Positions 1 through 41,995 of a DNA stretch of 41,995 bases are shown in pieces. Position numbers and translations under genes: made by a program. The stretch's first letter is position 1. Every line of letters starts with the position of its first letter. Below the pieces are notes generated by a model. It searched no databases, was not told where the DNA came from, and saw only the letters and a program-made list of their open reading frames with translations. Source of the DNA: a virus; the IMG/VR virus record IMGVR_UViG_3300045453_000086, positions 1 through 41,995 of that record. One strand, given 5' to 3'.

Positions 1-1239
1 TTACCGGCGGGTGCGTAACGCCCTGATCTTCGGCCGTCTGGCGACCGCCTTGGCCACCGCCTGGCGCACCTCGTCGTCGGCGACACCTATATATAGGTCG
101 GTCGTCGCCGGGTCCTGGTGCCGGGCGGCCTGCTTGGTGGCGGCCTTGTCGGCCTGGGCGACGGCCGTGATGTAGCGGGCCCGGACGTCGTGAAAGCGGT
201 GCGGATCGGCGACGCCGGCGCGCCCGGCCGACTTCCGCCAGGATCCGCTCAGCGTCTTCAGTGGCCGCCACTCGAGCCCGTCGGGCCGCCGGCCGGCCAG
301 GACCGCGCGGACATGGATCGGGCCCGGCCAGGTGACCAGGTGCTGCACGCCGCGGCGCTCAGCCTGGCGATCGAGCCGATGCAGCAGCTTCCAGCCGGCC
401 GCGCCGCCATAGGCGTGCTCGTCGTGCCCGCTCTTCGTCTCCTCGCCGCGGAAGAACAGCGCCTTGGCTTCACGGTCGACGTGGCGCCGGCAGGCCTTCA
501 GCGCCTCGCCGGCGCGCAGGCCGAACAGGCGGCTGAGCTCGGCCGCGTCGCGCGCCCAGGGCGTGAGCTCGGCCAGGCGCTGCGCCAGCTCGCGGTCGGT
601 CATCGGCCGCGGCTTGCGGCGCGGCACCCTCTCGAGCTCGATCGTGAGCTCGGGATCCTGGCCCAGCACCGGCTGGCGGGTCACCGGATCGCGCACCTTG
701 GCCGCGATCTCGATCAGGCGGCGCAGATGCTTCAGGTAGTTGTTCACCTGCCGCTTGGACAGCGGCCGGCCGGTGTCGCGCCACATCGCCGGATCCTTGC
801 GCTCGGCCGCCGTCGGCCGGCGATTGCCGCCCAGCCACTTCCGCACCGTCTCGCCCAGCAGCTTCGCGGCGTAGCCGTCGAGATCCTTCTGGCTCAGCGT
901 CCGGAACGGCGTGCCGGCCCCGAAATGCTCGAGCGCATGGTCGCCCCACAGCACCAGGTTGTCGACGTGCGCGCGCTTGCGCTTGCGGTCGATCGCCCGT
1001 TGCACGATCGCGGCCTGCGCCTGGGCCAGCGCATAGTCGCCGGCGCGGCCCTGTCGCCGATCGGCGAGCTGGCCCGATCGCGCCGCCACCCGCACCGCTT
1101 CCTCTGAAGCCTTCGCGGCCGTGCGCGACGTCACCGGCTGGCCCTGGTCGTCGAGGCAGTAACCGCGATGGCGCACCCCGCCCAGCCAGAAGTCGTAGGA
1201 CCAGGCCCGGCCGCGCTGCTTGTTCTGGAAGACCGTCAC
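1..1239 (-). CDS. int: Tyrosine recombinase (phage integrase)
   Basis: A 412-residue site-specific recombinase that would integrate and excise the prophage. The C-terminal catalytic domain is readable: Arg242 in FGLRAGEALK, the H350-x-x-R353 pair in HRFHDVRARY, His374, and the tyrosine nucleophile Tyr383 in TTDLYIG. The N-terminal 200 residues form an Arg/Lys-rich arm- and core-binding region with a SAM-like helical segment at about 90-185. The length is normal for the family. It is the last gene of the leftward early operon, 75 bp after the HTH gene at 1315-1644. Its stop codon is the first base of the window, so the attachment site, normally just beyond int, is not seen. Identification is by family motifs; the target site is unknown. 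Confidence 0.95.
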   Translation of the reverse strand: MTVFQNKQRGRAWSYDFWLGGVRHRGYCLDDQGQPVTSRTAAKASEEAVRVAARSGQLADRRQGRAGDYALAQAQAAIVQRAIDRKRKRAHVDNLVLWGDHALEHFGAGTPFRTLSQKDLDGYAAKLLGETVRKWLGGNRRPTAAERKDPAMWRDTGRPLSKRQVNNYLKHLRRLIEIAAKVRDPVTRQPVLGQDPELTIELERVPRRKPRPMTDRELAQRLAELTPWARDAAELSRLFGLRAGEALKACRRHVDREAKALFFRGEETKSGHDEHAYGGAAGWKLLHRLDRQAERRGVQHLVTWPGPIHVRAVLAGRRPDGLEWRPLKTLSGSWRKSAGRAGVADPHRFHDVRARYITAVAQADKAATKQAARHQDPATTDLYIGVADDEVRQAVAKAVARRPKIRALRTRR

Positions 1240-1314
1240 GGCCGGGACCGTAGTCGGCGCCGGCGCCGATCGGCAAGGTGCCGGCGTCCAGAACGTGCGC
1301 CGGCGTTTCTGCCC

Positions 1315-1644
1315 TCAGATCCTCGATCCGTTGGCCCGCAGGAAGGCGACGGCCTCGCGCACCGCCGCGTTGCTCGGCCGCCGTCGCCGCGGTCGCGGTG
1401 CCGCCGGCGGCGGGCGGTCGTCGACGATCGCGTGCCGGCGCTTGTAGTTGAGCACCGATTCCAGGTTGATCCGGACGCCGTTCGGCCGGTCGTCGCTCTT
1501 GCCGACCCGGTGTCCCTCGATCGCCTCGCAGCGCACCAGGGCGCGCACCGTCGCCTGGTCGCAGCCCAGGATCAGCGACGCCTGGGCGACGTCGATCGAT
1601 TCCTCGTGGCGCGCCGACGGCGGCAGGGCGAGGCGCAGCGTCAT
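1315..1644 (-). CDS. Small HTH protein, excisionase-like candidate
   Basis: 109 residues. Residues about 17-55 (IDVAQASLILGCDQATVRAL and following) form a winged-helix/MerR-type helix-turn-helix of the kind found in phage excisionases. The C-terminal third is Arg/Pro-rich. The start was chosen at 1644 because it overlaps the upstream stop by 4 bp, like most junctions in this operon. Being directly upstream of int on the same strand fits a recombination directionality factor or a regulator of int, but that role is inferred from position only. The longer upstream reading in this frame is low-complexity and unlikely to be coding. Confidence 0.65.
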   Translation of the reverse strand: MTLRLALPPSARHEESIDVAQASLILGCDQATVRALVRCEAIEGHRVGKSDDRPNGVRINLESVLNYKRRHAIVDDRPPPAAPRPRRRRPSNAAVREAVAFLRANGSRI

Positions 1645-1862
1645 GCCGGCGCCGCCCCTCTCGGCGTCGCCTCGGCGATCGCCGACTCGAGCTCGGCGTG
1701 CAGCTTTGGATAGCGGTCGCGGATCCGCTCGAGGTATCGGGCATTGTCCCGCCGCCACTGCTCGACGTCGGCCGGGCTGCGCGCCAGGCAGAGCGACCAG
1801 GCGGCGTAGAAGGCCCAGCGGGCGGCCGGCGTGGCGGCCCGGGTGGCGGGATGGGCGATCAA
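1641..1862 (-). CDS. Hypothetical small protein with TTG start
   Basis: 73 residues, rich in Trp/Tyr and charged residues (ARWAFYAAWSLCLARS, then a predicted long helix ending near ELESAIAEA). No family recognised. No ATG gives a sensible start. A TTG at 1862 forms a TTGA overlap with the stop of the upstream gene, giving the same 4-bp coupling seen throughout this operon, so the TTG start is preferred. Function unknown. Confidence 0.55.
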   Translation of the reverse strand: MIAHPATRAATPAARWAFYAAWSLCLARSPADVEQWRRDNARYLERIRDRYPKLHAELESAIAEATPRGAAPA

Positions 1863-2044
1863 TGGACGCGCTCCTCCGGCCGGCGATAGGCGCGGCGGTC
1901 GTAGTCGAGATCGCTGCAGCCGCACCGGGGACAGATCCACATCGCATGGCCGCCGATGCGCCGCTCGCCCGCCGACGCGCCGCTGAAGCGGTGCCAGCAC
2001 GCGAGGCAGAAGAGCTGCACCAGGGCGGCGGGCGTGTCGGTCAT
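1859..2044 (-). CDS. Zinc-ribbon small protein
   Basis: 61 residues with two Cys pairs, CLAC near residue 13 and CPRC near 38, the spacing of a zinc ribbon. Between them is a His/Gly loop. Probably a metal-binding DNA- or protein-interacting early phage protein. It overlaps the genes on both sides by 4 bp. No specific family is recognised and the role is unknown. Confidence 0.65.
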   Translation of the reverse strand: MTDTPAALVQLFCLACWHRFSGASAGERRIGGHAMWICPRCGCSDLDYDRRAYRRPEERVH

Positions 2045-2289
2045 CGGTCGGCGAGCTCGCGGCGCAGCGCATCGCTCGCGTCGTTCCAGACGATGAACGT
2101 GACGCCCCTGGCGCGCGGCAGCAGCAGGCCGGCTTCGGTCATGCCGTCGATCGTCTTCGCGGCGCACCAGCCGGCGTATCTGCTGTTGCGGCCGTACAGC
2201 AGGTAGAACGGCGCGGGGTGCTTGATCGGCCCCTCGGCGTGACCGCCGGCGGCGAGGATCCGGCCGACGCGCGCGTGCGTGGCTTTCAT
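2041..2289 (-). CDS. Hypothetical early phage protein
   Basis: 82 residues beginning MKATHARVGRILAAGG. The middle (PAPFYLLYGRNSRYAGWC, AKTIDGMTEAGLL) looks like a compact alpha/beta domain, and the C-terminus is charged. It overlaps the flanking genes by 4 bp on each side, which fixes the start at 2289. I do not recognise the family. Confidence 0.65.
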   Translation of the reverse strand: MKATHARVGRILAAGGHAEGPIKHPAPFYLLYGRNSRYAGWCAAKTIDGMTEAGLLLPRARGVTFIVWNDASDALRRELADR

Positions 2290-2555
2290 GCGCCCGCGCT
2301 CCAGGCGTGCCACTCCTGGCGCACCGTGCCGGCGGTGCCGTGCTCGAGCAGCGCCATGCACTCCTGCGCCGCCAGCCAGCCTTCGACGTAGGCCGTCGGC
2401 TCGCCCAGGTGCAGCGGCCAGCCGGCCAGGCCATCGTCGAATCCCTCGCGGTAGTGACGCGCCTCGCGAGGCGCGGGCGGGCGACAGGTGCTGTAGTCAG
2501 CACCGTGAGCCCGCGCGGTTCCGCTTGCGCACACTGTGGAAGCGCGATGGCTCAT
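2286..2555 (-). CDS. Hypothetical protein interrupted by repeat R1
   Basis: 89 residues. The C-terminal 55 (REGFDDGLAGWPLHLGEP, AYVEGWLAAQECMALLEHG) look like a normal compact globular domain. The N-terminal 35 residues, rich in Ser/Thr/Ala/Arg/Pro, are largely encoded by the two-hairpin repeat at 2459-2516. The ancestral protein may therefore have started within or after the repeat. The ATG at 2555 was chosen because it overlaps the upstream stop by 4 bp. Family unknown. Confidence 0.6.
   Translation of the reverse strand: MSHRASTVCASGTARAHGADYSTCRPPAPREARHYREGFDDGLAGWPLHLGEPTAYVEGWLAAQECMALLEHGTAGTVRQEWHAWSAGA
2459..2516 (-). repeat. Two-hairpin mosaic repeat, copy R1
   Basis: Read on the minus strand it has an outer GCGCGGGC/GCCCGCGC pair (2471-2478 with 2509-2516) and an inner stem GGTGCTG/CAGCACC (2487-2493 with 2498-2504). 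These are followed by the constant CTGTCGCCCGCC block and a second hairpin, the 16-nt palindrome GCGCCTCGCGAGGCGC at 2459-2474. It lies inside the coding sequence 2286-2555. Confidence 0.8.
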
Positions 2556-3109
2556 AGCAGCTTCTCCTGGGGCGCCGCCGGCCGCGGCCGGTCGGGCAAC
2601 CGTGTCGTCGGTACGGGCGGCGCGATCGCGCTGCCGTCGGCGCCGTGGTCGGTACTGTTGTCGAGCAGCGCGGCCGCCCAGCGCACGACGCGATCGGCCT
2701 GCAGGCCGCGCGCGCCATCCCAGGCGCCGGCATAGTCGGGCCCGTGACCGCGGTGCTCGCTGTGGAAGCTGACCTGGCCGGTCGGCAGGTCGACGTAGAG
2801 CACGAAGCGGTGCCGTGCCTGGTCGGGATCGGCGGCCCAGCCCCAGCCCGGGATCCCGCAGACCGGCGCGAGGCCGGGCAGCAGCTCGCAGAGATTGCCG
2901 ATCGACCAGCCCTTCGTGTCGTAGGCCGCGCCGCGATGGCCGCGGCCGCGGTAGCGCTTCGCCCGCTCGCTGGTCTTCGCGGCGCGCAGCAGGTTGACGG
3001 CGATCGGCCCGGCCGGGCCGAGCTGCTCGAGCTCGGCATAGAGCGCGCGCGTCGCCTCGCCGTCGCTGCCCAGGTAGATCCGCACGATTTCGGCCAGGCG
3101 CGAGCTCAT
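2552..3109 (-). CDS. Hypothetical phage protein of the VLYVDLPTGQVSFHS type
   Basis: 185 residues. The central part (IPGWGWAADPDQARHRF, VLYVDLPTGQVSFHSEHRG, DYAGAWDG) matches a phage protein type that I recognise as recurrent in proteobacterial prophages but which has no assigned function. The N-terminal 60 residues are helical and charged. It sits directly downstream of, and overlaps by 4 bp, the DUF5131 gene, so the two are translated together. The start at 3109 has no competitor that keeps the coupling. Confidence 0.75.
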   Translation of the reverse strand: MSSRLAEIVRIYLGSDGEATRALYAELEQLGPAGPIAVNLLRAAKTSERAKRYRGRGHRGAAYDTKGWSIGNLCELLPGLAPVCGIPGWGWAADPDQARHRFVLYVDLPTGQVSFHSEHRGHGPDYAGAWDGARGLQADRVVRWAAALLDNSTDHGADGSAIAPPVPTTRLPDRPRPAAPQEKLL

Positions 3110-3981
3110 GCCGTGGCCCCTTGTCCTTGTTGAAGCTGAGGCGGCAGCTGGCGCCAGAGACGGCCGTCGAGCTCGGCGCCGGCGGCCTTCTTGCCGACGC
3201 GCACCATGCGGCCGTTGGCGTCGGCCGGCGCGTGCTCGCCCCATTGCTTGAAGAAGAACGCCGTGCCGTAGCGGAGGCACTGGTCGCGCAGCGCCCGGAA
3301 CACGGCGGGATCGGAAACCCGGGCCCGCGGCCCCGACTCGCCGCCGGGGATGATCCAGTCGAGGCGGTGGCGCTGGACCGCGACCGGCGCCGAGCTTCCA
3401 TCGTCGGCATAGCGCAGCCCGGCCAGGGCATTGATGTATCCGCCGCGGATCCGCACGGCCGTCAGGTCGGTCGGCCCCAGCGCCGGCTCGATCGACACGA
3501 AGCGCAGCTTCGGCCCGTCGATCGACAGCAGCGTCGGGAGGCGCAGGTTCGCCATGGCCTGGTTTTCGGCCGTCACGCCCAGCGCGACGTTGGCCGGCAT
3601 CCGCCGGCGTCGGTGATACCGCTTCGCGACCTGCGGCCGCTTGGTCAGCAGCAGCCAGTCGAGATCGGGCGTCGCCTCGATCTCTTCCATGAGGTCGTCG
3701 CGCCAGTCGTCGCTGACTTCCTTGTCGTAGGGATCGCAGAGCGACGGGAAGACGCGGGCGCGAACGCCGTTCGCGGCGGCCTTGCGCTGCCAGCGCCGCG
3801 GCAGCTTCCAGGTCGAGGGCGCCGACAGGCGCCGCGGCACGCCCTTGCGGTACGCCGGCCAGCCGTACCGCTCGGCCAGGGCCGCGGCGTAGCAGTTGTC
3901 GCAGGCGGCCGAGACGGGCGTGCAGCCCAGCCACGGGCTGAAGGTGTGATCGGTCCACTCGATCGCGCTGTCGGCGGTCAT
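3106..3981 (-). CDS. DUF5131 (phage Gp37/Gp68) family protein
   Basis: 291 residues beginning with the family signature IEWTDHTFSPWLGC followed by CDNCYA, giving three cysteines C20-x6-C27-x2-C30. The cluster resembles a radical-SAM-like metal site and the family is predicted to have a TIM-barrel-like fold. Other conserved stretches are LLLTKRP near 117, FVSIEPALG near 165 and GGESGPRAR near 218. The biochemical function is not established. One copy of the 15-bp palindrome (3760-3774) is read through as ANGVRA within residues about 70-74. It overlaps both neighbours by 4 bp. Confidence 0.88.
   Translation of the reverse strand: MTADSAIEWTDHTFSPWLGCTPVSAACDNCYAAALAERYGWPAYRKGVPRRLSAPSTWKLPRRWQRKAAANGVRARVFPSLCDPYDKEVSDDWRDDLMEEIEATPDLDWLLLTKRPQVAKRYHRRRRMPANVALGVTAENQAMANLRLPTLLSIDGPKLRFVSIEPALGPTDLTAVRIRGGYINALAGLRYADDGSSAPVAVQRHRLDWIIPGGESGPRARVSDPAVFRALRDQCLRYGTAFFFKQWGEHAPADANGRMVRVGKKAAGAELDGRLWRQLPPQLQQGQGATA
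3760..3774 (-). repeat. 15-bp palindrome copy a, in coding sequence
   Basis: GCGAACGCCGTTCGC on the plus strand, i.e. GCGAACGGCGTTCGC on the minus strand. It lies within the DUF5131 gene and is translated in frame. Confidence 0.85.
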
Positions 3982-4412
3982 GTGCCGATCCCGTCCCGCC
4001 GCTCGAGCTCGGCCGCGGCCTGCTCGATCAGCATCGTCGCCCAGGCGTCGGCCCATGACATGGTGCTGCGCTCGCTCATGTAATCGGAATGGCGGCGCAG
4101 GACGGTCGCGAGTCCGTCGCGCGCGATCTTGGCTTCCAGGACTTCCACCTTCCCGCGCCCGATCATCTGATCGGTGCGCGTCTCGTCCGTGAAGGGCGTC
4201 GGCCGCGGCCCCGGCGGGGTGTAGCCCGCGGCGCGCAGGCAGGCCTGCAGGTCGTCGGCGAAGGCGGCGTCAACCTTGCGCCGCTGCTCGGCGTAGTCCC
4301 ACAACGGGCGCCAGGCGCCCGGGTCGGTCAGCTTCAGCGGCACGAAGCCCGGCTTGCACCAGGGATACTTGTCGCTCTGGAAGTCGCCGTCGGCGTTGAT
4401 ATGCTCGCCCAT
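3978..4412 (-). CDS. Hypothetical early phage protein
   Basis: 144 residues. The N-terminus is rich in aromatic and charged residues (MGEHINADGDFQSDKYPWCK). A helical C-terminal half (MSWADAWATMLIEQAAAELE) follows. No domain recognised. The start at 4412 lies 2 bp after the upstream stop, and the stop overlaps the DUF5131 start by 4 bp. A tail of this kind is common in phage early proteins of unknown role. Confidence 0.75.
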   Translation of the reverse strand: MGEHINADGDFQSDKYPWCKPGFVPLKLTDPGAWRPLWDYAEQRRKVDAAFADDLQACLRAAGYTPPGPRPTPFTDETRTDQMIGRGKVEVLEAKIARDGLATVLRRHSDYMSERSTMSWADAWATMLIEQAAAELERRDGIGT

Positions 4413-4414
4413 GG

Positions 4415-4738
4415 TCAGGCCCCCGACGCCGGCGCCGCGAGCCGCAACGGTCCGTGCACGACGTCGGGCAGCGGGAAGCCGGCGCGCTTGTAGTCGGCTT
4501 CGACGGTGCGCACGAAGGTCAGCGCGGCCTGCAGGGTGTCGAGATCCTGCTGGGCCGCGTCGCCCTTCTCGCGCCAGGCGGTCGGATGCAGCAGCGGCCC
4601 GATCGCCTGGGCTTCCTCGCCCATGTCGACCATGGTCTGCAGCGGCAGCTGCCGCAGCAGGCCAAAGACGGTGTAGACGGCGATCAGGTGCGCCTGCCAG
4701 TTCTCGCGCACCAGCGCCCGGTCGACGGCGACTGTCAT
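4415..4738 (-). CDS. Hypothetical helical early protein
   Basis: 107 residues, mostly alpha-helical with long amphipathic stretches (WQAHLIAVYTVFGLLRQL; QQDLDTLQAALTFVRTVE). No catalytic motif or known family is seen. I placed the start at 4738, 2 bp after the upstream stop. An ATG 15 bp further upstream would overlap the previous gene and is the alternative. Confidence 0.72.
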   Translation of the reverse strand: MTVAVDRALVRENWQAHLIAVYTVFGLLRQLPLQTMVDMGEEAQAIGPLLHPTAWREKGDAAQQDLDTLQAALTFVRTVEADYKRAGFPLPDVVHGPLRLAAPASGA

Positions 4739-4740
4739 GG

Positions 4741-5157
4741 TCAGAGCTCCCAAACGTAAGGCTTGTCGCCGTCGCCGGCAGCGATGCGGCCATCGATGGC
4801 GACGTCGTCGGCATCGGCGACGGGCTCGCCCTTCGCGCGCTTGTCGGCGTACTGCGCCTTGAGGTCCGACCAGGTCGGGGCGCAGGCGACGCAGAGGATC
4901 GGGCCGTCGACGCAGCGGTGGCCCTGCTCGCCGATGAACAGCAGCCGGTCGCAGCCCTCGCGGTTGCCGGCGAGCTCCGCGCCCGTGACGTCTTCGATCA
5001 CGTCTTCGCGGATCTCCTGCAGTGCGGCGATCGCCTTGTCCCAGGGCTCCCGCTGCTTCTCGAGCTGCGCAATGCTCTGGTCGAAGACGTCGAGCCGTCG
5101 CCGCAGAGCCTCCCGCTGATCGTCGGTGAGTGCGGCCAGCTTGCTTGTGTCAGCCAT
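4741..5157 (-). CDS. Hypothetical coiled-coil protein with Cys pair
   Basis: 138 residues. Residues 10-52 form a predicted coiled coil (DDQREALRRRLDVFDQSIAQ and following). The centre has CVDGPILCVAC, a possible metal-binding Cys cluster, with another Cys near 69. The C-terminus is Asp-rich and ends in YVWEL. The function is unknown. It is translationally coupled to 5150-5782 with an 8-bp overlap. Confidence 0.72.
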   Translation of the reverse strand: MADTSKLAALTDDQREALRRRLDVFDQSIAQLEKQREPWDKAIAALQEIREDVIEDVTGAELAGNREGCDRLLFIGEQGHRCVDGPILCVACAPTWSDLKAQYADKRAKGEPVADADDVAIDGRIAAGDGDKPYVWEL

Positions 5158-5782
5158 GATCGTCCCCCTCGAGATCTTCGCCGTCGCCGCCGTCGACGGC
5201 ATCGACGCCGCCGGGCCCGGCGCCGTGCGGGCCCAGCAGGTCGTTGGTCGCGTGGCGCCAGGCGCGCTTGAAGCGGTCGCGCCAGGCGTTGCCGTCGGCC
5301 GGCGCCTCGATGCCGTGCTGCAGGTGCCAGACCATGCCGATGACGATCTGCGTCGCGCGGATCAGGGCCTGGTCGGGATCGGTGCCCAGGAAGTCGGGCA
5401 GCGGCTTCAGGTCGATCGAGATCCCGGCGCCGAACACGAACGGGTTACGGTCGATCTCGAGCCAGTCGCGCGCGTAGGCCTCGATCCGGTCGGGGTCGAG
5501 GCCGCGGCCCTTGAGGATCTCGCGCACTTCGGCCTGCCGCTCGGCCGTCTGCGTCGCCAGCGTGAACGACAGGCCGGTGACGGCGGTGTCGACGTTGTGC
5601 CGGCAAGCCGCGGCGTCGGTGCACTTCTCGACGCAGGTCCCGGGTGGCGGCGTGTCGTCGACCCAGAGCGGATAGACGGTCAGACCGCACTGGCCGCACT
5701 TGCGGCCGGGGTGATCGGTCGGCCAGGGCGGGCCGGCGCGATCGTAGCCCGCCGGCGGCGGGGCGTTGGTCGCGTCGCTCAT
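5150..5782 (-). CDS. Hypothetical protein with N-terminal Cys motifs
   Basis: 210 residues. The N-terminal region has CGQC near 29 and further cysteines near 50, 54 and 60 (TCVEKCTDAAACRH), a likely zinc-binding knuckle. The middle is helical and contains the hydrophobic DQALIRATQIVIGMVWHLQH. The C-terminus is a low-complexity Gly/Asp tail. Start 5782 overlaps the ParB-like gene stop by 4 bp. No family recognised. Confidence 0.72.
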   Translation of the reverse strand: MSDATNAPPPAGYDRAGPPWPTDHPGRKCGQCGLTVYPLWVDDTPPPGTCVEKCTDAAACRHNVDTAVTGLSFTLATQTAERQAEVREILKGRGLDPDRIEAYARDWLEIDRNPFVFGAGISIDLKPLPDFLGTDPDQALIRATQIVIGMVWHLQHGIEAPADGNAWRDRFKRAWRHATNDLLGPHGAGPGGVDAVDGGDGEDLEGDDHG

Positions 5783-7335
5783 TGCTTCTTCTTTCCCTTC
5801 GCCTTGGCCTTTGCCTTCGCCTTCGCCTTCGGCGCGGCCTTCTGCGGCTCGGCGGGTACGATCGGCTTCTCGGCCTGTGGCTTCACGCCCAGGGTCGCCC
5901 CCAGGGCGAGCAGCAGCCGCGGGCACGTCTTTTCGTGGTAGCTCCAGACGTGCTCATAGTTGTCGTCGAGCTGCGCGCGTGCGATCTCGCGCAGAGCGGT
6001 GATGACGGCCGCGTCCTTCAGGGCAGCGAACTTCGGCCAGACCTTTGCCTTCTCCTCGTCGCGCATCCAGCCGGCCTTGACGGTGATCGTCGGCAGCGCG
6101 CGCTTCAGGATCGCGGCCGATACGTTCAGGCCGCTGTCGCCGGTGATCAGGTCCAGCATCATGAAGCGGAGCGCGACGCCGCTGTCCTTCGCGAAGGCCT
6201 CGACCAGCTGCGCGTTGAACGTCTCGCGCACGATCTTGCGCTCCGGCGTTTCCTGATAGCTCGGCGCCGAGCTGTAGGAGTAGCTGGGCCTCTTCCAGGG
6301 TTTCACGCCTTCGGCGGTGCGGATCCTGTGCTTGTCGTCGATGTAGACGATCGCCGTGCACGTCTTCGGCACTTTGCCGGTGACCTTGTGATCCGGGCTC
6401 CACCGCACCTGGTTGCCGTTGTCGCCCCATTGCCAGCTGGCGAGCGCGCTTTCGTTGACGAGCTTCGCGCCCGGCCACTTCTTCTGCAGCTGCTCGAGCC
6501 TGGCCTTCGCGGCGACCTTCTGCAGCCGGTCGAACTGCGCGACGTCGGCGAAGTAGCGCTTGCTGCCTTCCTCGATGATCTCGCCCTGGTAGAGAGCGAC
6601 GTCGAAGGCGGCGGCCGACACCGGCACCGCGGCATCCGCGACCGTCTTGCGCGCTTCGTCGGCCGACAGGTGGCTCAGCCGCCAGCGGTGCCGGTCGAGC
6701 ACGGCCTTCTGCAGGGAGTGCGGCAGCGCGGCGATCGTGCGCGCCGTCTCGATCTTCATGCCGTCGCGGCCCTTCATGGCCTCCTGCAGATCGTCCGACA
6801 GGTTGTTCACCAGCGAGATCCGCTGCAGCACGAAGCGCTTCGACTTGCCGATCTGCGCCGCCACGCGGGCTGGCGAGTACTTCACCGGATCCAGCTTCTG
6901 CAGGTCCGCGAAGGCGCGGGCTTCGGCCATCGGCTCGACGTCCTCGCGCTGCAGGTTCTCGATCAGCTGCAGGGCGATCGAGTCGGCATCGTCGGCTTCC
7001 TTGACCTGGCACACAGCGCCTTCGGCCTTGAGCAGCTTCAGCGCGCGCAGACGGCGCTCGCCGCCCATGAGCTCGTAGTGCTCGCGCTTCTTCGGATGCG
7101 GCCGCACTACAAGGTTCTGCTGCAGGCCGTTGACCTTGATCGACTCGGCGAGCTCGGCGATCCCGGCGTCGTCGAATTCCTTGCGCGGGTTGAAGGGCGA
7201 CGGGTGGATCAGCTCGAGCGGGATATAGCGCTGTTGCTTGAAGGTCGCCGGGCCGAGCTCGGCCAGGGGCAGAGTGAATTGCGGTTCGGGGGCGACGGGC
7301 GCCGGGGTCGCCGTCGCCGCTGCGGTGCTTGCCAT
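5779..7335 (-). CDS. ParB/sulfiredoxin-fold nuclease-like protein
   Basis: 518 residues. Residues about 35-120 carry the ParB N-terminal signature: NPRKEF near 49, SIKVNGLQQNLVVRP near 65-79, and GGERRLRAL near 91-99. These are followed by ENLQREDVEPMAEA and an HTH-like segment (YSPARVAAQIGKSKRFVLQR). The remaining 300 residues are uncharacterised, ending in a repetitive KAKAKAKAKAKGKKKQ tail that could bind nucleic acid. It is much longer than chromosomal ParB (about 300). A GAGAGGAA Shine-Dalgarno lies just before the ATG at 7335. No parA partner is present, so plasmid-type partitioning is unlikely. A DNA-binding or nuclease role in early phage metabolism is more plausible. Confidence 0.88.
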   Translation of the reverse strand: MASTAAATATPAPVAPEPQFTLPLAELGPATFKQQRYIPLELIHPSPFNPRKEFDDAGIAELAESIKVNGLQQNLVVRPHPKKREHYELMGGERRLRALKLLKAEGAVCQVKEADDADSIALQLIENLQREDVEPMAEARAFADLQKLDPVKYSPARVAAQIGKSKRFVLQRISLVNNLSDDLQEAMKGRDGMKIETARTIAALPHSLQKAVLDRHRWRLSHLSADEARKTVADAAVPVSAAAFDVALYQGEIIEEGSKRYFADVAQFDRLQKVAAKARLEQLQKKWPGAKLVNESALASWQWGDNGNQVRWSPDHKVTGKVPKTCTAIVYIDDKHRIRTAEGVKPWKRPSYSYSSAPSYQETPERKIVRETFNAQLVEAFAKDSGVALRFMMLDLITGDSGLNVSAAILKRALPTITVKAGWMRDEEKAKVWPKFAALKDAAVITALREIARAQLDDNYEHVWSYHEKTCPRLLLALGATLGVKPQAEKPIVPAEPQKAAPKAKAKAKAKAKGKKKQ

Positions 7336-7339
7336 GTCT

Positions 7340-7636
7340 CTATTCCTCTCTGTCGTCGTTTCCCGCGGCGAAGTGGGCATGCAGGAACGCCCGCGGGCGC
7401 GTGTCCTGCTGCGAGGGCGTCGGCGTCGGCGCCGGCGCGTTGGGATCCGGGAGCGCGTCGATCGCGCGCTTGATGCCGGCGATGCCGTCGGGGTGGCCGT
7501 GCAGCTCGAACGCCCAAGCGTTGACCGTCAGGCCGCTGGGCTCGCCGCGCGGCGTGTATTCGATCACGGCGCGGCCGCTCGCCAGGCGGCGCACCAGGCG
7601 CACGTCGCGGCCGCGATAGGTGAGGGTGACGGCCAC
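7340..7636 (-). CDS. Hypothetical small protein, GTG start
   Basis: 98 residues. Beta-rich N-terminus (VTLTYRGRDVRLVRRLASGR, AVIEYTPRG) and a Pro/Thr-rich linker (PNAPAPTPTPSQ) before a short charged tail. No ATG is available at the expected place. GTG at 7636, two bases after the upstream stop, matches the packing of this operon. The stop lies 4 bp before the ParB-like gene. Function unknown. Confidence 0.6.
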   Translation of the reverse strand: MAVTLTYRGRDVRLVRRLASGRAVIEYTPRGEPSGLTVNAWAFELHGHPDGIAGIKRAIDALPDPNAPAPTPTPSQQDTRPRAFLHAHFAAGNDDREE

Positions 7637-7638
7637 GG

Positions 7639-7965
7639 CTACCAGCCGCGCGCGGTCGCCAGCGCGTCGTAGTCGACGACGCAGCCCGGCGCCGCCGGCG
7701 GCGGCAGCACGCGCTGCGCCCCGCGCGCTAGATCCTGGCAGGCGCCCAGCGGCAGCGGCCCGACTTCCTCGACCAGCTGGCACTGGCCGCGCTTGGGCGG
7801 GAAGGCGGCGCAGACCACCAGGCGCCAGACGTCGAGCGCTTCGACCGGAACCCGGTTGACGGCCGACGGCTCGGCCGCGCGGCCCGGGCTGGCGAGGATC
7901 GCGCCGCCGAACACGATCGCGCCGGCGAGCGCGATCGCGGGGCCGCACCAGTCGGCGGCTTTCAT
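7639..7965 (-). CDS. Small secreted or membrane-anchored protein
   Basis: 108 residues with an N-terminal hydrophobic segment (CGPAIALAGAIVFGGAILA, residues about 7-25) followed by SPGRAAEP. This resembles a signal peptide cleaved after AA, or an inner-membrane anchor. The mature part has four cysteines, which would suit periplasmic disulfides. The ATG at 7965 directly follows hairpin 2 of repeat R2, whose loop carries the GGAGG Shine-Dalgarno sequence. Unknown family. Confidence 0.65.
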   Translation of the reverse strand: MKAADWCGPAIALAGAIVFGGAILASPGRAAEPSAVNRVPVEALDVWRLVVCAAFPPKRGQCQLVEEVGPLPLGACQDLARGAQRVLPPPAAPGCVVDYDALATARGW

Positions 7966-8231
7966 TGGCCGGCCTCCGGCCGGCCGGTGAGCGACAGGTG
8001 CTGCGCAGCAGCACCGAGAGCGTCGACGGGTTGTCGACGCCGCGCGGCGTCGCTCGCGTCCATCGCGGCCAAGGTGGCGCGGATTGAGGCGGCGCGCTGC
8101 TGGACCCTCTTCCTGACCGGCTTCTGGTAGCTCGGGATCACCGATAGCGCGGCCTCGAGATCTTCGGCCGCGCCCTCCAGGTGCGCCATGAGGGCGCCGC
8201 TTCGGCGGGCGTGGTCGATCGGCGCACTCAC
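7962..8231 (-). CDS. Hypothetical helical protein, GTG start
   Basis: 89 residues, helical (GAAEDLEAALSVIPSYQKPV, RKRVQQRAASIRATLAAM). The last 20 residues are encoded by repeat R2 (7967-8030), so the C-terminus appears to have been replaced or extended by repeat insertion. GTG at 8231 forms a GTGA overlap with the upstream stop. Function unknown. Confidence 0.6.
   Translation of the reverse strand: MSAPIDHARRSGALMAHLEGAAEDLEAALSVIPSYQKPVRKRVQQRAASIRATLAAMDASDAARRRQPVDALGAAAQHLSLTGRPEAGQ
7967..8030 (-). repeat. Two-hairpin mosaic repeat, copy R2
   Basis: Minus-strand order: CGACGCTCTC, stem GGTGCTGC/GCAGCACC (7997-8004 with 8008-8015), CTGTCGCTCACC, then hairpin 2 GGCCGGCC-GGA-GGCCGGCC (7967-7985). 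It is nearly identical to R9 over its first 46 bases. It ends one base before the ATG at 7965 and its loop supplies the Shine-Dalgarno sequence. Confidence 0.85.
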
Positions 8232-8563
8232 GACTTCCGCCCCAGCAGCGCGGCGACGCTCGCCGCGACCAGGCCGGCATCGGCGCCCAGCGCCGAGGCC
8301 TCGAGCGCTTCGGCGGCGCGGTTGCCGTCCAGCGCTTCCTCGAGCCGGTCGGCCGCGAGTCGCAGCGCGCGCATGGCGTGCCGGCATCGCTCGCGGTCGG
8401 CGAGGGTCAGCGTCTGGCCCTGGTCGACCTGCGTCGAGGGGAAGAGCAGGCGGGCGGGCGGGGTGCGAACGGCGTTCGCAGGCGGGCCGTCGGCCCGCCG
8501 GGGAGCGACAGCTTCCGGCACCGCCGGAAGCGAGAGCGTCGACGGCTGCTGCTGCGCGCTCAT
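8228..8563 (-). CDS. Hypothetical protein with repeat-encoded N-terminal region
   Basis: 111 residues. Residues about 7-33 (within PSTLSLPAVPEAV through NAVRTPP) are encoded entirely by repeat R3 and the adjacent 15-bp palindrome. The remaining part is helical (ADRERCRHAMRALRLAADRL; EALEASALGADAGLVAASVA). The frame is preserved across about 80 bp of repeat. The stop codon overlaps the next gene and the start shares one base with the upstream stop. Function unknown. Confidence 0.65.
   Translation of the reverse strand: MSAQQQPSTLSLPAVPEAVAPRRADGPPANAVRTPPARLLFPSTQVDQGQTLTLADRERCRHAMRALRLAADRLEEALDGNRAAEALEASALGADAGLVAASVAALLGRKS
8465..8479 (+). repeat. 15-bp palindrome copy b, in coding sequence
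   Basis: GCGAACGGCGTTCGC, translated in the antisense gene 8228-8563, immediately next to repeat R3. Confidence 0.85.
8481..8545 (-). repeat. Two-hairpin mosaic repeat, copy R3
   Basis: Minus-strand order: CCGTCGACGCTCTCG, stem CTTCCGGC/GCCGGAAG (8512-8519 with 8523-8530), CTGTCGCTCC, then hairpin 2 GGCGGGCC-GAC-GGCCCGCC (8481-8499). It lies wholly inside a reading frame. Confidence 0.85.
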
Positions 8564-8874
8564 CACGCCACCATCCGGTCGAGGCGGGCGATGCGAGCCG
8601 CTTCGTCGCGGTGATCCTCGATCTGCCGGCGCGTGAAGCCGGCCTGCTCGAGCTCGTCGCGCGTCACCCGGCCGTTGGCGGCCATGAGGCTCGCCATGGT
8701 CTGCGCCATGCGCGCCCGCGTGAGCGTCGCGGGCTCGGGTTTCGGCAGGGTCATGAACGGCGCCAGGCCGGCCGGCACGATCGGGCGAAGCGGCGTGCCG
8801 AAGATCTGGTCGATCAGATGGTCGCGGCGGGCGGGGCTGAGGTCGAGGCCGACCAGGTCGTCGAGGGGGTGCAT
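8563..8874 (-). CDS. Hypothetical protein, first gene of the compact leftward operon
   Basis: 103 residues. Residues about 53-90 (LTRARMAQTMASLMAANGRV, TRDELEQAGFTRRQIEDHRD) look like a winged-helix or HTH segment, so a DNA-binding regulator is possible but unproven. Its ATG at 8874 faces the divergent gene at 8930 across 55 bp, which probably holds promoters for both. It shares one base with the following gene. Confidence 0.7.
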   Translation of the reverse strand: MHPLDDLVGLDLSPARRDHLIDQIFGTPLRPIVPAGLAPFMTLPKPEPATLTRARMAQTMASLMAANGRVTRDELEQAGFTRRQIEDHRDEAARIARLDRMVA

Positions 8875-8929
8875 TGTTGGGCTCCGGGTGGGAACGTGGC
8901 AGGCTCGGCCTTCCGGAACGGAGGAGCCG

Positions 8930-9178
8930 ATGGCGATGGACGAAGAGACGATCAGGGCGGCCGCCCCGGGAGTGGCGGCCTGGGCGATGCAGGGATTTCT
9001 GGTCGCGCGGCTGGTCGACCGGGAGCGGCTCACGCTGGAGGAGTTGACCCAGGTCATCGACGATGCCCTGGCGCAGATCGAGCGCCTCGACTCGGCCTCG
9101 CCGTCGCCGGTTTACCGGTTCGCCCGCGCGCTGCTGGAGCAGGAGATGAGGAGGCTGTCGGAATTTCGAGGATCTTGA
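8930..9178 (+). CDS. Hypothetical small acidic helical protein
   Basis: 82 residues beginning MAMDEETIRAAAPGVAAWAM and continuing with two amphipathic helices (LTLEELTQVIDDALAQIERL; ARALLEQEMRRLSEF). A clear GGAGGAG Shine-Dalgarno precedes the ATG at 8930. It runs against the direction of the surrounding genes and its 3' part overlaps the opposing frame 9054-9482. No family recognised. Confidence 0.7.
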   Translation: MAMDEETIRAAAPGVAAWAMQGFLVARLVDRERLTLEELTQVIDDALAQIERLDSASPSPVYRFARALLEQEMRRLSEFRGS

Positions 9179-9482
9179 GGTCCTGCTTCCGGCGAAACGC
9201 CGTAAAGGCCCCGGCAGAACGACGACCCGCCGGCGACAGCTTCGACCGCGGCCCGTCGACCGCTGGAGCCGGAGACGTCCTGAGCCAGGTCCGGAGAGAG
9301 GCCATGTGCGCCTTGCGGAAGGCGGCGGCGGCCTTGGCCGAGGCGCGTTCCTCGGCGCGCGACCGGCGCAGGCACGCATGCGCCTCGGGATGGCGGATCG
9401 CCAGGATGACGGCGCGCACGATCCGGGGATCGGCGAGCGCCTCGATCAGTTGTCGTTTGAATTCACGTCGGGCAGACGACAT
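9054..9482 (-). CDS. Possible early leftward gene, 3' end overlapping 8930-9178
   Basis: 142 residues. The N-terminal part (MSSARREFKRQLIEALADPR, IVRAVILAIRHPEA) looks like genuine protein. After residue about 110 the frame is antisense to 8930-9178 and looks non-native. Near residues 90-106 it reads FTAFRRKQDLKILEIPT, strikingly like residues 208-224 of the TerL of this same phage. It starts about 120 bp from the operators at 9605-9651 and would be the first gene of a pL-type transcript. It may be a truncated or fused relic. Confidence 0.4.
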   Translation of the reverse strand: MSSARREFKRQLIEALADPRIVRAVILAIRHPEAHACLRRSRAEERASAKAAAAFRKAHMASLRTWLRTSPAPAVDGPRSKLSPAGRRSAGAFTAFRRKQDLKILEIPTASSSPAPAARGRTGKPATARPSRGARSAPGHRR

Positions 9483-9599
9483 GCGCGGCTCCTGAGAGGG
9501 GAGCCGGCGCCCGGCCGACAAGACAGACAGTGGCGCCAGGGTGGTGGCGCGGGCCGGCCGGGCGGCCGGGCCGGCCCCGTGGGGAGGCCGGCGCGGGCA

Positions 9600-9628
9600 A
9601 GAATGGGTAAAAACTTACCCTCAGTCAA
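9600..9628 (-). promoter_or_regulatory. Candidate leftward promoter between operators
   Basis: On the minus strand TTGACT (9628-9623) is followed after 17 bases by CATTCT (9605-9600). The -35 is good and the -10 is weak. It lies between and across the two operator copies, as expected for a repressor-controlled pL. The placement is inference. Confidence 0.3.
9605..9620. promoter_or_regulatory. Operator, left cluster, copy 1
   Basis: GGGTAAAAACTTACCC: perfect 6-bp arms GGGTAA/TTACCC around AAAC. The same motif recurs at 9636 and, with changes, beside the repressor gene start at 10876-10939. Confidence 0.7.
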
Positions 9629-9635
9629 TAAGTGA

Positions 9636-9651
9636 GCGTAAAGATTTACCC
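9636..9651. promoter_or_regulatory. Operator, left cluster, copy 2
   Basis: GCGTAAAGATTTACCC: GTAAA/TTTAC arms with one outer mismatch against the copy at 9605. Centre-to-centre distance to that copy is 31 bp, about three helical turns. Confidence 0.65.
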
Positions 9652-9661
9652 ATCCCTAGCC

Positions 9662-9676
9662 GCGAACGGCGTTCGC
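9662..9676 (+). repeat. 15-bp palindrome copy c, intergenic
   Basis: GCGAACGGCGTTCGC, 10 bp beyond the left operator cluster and 21 bp before the 3' end of the DUF2846 gene. Confidence 0.85.
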
Positions 9677-9697
9677 GGTTGGCCGCCGGAAGCAGCT

Positions 9698-10141
9698 CTA
9701 TCGGATTTCCTGGGCGCGCTTGCCGCCCAGCACGGCCTTCTGGCCCTTGTCGGCGGCGACCTCGAAGACGGCGCAGCGTGGCGCCATGACGCCCATCCGC
9801 ATGGCCACCTCGACATAGCGGACCTCGCCGGCGGCGATCGCCACGATCTTCGAATCGGCCCCCTCTCCGGCGTTGCAGCGGATGTCGTACTGACCGGGCT
9901 CGACGTCGACGGCGAACCAGGTGTCGGCTGCCAGGGCGCCCAGCGCGCGCTGCCCCATGGTGACGTTGACGGTCATCGCCGCGCCGAAGATCGACTCGCG
10001 ATAGATGTAGAAGGCGGCCTTGCCGGCGGGTGGCTGACCGAAGCGCTTGCCCTCCGTGTCGAGATCTCCGGGCGCCATGGGAACTGATGCGCAGCCGGCG
10101 AGGGAGAGCAGGAGGACGGCGGCGAGCAGCGTGCGTGGCAT
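9698..10141 (-). CDS. DUF2846-type lipoprotein behind the repressor
   Basis: 147 residues with a textbook lipoprotein signal: hydrophobic TLLAAVLLLSLAGC with the lipobox LAGC (Cys17). The mature part matches the DUF2846 pattern (GKAAFYIYRES, then VDVEPGQYDIRC and a beta-rich C-terminus). The predicted location is the inner leaflet of the outer membrane. It starts 9 bp after the repressor stop on the same strand, so it should be expressed from the repressor promoter in the lysogen. That is the position of rexAB in lambda and suggests a lysogenic-conversion or exclusion function. The function itself is inferred. Confidence 0.85.
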   Translation of the reverse strand: MPRTLLAAVLLLSLAGCASVPMAPGDLDTEGKRFGQPPAGKAAFYIYRESIFGAAMTVNVTMGQRALGALAADTWFAVDVEPGQYDIRCNAGEGADSKIVAIAAGEVRYVEVAMRMGVMAPRCAVFEVAADKGQKAVLGGKRAQEIR

Positions 10142-10150
10142 GGCGTGTCC

Positions 10151-10864
10151 CTACTTCTTGCGACGGATCGGCGTATAGACGCCGATCACCAGGGCGACGA
10201 TGGCAACTTCCTCGTCATCGCGCGCCTTCTTGGGGTCGAGCTCGATCGGCTTCCACTTGTCGTCGGTGGAATCGGGGCTGAGCACGGTCACGCGACCGCG
10301 CCGGCTGATCAGCTTGGCCGTGACTTCCTTCAGGCCCGACTGCTGGCGCCGTCGCTCGAGGATCACCAGGTCGTCCTGCTGCGGCTCCACCGCGGCGATT
10401 CCGATATCGACGCAATGCAGCACGTTGCCGGGCGCGGCGATCCTGTTGATCGACGTGCCGCGCACGATCAGCCCGAACTGCGCCTCATAGGGATAGGCCG
10501 GGTGCGCCGAGATCGGGAACTGCTCGAAATCCTGCGGCGTGAGCTCGACGTCGATGTCCAGCCACTGGCCGGCGGCGACCTCGCCGCGCGTCGGGATGGC
10601 GGCGGTCGCCGGGACATCTTCCGCGCCGAACATCTCGGCCATCGTGACGGGGCGCTCCAGCAGCTCCGAGGCCGCGCGCACGAAGTTGCGCTGGGTGTCG
10701 GCGCGTTGCGACCGGGCGTTGCCATGGAGGAACTGCCGGGCGGCGGCGGGGGAGTGGCCGGCCTTCACCGACAGCTTCCGTCCGGACAGCCTGTCCTTGT
10801 GGGTCGCCATGAATTTGGCGAACGCCGCGCGCGCACGTTCGATGTCATCAACCATGACTAACAT
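10151..10864 (-). CDS. LexA-like phage repressor (S24 peptidase)
   Basis: 237 residues. An N-terminal HTH DNA-binding region (about 10-70; LSGRKLSVKAGHSPAAARQF) is followed by an S24 domain. This has an Ala98-Gly99 cleavage site in GEVAAGQWLD, a serine nucleophile at Ser138 in VRGTSIN and a lysine at Lys184 in EVTAKLI. It would hold the prophage silent and self-cleave on RecA activation. Three operator-like sites lie in the divergent gap before the Cro-like gene. A second ATG at 10855 is an equally possible start, giving 234 residues. Family assignment is firm; operator specificity is inferred. Confidence 0.93.
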   Translation of the reverse strand: MLVMVDDIERARAAFAKFMATHKDRLSGRKLSVKAGHSPAAARQFLHGNARSQRADTQRNFVRAASELLERPVTMAEMFGAEDVPATAAIPTRGEVAAGQWLDIDVELTPQDFEQFPISAHPAYPYEAQFGLIVRGTSINRIAAPGNVLHCVDIGIAAVEPQQDDLVILERRRQQSGLKEVTAKLISRRGRVTVLSPDSTDDKWKPIELDPKKARDDEEVAIVALVIGVYTPIRRKK

Positions 10865-10875
10865 ATTGATAGAGC

Positions 10876-10891
10876 GGATAAAATTTTGCCC
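10876..10891. promoter_or_regulatory. Operator-like site, right cluster, copy 1
   Basis: GGATAAAATTTTGCCC, 12 of 16 positions matching the operator at 9605. It sits just upstream of the repressor start and abuts the next site. Confidence 0.5.
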
Positions 10892-10907
10892 GAGTAAGGT
10901 TTCACCC
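10892..10907. promoter_or_regulatory. Operator-like site, right cluster, copy 2
   Basis: GAGTAAGGTTTCACCC, a degenerate form (GNGTAA-N4-TNACCC) placed end to end with the preceding site at exactly 16-bp period. Confidence 0.45.
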
Positions 10908-10923
10908 GCGCCGCCATTGACGT

Positions 10924-10939
10924 GGGTAAATTATTACGC
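10924..10939. promoter_or_regulatory. Operator, right cluster, copy 3
   Basis: GGGTAAATTATTACGC, the mirror form of the 9636 operator, 32 bp (two units) from the preceding site and 12 bp before the ATG of the Cro-like gene. Confidence 0.65.
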
Positions 10940-10951
10940 AATCCTCGTGGC

Positions 10952-11233
10952 ATGGACGACGATCTTCACCTCGATGCCGTGCTGGCCCGTCTCCGGGCGT
11001 TCCGGAAGGCGGCCGACCTCTCCCTGTCGGCCTTGGCCTTGGCGGCCGGTCTGTCGCGGGCGGCGCTGCGCGGCATGGACGATGCCGAATGGGCGCCGAC
11101 CAGCTCGACGATCCGGGCGGTCGAGCGGCTGATCCCAGCCGGTTGGGGAGAGGGCGAGGCGCTGTCCGAAGCCGTGCTGTCGGCGCTGCGCGCCGCACCC
11201 GCCGGCGCAGCAGCAACCATCGCAGCGGAATAG
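10952..11233 (+). CDS. Small HTH protein, Cro-like
   Basis: 93 residues. Residues about 10-60 form an XRE-type HTH (LARLRAFRKAADLSLSALAL, AAGLSRAALRGMDD, then TIRAVERLIP). It is transcribed away from the repressor, and the shared gap holds three operators. That fits Cro or a lytic-switch regulator. ATG at 10952 was chosen; a GTG at 10922 in the same frame would start inside the operator and is rejected. It is probably the first gene of the rightward early transcript. Confidence 0.75.
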   Translation: MDDDLHLDAVLARLRAFRKAADLSLSALALAAGLSRAALRGMDDAEWAPTSSTIRAVERLIPAGWGEGEALSEAVLSALRAAPAGAAATIAAE

Positions 11234-11296
11234 GGGGACCGGTCATGACGTCACGCGCCCTGCTCGTCCCGCCGATGCTGCTGCCGGCCCGCAAGG

Positions 11297-11527
11297 CTAA
11301 GGCTTCGGCGCGAACGGATCGTCCGGCATCGCGAAGCCCACGTCCTGCTGCATCGCCTTCAGCAGGTTCAGCAGGTACATCGCATCGAGGAACGGCATCT
11401 CGACCTCGTGCCATCCATTGCTACGGTCGGTGTACTGCAGCGACACTACGATCCGGGGAACGTCGAATCCGGCTGTTCGTGTCAGCCCCTGTATTCGACC
11501 CACGTCCGGCAGCTTGTTCACCGTCAT
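11297..11527 (-). CDS. Hypothetical small protein, antisense to the rightward operon
   Basis: 76 residues: beta-rich start (VPRIVVSLQYTDRSNGWHEV) then a helix (FLDAMYLLNLLKAMQQDVGF) and a Pro-rich tail. A good AGGAGAAG Shine-Dalgarno precedes the ATG at 11527. It lies on the strand opposite to its neighbours, between the Cro-like gene and 11610, so it is either lysogen-expressed or antisense to the early transcript. No family is recognised. Confidence 0.68.
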   Translation of the reverse strand: MTVNKLPDVGRIQGLTRTAGFDVPRIVVSLQYTDRSNGWHEVEMPFLDAMYLLNLLKAMQQDVGFAMPDDPFAPKP

Positions 11528-11609
11528 CGGCGCTTCTCCTGGTTGTGGACCTGCGAGTAGAGCGCGCGGCGCCGCGACCGGGCAAGCGCTCGCGCGGGCG
11601 GGCAGGGGC

Positions 11610-11894
11610 ATGAAGGAAACCATGACGCCCGACCATCCCACACCGCCGGCCGACCCGCAGGCAGAGCGCGCGGCCGAGTTTACGCCCGGCGCGCCAATCG
11701 ATGCGGCCAACGTCGTCGTGCTGAAGGATCGCCAGGGCACGGCGCGCTATCGCTGCGTCGGCTGCGGCGAAGACGTCGTCAGCTATCGGCACGACGGCCC
11801 GCCGGTCTGCGCCTGCTGCCGCGCGATGCCGGGCTGGCATCGCAATCCCGAGCTCGCGCGGATCCTGCACCACCAGCCGGGCGGTGCGGCGTGA
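11610..11894 (+). CDS. Small zinc-finger-like protein
   Basis: 94 residues. Cys pairs CVGC near 49 and CACC near 67, with His near 61, suggest a zinc-binding knuckle. The N-terminus is Pro/Glu-rich and probably disordered. Two starts are possible: ATG 11610, or ATG 11622, which has a better-placed AAGGA. The stop overlaps the next GTG by 4 bp. Family unknown. Confidence 0.6.
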   Translation: MKETMTPDHPTPPADPQAERAAEFTPGAPIDAANVVVLKDRQGTARYRCVGCGEDVVSYRHDGPPVCACCRAMPGWHRNPELARILHHQPGGAA

Positions 11895-12121
11895 AGCGGC
11901 GCGCGTTCCTCGCGGGTGCTGCAGGCCTCGCGGTAGTGCCTGCGGCCGCCGCGACGGCAGCGCCGCCCATTGTCAATGAGCCGACTTTCCGCACGGTCGA
12001 GCTGCCGTTCACGAGGAGCAGCGATCACGCCTGGCGTCTATGGCTCCTGCAGTTGCGGGAGCCGATCGGGAAGGCGGAACGTCTCTATGCCTTGGATGCG
12101 ACCGTCGAGGTCGGCCAATGA
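11891..12121 (+). CDS. Small exported protein with Tat-like signal
   Basis: 76 residues from a GTG start overlapping the previous stop (GTGA). The N-terminus, KRRAFLAGAAGLAVVPAAAA, has the twin-arginine RRAFL pattern, a hydrophobic core and an Ala-rich cleavage region before TAAPP. The mature part is about 48 residues (TVELPFTRSSDHAWRLWLLQ). It is an unusual product for a replication-proximal phage operon. It may act in the periplasm, but no family is recognised. Confidence 0.6.
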   Translation: MKRRAFLAGAAGLAVVPAAAATAAPPIVNEPTFRTVELPFTRSSDHAWRLWLLQLREPIGKAERLYALDATVEVGQ

Positions 12122-12339
12122 CCCGCCGCGCCTTCGACGCCGACTATCTGGTGCGCACCTTCGCGGGCGCGCCGACTCATGTCCGCCTCGATCGGGACGA
12201 GGCCGCTTCTAGGAGTCGAGCTTCGCAGGTCGCGGCTCTGCTCGGCGGTGTACCGGGCGTGCGCAATAGGTCCGGTGCGGGCACGGCTTCGAAGACGAAG
12301 CCTTCCGCCCGCCGGCGCTCCAAGAGGCGCGCCCGATGA
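12118..12339 (+). CDS. Hypothetical small basic protein
   Basis: 73 residues with an Arg/Lys/Ser-rich C-terminal tail (TKPSARRRSKRRAR) and a short helical middle (SRASQVAALLGGVPG). Coupled by 4-bp overlap to both neighbours. Its first 18 nucleotides are identical to those of the following gene (MTRRAF). Probably nucleic-acid binding; function unknown. Confidence 0.55.
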   Translation: MTRRAFDADYLVRTFAGAPTHVRLDRDEAASRSRASQVAALLGGVPGVRNRSGAGTASKTKPSARRRSKRRAR

Positions 12340-12812
12340 CCCGCCGCGCCTTCCAGCCGCAGAAGTCGATCGACCCCGAGCTGCCCAAGGCGGCGGTCCA
12401 GCGTCTGGTCGATCAGGCGGGCGGCGCCAAGCGCGCGGCGATCGTGATCGGGCGCGCGCCGTCGACCGTCTATGCCTACGCCGACCCGCAGGCATCCGAC
12501 GAAATGACCTATGCCCAGGTCGCGGCGCTGACCGGGCCGAAGACGCCGGCCGGCGCCGAGCATCTGGCCACGCTGGCGCATGGCGTCTTCCTGCCGATGC
12601 CGCCGGCCGACACCGAGATCGGCGAGCTCACGGCCGAGTCGATCGTGCAGCACGGCGACGCCGTCGCCGAGGTCGTGCGCGCCATGTGCGACGGCAAGAT
12701 GGGCGACGACGAACGCCCCGCCGCGATCGTCGAGATCGACGAAGCGATCCGCGCCCTGGTGCGCCTGCGCGCCGCGGTGTCGGGCAGGCCGCCCGGCGAC
12801 GGCGGCAGCTGA
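12336..12812 (+). CDS. HTH regulatory protein, CII-like candidate
   Basis: 158 residues. Residues about 25-60 (GGAKRAAIVIGRAPSTVYAY) form an HTH similar to phage regulatory proteins of the P2/P22 CII kind. A long helical C-terminal half (ELTAESIVQHGDAVAEVVRA; IVEIDEAIRALVRLRAAV) could mediate oligomerisation. Position in the early rightward operon downstream of the Cro-like gene matches cII. The exact role is inferred. Confidence 0.65.
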   Translation: MTRRAFQPQKSIDPELPKAAVQRLVDQAGGAKRAAIVIGRAPSTVYAYADPQASDEMTYAQVAALTGPKTPAGAEHLATLAHGVFLPMPPADTEIGELTAESIVQHGDAVAEVVRAMCDGKMGDDERPAAIVEIDEAIRALVRLRAAVSGRPPGDGGS

Positions 12813-12831
12813 GCCGGTGGAGCGGGGGAGC

Positions 12832-13500
12832 GTGACGGCACGGAACGAAACTTCGGCGAGGGGGCCGATGGCCGGGGCGACCCGGCCTCACCGCGCGCCC
12901 GTCCAGGCGGGAGTGCGGGCCAACGGCCCGCTCGGCCTGGGCGGGACGCGCGGCTTTTCCCGCGAAGAGCACGACCTGTATCCGACCGAACGGCCGATCG
13001 CCGAGACGCTGGTCAGGGCCGAACGCTTCGACGGCGGCGCCTGGGAATGCGCCTGCGGGCTCGGCGATCTCTCGCGCGTGCTGATCGCCGCCGGGGTCGA
13101 CACGGTGTCGACCGACCTGGTCGCGCGCGGCTACGGCCGCGGCGGCGTCGACTTCCTGAAGACGACGAAGCTGCGCCGGCCCAACGTCGTGACCAACCCG
13201 CCCTTCCATGCCTGGCTCGACTTCGCCCTGCACGCGCTGCGGCTCGGCGCCGCCAAGGTCGCGCTGCTGGGCCGCGTGCTCACGGTCGAGGATTGGCAGG
13301 GCCGGGCCGAGTTCTTCCGGCAGACCCGGCTGTCGCGCATCATTGTCGCCGGCCGCGGCACGAAGATGCGGGCGCACGGCAGCCGCGACAAGGGCTTCAA
13401 GGGAACGATCGCCTACGCCTGGTATGTCTGGGACCGCTTCTCGCGCTGGCACGGCGGGCCGATCCTGCACTGGCCGCATCCCGGCATGGTGCCGGCGTGA
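12832..13500 (+). CDS. SAM-dependent DNA methyltransferase, N6-adenine type
   Basis: 222 residues from GTG 12832 (preceded by GGGGGAG); ATG 12868 is the alternative. Motif I is ECACGLGDLSRVL and motif IV is TNPPFHAWL, the NPPF form typical of N6-adenine methylases. DLYPTERPIAETL upstream is the usual lead-in. No separate target-recognition domain or restriction partner is present, so it is probably an orphan methylase modifying phage DNA. Its target is not deducible. The putative origin at 18519 contains clustered GANTC sites, which makes GANTC worth testing. Confidence 0.8.
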   Translation: MTARNETSARGPMAGATRPHRAPVQAGVRANGPLGLGGTRGFSREEHDLYPTERPIAETLVRAERFDGGAWECACGLGDLSRVLIAAGVDTVSTDLVARGYGRGGVDFLKTTKLRRPNVVTNPPFHAWLDFALHALRLGAAKVALLGRVLTVEDWQGRAEFFRQTRLSRIIVAGRGTKMRAHGSRDKGFKGTIAYAWYVWDRFSRWHGGPILHWPHPGMVPA

Positions 13501-13859
13501 GCGATCTGGCCACGATCCACCGGTTGGCGCCGGCATCGGCCAGGCCCAACAGCAAGGTCGCGCGCAAGGCGGCGACGATCGCGGCGATGATAAAGGCCGT
13601 GAGGGATCTCGCGCGGCGCGGCCAGTACCGGCCGGCCGCGGCCGAGCTCATCGCGACCGCAAGCGTTGCCCGCAGCGAGCCGGCGCGGCTCTTCGGATCC
13701 ACCGAAGGCCTGGCGCAGCATGTGGCGCGACACTATGCGGCCGACGTCGTCGACACGCTGCAGCTGACCGACAAGGCCCGCGCCGCGCTCAGCGATCGCG
13801 ACGTGAGGACGATCGCCATGGCGGTCCTGGGCGGGCGTCGCCTCGAGGCGGGGCAATGA
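13497..13859 (+). CDS. TetR-fold HTH protein
   Basis: 120 residues, GTG start overlapping the methylase stop (GTGA). Residues about 25-75 fit the TetR N-terminal pattern: AAMIKAVRDLARRGQYRPAA, ELIATASVARSEPARLFGST, EGLAQHVARHY. This aligns with the TetR helices ending in FGSKEAL. It lacks the usual long ligand domain (TetR is about 200), having only about 45 residues after the HTH. It is a candidate reader of one of the palindromes in this prophage, but that is speculation. Confidence 0.65.
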   Translation: MSDLATIHRLAPASARPNSKVARKAATIAAMIKAVRDLARRGQYRPAAAELIATASVARSEPARLFGSTEGLAQHVARHYAADVVDTLQLTDKARAALSDRDVRTIAMAVLGGRRLEAGQ

Positions 13860-13954
13860 AGGCCCGCGTACCCTTTCTGCACCGGGCGGGCTTCCGGTGC
13901 TGGTTACAGCACCTGCCGCCCGCCGGCCTTCACGACTGCGAGGCGCAGTCGTGA
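13856..13954 (+). CDS. 32-residue ORF running through repeat R4
   Basis: ATGA overlap with the previous gene, 32 codons, and a stop overlapping the primase GTG. Most of the frame is repeat R4, so its product (MKARVPFLHRAGFRCWLQHL and 12 more) may be only a translational bridge created when R4 inserted, keeping ribosomes coupled into the primase gene. Confidence 0.35.
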   Translation: MKARVPFLHRAGFRCWLQHLPPAGLHDCEAQS

Positions 13955-13957
13955 AGG
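13885..13957 (+). repeat. Two-hairpin mosaic repeat, copy R4
   Basis: Outer GGCGGGC/GCCCGCC (13885-13891 with 13918-13924), inner GGTGCTG/CAGCACC (13896-13902 with 13907-13913). The constant CTGCCGCCCGCCGG block follows, then hairpin 2: CCTTCACGACTGCG-AGG-CGCAGTCGTGAAGG (13927-13957), a perfect 14-bp stem. The primase GTG at 13951 lies inside the 3' arm and GAGG is at the loop. Confidence 0.88.
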
Positions 13958-15099
13958 CTGACCGCTACGCCGCCGCCTTCGATCGCGAGGCCTGGTCGCG
14001 CCGGGCGAACGAGATCCGCGCGCGGGTGCCGGTGAGCCGCGTCGTCGAGCGGGTCGTCGCGCTGAAGAAGGCAGGCACCGGCGAGAAGGTCGGGCTCTGC
14101 CCGTTCCACAACGAGAGCACGCCCAGCTTCACCGTCACCGACAAGAAGGGCTTCTTCCATTGCTTCGGCTGCGGCCAGCACGGCGACGCGATCGGCTTCG
14201 TCATGCAGCGCCAGGGGCTCAGCTTCCAGCAGGCCGTCGAGCTGCTGGAGAGCGAGAACGGCCTGCGCCACCTGCAGGCCGCGAAGCCCGCGCCGCCGGC
14301 CCCCAAGGTGCCGCAGCGCGAGGACCTGAGGAAGGCCGAGCGGGTGCAGAGGATCTGGGAGACGGCGCGGCCGCTGCAGGCCGGCGATCCGGTCGACCGC
14401 TACCTGCGCGGCCGCGGGATCCTGCCGCCCGGCGAATGGCTCGAGGGGGCCAACAGGGATTTCGGGGGCTGGCCGCCGTCGCTCCGGTTCTCGCCGGCCT
14501 GCTGGCACGGCGAGCTGCGGCGCGAGCTGCCGGCGATGATCGGCGCGCAACGCCAGGCCGACGGCCGGCTGACCAGCGTGCATCGCACCTATCTCAAGAT
14601 CACCGGCGTCGGCGTCACGAAGGCCGGCACCGCGACCGACAAGGCCCACTATGGCGAGGTCGTCGGCTCGACGATCCTGCTCGGCCCGGTCGCCGGCGCC
14701 ATGTGCGGCGGCGAGGGGATCGAGACGACCTTCAGCGGCATGCAGCTCTTCCGCCGGTCGGGCTTCGCCTTCAGCCAGCGCGCCAACATGGCGAAGGTCG
14801 AGCCGCCCTTCGAGTGCGGCGACTTCTACTACCTGGCCGACCGCAACAAGCGGCATCCCGACCCGAAGAAGACGCGCGTCGGCGAGGCCGCGGCCTATGC
14901 CGGCGCGCAGGCCTTCGGCAAGCCGCGCGGCCGCATCGTCGCGATCAAGATCCCGAAGCTGCGCAGCGGCGAGCTCGGCGACTTCAACGACATGCTGCTG
15001 GAGCGGCTTGCCGCTCCGGCGGGCGACAGGGCTTCGCCGCAGGCGAAGGCCGAAAGCCCGCACGGTTCCAACGGGGAGGAATCGCGATGCCCGCGATGA
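13951..15099 (+). CDS. Phage DNA primase (CHC2 zinc finger plus Toprim)
   Basis: 382 residues. The CHC2 zinc-binding domain is at about 45-100 (C50-x2-H53 ... C71-x2-C74, in CPFHNESTPSF and FHCFGCGQHGDA). The Toprim domain has Glu255 in GGEGIETT, Asp297 in YYLADRNK and Asp344/Asp347 in GDFNDML. It synthesises RNA primers for phage replication and is shorter than DnaG, with no helicase-binding domain. The GTG start at 13951 overlaps the 32-codon ORF and is embedded in the repeat R4 stem. The last 35 residues overlap repeat R5 and look non-native. Confidence 0.92.
   Translation: MKADRYAAAFDREAWSRRANEIRARVPVSRVVERVVALKKAGTGEKVGLCPFHNESTPSFTVTDKKGFFHCFGCGQHGDAIGFVMQRQGLSFQQAVELLESENGLRHLQAAKPAPPAPKVPQREDLRKAERVQRIWETARPLQAGDPVDRYLRGRGILPPGEWLEGANRDFGGWPPSLRFSPACWHGELRRELPAMIGAQRQADGRLTSVHRTYLKITGVGVTKAGTATDKAHYGEVVGSTILLGPVAGAMCGGEGIETTFSGMQLFRRSGFAFSQRANMAKVEPPFECGDFYYLADRNKRHPDPKKTRVGEAAAYAGAQAFGKPRGRIVAIKIPKLRSGELGDFNDMLLERLAAPAGDRASPQAKAESPHGSNGEESRCPR
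15001..15060 (-). repeat. Two-hairpin mosaic repeat, copy R5
   Basis: Minus-strand order: CGGGCTTTCGGC, stem CTTCGCC/GGCGAAG (15032-15038 with 15042-15048), CCTGTCGCCCGCCG, then hairpin 2 GAGCGGC-AA-GCCGCTC (15001-15016). It encodes part of the primase C-terminus. Confidence 0.82.
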
Positions 15100-16268
15100 C
15101 GCGCGTCCGCCAGGAGCAGACCGCCGCTGAGAACCGCGCGGCCGAGGCGGCGCGTCTCGGCAACCTCTATGGCAAACTTCTGCCCGACGTGCTGTTCCTG
15201 CGCAGCCGCGGCGACACGATCGTCAAGGAAGGCCGGCGCCTGCTGCGCAACGGCCGCGAGATCACCGAACAGGGGCTGCGCGAGGTCGTCGCGCGCGAGA
15301 AGCGTCTGAGCGCCGCGGCGCCGGCGAGCGGCCTTCGCGCCGGCGGCGCCCGCTCGATCGGCGACACGGTGGAGATGGCGAAGCCGCGGCCGGTGTCGGC
15401 GGCCGCGCAGCGCGTGCTGTCGCAGGTGAAGGAGAAGGCGCTGTCCGGAGCGGCGCTCGCGGCGAAGAAGAAGGCGGACGAGACGTCGACGGATCTCGGC
15501 CCGGCGCCGCGCATGGAATGGCTGCCGATCGGCGCGCTCGAGATCGATCGCCGCTACCAGCGGCAGATGGGCGCCGACAACTGGAAGCACGTCAACCGGA
15601 TCGCCCGCGAGTTCACCTGGCTCTACTACCAGCCGATCGTCGTCGCGCCCAAGCCGGGCCCGGGAAATACCACTGGGGGGGGCGCCGCCTATGTGGTGAT
15701 CGACGGACAGCACCGTCTCGAGGCGGCGCGCAAGCATCCGCTGATCGAGACGCTGCCCTGCTACGTCGTCGAGGCGGGCGACGTCGCGCGCCAGGCGCAG
15801 GCCTTCGTGGCGCTGAATGCCCGGCGCATCGGCGTCACGCGGCTGCAGCGCTTCTGGGCGGCGCACGCCGCCGGCGAGCCGGTCGCGCTCAAGATCCACA
15901 AGATATGCACGGCCGCCGGCGTCGCGATCACGAAGTCGGGCGGGGTCCTGCCGCCCTGCACGACCTTCGCGACCTTCACGCTCGAGAAGCTGCTGCCGCT
16001 CGGCGCGCCGGCGATCACGGCGGCCCTGCAGGTCCTGGTCGAGACGCACGGCACGGTGCCCGACGCCTTCAAGTCGGCGCCGATCTTCGCCCTGGCGCAG
16101 GTCGCCAGCCGGCCGGGCTTCGATCGCGAGCGGCTGGTGCGTCTCATGCGTAGGGTCGATCTCGGCCAGCTCGCCGGCGCTGCCAAGTCCTGGCGGGCGC
16201 AGAACGGCGGCACGATGGAGCGCGCGCTCGAGCGCGAGCTCACGAAGCTCTACGAGGCGCAACGATGA
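15087..16268 (+). CDS. Second ParB-like protein (DUF6551-like)
   Basis: 393 residues. The ParB/Srx-like domain spans about 143-250 (IGALEIDRRYQRQMGADNWK; PIVVAPKP; VVIDGQHRLEAARKH with D206-G-Q-H-R). The last 140 residues are helical and contain LEKLLPLGAPAITAALQVL. The N-terminal 75 residues form a separate charged helical region. GGGGAGGA precedes the ATG at 15087, which overlaps the primase frame. It is not closely similar to the ParB-like protein at 5779-7335. Location between primase and helicase suggests a role in replication or its regulation. Confidence 0.83.
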   Translation: MPAMTRVRQEQTAAENRAAEAARLGNLYGKLLPDVLFLRSRGDTIVKEGRRLLRNGREITEQGLREVVAREKRLSAAAPASGLRAGGARSIGDTVEMAKPRPVSAAAQRVLSQVKEKALSGAALAAKKKADETSTDLGPAPRMEWLPIGALEIDRRYQRQMGADNWKHVNRIAREFTWLYYQPIVVAPKPGPGNTTGGGAAYVVIDGQHRLEAARKHPLIETLPCYVVEAGDVARQAQAFVALNARRIGVTRLQRFWAAHAAGEPVALKIHKICTAAGVAITKSGGVLPPCTTFATFTLEKLLPLGAPAITAALQVLVETHGTVPDAFKSAPIFALAQVASRPGFDRERLVRLMRRVDLGQLAGAAKSWRAQNGGTMERALERELTKLYEAQR

Positions 16269-16510
16269 TGAAGCTGCACGCCCGCCTGCAGGTCCTGGCC
16301 GACGGCCGCGGCGCCAGCCGCGACGCGCTCGCCGCGGCGATGGGCTTCAGCGCCGAAGACGTCGCCGCCTTCCTCGAGGGCCGCCGCCCGATCGGGCCGG
16401 CGGTCCTGACCGCCTTCCTCGACGCGCTCGGCGTCCGGCTCGCCGGCGCCCGGACCGACTTCCACAAGCAAGCCGCCCGCGAGGCCGGTTGGGAGATCGG
16501 ACACCCCTAG
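16265..16510 (+). CDS. Small HTH (XRE-like) protein
   Basis: 81 residues. LARLQVLADGRGASRDALAA-type sequence, then AMGFSAEDVAAFLEGRRPIG and FLDALGVRL, forms a compact lambda-repressor-like HTH. It overlaps the ParB-like gene (ATGATGA), so the start may be 16265 or 16268. A palindrome copy begins 1 bp after its stop. Confidence 0.68.
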   Translation: MMKLHARLQVLADGRGASRDALAAAMGFSAEDVAAFLEGRRPIGPAVLTAFLDALGVRLAGARTDFHKQAAREAGWEIGHP

Positions 16511-16511
16511 C

Positions 16512-16526
16512 GCGAACGGCGTTCGC
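16512..16526 (+). repeat. 15-bp palindrome copy d, intergenic
   Basis: GCGAACGGCGTTCGC followed by ACC, one base after the stop of 16265-16510. Confidence 0.85.
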
Positions 16527-16580
16527 ACCGCCACCAGCTCACCCTCTCTGACAACAACAACGGGAAACCAGGCCCGGCCC

Positions 16581-18482
16581 ATGGCCCAAGACGACAAGCC
16601 CGACGATCTCGACGAAGCCGACTTCGCGCTCGACAGCGACTACGCGCCGCCGCGCGAGGACGGCCTCGAGGGGCCGCCGTCGGACTGGAAGCTGCCGTCG
16701 TGGTTCTCGGCGCGCGAGCGCACCTGGTACTGGAACGGCAAGGAAGACCGGCCGCCGATCACGCCCTACGGCTATCGCGAGGGGGTCTACTGGTTCGTGA
16801 CCGCGGTCGGCGAGATCCGGCAGTTCACGTCGGGCCAGCTGCACGGGCGCGGCGGCCTGGCCGACCTGTTCGGCGGCAATCTGTGGTGGCCGCTGAAGCA
16901 CTTCCGAAAATGGGATCTCGAGAAGAGCGACTGGACCGGCGGCCTGCAGCGCGAACGCTGCATCGCGGCCCTGATCCGCGCCTGCATCCTCGCCGGCTAC
17001 TATGACGGCAGCGTGCCGCTGCGGTCGATCGGCACTTGGCGCGGGCCCGACGGGCTGCCGGTGATCCATGCCGGCAACCGCATCTTCTACGACGGGCAGA
17101 TCCACGGGCCGGGCGTCTCGATCGGCGACGCGATCTATGTCGTGAGCGGCGCGCGCGAGGCGCCGGCCTACGATCGCCTCGAGCGCGGCGAATTCGAGTG
17201 GCTGCCGGCCGAGCTCGCCGACTGCCACAGGATCGTCGGGCACCTGGACGAATGGAATTGGCACGACCCGGACGAAGACAGCGCCGGCGCGACGCGCGAC
17301 CTGTTCCTGGGCGGGCTGTGGTGCGACATGCTGGGCGACGCGCCGGCGTGGCGGCCGCACAAGTTCATCCAGGCGCAGGCCGGGTCGGGCAAGTCGACCC
17401 TGCTCAAATACACCCGCGCGCTGCTGGGCGGCGCCGCGCATCCGATCCAGCGCAGCTACTCCAAGGCCTATCTCGAGCAGACCTTCAGCACGACGGCCGC
17501 GGCCTTCCTGCTCGACGAAATGGAGTCCGACACCGACGGCGGGCGCGTGCGCCACCTGCTCGAGCTGGTCAGGCTGCTGAGCGACGACGGCGCTTATGGC
17601 GGCCGCGGCACGTCGTCGGGGCAGGCGCGCACCTTCGACGTGCACGGCAGCGTGACCATGGCCGCCACGGTGACGGAGGAATGGCGGCCGCAGGATCGCA
17701 GCCGAATCGTCTTCCTCGAGCTGCGGCGCTTCCTCGACCGCACCGATCGGGCGCCGGCGTCGCCGTCGACGATCGAGGCGAACATAGAAGCTGCCGCCGA
17801 TCTCAGCGCGAGGATCCGCGCGCGAGCCATCGTGACCTATGAGTCGCTGTTCAAGGTCAACCTGGAGCTCGCCCGCAAGCGGGTGCTCGAGCTCGGCGGG
17901 TCACCTCGCGACGCGGCGCAGCTCGGCCACCTGATCGCCGGCTGGGCCACGGCCACGGCCGACGACCCGATGGACGAGGCGACGGTCGCAGGCCTCGAGC
18001 GCTTCAAGCCCTTCATCATGACGGTTGCCGACGCAGAGGATCACGTCGACGACGCCTCTCGGTGCTTCAACACATTGATGGGCCTGAAGGCGCCGATCTT
18101 CCGGCAGGGCGTCGCCATGACCGTCGGACAGGTGATCGCGGCCGCTCGCGACAGCGACTCCGGCGGCGACATGCGCGACGCGCTGCGGACGATGGGCCTG
18201 CGGCTCGATCGGCTGAAGTCGGAAGTGACCGGCGAGCTGGAAGGCTGGGATCGGGCCTGGCTCGCCGTGGCCTACAACCATGCCGGCCTGGACGAGCTCT
18301 TCGACAAGTACCCGCAATGGAAGGGCGAGCGCCGCCGCCAGGTCCTGAAGGAATGGCGCTACCGCTGGGGCGCCGAAACCCTCGAGCCGAAGCTGGCGGG
18401 CCGGCCGCTGAAGTTCGCGGGCGCCGAGTCGCGCGCGCTCCTGTTCCCGCCCGAAGTCCTGCCCGCTTGGAAGGAGGATTAG
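16581..18482 (+). CDS. Replicative P-loop ATPase / helicase-like protein
   Basis: 633 residues. Walker A AGSGKST at 267-273 and Walker B FLLDEME with Asp312/Glu313 lie in a central ATPase region. The N-terminal 240 residues are tryptophan-rich and lack primase motifs, and the C-terminal 200 form a helical region. The pattern fits the SF3-like or DnaB-like helicases that accompany phage CHC2/Toprim primases. With the primase at 13951 it would form the replisome. The putative origin lies immediately downstream. Exact superfamily is uncertain. Confidence 0.82.
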   Translation: MAQDDKPDDLDEADFALDSDYAPPREDGLEGPPSDWKLPSWFSARERTWYWNGKEDRPPITPYGYREGVYWFVTAVGEIRQFTSGQLHGRGGLADLFGGNLWWPLKHFRKWDLEKSDWTGGLQRERCIAALIRACILAGYYDGSVPLRSIGTWRGPDGLPVIHAGNRIFYDGQIHGPGVSIGDAIYVVSGAREAPAYDRLERGEFEWLPAELADCHRIVGHLDEWNWHDPDEDSAGATRDLFLGGLWCDMLGDAPAWRPHKFIQAQAGSGKSTLLKYTRALLGGAAHPIQRSYSKAYLEQTFSTTAAAFLLDEMESDTDGGRVRHLLELVRLLSDDGAYGGRGTSSGQARTFDVHGSVTMAATVTEEWRPQDRSRIVFLELRRFLDRTDRAPASPSTIEANIEAAADLSARIRARAIVTYESLFKVNLELARKRVLELGGSPRDAAQLGHLIAGWATATADDPMDEATVAGLERFKPFIMTVADAEDHVDDASRCFNTLMGLKAPIFRQGVAMTVGQVIAAARDSDSGGDMRDALRTMGLRLDRLKSEVTGELEGWDRAWLAVAYNHAGLDELFDKYPQWKGERRRQVLKEWRYRWGAETLEPKLAGRPLKFAGAESRALLFPPEVLPAWKED

Positions 18483-18518
18483 GCCCATGTGCCGTCCCCC
18501 GCGCCCCCGAGTTCGCAG

Positions 18519-18748
18519 GAGTCCCGGCAGAGTCGCGGGGGGAGTCCCGCCGCGAGTCCCGCCTGAAAGTGCCGGTGCCATCGGCATCGGCGGGCAAAAA
18601 GGTACGGCGGTACGGTTATCCGGCGAGGGGCACAGCGCGTGCGCGCGCGCGTGTGTAGTCCCGGCAGCAACAGACCGTACCTCCGTACCGTTTTCTCCTT
18701 AAAGCGAGGAAAATCAATATGTCGAAGGCGGTACGGGCCCCGGGACTC
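18519..18748. other. Putative replication origin region (iteron-like)
   Basis: Four GAGTCSCG units at 18519, 18530, 18542 and 18554 (11-12-bp period), with an inverted copy at 18741-18748. An inverted pair of double GGTACGG motifs lies at 18601-18615 and 18675-18689. Between them is an alternating purine-pyrimidine tract at about 18636-18657. The region is otherwise non-coding, follows the helicase gene and is relatively free of other signals. Each GAGTC is a GANTC (CcrM) site. Origin function is inference from repeats and position. Confidence 0.45.
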
Positions 18749-19375
18749 GACCGGGACGGGGGGGTACACCCCAAGAATGCTGGCGGATTGAGCGATCTGG
18801 TCTGGAAGCCAAGGCCCGACGGCAAGTCGGCGGTGCTGGTGAACCCGCGCACGACCGTCTTCGATCGTCGCGCGCCGGGCCTCGAGCCGGCCGACCCGCT
18901 CGACCAGGTCAGCGATCCGATCTGGAAGGTGCAGGACGCCAGCGGCCGGCTGCAGTGGACGCCCGACCTGGTGCACGCGCGGCTGCTGATCACCGGCGAG
19001 GTCTTCAAGCGCATGCCCGGCCCGCTGCGCAAAGGCTATGTCAGCATCCTGGGCGCCATCGCCCTGACCGAGGTCGCGCCGTCGAAGCGGCTGGCCCTGA
19101 CCCCGGAGGAAGTCTCGATCGCCGACTGGACGCTGAGCGAGATCGCCAAGCGCGCGCACCGGGCCGTGCTGCTGGCGTCGGCCTTCGGCTACTCCGGCGA
19201 CAAAATCGCCGAGACGATGCGGGCGAAGGGCCTCACGATCTCGGGGTCGACGGTGCAGGGCCAGTATCTCAGCGAGCGCCGCATCCTGGCCGGCCTCTGG
19301 CAGTCGCGGCTGGTGCCTGTGGATACGTTGAGCTGGGAACGCTGGGAAACCACGTTCGGCAAGAAGCGCAATTAG
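18719..19375 (+). CDS. DUF6362-like phage protein, possible late regulator
   Basis: 218 residues. About 75-130 (LQWTPDLVHARLLITGEVFK, RMPGPLRKGYVSILGAI) resembles the DUF6362 pattern of W-T-P-x-x-V start and Pro-rich turn. The C-terminal third contains an HTH-like segment (GYSGDKIAETMRAKGLTISG). AGCGAGGAAA precedes the ATG. It lies after the replication genes and just before a strong terminator, the position where lambdoid phages keep their antiterminator or late activator. That role is inferred only. Confidence 0.65.
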   Translation: MSKAVRAPGLDRDGGVHPKNAGGLSDLVWKPRPDGKSAVLVNPRTTVFDRRAPGLEPADPLDQVSDPIWKVQDASGRLQWTPDLVHARLLITGEVFKRMPGPLRKGYVSILGAIALTEVAPSKRLALTPEEVSIADWTLSEIAKRAHRAVLLASAFGYSGDKIAETMRAKGLTISGSTVQGQYLSERRILAGLWQSRLVPVDTLSWERWETTFGKKRN

Positions 19376-19437
19376 CGCTGGGCAAGCTGGGCAGTTTCAG
19401 CTAGATTTTGTGTCAACGTGGCGCACAGCGCGCCAGC

Positions 19438-19472
19438 AACCCCCGCCGGGCCTCCCGCGGGGGTTTTTCTTT
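19438..19472 (+). terminator. Rho-independent terminator
   Basis: Perfect 9-bp stem AACCCCCGC/GCGGGGGTT (19438-19446 with 19457-19465), 10-nt loop, then TTTTTCTTT. It follows the stop at 19375 and ends 11 bp before the ATG at 19484, so the downstream gene must rely on read-through, antitermination or a promoter within this short gap. Confidence 0.82.
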
Positions 19473-19483
19473 GGGAGATCGTC

Positions 19484-19915
19484 ATGGCTGCTCTGACCGT
19501 CACCGCCGCCCAGGTGCTGCTCGCCCAGGGCGCGACCAAGCAAGTCATCTTCGGCGCCACGATCACGGCTGGCCAGTCGCTCTATTTCGACGCGGCCTCG
19601 GGCAAGTGGAAGCTGGCGCAGGCCGACGGCACGGCGGCCGAAGCCGGCGCCGACGGCTACGGCATCGCGCTCTGCGGCGGGGCAGACGGCCAGCAGGGCG
19701 TCGTCGCGTTGCCGGGTGCCAAGGTCACGCTGGGCGCCGGCGCGGCGCCTGTCGCCGGCACGGTCTACGGGCCGGGCGATGCGGCCGGCTCGCTCTGCCC
19801 GCCGGCCGATCTCGGCGCCAGCGACAAGGTGCTGCCGCTCTGCATCGGTGTCGGCAGCAATGCGGTGAAGATCCTGGGCGAGGCCTACGACGCCGGCTCT
19901 GTCGTCCCGGCCTGA
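19484..19915 (+). CDS. Capsid decoration-type protein
   Basis: 143 residues, Gly/Ala-rich and beta-type throughout. The pattern ATITAGQSLYFDAASGKWKL, GYGIALCGGADGQQG and VTLGAGAAPVAGTVYGPG is that of small phage head decoration/cement proteins related in style to DUF2190. GGGAGA precedes the ATG at 19484. It lies on the far side of the cos site from the other head genes, so in virion DNA it would be near the right end. It is the second decoration-like protein here, besides 27800-28399. Confidence 0.6.
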   Translation: MAALTVTAAQVLLAQGATKQVIFGATITAGQSLYFDAASGKWKLAQADGTAAEAGADGYGIALCGGADGQQGVVALPGAKVTLGAGAAPVAGTVYGPGDAAGSLCPPADLGASDKVLPLCIGVGSNAVKILGEAYDAGSVVPA

Positions 19916-20655
19916 TGGTCTTCGAGCTCGACTTCAGGGAGAACAGCGCCGGCCTGCTCGGCCTGCTGTCCGACCTGCAGCGCAAGCACCTGCCGCGTGC
20001 GACGTTGCGGGCGGTCGAGCGTACCGGCCGCTATGTCTACGGCGCGCTGCGGTCGGAGATGGAAGAGAGCTTCGACCGGCCGACGCGCTGGACGATGCAG
20101 GCGGTGCAGATCAACCGGGCGACGGCCGATCGTCCGTGGTTCAGCGTCTGGATCAACGAAGACCCGAACAAGGGCACGCCGGGCGTCAAGTATCTCAGCC
20201 CCCAGATCGAGGGCGGCCCGCGCAACCACAAGCGTTTCGAGCGCGCGCTGATCCTGCGCGGGCTCATGCCGCAAACGGCCTACGCTGTGCCCGGCAAGCA
20301 GGCGCCGCTGGACCAGCACGGCAACGTGCCGGTCTCGTTCGTCGTGCGCGTGCTGTCCGACCTGCAGGCCTTCGGCGATCGCGGCTACCGCAAGAACCGC
20401 AGGGGCAAGCGACGCGGGGCGCGCCGGACCAACTACTTCTTCGTGCCGGCGCTGGGCAGCAGCCTGAAGCCCGGCGTCTACTGGCACATGCCGAACGGCC
20501 TGCTGGGCGTGGCCTTCGCCTTCGTGTCCCGGCCGGCCTACGCCAGGCGCTACGACTTCTACGGCACGGCCGACCGCGCCTTCCATCGCGTCGCCCTGCG
20601 CCACATGACCGAGGAATTGGAGCGCGCGGTCCGCGGCGACAACAGCCGCGGCTGA
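19915..20655 (+). CDS. Tail protein, HK97 gp10 / lambda Z-like candidate
   Basis: 246 residues. The helical start (LLSDLQRKHLPRATLRAVER, TGRYVYGALRSEMEE) resembles the N-terminus of minor tail protein Z and gp10-type tail-completion proteins. The middle (GTPGVKYLSPQIEGGPRNHK) and an Arg/Lys-rich loop near 160-170 follow. Its ATG overlaps the preceding stop (TGATG). It is unusual in lying upstream of terS, away from the tail operon. Assignment by pattern, moderate confidence. Confidence 0.5.
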   Translation: MVFELDFRENSAGLLGLLSDLQRKHLPRATLRAVERTGRYVYGALRSEMEESFDRPTRWTMQAVQINRATADRPWFSVWINEDPNKGTPGVKYLSPQIEGGPRNHKRFERALILRGLMPQTAYAVPGKQAPLDQHGNVPVSFVVRVLSDLQAFGDRGYRKNRRGKRRGARRTNYFFVPALGSSLKPGVYWHMPNGLLGVAFAFVSRPAYARRYDFYGTADRAFHRVALRHMTEELERAVRGDNSRG

Positions 20656-20699
20656 CCGGCGTGCGCCCGTCGAGGCCCCCGGGGCTTGGGTCCTTCCCG

Positions 20700-20725
20700 G
20701 CCCCGGGCCCTCGCGGGTAATTCGC
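20700..20725 (+). other. cos: Candidate cosN packaging site
   Basis: The core CCTCGCGGGTAATTCGC resembles the lambda cosN right half (CCTCGCGGGTTTTCGC). Immediately before the nick-equivalent position lies GCCCCGGGCCCT, a GC-rich near-twofold 12-mer in the place of the lambda cohesive end. AT-rich bases at 20740-20765 could be an IHF-type cosB segment. It lies 47 bp before a Nu1-like terS, as expected of a lambda-type cos. Confidence 0.55.
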
Positions 20726-20771
20726 ACCGCTGCACTTCTCCAAAATTTCAAAACCGATTTCAGGGTTAACG

Positions 20772-21344
20772 ATGGAATCGACCGCAGCGCCGCAGGTTAA
20801 CGCCGCCGCGCTGCCGCCGGCGTTGATCATGACGATCGGCCAGATCGCCGAGCGCGACGGCGTGACCAGCGCCGCCGTGTCGAAGTCGGTCCGCCGCCTG
20901 GTGAAGAAGGGCCTGCAGGTCACGCGCGACGGCAACGACCGCGTGACCGGCGTCAACGTCGCGCACTTCGACCAGCTGAAGGGCCAGCTCGGCGACCCCG
21001 CGCATGCCCAGGCGAAGAAGAAGACGGCGGACAAGCCGACGACCTACGAAGACGCACGCACGGCGCAGGCGCTCTACGACGGCGAGCTGACCCGGCTGAA
21101 GCTGGCGCAGCTGAAGGGCGAGCTGGTGCCGGCGGCCGACGTGGCGCATGCGATGACGGCGGCCGGCCACCGGATCGGCAACGTGATCGACAACCTGGCG
21201 GGATCCGTCGACGAGCTCGCCGCGGCCTACACCGCGGGCGGCCAGCAGGCGCTGCGCGTGAAGCTGAAGGAGCTGGTGCACAAGGCGCGCTGCGACATCG
21301 CCGACGTGCTCGAGGCCGGGGCGAGGGGCGGGGCGGACGAATGA
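20772..21344 (+). CDS. terS: Terminase small subunit, Nu1-like
   Basis: 190 residues. N-terminal winged-helix HTH at about 20-50 (MTIGQIAERDGVTSAAVSKS, VRRLVKKGL), then a charged linker and helices (AQALYDGELTRLKLAQLKGE, LVPAADVAHAM). This layout and the LKxAQxxGELVP segment are typical of lambda gpNu1-type subunits that bind cosB. It is followed with a 4-bp overlap by a GpA-type TerL, which supports the call. Confidence 0.88.
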   Translation: MESTAAPQVNAAALPPALIMTIGQIAERDGVTSAAVSKSVRRLVKKGLQVTRDGNDRVTGVNVAHFDQLKGQLGDPAHAQAKKKTADKPTTYEDARTAQALYDGELTRLKLAQLKGELVPAADVAHAMTAAGHRIGNVIDNLAGSVDELAAAYTAGGQQALRVKLKELVHKARCDIADVLEAGARGGADE

Positions 21345-23458
21345 CCGCCCAGGCGTTGCCGCTGCCGCCCTACGCGAACGGCGTTCGCACCGTCTACGGC
21401 AGCCTGGCCCGGAGCGTCCGCCCGGCGCGGCGCGTGCCGTTCCCGCAGTGGCTGGCCGAGAACATCGTCCTGGTCGACGGTACGAAGGCCGGGCAGCTCT
21501 GGGATCCTGCCGGCGCGCCCTACCTGGTCGAGCCGGCCTTGTGCCTGGGCGACGACCATCCGTGCAACCGCGTCACGATCCGCAAGTCGCAGCAGACCGG
21601 CGCGTCGATCCTGGCGATGGCCTGGGCGCTCTACGTCGCAGACCGCGAGCCGGCGAATTTCCTCTATGCCGCGCCCAACATCGCCTTCCTACGCGAGCTC
21701 AACTCGCAGAAGCTGCAGCCGCTGATCGACGCCTGGCAGCGCCGCACGCGCCGCGTCGTGATCCTGCCGCAGACCTCGCGCAACGGGCAGGGCTCGACGA
21801 CCTACGAAAAGAAGTTCGCCGGCGGGTACATCGCCCTGGCCAACGCCAACAGCGTCATGGACCTGTCGTCGAAGACGATCCGCAAGGGCGTCAAGGACGA
21901 GGTCAGCAAGTGGCAGGAGCTGCCCGACGCGCAGGATCCGGAGGATCTGTTCTTCGGCCGCTTCACCGCCTTCCGGCGGCTGAAGGACTACAAGATCCTC
22001 GAGATCTCGACGCCGGAAGTGGACAGCGGCGTCGACTTCGACGAAGCGACCGGCGAGATCCTGGGCGAAGCGCCCGGGCACTGCCGGATCGACCTGGCCT
22101 TCCAGAAGTCGGATCGCCGCTTCTGGAATTGCATTTGCCCGGAGTGCCGGCAGGCCTTCGTGCACCAGCACGACCGGCTGCGGATCGACGCGCGGCACCC
22201 GCACAAGACGACCTATGAACACGACTGCGGCCACCTGATCAGCGAGCCGGAACGGGTCGTCGGCGTGCGCGCCGGCCACTGGCGGCCGACCATGGCGGGC
22301 GAGGGGCGGCACCCGGGCTTTCATATCGACGCCTTCATCTCGCTGATGATGAGCTACGAGGCGATCGCCGAAGACACGCTCGCGGCGAAGACCGAGATCG
22401 GCAAGAAGGGCCTGCACAACCTCGTGCTGGCGCTGCCCTATCGCTACAAGGGCGACGCGCCGGAATGGAAGGTGCTGCTCGATCGCGTCGAGCCGCAGCT
22501 GAAGCGTGGCCACGTTCCGCCCCAGGGCCTGCTGCTGACCGCCTTCTGCGACGTGCAGATGCGCGGCATGTGGCTCGAGATCGTGGCGCATGCGCCCGAT
22601 CGCCAGAGCTGGGTCGTCGACGCGCTCTACATCGAAGGCGATACGTCGGATCCCAACGGCGCCGTCTTCGAGCAGCTGAAGCGCGAGACGATCGACCGGG
22701 AGTTTCCCGACGCCTTCGGCGGCATGCGTCGCCTTGACGTGCTGGGCGTCGACTCGGGTTATCGCGCGAACGTCGTCTACAGCTTCGTGCGCAACAGCCA
22801 GCGCCTGCACCCGGACAGCGGGCATGACCTGATCCTGGCGACCAAGGGCCTGAAGGGCTGGGGCAAGCCGGCGATCGGCCAGCCGACGCTGCAGGATATC
22901 GACCTGGGCGGCCGCAAGGTGACGCAGGGCGCGAAGGTCTGGGGCATCGGCACCTGGCCGCTCAAGGTGACGGTCTACGCCGACCTGCGGCAGCAGCTGC
23001 CCGAGGCGAAGGCCGGCGCGCTGCCGGTCGCGCCGGGCGGCTATTGCCACTTCGGCAGCTGGTGCGACGAAAACTACTTCAAGCAGCTGACCGCCGAAGT
23101 GCTCGAGGACATCAAGCACCGCGGCCGCACGGTCGGGCGCCGCTGGACGAAGACGCGCGACAATCACTTCCACGATTGCCGCGTCGGCAACCTGGCGCTG
23201 GCCGAATATCTGGGGATCAGCTCGACGACGCCCGAGCAGTGGGCCCGGCTCGCCGCCGCGCGCGGGCTGCCGCCCGAGCTCAGCGAAGCGACGCTTTTTT
23301 CGCCGCGCCCGGCCGCGCCGGTGCACGACACGAAGGACGCCCAGGCGGTGGTCGACCGCAACCGCGACCAGGCCAGGGCCGAGCGCGAACGGCGTTCGCA
23401 CCCGCCGGCGGCGCCGGCGCTGCGCGAGCGCACACAGGGATGGTGGGGCCGCCGATGA
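21341..23458 (+). CDS. terL: Terminase large subunit, lambda GpA family
   Basis: 705 residues. ATPase half: Walker A-like RKSQQTGAS near 81-89, Walker B with Asp186/Glu187 (VKDEVSKW), and coupling motif KILEISTPE near 218-226. A zinc ribbon-like segment (CICPECRQAF, then HDCGH) precedes the nuclease half, which has LGVDSGYRANVV. It cuts cos and pumps DNA into proheads. Two copies of the 15-bp palindrome are read in frame, near residues 12-16 and near 682-687. Both lie in the less conserved ends of the protein, where insertions are tolerated. Confidence 0.95.
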   Translation: MTAQALPLPPYANGVRTVYGSLARSVRPARRVPFPQWLAENIVLVDGTKAGQLWDPAGAPYLVEPALCLGDDHPCNRVTIRKSQQTGASILAMAWALYVADREPANFLYAAPNIAFLRELNSQKLQPLIDAWQRRTRRVVILPQTSRNGQGSTTYEKKFAGGYIALANANSVMDLSSKTIRKGVKDEVSKWQELPDAQDPEDLFFGRFTAFRRLKDYKILEISTPEVDSGVDFDEATGEILGEAPGHCRIDLAFQKSDRRFWNCICPECRQAFVHQHDRLRIDARHPHKTTYEHDCGHLISEPERVVGVRAGHWRPTMAGEGRHPGFHIDAFISLMMSYEAIAEDTLAAKTEIGKKGLHNLVLALPYRYKGDAPEWKVLLDRVEPQLKRGHVPPQGLLLTAFCDVQMRGMWLEIVAHAPDRQSWVVDALYIEGDTSDPNGAVFEQLKRETIDREFPDAFGGMRRLDVLGVDSGYRANVVYSFVRNSQRLHPDSGHDLILATKGLKGWGKPAIGQPTLQDIDLGGRKVTQGAKVWGIGTWPLKVTVYADLRQQLPEAKAGALPVAPGGYCHFGSWCDENYFKQLTAEVLEDIKHRGRTVGRRWTKTRDNHFHDCRVGNLALAEYLGISSTTPEQWARLAAARGLPPELSEATLFSPRPAAPVHDTKDAQAVVDRNRDQARAERERRSHPPAAPALRERTQGWWGRR
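21374..21388 (+). repeat. 15-bp palindrome copy e, in terL
   Basis: GCGAACGGCGTTCGC followed by ACC, encoding ANGVR near the TerL N-terminus. Confidence 0.85.
23385..23399 (+). repeat. 15-bp palindrome copy f, in terL
   Basis: GCGAACGGCGTTCGC followed by ACC, read in a different frame from copy e, encoding part of ERERRSHP near the TerL C-terminus. Confidence 0.85.
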
Positions 23459-23661
23459 CGACGACGACCTGGACCAGCGCACACCTGTCGGCGCTCGAGG
23501 CGGCCATCGCCAAGGGCGTGCGCAGCGTGAGCTACGGCGACCGCCGCGTCGAATACGGGTCGATCGACGAAATGCTGAAGCTGCGCGCCACCATGGCCGC
23601 GGCGATCGCCGGGACCGACCAGGGCGACGGTCAGATCGTCTTCGCCGGCCGTGTCCGCTGA
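23455..23661 (+). CDS. Head-tail joining protein, gpW-like
   Basis: 68 residues, the usual gpW size. WTSAHLSALEAAIAKGVRSV, SYGDRRVEYGSIDEMLKLRA matches the gpW family pattern of helix, beta hairpin (YGDRRVEY) and helix. It sits between terL (4-bp overlap) and the portal, the same place as lambda W. It closes the head vertex after packaging. Confidence 0.88.
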   Translation: MTTTTWTSAHLSALEAAIAKGVRSVSYGDRRVEYGSIDEMLKLRATMAAAIAGTDQGDGQIVFAGRVR

Positions 23662-23673
23662 GAGGGGCCGCGC

Positions 23674-25197
23674 ATGAATTGGCTGGATCGCGGCATCGGC
23701 TTCTTCTCGCCGGCGGCGGGTGCCCGGCGCGCCCAGGCGCGCCTGCAGCTGCGTGCCTACGACGCGGCCTTGAACGGCCCGCGCCGGCAGGGTTTCGGCG
23801 CGCGCAGCACGTCGGCAAATGTCGAGGTCGGCGGCGGCCTGCGACCGCTGCGCGACCGCGCGCGCAGCATGGTGCGCAACACGGCGCATGGTCACGCGAT
23901 CGTCGACGTCATGGTGCGGCACCTGGTCGGCACCGGCATGACGCCGGTCTGGGACACTGGCAGCGACGTGCTCGATCGCCTGGCGTCCGACCTGTTCGAC
24001 CGCTGGTGCGCGCGGTCCGACGTCGAGGGCGAGCTGGACTGGTCGTCGCAGCAGCAGCTCGCGGCGCGCAGCATGGTCGAGGGCGGCGAGACGCTGGCGC
24101 GCCTGGTCGACCTGCGGCGCAGCGAGGATCGCGAAATCCCCTTCCGCGTCCAACTGCTCGAGGGCGACCATATCGACTCGAGCCGGGACGGTCCGTCGGT
24201 CGGCGGCCACGGCCGCGCGCGCCTGGGCATCGGCCTGGGCGAGTGGGGCCGCCGCACCGGCGCCTGGCTCTATGAGAATCACCCGGGCGACGTCTTCGCC
24301 TCGATCTCGCGCTTCGTGCCGCGCGACCAGTACCTGCACCTGTACCGGCCGGAACGGATCGGCCAGCTGCGCGGCGTGACCTGGCTGGCGCCGATCCTGC
24401 TGTCGGCGAAGGATCACGCCGAGCTGCTGCAGAATACGATCGTGAAGTCGGGCATCGAGGCCGCCTTCTCGGCCTTCATCATCGACGGGCCGGGCGGCGC
24501 CACGCCGCTCGCCGGCACCGTCAGCCAGGAAAGCGGCGACCGCGAATTCCTGCCCGAGCCGGGCATGATGCTGCGCCTTCGCAATGGCCAGGACATCAAG
24601 TTCGCCGAGCCCAAGACGTCGACGCAGTTCGAGCCGGTCTCGATCCACACGCTGCAGGCGATGGCGGTCGGCGCCGGCCTGACCTACGACCAGGTCACCG
24701 GCGACCTGCGCCGCGCCAACTACTCGAGCCTGCGCGCCGGCAAGATCGAGTTCCGGCGCCTGGTCGAGCAGGTCCAGTATCAGACGTTCATTCCGCGCTT
24801 CTGCGATCCGATCGCGGCCCGCTTCGTCGATCGCGCGATCCTCGCCGGCAGCTTGCCGGCGGGGCCTTATCCGCGGACCTGGATCGCGCCGGCCAATGAG
24901 CCGATCGATCCGACCAAGGATCTGAACGCCGATATCGACGCCGTGCGCGCCGGCCGGCTGTCGCCGCAGGAGTTCATCTCGAGCTGGGGCCGCGACTGGC
25001 GGAAGGTCGTGCGCGATCACGACGCCTTCTGGAAGTTCTGCGACGCCAACGGGATCTCTTTCGACATCGACCCGCGCAAGCCGAAGGTCGCGGCGGCGCC
25101 GGCGGTCTATCCCGACGTCGACGACGAAGAGACCGACGAAGACGACGACGAGCCGGAAGCCGGCAAAGGCGAAGATCCCGAAGCGAGGCCCGCATGA
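23674..25197 (+). CDS. Portal protein, lambda B family
   Basis: 507 residues. Typical segments of the lambda B-type portal: RARSMVRNTAHGHAIVDVMV near 65-85, LVGTGMTPV near 87, WCARSDVEGELDWSSQQQLA near 110-130, VQLLEGDHIDSS near 160, and TYDQVTGDLRRANYSSLRAG near 337-357. It forms the dodecameric vertex through which DNA enters. The C-terminal tail is acidic (Asp/Glu runs). It precedes the protease with a 4-bp overlap. Confidence 0.93.
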   Translation: MNWLDRGIGFFSPAAGARRAQARLQLRAYDAALNGPRRQGFGARSTSANVEVGGGLRPLRDRARSMVRNTAHGHAIVDVMVRHLVGTGMTPVWDTGSDVLDRLASDLFDRWCARSDVEGELDWSSQQQLAARSMVEGGETLARLVDLRRSEDREIPFRVQLLEGDHIDSSRDGPSVGGHGRARLGIGLGEWGRRTGAWLYENHPGDVFASISRFVPRDQYLHLYRPERIGQLRGVTWLAPILLSAKDHAELLQNTIVKSGIEAAFSAFIIDGPGGATPLAGTVSQESGDREFLPEPGMMLRLRNGQDIKFAEPKTSTQFEPVSIHTLQAMAVGAGLTYDQVTGDLRRANYSSLRAGKIEFRRLVEQVQYQTFIPRFCDPIAARFVDRAILAGSLPAGPYPRTWIAPANEPIDPTKDLNADIDAVRAGRLSPQEFISSWGRDWRKVVRDHDAFWKFCDANGISFDIDPRKPKVAAAPAVYPDVDDEETDEDDDEPEAGKGEDPEARPA

Positions 25198-25886
25198 GCA
25201 AGCGCCGCAAGAACGTCCGCCGCAACGCCGCCCTGGCCGCGGCGGCCTTGTCCATCCGCAGCGCCGCGGCGCCGGCGCCGACCGGCTTCAAGCCCGGCCA
25301 GCAGATCACGCGCGACGCGCGCGTCGACCTGCAGGCGCGCTTCTCGGTCAGCACCTATAACGCGGAACAGCACACGATCGACGTCGTGCTGTCGACCGGG
25401 GCTCGCGGTCCGCAGTTCGGCGGCTTCCTCGAGGAATTGTCGCTCGACCCCGCGGCGGTCGACCTGTCGCGCGTCGCCCAGGGCGTCGTGCCCTTCCTCG
25501 ATCGTCACGACCAGTACACGATCGACGCCAAGCTGGGGACGATCGTCTCGGCCTGGATCGAAGGCGGCCAGCTGCATGGCCGGATCCGCTTCGACCAGAA
25601 CAGCGAGCGCGCGGTGACCGCTGAAAAGCGGATCGCCGCCGGCGAGCTGCCGGCCGTGTCGATCGGCTACCACGTCAAGGCCTGGACCCTGGTCGGCGCC
25701 GAGAACAACACGGAGATCTGGCGCGCGACCAGCTGGGTGCTCATGGAAGCCTCGAGCGTGACGGTTCCTTTCGATGCCCAGGCCACCATGCGCGCGGCGA
25801 CGCCCAACGGCAGCACGCCGCCGGCGGGCATCAGCGCTGCCGAAGCCGCGCGTCGTCGCCTGCGCCTGGCCGAGCTCGCCGCCTAG
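25194..25886 (+). CDS. Prohead protease, S78 (HK97 gp4-like)
   Basis: 230 residues. The catalytic pattern of the herpesvirus-fold S78 proteases is seen: His105 in VPFLDRHDQY, Ser156 in PAVSIGYHV and Glu185 in VLMEASSVTVPFD. It cleaves the capsid precursor during maturation. The N-terminal 30 residues are Arg/Ala-rich and probably disordered. The ATG overlaps the portal stop by 4 bp. In related phages the protease is often fused to the capsid protein; here a stop and a 105-bp gap separate them. Confidence 0.88.
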   Translation: MSKRRKNVRRNAALAAAALSIRSAAAPAPTGFKPGQQITRDARVDLQARFSVSTYNAEQHTIDVVLSTGARGPQFGGFLEELSLDPAAVDLSRVAQGVVPFLDRHDQYTIDAKLGTIVSAWIEGGQLHGRIRFDQNSERAVTAEKRIAAGELPAVSIGYHVKAWTLVGAENNTEIWRATSWVLMEASSVTVPFDAQATMRAATPNGSTPPAGISAAEAARRRLRLAELAA

Positions 25887-25991
25887 TCGACCAACGCACG
25901 ACGTCTGTCAGCGCCGCCTGCGCCCCGGGGCAGCAGGGTCACGGCACCTTTACGCCCCGGGAGCACTACCCAACCCCATGGAGAACCGACG

Positions 25992-27692
25992 ATGAAGGGC
26001 TTTCGCCTGACCTTCGCGGCAGCCGCCGTCTGTGCGGTGCTTGCCGTTGCTCTGACCTATGCCGTGCCGGACGCCTATGCGACCGTGGCGGCGCTCCCGC
26101 ACGACCTGGGCTACCAGCTCGCGATCGTGACGCTGCTCAGCCTGCGCACCGATCACGCCAAGCTGCTGACCCGCGCCGGCGAGGTTCGCGGCCGCATCGT
26201 CGAGGGCCTGGCGCCGGCCGAGGTCACGCGCCTCGAGACGGAGCACGCCGACCTGGTGCGCCAGGCGCAGGACGTGCAGCGTCAGATCACCGAGATCGAG
26301 GCGCGCCCGATCGACGGCGGCGGCGCGCCGGCGGCTCCCGCGGCGCCGGCGTCCCGCGCAGCTCCCGCCGCACCCGCGGCGCCGGCAGCCCCTGGCGCGC
26401 CGGCAGCCCCGACGCTCGACGCCGCCACGCAGCGCTCGGCCGATATCCTCGAGATCGGCATGCGTGCCGGCATGGCGACGGCGGACATTTCCGCTGCGAT
26501 GCGCGACTCGACGATCACCGTCGACGCCTTCCGCACGCGCGCCTTCGACGCCCTGGCGGCGCGCCAGCCCGGCGCGACGTCGAGCGTGCAGGTCACGCGC
26601 GACGAACAGGAGACCCGCCGCGTCGGCATGCGCGACGCGATCGCGGCCCGCCTGCGGATCGCCGGCGGCGAGCGCAGCTTCCAGCCGGCCGACCATGCCC
26701 GCGCCTTCATGGGCACGAGCCTGGTCGAAATGGCGGCCGACGTGATCGGTCACCGCGGCCACATGCGGACCCCGCGTGCGGCGATCGAGGTGTTCGATCG
26801 CGCCTTCCACTCGACGTCGGATTTCCCCGGCATCTTCAGCGACGCGGTCAACGTCGTGCTGCTCGCCCGCTACACGACCGCCACGCCGACCTATCGCCTG
26901 TTCTGCGGCCGCATGAACGCCGTCGACTTCAAGACGATGAACGTCGTGCGCGCCGGCGACTTCCCGACGCTGCAGCCGATCGGCCAGACCGGCGAGATCA
27001 AGGCAGGGACCTTCGGCGAGTCGAAGGAAACCCATCGCGTTCGCCCCTACGGCGTGCGCCTGGGCCTGTCGCGCGAGATGCTGATCAACGACCAGATCGG
27101 CGCCATCATGCAGATGCTGGGATCCTGGACCGATCGCGTCCTGTCCTGGGAGAACGGCCTGGCCTTCGAAGCCCTGGTGCAGTCCAGCTTCACCGGCCCG
27201 CTGCTCGCGACCGACAACAAGCGCATGTTCCACGCGGACCATGACAACCACATCACGTCGGGCACGGCCATCAACATCACGAACGTGGGCATCGCCCGCG
27301 CCGCGATGATGAAGCAGGAGAGCCTGGACGGCCTGCCGCTCAACCTGCAGCCGCATGTGATCCTGACCGGCCCCGATCGCCTGACCGACGCCGAGCAGCT
27401 GGTCGCGACGATCAATCCCGCCCTGATCGCCAACGCGCAGACCGACTGGATCAAGCGCCTGATCCCGGCCGGCGACGCCAACATCACCGGGAACCACTGG
27501 TACACGTTCGCGGATCCCGCGACGGCGCCGTGCTTCGTCTACGGCAACCTCGAGGGCTACGAGGCGCCGCGCCTCACCTTCAACGAGCCGTTCACGTCGC
27601 AGGGCCTCGAGGCCAAGGCCGAGCACGATTTCGGCGTCTCCGGCATCGACTATCGCGGCGCGACCCACAACGCCGGCGCCGCGCCGGCCTAG
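25992..27692 (+). CDS. Major capsid protein with scaffold-like N-terminus
   Basis: 566 residues. Residues about 46-100 are coiled coil (HAKLLTRAGEVRGRIVEGLA; LETEHADLVRQAQDVQRQIT). Residues about 112-140 are an Ala/Pro linker, and from about 250 comes an HK97-fold capsid protein of the Mu gpT-like type (LFCGRMNAVDFKTMNVVRAG; GEIKAGTFGESKETHRV; LFWENGLAFEAL-type helix). Residues 1-36 are unexpectedly hydrophobic and resemble a signal peptide. GGAG precedes the ATG. A GTG at 26127 would give a conventional start, but no Shine-Dalgarno is seen there. The delta domain is expected to be removed by the S78 protease. Confidence 0.87.
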   Translation: MKGFRLTFAAAAVCAVLAVALTYAVPDAYATVAALPHDLGYQLAIVTLLSLRTDHAKLLTRAGEVRGRIVEGLAPAEVTRLETEHADLVRQAQDVQRQITEIEARPIDGGGAPAAPAAPASRAAPAAPAAPAAPGAPAAPTLDAATQRSADILEIGMRAGMATADISAAMRDSTITVDAFRTRAFDALAARQPGATSSVQVTRDEQETRRVGMRDAIAARLRIAGGERSFQPADHARAFMGTSLVEMAADVIGHRGHMRTPRAAIEVFDRAFHSTSDFPGIFSDAVNVVLLARYTTATPTYRLFCGRMNAVDFKTMNVVRAGDFPTLQPIGQTGEIKAGTFGESKETHRVRPYGVRLGLSREMLINDQIGAIMQMLGSWTDRVLSWENGLAFEALVQSSFTGPLLATDNKRMFHADHDNHITSGTAINITNVGIARAAMMKQESLDGLPLNLQPHVILTGPDRLTDAEQLVATINPALIANAQTDWIKRLIPAGDANITGNHWYTFADPATAPCFVYGNLEGYEAPRLTFNEPFTSQGLEAKAEHDFGVSGIDYRGATHNAGAAPA

Positions 27693-27711
27693 GTCACCAG
27701 CCCCGGCCCGC

Positions 27712-27726
27712 GCGAACGGCGTTCGC
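27712..27726 (+). repeat. 15-bp palindrome copy g, intergenic
   Basis: GCGAACGGCGTTCGC followed by ACCG, 19 bp after the capsid stop, in the 107-bp gap before the decoration gene. Confidence 0.85.
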
Positions 27727-27799
27727 ACCGCGCGCGCGGGCCACCCCTTCTGCGTACCCCGCGTACAACCCTTTCGCTCTATCGGGAGCATTCAACGCC

Positions 27800-28399
27800 A
27801 TGAAGAATTTCAAGCAGCTCGGCGACGTCCTGACGATCGCCGCCCCGGAGGCCGCGGACAGCGGCGAGTTCCTGAAGCGCGGCAGCCTCTACGGCGTCGC
27901 GGGTCACGCCGCCGACAGCGGCGCCGACGTCGAGATCCACCGCCGCGGCGTCTTCACCCTGCCGAAGGCGACCGGCACCGCGTGGGTCGTCGGCGACGAG
28001 CTCTTCTGGGATCCTTCGGCCAAGAAGTTCACGAAGGATTCGACCAAGGAGTCGGTGCGCGCCGTCGCCGTCGCGGCCGCGGCGTCCGACGCCGCGACCG
28101 GCGACGTGCTCCTGGACGCGCCCGGCGGCCTGCGCATGGCGGCCGGTGTCCACACCACGGAGTCGGCGAGCGACACGGTCGCGACCGGCCTGCAGCAGGT
28201 CGTGGCGGTCGTCGCGACCTTCCAGACCGACCCGGCCGACGCCAACACCTACGTCTCGGCCACGATCGGCGACCAGGCCGGCGCGCCGGCGGCGGGCAGT
28301 TTCCTGCTGAAGACCTGGAAGCAGTCGGGCACCGACCCGACGCCGATCGCCGCCGACGCCTTCTCCAAGGCGGTCAACTGGATCGCGTTCGGCATCTAG
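27800..28399 (+). CDS. Capsid decoration protein, DUF2190-like with C-terminal extension
   Basis: 199 residues. The N-terminal 110 (MKNFKQLGDVLTIAAPEAAD, GSLYGVAGHAADSG, VWVVGDELFWDPSAKK-type pattern) is the DUF2190 fold of lambda gpD-like cement proteins. The remaining 85 residues are a second beta-rich domain (TYVSATIGDQAGAPAAGSF). It directly follows the capsid gene, as gpD neighbours gpE in lambda. The start at 27800 has GGGAG upstream. Confidence 0.78.
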   Translation: MKNFKQLGDVLTIAAPEAADSGEFLKRGSLYGVAGHAADSGADVEIHRRGVFTLPKATGTAWVVGDELFWDPSAKKFTKDSTKESVRAVAVAAAASDAATGDVLLDAPGGLRMAAGVHTTESASDTVATGLQQVVAVVATFQTDPADANTYVSATIGDQAGAPAAGSFLLKTWKQSGTDPTPIAADAFSKAVNWIAFGI

Positions 28400-28434
28400 C
28401 CGGCTGCGACTAGCCAAGCGAGGGACTCGGCGCC

Positions 28435-28746
28435 ATGTCATCGATACTCGACGGCCTGGCGCCGATTTTTCGCGACACGTTCGGCGAAGATCTGCCGATC
28501 CCCTACACGCACGGCGCGACGACCGTTGAGATCGTCGGAATCTTCGGGACGCCCGATATCCTGGTCGACGGCGGAGAGATACAGCTGGTCGACTGCGACG
28601 CCTGGGTCGACTTCGCGGCCGCGGACCTGCCGGCGGGCTATGGCGAGAACGACAGCGTCGTCATCCGCGGCGCGACCTACCGGACCAAGGCGCCCCAGGC
28701 CGACGGCCAGGGCATGGTGAGATTTCCCCTGGCAAAGGTGGCCTGA
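28435..28746 (+). CDS. Head-tail attachment protein, lambda FII-like
   Basis: 103 residues, all beta (TVEIVGIFGTPDILVDGGEI, QLVDCDAWVDFAAADLPAGY, VIRGATYRTKAPQADGQGMV). This is the size and pattern of the phage tail attachment family (lambda FII). It sits between the capsid genes and the tail terminator in lambda order. Confidence 0.75.
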   Translation: MSSILDGLAPIFRDTFGEDLPIPYTHGATTVEIVGIFGTPDILVDGGEIQLVDCDAWVDFAAADLPAGYGENDSVVIRGATYRTKAPQADGQGMVRFPLAKVA

Positions 28747-28748
28747 CC

Positions 28749-29204
28749 ATGCTGCACGTCCGCCGCCAGATCCTGCTCGAGATCGTGCGCCGGCTGAAGG
28801 CCGGCGTGCCGGCGGCCGGCGAGCGCGTGAAGGCCGGCCGCTCGGCCGTGCTGCCGGTCGGCAAGCTTCCCTATCTGCTGGTCTACGGCCGCCGCGAAGA
28901 GGCGGGGTCGATCAGCGAGCACGGTGAGGATGACAGGCGCGTGCGCCGCTCCCTGACCGTCGCGATCGAGATCCTGCACGCCGACCCGGACGATGATGAC
29001 GGCGTCGCGGACCAGCTCGCGGTCGACGTCGAGAAGGCCATGGCCGGCGATCGCACCCTGGGCGGGCTGGTCGAGGACACCGACGGGCCGACGACCCTCA
29101 TCGACGCGCGCCACGAAGGCGAGACGCGCACCGGCCGTGCCCGCCTGGAATTCAGCGTCCAGTACCACACCACGGCCAGCCGGCCGGACCAGCACCTCGA
29201 GTAG
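28749..29204 (+). CDS. Minor tail protein, lambda U-like tail terminator
   Basis: 151 residues. LHVRRQILLEIVRRLKAGVP at the N-terminus, then VAIEILHADPDDDDGVADQL, AVDVEKAMAGDRTLGGLVED and a final beta strand RLEFSVQYHT: the alpha/beta plan of lambda gpU-type terminators. Two bp after the FII-like gene. It would cap the growing tail tube and join it to the head. Confidence 0.75.
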   Translation: MLHVRRQILLEIVRRLKAGVPAAGERVKAGRSAVLPVGKLPYLLVYGRREEAGSISEHGEDDRRVRRSLTVAIEILHADPDDDDGVADQLAVDVEKAMAGDRTLGGLVEDTDGPTTLIDARHEGETRTGRARLEFSVQYHTTASRPDQHLE

Positions 29205-29218
29205 CAAAGGAGAAAGCC

Positions 29219-29611
29219 ATGGGCGTCACGTTGGGCAAGGAGGGCCGCGTCAAGGTGGCCGGCGTCACGATGGCGGAGCTGCGCAGCTTCCGCATATCCG
29301 AAACGGAGACGGTCGCCGACCGCTCGACGCTCGAGGACAAATGGGACCGCGGCGCGCCCAACACGGCCAACTGGTCGGGCAGCATGACGGCCTGGTGGGA
29401 TCCGACCGCGAACGGCCAGACCGGCCTGAAGCGCGGCGACACGCCCAACGTCGAGTTCTACCCGCAGGGCACGGCGAACGGGAAGAAGTACCGCAAGGGC
29501 GACCTGATCGTGAACACGGTCGAGATCACGGTGGACCGGGCGAACCACGTCGAAGCCAACATCCAGTTCACCGGCAACGGCGAGCTGCAGGACCTGACGG
29601 TCGGGGCGTAG
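29219..29611 (+). CDS. Major tail tube protein
   Basis: 130 residues. VTLGKEGRVKVAGVTMAELR, SFRISETETVADRSTLEDKW, DTPNVEFYPQGTANGKKYRK and VNTVEITVDRANHVEANIQF match the beta-barrel pattern of siphophage tail tube proteins. No Ig-like C-terminal domain is present, unlike lambda V. AAAGGAG precedes the ATG. It is followed by repeat R6 and a palindrome in the gap before the chaperone gene. Confidence 0.85.
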   Translation: MGVTLGKEGRVKVAGVTMAELRSFRISETETVADRSTLEDKWDRGAPNTANWSGSMTAWWDPTANGQTGLKRGDTPNVEFYPQGTANGKKYRKGDLIVNTVEITVDRANHVEANIQFTGNGELQDLTVGA

Positions 29612-29612
29612 G

Positions 29613-29675
29613 CGCGCTTCGCGCGGCTATACGCGGGTAGCGACAGCTCTTCGCGAAGAGCGAGAGCGTCGAAGG
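29613..29675 (-). repeat. Two-hairpin mosaic repeat, copy R6
   Basis: Minus-strand order: CCTTCGACGCTCTCG, the perfect 14-nt palindrome CTCTTCGCGAAGAG (29647-29660), CTGTCGCTAC, then a spacer and hairpin 2 CGCGC-GAA-GCGCG (29613-29625). Intergenic, directly after the tail tube stop. Confidence 0.82.
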
Positions 29676-29680
29676 TTGGT

Positions 29681-29695
29681 GCGAACGCCGTTCGC
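29681..29695 (-). repeat. 15-bp palindrome copy h, intergenic
   Basis: GCGAACGCCGTTCGC on the plus strand; on the minus strand it is followed by ACC like most copies. Five bp from the end of repeat R6. Confidence 0.85.
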
Positions 29696-29718
29696 GCCTC
29701 TGAGAGAGGGAGAGAGGA

Positions 29719-30036
29719 ATGTCGGACAAGAGCGTCATGGAGCGGCTGCGCGAGGATGCCGCCGCCGGTCGCAAGGAACACGACCTGCTGGGCGTGAAGG
29801 TCTACACGACCCGGATCAGCCTGGCCGAACAGATCGCGGTGCGGGATCGCGAGCCGGAGAACCGCGCGGCCTACATGGTCGAGCTGCTGCTGGCCAAGTG
29901 CACCCTGGCCGACGGCACGCCGGCCTTCACGCGCAACGACAAGGACGAGCTGATGCAGAAGGTCGCCGGCGACCGCCTGACCCCGCTGGTCGCGGCGATC
30001 ACCGGCCCGACCGTCGAGGACCAGGCAAAAAACTGA
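29719..30036 (+). CDS. Tail assembly chaperone, lambda G-like
   Basis: 105 residues (VMERLREDAAAGRKEHDLLG, VKVYTTRISLAEQIAVRDRE, ENRAAYMVELLLAKCTLADG). Occurs between tail tube and tape measure, where all long-tailed phages place their G/GT chaperones. The last sense codons are GCA AAA AAC before TGA and form a -1 slippery heptamer, so part of the product is extended into 30033-30188. AGAGAGGA precedes the ATG. It binds the tape measure during tail assembly. Confidence 0.85.
   Translation: MSDKSVMERLREDAAAGRKEHDLLGVKVYTTRISLAEQIAVRDREPENRAAYMVELLLAKCTLADGTPAFTRNDKDELMQKVAGDRLTPLVAAITGPTVEDQAKN
30027..30033 (+). promoter_or_regulatory. -1 programmed ribosomal frameshift site
   Basis: A AAA AAC in the correct zero-frame register (GCA AAA AAC TGA). 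Slipping by -1 reads CTG AGG AGC and so on from 30033, in an open frame ending at 30188. This is the classical X XXY YYZ heptamer used for tail-chaperone fusions. Confidence 0.85.
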
Positions 30037-30188
30037 GGAGCGATCGCGGGCAGACGCTCTTCCTGCAGTATGCCCTGGCCGATCGCCTGAAGAAGACCCT
30101 GGCCGAGATCCAGGCCATGCCGCTCGAGCACTTTCACGGGTGGCTCGCCTGGATCCGGGTCGAGAAGGAAATGCGCGACGCGCAATAG
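30033..30188 (+). CDS. Tail chaperone -1 frameshift extension (GT-like T part)
   Basis: 51 residues with no start codon of their own (SDRGQTLFLQYALADRLKKT; MPLEHFHGWLAWIRVEKEMR). They are reached only by the -1 shift at 30027-30033, giving a fusion of about 156 residues with the upstream gene. The helical sequence with HFHGWLAW resembles T parts of other siphophages. Both products should be made, the fusion as the minor form. Confidence 0.82.
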   Translation: MRSDRGQTLFLQYALADRLKKTLAEIQAMPLEHFHGWLAWIRVEKEMRDAQ

Positions 30189-30218
30189 ACCTGGAACCGC
30201 CGAAGGGGAGGCCGACCC

Positions 30219-32720
30219 ATGCCCGACGGCGGCAATGCACGCTGGCAGATCGACATTCTGGCGGCCGACAAGAGCACGGCCGCCTTTTCGTCGTTCGACC
30301 GCCGGATCCAGCAGTCGCGCCAGAGCCTGCGCCAGCTGGCCCAGGAGTCGATGGCCACGGCGCAGCGCCAGGCCGACGGCTTCGCCCGCCTGGCGGCGGC
30401 CCAGCCCTCGTCGCAGGCGGCCGGCTACGCCCGCCTGGCGGCGGCGACGGCCCGCACCGAATCCTCGATGAACGTCGCGCGCCTCGCCGAGCAGTCCGGC
30501 GCGGCGCTCGCCGCCATGTACGACACCGCGACTTCGGGCGCGACGACGCTCGCGAAGACCAACGACAAGGTCGTCCAGGGGATCCAGCGCTTCGACGGCG
30601 CCTATCGCTCGGCCGAGGTGGCGCAGAACCGCTTCGTCGCCATGGGCGACGATCGGCTGACCAGCTTCATCCGCACGACCGCGGCCGCGGGCCTGGCCCT
30701 GGTCGCCGTGCAGAAGGTGCTGCAGGTCGGGTTCGAGATCGGCGCGCTGGGCGACCAGGCGACGCAGCTCGGCGTCAGCACCGACCAGCTGCAGGCCTAC
30801 CGCTTTGCCGCCAGCCAGGCCGGCGTCGAGGTCGGCGAGCTCGACAAGGCGCTGCAGACGCTCAACGCCCAGATGGCGGCCGCCAAGGCCGGCGACGACG
30901 ACGCGATCGCGCGTTTCGAGAAGCTGGGCGTGAAGATCCTGGACGCCAACAGGAACCTGCGCCCGCTGGCCACGGTCGCGCCGGAAGTGGCGCGCGGCCT
31001 GCTGGCCATGGGCAACGAGAACGAGCGCAACGCCCTGGCGGCGGACATGCTGTCGAAGGCCGGCGCCAAGACCGTCTCCATGCTCGAGGCCTGGTCGCAG
31101 GGCAACGAGAAGCTGATCGCGACGACGCGCGAGCAGAACGCGCTGGCGAGCGGCGAGACGATCCGCGCCTGGAACGCCGTCGAGTCGCAGCTCAAGGTGC
31201 TCGAGGCGCAGTACAAGAACCTGCTGGCGACCTTCGCCCTGCCGATCGCCATGACGGAGCTGCGCAAGCTGCAGGCGGCGTTGTCCGTGATCCGCTGGTC
31301 GGTCGACAAGGTCAGCGAGGGCTGGAAGTGGATCGCCAATGGCGGCGCCACGACCGACGACCTGAAGAAGCGCGCCGATACGATCATGGGCACGATCGAC
31401 GCCATGTCGTCGGGCGCCGCCGGCGAGCTCGACGAGATCGGCAAGGCGCGTCTGCAGGGCCTGTGGGCCGAATGGACGAAGCTGCAGGACGAGATCGCGC
31501 TGGCCGCGACCAAGTCCTTTGTCGTGCCGCCGATCGTCGTCAAGGGCGACAAGCCGGGCGACAGCAACCCGACCGGCAACAAGGCGAAGACGGCCGGCGA
31601 GAAGCTCGACGTCCGCCTGCGCGAGCTGCAGACCGAGCGGAAGGCGATCGAGCAGGCGCTGGCGACCTTCGAGGTTCGCGGCAACGAGACGGTCGCCGAG
31701 GCCGAGCGCCGGATCGACGCCCAGGTGAAGCTCGACCAGAAGATCTTCGACGTCCTGAAGGACGTCCCGCCCAACTCGCCCCTGGCGCAGCAGCTCATCC
31801 AGGAAGCGACCGCGATCTCGCAGCTCAACCAGCGCCTCGAGGAAAAGAAGCGGCTGCTGACCGAAGCCGAAGGCGTGACGCGCCAGTACGGCGACGGCCA
31901 GCGCGACCTCGCGCGGGCGACCGAACAGCTCGAGAAGATGCTGAAGGCCGGGTTGATCACGCAGGGCACCTTCAACGCGGCGATGAAGGCCGCGAAGGAC
32001 GCCGCGGCCGACGCCGAGCGCGCCTATCGCGGCGCCCAGGGCGGCGTCGACGCCTTCATCGCCGGGATCGAGCAGGGCCTGGCGGACATGGAGCGCGCCA
32101 ACAGCGCCTTCAACATGGGCCGCCGCCTGGTCGATGAGATGTCGCAGGCACTGACCGACCTGGCGACCGGCGCAGAGGTCGACTTCAACAGGATCCTGCA
32201 ATCGTTCCTCAACATGATCATCCAGATGGAAATGCGCGCCGCCATGTCCAACATCTGGAACGCGATCCGGGGTGAGGGGCCGACCAACCAGGGCATCTTC
32301 GGCGCCTTGGGTGACTGGATCTTCAAGGGTGGCGACGCCGGCGGCGGTGGTGGCATGGCGACCGATGATGCCGGCTGGGGCATGGTCGATTGGGGCCAGT
32401 ATGCCGACGGCGGCGCCTATCCGGCCGGCAGGCCGCGCATCGTCGGCGAGCGCGGCTGGGAGCTCGACGTGCCGGGCCATAGTGGCACGATCTACAACCA
32501 GGACCAGTTGCGCGCGATGCTCGGCGGTGGTGGCGGCGGTCGCGATGGGACCACCGTCATCGTGCAGCAGCATGTCAGCGTCGGCGAGTTCGTGACCTCG
32601 AGCGAGTATCGCAAGGGCCTGGCTGGCGTGAAGCGGGCGGCTGGCGAGGGATCGGTCGCGGCTGTCAATCGTGCGCGCCGGAAGGGAGGCGGCATCAAGT
32701 CCGTGTTCGCCGGCCGATGA
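30219..32720 (+). CDS. Tape measure protein
   Basis: 833 residues, similar in size to lambda H (853), so a tail of about lambda length is expected. Long helical and coiled-coil stretches run throughout (STAAFSSFDRRIQQSRQSLR; LDVRLRELQTERKAIEQALA). There is one hydrophobic segment near 148-175 (TTAAAGLALVAVQKVLQVGF). The C-terminus is Gly-rich and ends in a region with VIVQQHVSVGEF. Immediately downstream of the G/GT pair. It sets tail length and helps DNA entry at the host membrane. Confidence 0.92.
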   Translation: MPDGGNARWQIDILAADKSTAAFSSFDRRIQQSRQSLRQLAQESMATAQRQADGFARLAAAQPSSQAAGYARLAAATARTESSMNVARLAEQSGAALAAMYDTATSGATTLAKTNDKVVQGIQRFDGAYRSAEVAQNRFVAMGDDRLTSFIRTTAAAGLALVAVQKVLQVGFEIGALGDQATQLGVSTDQLQAYRFAASQAGVEVGELDKALQTLNAQMAAAKAGDDDAIARFEKLGVKILDANRNLRPLATVAPEVARGLLAMGNENERNALAADMLSKAGAKTVSMLEAWSQGNEKLIATTREQNALASGETIRAWNAVESQLKVLEAQYKNLLATFALPIAMTELRKLQAALSVIRWSVDKVSEGWKWIANGGATTDDLKKRADTIMGTIDAMSSGAAGELDEIGKARLQGLWAEWTKLQDEIALAATKSFVVPPIVVKGDKPGDSNPTGNKAKTAGEKLDVRLRELQTERKAIEQALATFEVRGNETVAEAERRIDAQVKLDQKIFDVLKDVPPNSPLAQQLIQEATAISQLNQRLEEKKRLLTEAEGVTRQYGDGQRDLARATEQLEKMLKAGLITQGTFNAAMKAAKDAAADAERAYRGAQGGVDAFIAGIEQGLADMERANSAFNMGRRLVDEMSQALTDLATGAEVDFNRILQSFLNMIIQMEMRAAMSNIWNAIRGEGPTNQGIFGALGDWIFKGGDAGGGGGMATDDAGWGMVDWGQYADGGAYPAGRPRIVGERGWELDVPGHSGTIYNQDQLRAMLGGGGGGRDGTTVIVQQHVSVGEFVTSSEYRKGLAGVKRAAGEGSVAAVNRARRKGGGIKSVFAGR

Positions 32721-33352
32721 CGATCTCCTTTCCTCTGACCTTCCCGACCTATACCGGGCTCGGCGCCTTCTCGATCCGCGGTCCGCAGGTCAGCGGCGCG
32801 ACGACGGCGCCGTTCTCGGGCGTGCAGCAGATCCAGGAGCATGCCGGCGGCTGGTGGGAGGCCGATTTCGAGCTGCCGCCCACCATGTCGCGCGCCCAGG
32901 CCGCGCAGTGGAGCGCATGGCTTCAGTCGTTGCGCGGCAGGGTCGGCACCTTCCTGATGGGCATCCCGCGCGAGGGTACGCCGCGCGGCAGCGCTGGCGT
33001 CACGCCGGGCGGGCCTCAGGTCGACGGCGCCGGCCAGACCGGCCTGACCCTGACGATCAAGACGAGTCTGGGCGCGGTTTCGGGCTATCTGCTGGCGGGC
33101 GACTGGATCTCGCTGGGCGCCGGCAGCAGCCGGCGGCTGCACCGGCTCATGGCCGACGCCAGCCTGGTCGGCGGCGCCGCCACCCTGGATATCTGGCCGC
33201 GGCTGCGGTCGTCGCCGGCGAACAACGACACGGTCTATGTCTCTAATGCGACGGGTCGATTCCGCCTGACCGGTGCTGCGGCCGACTATTCGCTGGGCCG
33301 CTACGACCAGTACACGATCCCGCCAATCTCCTGCCGCGAGGCGCTGGAATGA
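32717..33352 (+). CDS. Distal tail / minor tail protein
   Basis: 211 residues, beta-rich (WWEADFELPPTMSRAQAAQW, SAWLQSLRGRVGTFLMGIPR, GYLLAGDWISLGAG). The AAQWSAWLQSLRGRVGTF segment is a common pattern in alphaproteobacterial prophage tail proteins between tape measure and tip. Ends with YDQYTIPPISCREALE. It overlaps the tape measure stop and the next start by 4 bp each. Baseplate-hub function inferred from position. Confidence 0.72.
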   Translation: MTISFPLTFPTYTGLGAFSIRGPQVSGATTAPFSGVQQIQEHAGGWWEADFELPPTMSRAQAAQWSAWLQSLRGRVGTFLMGIPREGTPRGSAGVTPGGPQVDGAGQTGLTLTIKTSLGAVSGYLLAGDWISLGAGSSRRLHRLMADASLVGGAATLDIWPRLRSSPANNDTVYVSNATGRFRLTGAAADYSLGRYDQYTIPPISCREALE

Positions 33353-33918
33353 GCCGCGACCTTTCGGCCGAAGTCGCGGCCGCTATCGCCGCCCCGGTGG
33401 TGATCCCGGTCCTGCTGATCGAGGGCCAGTTCATCGGCGGCCGGCTCAACTGGTGGACCGGCGTCGGCGACTTGGCCTGGGACGACAAGACCTGGACCGG
33501 CATGGGGGACCTGCTCGGGATCTCGGAGGTCGAGGAGACGGACGAGATCAAGGCGGGGGGCGTGACCTTCTCGCTGTCTTCGGTGAAGACGGCCAAGAGA
33601 TCTCTGGCGCTCGCGGAAATGCAGCGTGGCCAGCCGGGCAAGGTGTGGCTCGGGCTGCTCGACGCCGTCGGCGCCGTGATCCCGTCGCCCCGGATCCTGT
33701 TCCGCGGCAGGCTCGACACCTGCATGGTGCAGGACAGCGACGACGGCGAAACCTCGACTCTTGCTTTGTCCTACGAGCACGAGCTGATCGATCTCGAGCG
33801 GCCGCGACAGGTTCGATACACCGACCAGGAGCAGAAGCGTCGCTTCGCGGGCGATCGCGGCCTGGAGGGCGTCGCCGCCCTGCAGGAAGCGCTGGTGCCC
33901 TGGGGCTTCAGAGCATAG
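33349..33918 (+). CDS. DUF2163 / BR0599-like tail tip protein
   Basis: 189 residues (VVIPVLLIEGQFIGGRLNWW, TGVGDLAWDDKTWTGMGDLL, VTFSLSSVKTAKRSLALAEM, GRLDTCMVQDSDDGETSTLA). This resembles the DUF2163-type proteins found next to the peptidase and tip genes of rhodobacter GTA-like and related siphophage tails. The end RFAGDRGLEGVAALQEALVP looks like a capping helix. It is followed by a convergent lipoprotein gene. Confidence 0.68.
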   Translation: MSRDLSAEVAAAIAAPVVIPVLLIEGQFIGGRLNWWTGVGDLAWDDKTWTGMGDLLGISEVEETDEIKAGGVTFSLSSVKTAKRSLALAEMQRGQPGKVWLGLLDAVGAVIPSPRILFRGRLDTCMVQDSDDGETSTLALSYEHELIDLERPRQVRYTDQEQKRRFAGDRGLEGVAALQEALVPWGFRA

Positions 33919-33924
33919 CGGGCT

Positions 33925-34272
33925 TCAGGGCCTGACGGTCTGCGACGGGTCGACGGTGGCGGCGAACGTCTGGCCGCCGATCGTGCCGGCAATCGTCCAG
34001 GGCCGCGGCCGGAAGTTCATGGTGCCGATCCCGGTGCGACCGTCGGCGCAGGTGATCAGGACGCTTCCCTTGAAGCCGTCGCCGATCTGGTAATGGCCGA
34101 TGCAGGTCGTGCGGGAGCTGGACAGGTCGATTGTCCCGGTAGGCCCGCCGTCGGCCGCCATGTGCATGACGCCGCGCAAGGCCTCGCCGTCGGGCAGTGA
34201 TCCGGTAACCGGGTGACTGACCGCGCAGGCGGCGATGGGCAGCATCAACGCGATGGCGAGCAAGCGAGACAT
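33925..34272 (-). CDS. Antisense lipoprotein gene within the tail operon (moron)
   Basis: 115 residues. Lipoprotein signal LLAIALMLPIAAC with the Cys at about residue 16, then a beta-rich mature domain (GTIDLSSSRTTCIGHYQIGD; GSVLITCADGRTGIGTMNFR; IAGTIGGQTFAATVDPSQTV). Two further cysteines could form a disulfide. It is on the opposite strand to all tail genes, between the DUF2163-like gene and the peptidase-like gene, so it must have its own promoter in 34273-34343. Classic moron position. It may alter the cell surface or exclude other phages; inferred. Confidence 0.8.
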   Translation of the reverse strand: MSRLLAIALMLPIAACAVSHPVTGSLPDGEALRGVMHMAADGGPTGTIDLSSSRTTCIGHYQIGDGFKGSVLITCADGRTGIGTMNFRPRPWTIAGTIGGQTFAATVDPSQTVRP

Positions 34273-34293
34273 TGAGACGGCCTCCCGGCGACC

Positions 34294-34308
34294 GCGAACG
34301 GCGTTCGC
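34294..34308 (+). repeat. 15-bp palindrome copy i, between divergent genes
   Basis: GCGAACGGCGTTCGC followed by ACC. It sits in the 71-bp gap between the divergent starts at 34272 (minus) and 34344 (plus). Confidence 0.85.
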
Positions 34309-34343
34309 ACCTGCCGGTCACGCTAGCCGCCGAGGCGGGAGAT

Positions 34344-34748
34344 ATGAAGCGTAAAGAGGGCTGGGAGTTACGTCTCGAGGCGCTATTCGCGCGCTCGCGA
34401 ACCGAGCCGTTCGATTGGCACCGGCACAACTGCGTGACCTTCGCCCGCGCGGCGGTGGTGGCTCAGTGTGGCGTGCTCGATCTCCCGGCGGACGCGGCGG
34501 CGGATGGTGCCCGCGCGGCGGTCCAGACGCTGGCCGAGCTCGGCGGCCTCGAGGCGGCCGCGACGGCGGTCCTCGGGATTCCGGCCTCCGGCTGGACGCA
34601 GTGCAGCCGTGGCGCCGTCGCCTTGGTCGAGCGGGACGGCCGGCCGCTGCTGGCGGTCTGCACGGGCCGCACGCTCTGCGCGCCGGGACCGCGCGGACTC
34701 GATCACCTGCCGCTGTCGGCGGCGCTGAAGGTCTGGCCGATGGGGTGA
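34344..34748 (+). CDS. DUF6950-like tail-associated protein
   Basis: 134 residues. The signature FDWHRHNCVTFARAAVVAQC with Cys and His near residues 25-30 is that of DUF6950/NlpC-P60-like tail proteins located just before the tip protein. The CDS ends 3 bp before the J-like gene. GGCGGGAG lies upstream of the ATG at 34344. A cell-wall-cleaving role during DNA entry, as for lambda K-type proteins, is plausible. A complete Cys-His-polar triad is not obvious. Confidence 0.72.
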   Translation: MKRKEGWELRLEALFARSRTEPFDWHRHNCVTFARAAVVAQCGVLDLPADAAADGARAAVQTLAELGGLEAAATAVLGIPASGWTQCSRGAVALVERDGRPLLAVCTGRTLCAPGPRGLDHLPLSAALKVWPMG

Positions 34749-34751
34749 GCG

Positions 34752-37487
34752 ATGCGGCTGCTGATCTGCGTCGCGGCCCTGCTGGTCGCCTTCCCGGCCT
34801 CGGCCGGCCCGCTGATCCTGCCGGCGATCGGGATCACGGCCGCGACGATCGGTGCAACCGCCTTCGCCGTGGCCTCGGCCGTGGTCACCATGGCGATCAC
34901 GACCGGCCTGTCGCTGGTCACGCGGGCGCTGTTCAAGCAGTCCGCGCCGACGGCGACCGGCCCCGCCCCCAACAACCGCCTGGATACGCGGCAGTCGATC
35001 CGGCAGCCGATCGCGCCGCACCAGGTCATCTACGGCCGGGCGCGGGTCGGCGGCATCTTCGCCGACATGTGGGTGCGCAACGGGAACCAGACGCTCTACT
35101 TCCCGCTGATCCTCGCCGGCCACGAATGCGACGCGGTCGGGCCGGTCTACCTCAACGACCAGCTGTCGACCCTGGACGTCTACGGCAACGTCGTGACCGG
35201 CTCCTATGCCGGCAATGCCGTGATCGGCGTTCACCTGGGCGGCGCCGACCAGGGCGCAAGCGGCCTGCTGCTGCTCGAGGCGGCCGGGCGCTGGACGGCC
35301 GATCATCGTCTGCGGGGCCTGACGTACCTCGCGTGTCAGCTCTTCTGGGACAACACGACCGGCACCGGTAACCCGGGCAACGGCACCTTCCAGGTCAGCC
35401 ACCTGGGCGCCAAGCTTTGGCAGAACGGCGTTCCCAATGTCACGGCCTATGTGCGCGGCAAGAAAGTGTACGACCCGCGCACCGGGACGACGGCCTGGTC
35501 CGACAACTGGGCGCTCTGCGTCGCCGATTATCTGTGCGATCCGGTCTATGGCCTGGGCGTCGACTACGACACGGGGATCGACGAGGAAGCGCTGATCGCC
35601 GCGGCCAATGCCAGCGACGAAGAGGTCACGCTGGCCGGCGGCGGTACGGAGAAGCGCTACACGATCAACGGCGCCTTCAAGTGCGACGGCTCGCCAGACG
35701 AGATCCTGGGGCTGCTGCTGGGCGCCGGCCATGGCAAGGCGATCTATGACGGCGAGCGCTGGATCATCCAGGCCGGGGTCTACCAGACGCCGACGATCAC
35801 GATCACCGACGACGATATGCGCGGCGGCTCGACGCTGCAGACGCTCATGTCGGCGCGCGATGCCTTCAACGCGGTCAAGGGCACGGCTCCGATCGGGCAC
35901 CTGATGCAGCCGGCCGACTTCCCGGCCGTGATCAGCGACACCTTCCGCGCCGCCGACGGTGGCATCGAGAAGTTCAGGGATATCGAGCTGCCGTTCACGG
36001 ACTCGGCGGCGCGCTGCCAGCGCATCGCCAAGATCCACCTGCTGAAGGCGCGGCAGGAGATCGTCGAGACCTTTAAGGGCAAGCTGAGCTGCTGGAGGGT
36101 GAAGGCCGGTGACACCGTCCTGCGCGCGTCGCCGATCAATGGCTGGACGGAGAAGCCCTTCGAGGTCGGCAGCGTCAAGTTCGCCGTCGACGAGGATCCC
36201 GAGGGCAACCCGGTGCTGGGCGTCGACCTGGTGCTGCTCGAGACGGCGCCCGAGGTCTACGACTGGGCGACCGACGAGGAATCGGCCGTCGACCCGGCGC
36301 CCAACACCGAGCTGCCGGAAATCTTCAACGTCCTGCCGCCCAGCAACCTGCGGGCGGTCGAGTCCCTCTACGACACGCGCACCGGCGGCGGCGTGAAGGC
36401 CAAGGTGACGCTCACCTGGGACAGCTCGCCGGACGCCTTCGTGAAGGCGGGCGGCAGCTACCAGGCTGAGTATCGCTTGTCCGGTGCGTCGGTCTGGACC
36501 CGGCTGCCGCGCACCACCGCGCTCAAGATCGAGATCGAAGACATCGACCCGGGCACTTACGATTTCCGGGTGGCGTCGATCAACTGGGCGGACAATGCCA
36601 GCGCCTATGTCTCGATCGTCGAGCGCCCGATCGCGGGCCTGGGCGCCCTGCCGTCGGCGCCGCAGAACCTGTCGCTGATCCGCAACGGCAACTTCGCCGT
36701 GCTGCGCTGGGATTTTCCCGCCGAGCTCGACGTGCAGATCGGCGGCACGATCGTCTTCAAGCACGCGGCGCAGACGACGGGCGCGAGCTGGGAACACGGC
36801 GTCACGATCTCCGAGCCGCTGGGTGCCGCCATGAGCGTCGCCCTGCTGCCGCTGGTCGCCGGCACCTACATGGCGAAGTTCGTAGACGCTTCCGGCAACT
36901 GGTCGGAGGACTTCGCGGCCTTCGCCACCGGCCAGGACGGCGCGCTCGAGTTCAGCGGCCTGGTCGGCGGCAGCCAGGTCGAGGATCCGGCCTTCGCTGG
37001 CGTCAAGACAGGCTGCGTCGCGCTGGGCGGCGTGCTGAAGCTGGGCGGCGCCGGCCTGTTCTCCGCGATCCCGCTCGTCTCGGCCGTCCCGTCGGTCTTC
37101 TACTACGGCGGCGTGCGCGCGACCGGCACCTATGGCTGGTCGCAGAAGGTCGACCTGGGATCGAAAAAGCGGCACCGGCTCACCGTCTCCAAGACGACGC
37201 TGGTCGCCAACGTCTTCGACCTGCTGTCGGAGCGCAGCGGCAACGTCTCGACCTGGCCGATGTTCGGCGGGTCCGTCGCCGGCCTCGAGGCCGACGCGGT
37301 CACTTACGGCCGGTTCACCGACGACGATCCGAACGGCGTCTCGCCCAACTGGTCGGACTGGGCGCGGGTCGACTGCGGCGAGTTCGACTGCCGCGGCCAT
37401 GAGCTCGAGACGGAGCTGACCAGCCGCGATCCGTCTTTTGACATCAACGTGTCGGCGCTCTCGGCGCTTGCCGAAGAGGTCGTCTAG
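34752..37487 (+). CDS. Tail tip / host specificity protein, lambda J-like
   Basis: 911 residues. A hydrophobic N-terminal segment (LLICVAALLVAFPASAGPLI) and a second (ATAFAVASAVVTMAITTGLS) precede the J-like core: IRQPIAPHQVIYGRARVGGI near 80-100, GHECDAVGPVYLNDQ near 125, VYDPRTGTTAWSDNWALCVA near 238. Two fibronectin-III-like stretches occur at about 535-640 and 645-720. The C-terminus is probably the receptor-binding part. It is shorter than lambda J (1132). Membrane-like N-termini are common in this family in alphaproteobacteria. Confidence 0.9.
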   Translation: MRLLICVAALLVAFPASAGPLILPAIGITAATIGATAFAVASAVVTMAITTGLSLVTRALFKQSAPTATGPAPNNRLDTRQSIRQPIAPHQVIYGRARVGGIFADMWVRNGNQTLYFPLILAGHECDAVGPVYLNDQLSTLDVYGNVVTGSYAGNAVIGVHLGGADQGASGLLLLEAAGRWTADHRLRGLTYLACQLFWDNTTGTGNPGNGTFQVSHLGAKLWQNGVPNVTAYVRGKKVYDPRTGTTAWSDNWALCVADYLCDPVYGLGVDYDTGIDEEALIAAANASDEEVTLAGGGTEKRYTINGAFKCDGSPDEILGLLLGAGHGKAIYDGERWIIQAGVYQTPTITITDDDMRGGSTLQTLMSARDAFNAVKGTAPIGHLMQPADFPAVISDTFRAADGGIEKFRDIELPFTDSAARCQRIAKIHLLKARQEIVETFKGKLSCWRVKAGDTVLRASPINGWTEKPFEVGSVKFAVDEDPEGNPVLGVDLVLLETAPEVYDWATDEESAVDPAPNTELPEIFNVLPPSNLRAVESLYDTRTGGGVKAKVTLTWDSSPDAFVKAGGSYQAEYRLSGASVWTRLPRTTALKIEIEDIDPGTYDFRVASINWADNASAYVSIVERPIAGLGALPSAPQNLSLIRNGNFAVLRWDFPAELDVQIGGTIVFKHAAQTTGASWEHGVTISEPLGAAMSVALLPLVAGTYMAKFVDASGNWSEDFAAFATGQDGALEFSGLVGGSQVEDPAFAGVKTGCVALGGVLKLGGAGLFSAIPLVSAVPSVFYYGGVRATGTYGWSQKVDLGSKKRHRLTVSKTTLVANVFDLLSERSGNVSTWPMFGGSVAGLEADAVTYGRFTDDDPNGVSPNWSDWARVDCGEFDCRGHELETELTSRDPSFDINVSALSALAEEVV

Positions 37488-37489
37488 GC

Positions 37490-37504
37490 GCGAACGGCGT
37501 TCGC
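37490..37504 (+). repeat. 15-bp palindrome copy j, intergenic
   Basis: GCGAACGGCGTTCGC two bases after the stop of the J-like gene. Confidence 0.85.
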
Positions 37505-37556
37505 GCACGGTTGCCATGAGGAGGCGTTTGCGATGCCCGTTTTCGTTCTGCCCGGT

Positions 37557-37636
37557 GCGGGCTCTCGCGCCTCAGCGCCTTCAGAGGCGCGTGAAGGCGC
37601 TGCCGCCCGCCGGCGCGATGCCGGAGGCATCGCGCC
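37557..37636 (+). repeat. Two-hairpin mosaic repeat, copy R7
   Basis: Outer GCGGGC/GCCCGC (37557-37562 with 37605-37610). Inside are two interleaved stems: GCGCCTC/GAGGCGC (37567-37573 with 37584-37590) and AGCGCCTTCA/TGAAGGCGCT (37574-37583 with 37592-37601). CTGCCGCCCGCC then leads into hairpin 2: GGCGCGATGCC-GGA-GGCATCGCGCC (37612-37636), which ends exactly before the ATG at 37637 and carries GGAGG in its loop. Confidence 0.87.
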
Positions 37637-38275
37637 ATGAGCCAGGCGGCCAAGACGATCGCCGACGGGTCGGGCGCCGCCGTGCTGGCGGCGATCAACG
37701 CGACCTTCTCGCGCTTCGCCAGCATGGCGTCGGGCACGTCGCGGCCCAGCGATATCGAGGCCGGCGAGCTGTGGCGCGAGACCGACAATCCGGGCGGCGG
37801 CATCCATTCGATCTGGCTCTACGACGGCGCCAGCGACGTGCTGCTGGGCACGCTCAACACCTCGACGCACGTCTACACGCCGGTCGCCCCGACCCAGTCG
37901 GCGAACGACAACAGCAGCAAGGTCGCCACGACCGCCTATGCCGACGCCCAGGCGACGGCCGCGGCGGCGGCGGCCCTGGCAAACGGCCGGGTCCGCGCCT
38001 GGATCAACTGGTCGGGTGGCGGCACGACGATCAATGCCTCGGGCAACGTGACCAGCATCACGCGCCACGGCGCCGGCGACTACACGATCAACCTCACCTC
38101 GGCGCTGCCGGCCAACGCCGCGCTGTTCGGCCACGGCTACGACGTGACATCGCAAATGTTCACCATCCTGGTCGGCGGTGCCGCGCCGACGACGACGGCC
38201 GTGCGCGTCCGCTTCGCCACCATCGCCGGCGCGCTGACCGACCCGACCAACGGCTATTTCTGCGCCATCGCGTGA
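37637..38275 (+). CDS. Tail fibre-like protein
   Basis: 212 residues, directly after the tip gene and its repeat. Features typical of phage fibre or appendage proteins: an N-terminal trimerisation-like helix (GAAVLAAINATFSRFASMAS), a beta segment (GELWRETDNPGGGIHSIWLY) and TPVAPTQSANDNSSKVATTA followed by YADAQATAAAAAALANGRV. This last is a pattern seen in many tail fibres. The C-terminal 80 residues are all beta. Its ATG abuts the hairpin of R7, which holds the Shine-Dalgarno sequence. Confidence 0.75.
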   Translation: MSQAAKTIADGSGAAVLAAINATFSRFASMASGTSRPSDIEAGELWRETDNPGGGIHSIWLYDGASDVLLGTLNTSTHVYTPVAPTQSANDNSSKVATTAYADAQATAAAAAALANGRVRAWINWSGGGTTINASGNVTSITRHGAGDYTINLTSALPANAALFGHGYDVTSQMFTILVGGAAPTTTAVRVRFATIAGALTDPTNGYFCAIA

Positions 38276-38286
38276 AGGAGAGGGAA

Positions 38287-38745
38287 ATGCCGCAGGTCAT
38301 CGTCTGGGCCGACGCCGACGGCCGCGTGTCCGTCACGGCGCCGGCCGAGGGCGCCACGGTCGAGTCGGTGCTGGCGTCCGGCATTGTGCCGCCGGGCGTG
38401 ACGCCGTTCGTGATCGACAGCGCAGCGCTGCCCGATCTGGCGCGCTCGCACGCCTGGCGTCTGTCGGACGAAGGAGCGGTGTCGATCGACGAAAGCGTGC
38501 CGCCGGCCCGGCTCGTCGTGCCCAAGGGGCGCGTCAAGCTCGAGCTGATCCATCGCCGCCTCTACGGCGAGGTCAAGACGCTGGCGCTGGCGATGGGCGA
38601 GACCGGCGAGGTGTTCTGGCACGACTTCGCCGACTGGGAGAGCGACCACGCTGTCGTGCTGTCCGTCGCCGCCCGGCTCGCCGAGCCGCTCGACGCGGTC
38701 GCGATCCATGCGCTGTTCGCCGCCGCCCGCGCCCGCGACGTCTGA
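38287..38745 (+). CDS. Hypothetical tail-associated protein
   Basis: 152 residues. Begins MPQVIVWADADGRVSVTAPA and continues VLASGIVPPGVTPFVIDSAA; the second half (RLVVPKGRVKLELIHRRLYG) is helical. GGAGAGGGAA precedes the ATG. Small genes here commonly encode fibre-assembly or accessory proteins, but no family is recognised. Confidence 0.68.
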   Translation: MPQVIVWADADGRVSVTAPAEGATVESVLASGIVPPGVTPFVIDSAALPDLARSHAWRLSDEGAVSIDESVPPARLVVPKGRVKLELIHRRLYGEVKTLALAMGETGEVFWHDFADWESDHAVVLSVAARLAEPLDAVAIHALFAAARARDV

Positions 38746-38756
38746 AGAGGGACCCC

Positions 38757-39014
38757 ATGACCGACCACGACCCGCCGAAGCCCGGCGTCGAGCCGGCGAT
38801 CGACGTCGCCGCCATCCATGCGAAGCGTCGCGAGCGCGCGGTCGAGGAAGACAGGCTGCGCCCCGCCGCGCTCGAGCGCCGTCGCGCCGCCCTGGCGACG
38901 ATCCAGAAGCGCCTCGAGGCCGAGGCCAACCAGCCCGCGCTCACGCCGGAGAAGGTGCAGGAGATGATCGAGCAGGCTGTCGCGAAGGCGCTCGCCGGCA
39001 AGGCAGGGGAGTAG
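38757..39014 (+). CDS. Small coiled-coil protein
   Basis: 85 residues, charged and almost entirely helical (IHAKRRERAVEEDRLRPAAL, ERRRAALATIQKRLEAEANQ, PEKVQEMIEQAVAKALAGKA). No membrane segment. It lies between tail and lysis genes, with AGAGGGA before the ATG. Function unknown. Confidence 0.68.
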   Translation: MTDHDPPKPGVEPAIDVAAIHAKRRERAVEEDRLRPAALERRRAALATIQKRLEAEANQPALTPEKVQEMIEQAVAKALAGKAGE

Positions 39015-39018
39015 CGGC

Positions 39019-39366
39019 ATGGCCGACATGAACGACCCGTTGCCCGGCGCCGGCGTCAGCTTCTGGACGATGGCAGCGGCCGCCGTCGGCTCGCTGCTCA
39101 CCCTGCGGACGCTGGTCGACAGCAATCCCGTGACGCGCATCGTGGCGGTCGTCTCGAGCTGGTCGCTGGCGCTGTTCGCCACGCCGGCCGTCGCCGAGTA
39201 TCTCGGCGCCAGCCACAAGCAGGAGCGCCTGGTCGCGCTGCTGATCGCGTTCCTGGGCATGAACGTGCTCGCGGGGCTGGCGACCTTCGTCGAGAAATGG
39301 CGGGTCGATCCGCAGGCCGCCTTCGCCTGGCTCTGGTCGCTGTGGAAGGGAGGTCGCCCGCAATGA
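39019..39366 (+). CDS. Putative holin
   Basis: 115 residues with three predicted transmembrane segments, at about 14-33 (SFWTMAAAAVGSLLTLRTLV), about 43-63 (VAVVSSWSLALFATPAVAEY) and about 75-93 (LVALLIAFLGMNVLAGLATF), and a charged C-terminal end. Size, topology and position before an endolysin and spanins fit a class I holin that opens the inner membrane at lysis. The assignment is by topology and context, not by sequence family. Confidence 0.72.
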   Translation: MADMNDPLPGAGVSFWTMAAAAVGSLLTLRTLVDSNPVTRIVAVVSSWSLALFATPAVAEYLGASHKQERLVALLIAFLGMNVLAGLATFVEKWRVDPQAAFAWLWSLWKGGRPQ

Positions 39367-39641
39367 CCTTCCCCTGGCTGACGCTGGCCTATGTCCTGTG
39401 CTGCGCCGTGGCGATCGCCGCGATCCTGCTGCAGCAGGGCTGGCGCTACCGCACCGCCCGGGGCTGCCGCTGGTGGCTCTACTCGCTGCTGGCGCTCGGC
39501 CTCGCCTACGAGGGGCTTGAGGCCTGGAAGTACGGCGCGCCGGCTCTGCCCGCCGGCCGCTGGCTGCTGGTGCCGCCGCTCGCCGCCGTCCTCGCCTGGG
39601 CGGCTGCCAAGGACTGGAAGCGCCGCTCGACCTACCGGTAG
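39363..39641 (+). CDS. Small membrane protein of the lysis cassette
   Basis: 92 residues with hydrophobic segments at about 5-25 (WLTLAYVLCCAVAIAAILLQ), about 37-53 (WWLYSLLALGLAYEGLEAW) and about 66-82 (LLVPPLAAVLAWAAA), and basic termini. It overlaps the putative holin by 4 bp. It could be a second holin or antiholin; this is inference. Confidence 0.65.
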   Translation: MTFPWLTLAYVLCCAVAIAAILLQQGWRYRTARGCRWWLYSLLALGLAYEGLEAWKYGAPALPAGRWLLVPPLAAVLAWAAAKDWKRRSTYR

Positions 39642-39643
39642 TC

Positions 39644-39729
39644 GCGCCGGGCGAAGCCCGGCGCCCGTAGCGACAGCTCATCGCTTGCGATGCGCCTGTG
39701 AAGGCGCGGGAGCGAGAGCGCCGACGGGC
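39644..39729 (-). repeat. Two-hairpin mosaic repeat, copy R8
   Basis: Minus-strand order: CCCGTCGGCGCTCTCGCTCC, stem GCGCCT/AGGCGC (39692-39697 with 39702-39707), stem ATCGC/GCGAT (39680-39684 with 39687-39691), CTGTCGCTAC, then hairpin 2 GCGCCGGGC/GCCCGGCGC around TTC (39644-39664). It faces R9 in inverted orientation 14 bp away. Confidence 0.83.
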
Positions 39730-39743
39730 GCTGCACCACCCTT

Positions 39744-39800
39744 CGACGCTCCCGGTGCTGCTGCGCAGCACCTGTCGCTAACCGGCCGGCTTCGCCGGCC
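39744..39800 (+). repeat. Two-hairpin mosaic repeat, copy R9
   Basis: CGACGCTCCC, stem GGTGCTGC/GCAGCACC (39754-39761 with 39765-39772), CTGTCGCTAACC, hairpin 2 GGCCGGC-TTC-GCCGGCC (39784-39800). It is almost identical to R2 over the first 46 bases. CGAGG of the endolysin Shine-Dalgarno follows directly. Confidence 0.85.
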
Positions 39801-39812
39801 CGCGAGGAACCC

Positions 39813-40256
39813 ATGAAACTGTCGGCCCACTTCGACCTGGACGAGTTCATCGAGTCCGCCACGGCGCGGCGCTTGGGAATCGACAACCGGCCGTCGCCCG
39901 AGATCCTGACCGAGCTGCAGCGCACCGCGCAGATGCTCGAGCTGGCGCGGACGCAGCTCGGCAGCCGGCCGATCTGGATCACCAGCGGCTACCGCTCGCC
40001 GGCGCTCAACGCGGCGGTCGGCGGCGCGGCGACGTCGGCCCACTGCTTCGGCATGGCGGCCGACTTCACCTGCCCGACCTTCGGCACGCCGCTCGAGGTC
40101 TGCCGCGAGCTCGCGACCTATGCCGAGTCGCTCGACTTCGACCAGCTGATCCACGAGTTCGGCGGCTGGGTCCATATCGGCCGCCGCGCCAGCCCGCGCC
40201 GGCAGCTGCTCACGATCGACGCCCGCGGCACGCGCGTCGGACTGCTGGCGCTCTGA
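39813..40256 (+). CDS. Endolysin, peptidase M15 (D-Ala-D-Ala type)
   Basis: 147 residues. Zinc ligands are readable: His77 and Asp84 in SAHCFGMAADF, and His121 in GGWVHIG. Also present are ITSGYRSPALNAAVGGA near 56-72 and the leading HFDLDEFIESATARR typical of M15_3 phage peptidases. It cleaves peptide cross-links of murein. No signal peptide, so release depends on the holin. GCGAGGAA precedes the ATG. Confidence 0.93.
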   Translation: MKLSAHFDLDEFIESATARRLGIDNRPSPEILTELQRTAQMLELARTQLGSRPIWITSGYRSPALNAAVGGAATSAHCFGMAADFTCPTFGTPLEVCRELATYAESLDFDQLIHEFGGWVHIGRRASPRRQLLTIDARGTRVGLLAL

Positions 40257-40258
40257 CC

Positions 40259-40666
40259 GTGCTCGCGTGGCTCGCGAAGAACCCGCTGGCCTCGGGCCTC
40301 GGCATCGTCGCGGCGCTGGCGATCGCCGGCGCCGGCGTGCAGTCGCTGCGGCTCGCCTGGTCGCAGGAAGAGGTCGCCGAAGGCAGGCTGGAGTTCGCCA
40401 ACTTCAAGACGAAGCTGGCCGAGGCCGCGCTCGAGGCCGAGCGCAAGGCCAAGGCGAGATCCGACGACTCGATCCGCGAGCTCACGGAAGAGGTACGCAG
40501 CGTCGGCCTGGTCGCCTCGACCGCAAAGACGGAGATCCGCCTTGTCCAATCGAGCGGCGGCCCTTGCCGCACTGATCCTGCCTGGCTGGCTACTGTTGGC
40601 GGGGTGCGGGCTATTCTCGAAGCCGGAGGCGGTGCCGGTGGTGGTGCAGCCAAAGCCCGGCCCTGA
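40259..40666 (+). CDS. Inner-membrane spanin (Rz-like)
   Basis: 135 residues from GTG at 40259, 2 bp after the endolysin stop. A single N-terminal transmembrane segment (LASGLGIVAALAIAGAGVQS) is followed by a charged coiled coil (LEFANFKTKLAEAALEAERK). The C-terminus is Gly/Ala-rich and reads over the start of the out-of-frame lipoprotein gene. Topology and the overlapping partner identify it as an i-spanin. Confidence 0.82.
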   Translation: MLAWLAKNPLASGLGIVAALAIAGAGVQSLRLAWSQEEVAEGRLEFANFKTKLAEAALEAERKAKARSDDSIRELTEEVRSVGLVASTAKTEIRLVQSSGGPCRTDPAWLATVGGVRAILEAGGGAGGGAAKARP

Positions 40667-40811
40667 GCTCCTGAAGAAGTGCGACAAGCCGATGCTGCCC
40701 GACCCGTCGAGGTCGATCGAGCAGAACGGCGAGGCCTTCGCCGATCTCGCCCAGAAGTTCCGCGAATGCGAGGCGCGCCAGTCGGAGCTGGTCGACTGGT
40801 TCGCGGACTGA
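40542..40811 (+). CDS. Outer-membrane spanin lipoprotein (Rz1-like)
   Basis: 89 residues starting at a TTG inside the Rz-like gene in another frame. Lipoprotein signal ALAALILPGWLLLAGC with lipobox LAGC at Cys22, then a Pro-rich stretch and helical C-terminal part (LADLAQKFRECEARQSELVD-type). It overlaps its partner by 125 bp and extends 145 bp beyond it. Together they would link the two membranes and fuse them in the last step of lysis. Confidence 0.82.
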   Translation: MSNRAAALAALILPGWLLLAGCGLFSKPEAVPVVVQPKPGPELLKKCDKPMLPDPSRSIEQNGEAFADLAQKFRECEARQSELVDWFAD

Positions 40812-40908
40812 TCTCGAGGCGGCGCCGGCAAGGCAGCTGCGATCCAAAGACGGCATAGACCTTCGACGGCGATCGCAACGTCTTCCTCTCGGCGATCGTC
40901 GGAAGCGG

Positions 40909-40944
40909 CAGGGCCGCCCGGGCCTCACGGCCTGGGCGGCCCTG
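40909..40944 (+). terminator. Stem-loop terminator after the lysis genes
   Basis: 16-bp stem CAGGGCCGCCCGGGCC/GGCCTGGGCGGCCCTG with one G-U pair and a TCAC loop. No long T run follows (TTCGCG), so termination may be rho-assisted. It separates the late operon from the SRAP gene. Confidence 0.6.
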
Positions 40945-41008
40945 TTCGCGTTCGGGGTGGACAACAGGGTCCGATGCGCGCCGTGGGCTGATCCGCTAGC
41001 ATCGGCCC

Positions 41009-41671
41009 ATGTGCAACCTCTACACGATGCGGCTGTCGCGCGACGAGGTCGCCGGCCTGTTGAAGCACTACCAGCTGGTCGGCAGGGAGTGGGCCGAGGC
41101 GATCGCCGACCGGAACGACGCCACCAGCGTCTATCCCAACTACGAGGCGCCGGTCGTCGTGGTGCGTGACGGCCGCCGCGTCGTCGAGACCATGCGCTGG
41201 GGCTTCCCGCCGCCGCCCTTCATGAAGAGCAGGGCGCCGGTGACGAACGTGCGCAATACCGGATCGGGCTACTGGAAGCCCTGGCTGAAGAAGCCCGAGC
41301 AGCGCTGCGTCGTGCCGGCGACCGCCTTTGCCGAGCCCGACCGCAACACCAGCAAGCCGGTGCAGTTCCGCTGGTTCGCGCGCCGCGACGGCGAGCCCTT
41401 CTTCTTCGCCGGGATCTGGCGGGAATGGGAGGGCGATCGCGGCACGAAGGCCAAGCCCAACGTCGGCACGCACAGGCTCTTCTCGTTCCTGACCACCGAG
41501 CCGAACGGCGTCGTCGAGCCGGTCCACGACAAGGCGATGCCGGTGATGCTGATGACGCCGGCCGACGTCGAGCGCTGGCTGACCGGCACGATCGAAGATG
41601 CCCTGAAGCTGCAGAAGCCGGCGCCCGACAGTTCGATCGTGCTGCTGCCGCCGGCGAAGAAGGCGGCCTAG
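41009..41671 (+). CDS. SRAP / YedK-HMCES family protein
   Basis: 220 residues. It begins MCNLYTMR, with Cys2 becoming the catalytic N-terminal residue after Met removal. Also seen are Asn80 in VTNVRNT, Glu109 in PATAFAEPD and His173 in PVHDKAMPVML, all positions that form the DNA-protein crosslink site. The family shields abasic sites in single-stranded DNA by covalent attachment. It lies outside the late operon, behind a terminator, so it has its own promoter. It may be phage cargo or the first host gene. Confidence 0.93.
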   Translation: MCNLYTMRLSRDEVAGLLKHYQLVGREWAEAIADRNDATSVYPNYEAPVVVVRDGRRVVETMRWGFPPPPFMKSRAPVTNVRNTGSGYWKPWLKKPEQRCVVPATAFAEPDRNTSKPVQFRWFARRDGEPFFFAGIWREWEGDRGTKAKPNVGTHRLFSFLTTEPNGVVEPVHDKAMPVMLMTPADVERWLTGTIEDALKLQKPAPDSSIVLLPPAKKAA

Positions 41672-41674
41672 CCG

Positions 41675-41995
41675 TCACCCCTCGCCGTAGCGGCCGACGC
41701 TCAGCTCCGGTCCGCGGTACTTCGCCGGCGACGGGCGCGTCTCGATTCCCGACCGGGCGATCCAGGCCTGCATCTCCCCGGCCTGCGCCGGCGTGGCGAA
41801 GCCGATCAGCTTGACGTTCCACGCGCCGACATGGCCCTGGCGCGCGTACCAGCCGAGGCCCTGGGCGATGCGATCGGCGGCGGCCTGCCATTCGGCGATG
41901 TCGGCCGGCCGGAACGGATCCTCGCGCTTCAGCCGCGCGACGAAGGGGAAGGCGCGGACCTTGTCCCGGTGGCTGTTGCGGCTGCGGTGGACCAT
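41675..41995 (-). CDS. Hypothetical protein at the right edge
   Basis: 106 residues from an ATG that coincides with the last base of the window; the true start may lie beyond. Sequence: basic N-terminus (MVHRSRNSHRDKVRAFPFVA), a helical middle (ADIAEWQAAADRIAQGLGWY) and an RNA-recognition-like alpha/beta pattern (VKLIGFATPAQAGEMQAWIA). It is convergent with the SRAP gene, the stop codons lying 3 bp apart. No family recognised. Confidence 0.65.
   Translation of the reverse strand: MVHRSRNSHRDKVRAFPFVARLKREDPFRPADIAEWQAAADRIAQGLGWYARQGHVGAWNVKLIGFATPAQAGEMQAWIARSGIETRPSPAKYRGPELSVGRYGEG

Follow-up and report, generated by a model that had tools for sequence, protein, structure and literature searches.

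In phage lambda, two operator clusters 2.4 kb apart flank the cI unit and overlap the early promoters PL and PR, the rexAB genes lie between cI and OL, and CII is encoded further right. Its left cluster holds three sites, its cro message has a leader with AAGGAGGT, and repressor octamers bridge the two operator clusters. The C repressor of the alphaproteobacterial Rhizobium phage 16-3 likewise has annotated operators on both sides, next to or over PL and PR, here two plus two (OL1 and OL2, OR1 and OR2), with sites of 12-14 bases and OL directly behind the repressor gene. The immB region of N15/phiKO2 has been described with three OR and two OL sites (PMC4488713); these are linear plasmid prophages, and the OL sites of N15 lie upstream of repA. 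In PY54, a phage of Yersinia for which one operator only has been found, the cI and cro messages are leaderless, their start sites having been mapped by RACE (PMC4488713).

The switch considered here is that of a temperate phage, lies on a whole virus contig of 41,995 bases (the window) and has the same plan as that of N15/phiKO2. It shares with lambda the two operator clusters around the repressor unit, an extra gene between the repressor and OL, and a CII-like gene further right; the operators would also overlap PL and PR, both predicted here. It differs from lambda in that the left cluster has two sites, not three, in a different 16-base operator sequence, in clusters 1.2-1.3 kb apart, in a lipoprotein-like gene where lambda has rexAB and in a cro gene predicted to be leaderless; 16-3 differs in the number and length of its sites, in the position of OL and in a cro-side gene that lies off the leaderless distance. 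As read from its sequence, the switch is an ordinary lambda-type OL/OR system, of a plan known from lambda, 16-3 and N15/phiKO2.

The immunity block and its palindromes

From left to right, the immunity block consists of a leftward operon with a gene for a ParB-like protein (5779-7380, minus strand), two palindromes, a DUF2846 gene, the repressor gene, three palindromes and a gene for a helix-turn-helix (HTH) protein. Right of this last, Cro-like gene follow a CII-like activator gene (12336-12812, plus strand; Phage_CP76), a primase and then lambda-type terminase, portal and tail genes. The putative CI-type repressor (10151-10864, minus strand) has a predicted N-terminal DNA-binding part and a LexA/S24-like C-terminal half. 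Its phrog_4 match (E 2.8e-06) is a weak family assignment on its own; searched alone against Pfam it gave no match, and a profile built from four repressors matched LexA at 3.4e-05 and the 434 repressor weakly. A structure model from the single sequence reached a pLDDT of 34, too poor for use. Searches of viral_contigs and genome_contigs with the repressor yielded no close relative, nor did one of genome_contigs with the ParB profile. The Cro-like gene (10952-11233, plus strand) diverges from the repressor gene and encodes a small HTH-like product, matching HTH_31 at E 0.00068, which is below the curated cut-off, and phrog_7241 at E 0.002.

The five palindromes reported in the preliminary description were all recovered, with 0-2 mismatches to GGGTAA-N4-TTACCC. 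On the left, OL1 (GGGTAAAAACTTACCC, 9605-9620) has perfect half-sites and no mismatch, and OL2 (GCGTAAAGATTTACCC, 9636-9651; 1 mismatch) lies 31 bases from it, upstream of PL. On the right, OR3 (GGATAAAATTTTGCCC, 10876-10891; 2 mismatches) adjoins the repressor start, OR2 (GAGTAAGGTTTCACCC, 10892-10907; 2 mismatches) is 32 bases from OR1, and OR1 (GGGTAAATTATTACGC, 10924-10939) has 1 mismatch. The 16-bp grid noted earlier thus belongs to the right side only, where the steps are 16 and 32, and on the left 31 bases separate the two sites; the separation of the clusters, put at about 1.3 kb, was measured at 1.2-1.3 kb. A search of the rest of the phage for further sites returned none within 3 mismatches, so that the five represent the complete set in the 41,995 bases.

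The bare count of five at 3 mismatches is unremarkable, because 14 of 100 whole-window shuffles reach it (mean 2.85 matches). With the limit set at 2 mismatches, matches in 400 Markov sequences averaged 0.15, and no stretch of 1,335 bases contained more than one, as against five here. When each site was scored with a matrix trained on the other four, it ranked first among all positions outside the training set, with 18.5-25.2 bits for the sites and 8.0 bits for the best non-site. The five sites are real and not due to chance, and it is their quality and clustering, not their number, that carry the case. A promoter-operator pattern search of viral_contigs found no phage with the same operators; at least three clustered sites occurred in none of the 41 stretches that it returned.

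Two of the sites coincide with predicted early promoters. The leftward promoter PL (9600-9628, minus strand) is composed of TTGACT, 17 bases and CATTCT, with OL1 inside the spacer, and the rightward promoter PR (10917-10945, plus strand) of TTGACG, 17 bases and AATCCT, with OR1 inside the spacer and 6 bases between the -10 box and the cro start codon. Both are treated as predictions because a generic sigma-70 consensus scan listed no promoter in 9300-11300 and the -10 box of each is weak; the promoter type of the host may differ.

The DUF2846 lipoprotein-like gene (9698-10141, minus strand; PF11008, E 2.3e-11) comes immediately after the repressor, where lambda has rexAB. Envelope-type genes occupy the same place, between repressor and OL, in three other phages: G001 has a 42% identical relative on the opposite strand (locus L007, 3299-3748), phiLM21 another lipoprotein-like gene (L005, 5453-5854) and yong2 a protein with a hydrophobic N-terminus (L020, 36052-36462). 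These genes are candidates for surface or exclusion functions expressed by the prophage. A general rule of a membrane protein in the rex place was dropped, since Mae-JY35 has an HTH gene there and RR1-A none; in others the place is taken by uncharacterised genes, often on the other strand.

Which protein sets the operator sequence

The related phage G001 (locus L007) offers a comparison in which some of the possible binding proteins are conserved and others are not. Its ParB, primase, CII and lipoprotein are 68%, 62%, 65% and 42% identical to those of the window, and its repressor and Cro show no significant similarity to the window's. The palindrome of the window has no match in G001 within 2 mismatches. 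Repeated in both equivalent places is a different palindrome, near CACTACA-N3-TGTAGTG: one place has copies at 3181 and 3208, the other has them at about 4926, 4949 and 4976, the middle copy of these three being poor. The operator sequence has been replaced along with the repressor/Cro pair, which argues that the sites follow this pair.

The same comparison bears on the other proteins that might read the palindromes. It is extremely improbable that they are centromere-like or autoregulatory sites of the ParB-like protein, even though its gene belongs to the leftward operon that follows the left pair and the length of 16 bases is typical of parS palindromes: three of the five sites lie between the repressor and cro, and G001 keeps 62 of the 85 residues of the ParB HTH but not the palindrome, so ParB is unlikely to set the operator sequence and was rejected as the binder. 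Nor is CII a good candidate, since it too is kept in G001 while the palindrome is swapped, and it was likewise rejected. A host regulator might be considered, just as CII might because the record encodes it, but a host regulator common to the related phages would leave unexplained why every one of them has a palindrome of its own; binding by CII or a host regulator in place of the repressor/Cro pair is accordingly very unlikely.

The lambda-type reading, by which the five palindromes are the operators of an immunity switch, is highly probable on the evidence of sequence and gene context. The OL/OR interpretation offered in the preliminary description is supported by the position of the sites, which fall on predicted divergent early promoters and flank a phage-type repressor. 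Dimers of the repressor would presumably bind the two left and three right sites. Since OL1 and OR1 fall within the predicted PL and PR spacers, their occupation would shut both lytic operons off, and through OR3, beside its start, the repressor gene would be autoregulated. The same sites are probably recognised by the Cro-like protein too, in a different order of preference, and after damage the S24-like half would cleave itself and so release the switch. Spacings of 31 bases in the OL pair and 32 bases between OR1 and OR2, about three turns each, suggest cooperative binding.

Whether the two clusters would also interact is a separate matter. Looping between OL and OR is plausible because they are 1.2-1.3 kb apart, and the matched spacings of the pairs suit octamer bridging as in lambda. 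That the sites are true repressor operators whose two clusters act separately, without a loop, is nevertheless quite possible, if somewhat short of an even chance: nothing in the sequence demands a loop, and the separation of the clusters varies among phages, from about 0.9 kb in RR1-A to 4.0 kb in G003.

Switch regions of other phages

The arrangement was sought in other phages by a blind test, in which the gap between repressor and cro was split into all its 16-base words and each of these was scored against the remainder of the record; the scoring was composition-weighted, unweighted 16-mer matching being swamped by GC-rich words. The sample was not random: it consisted of matches of the window's repressor, terminase, primase, ParB or CII, and of kin or known systems, among them phi3LM21 as kin and 16-3 as a known system. 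The gap of phi3LM21 was set by eye, since the annotated starts of repressor and cro overlap there. RcMeacham was left out since no CI gene could be picked out. Among the eight loci from the capsid query, L012 and L013 were used for the palindrome scan only and L014-L019 were left out; from the three of the primase query, L008 and L009 were used for the palindrome scan only.

In 11 of 14 phages (the window, G001, yong2, phiLM21, Mae-JY35, PPF1, AmM-1, RR1-A, phi2LM21, Nsp-JY21 and phi3LM21) the best match lay beyond the repressor at a distance of no more than 2.5 kb. Of the 84 control windows, 3 had theirs within this distance when the same side was required and 8 when either side was allowed. 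For AmM-1, a site within the repressor gene itself reached an equal top score. Taken singly, the scores are modest: compared with 20 shuffles, the window, Mae-JY35 and PPF1 exceed the best shuffled score, and G001, yong2 and phiLM21 do not. In a twelfth phage, G003, the top two matches were 4.0 kb away. The test missed Ssp-JY40 as well as phage 16-3, although the record of the latter annotates OL and OR; with lambda as the positive control, OL1 and OL2 were the top two matches. The related phages have the same two-cluster layout, each with a palindrome of its own. The lambda-like logic proposed for the window is supported by the exchange of operators with the repressor/Cro pair in G001, by the recurrence of the layout and by the recovery of the lambda sites.

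Several of these regions deserve mention in their own right. In G003 (L028, 8698-8738 and 12728-12796), the OL-like pair is separated from OR by other genes. In phiLM21, a repeated palindrome near GTAGCGATTATCGCTAC is found on both sides of the repressor (L024, 9871-10071 and 11181-11272), which suggests that this phage has its own candidate operators. According to a 2025 study of phiLM21-like prophages, operators identical to the lambda or 16-3 ones were not found (PMC12429752). CI and Cro genes are named for the phi2LM21 and phi3LM21 prophages in the paper that describes them, the word operator being absent from its main text (PMC5537653). The switch regions or terminases of phages labelled as belonging to Microcystis or Nostoc (L020, L030, L040 and similar) resemble those of alphaproteobacterial phages; such phages may in truth infect bacteria that live alongside the cyanobacteria.

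Promoter and cro start

The cro start follows the beginning of a TTG by 34-37 bases in 11 of 13 phages, against a background of 4.8% for 16,216 ATG triplets, and TTGACA with at most one change occurs at that place in 8 of 13, against 1.1% for the same triplets. The range of 34-37 was picked after nine phages had been seen, and two of the four examined later fit it; phi2LM21, 16-3 and lambda do not. The cro starts are those annotated, but were chosen from the reading frame in the window, G001 and G003. With a 17-base spacer, the cro start codon would fall 5-8 bases behind the predicted -10 box in the 11 phages, and from this distance the cro message is probably leaderless. On the repressor side, a TANNNT box lies 6-7 bases before the start in 6 of 12 phages, the window not among them, and lambda has one as well; the background is 1.2% when gaps of 5-8 are counted, and phi3LM21 was left out of the scan.

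PY54 is the one phage with an experimentally mapped leaderless cro in the literature searched (PMC4488713). The trait is therefore already known, and its wider spread is a prediction of the present comparison. We tentatively suggest, at slightly less than an even chance, that in varied temperate phages the operator, PR and the cro start are fused in one exchangeable cassette with a leaderless cro. The phages concerned are those of Alphaproteobacteria, of cyanobacteria-labelled or of unnamed hosts. In such a cassette the operator would lie in or beside the PR spacer and transcription would start at the cro AUG; the repressor start looks leaderless too in about half of the phages, and the whole cassette would be swapped between phages with its own operator sequence. 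The comparison provides candidate operator sets ready for footprinting in phages whose switches are undescribed and, if leaderless cro is general, entry into the lytic cycle would come under leaderless translation.
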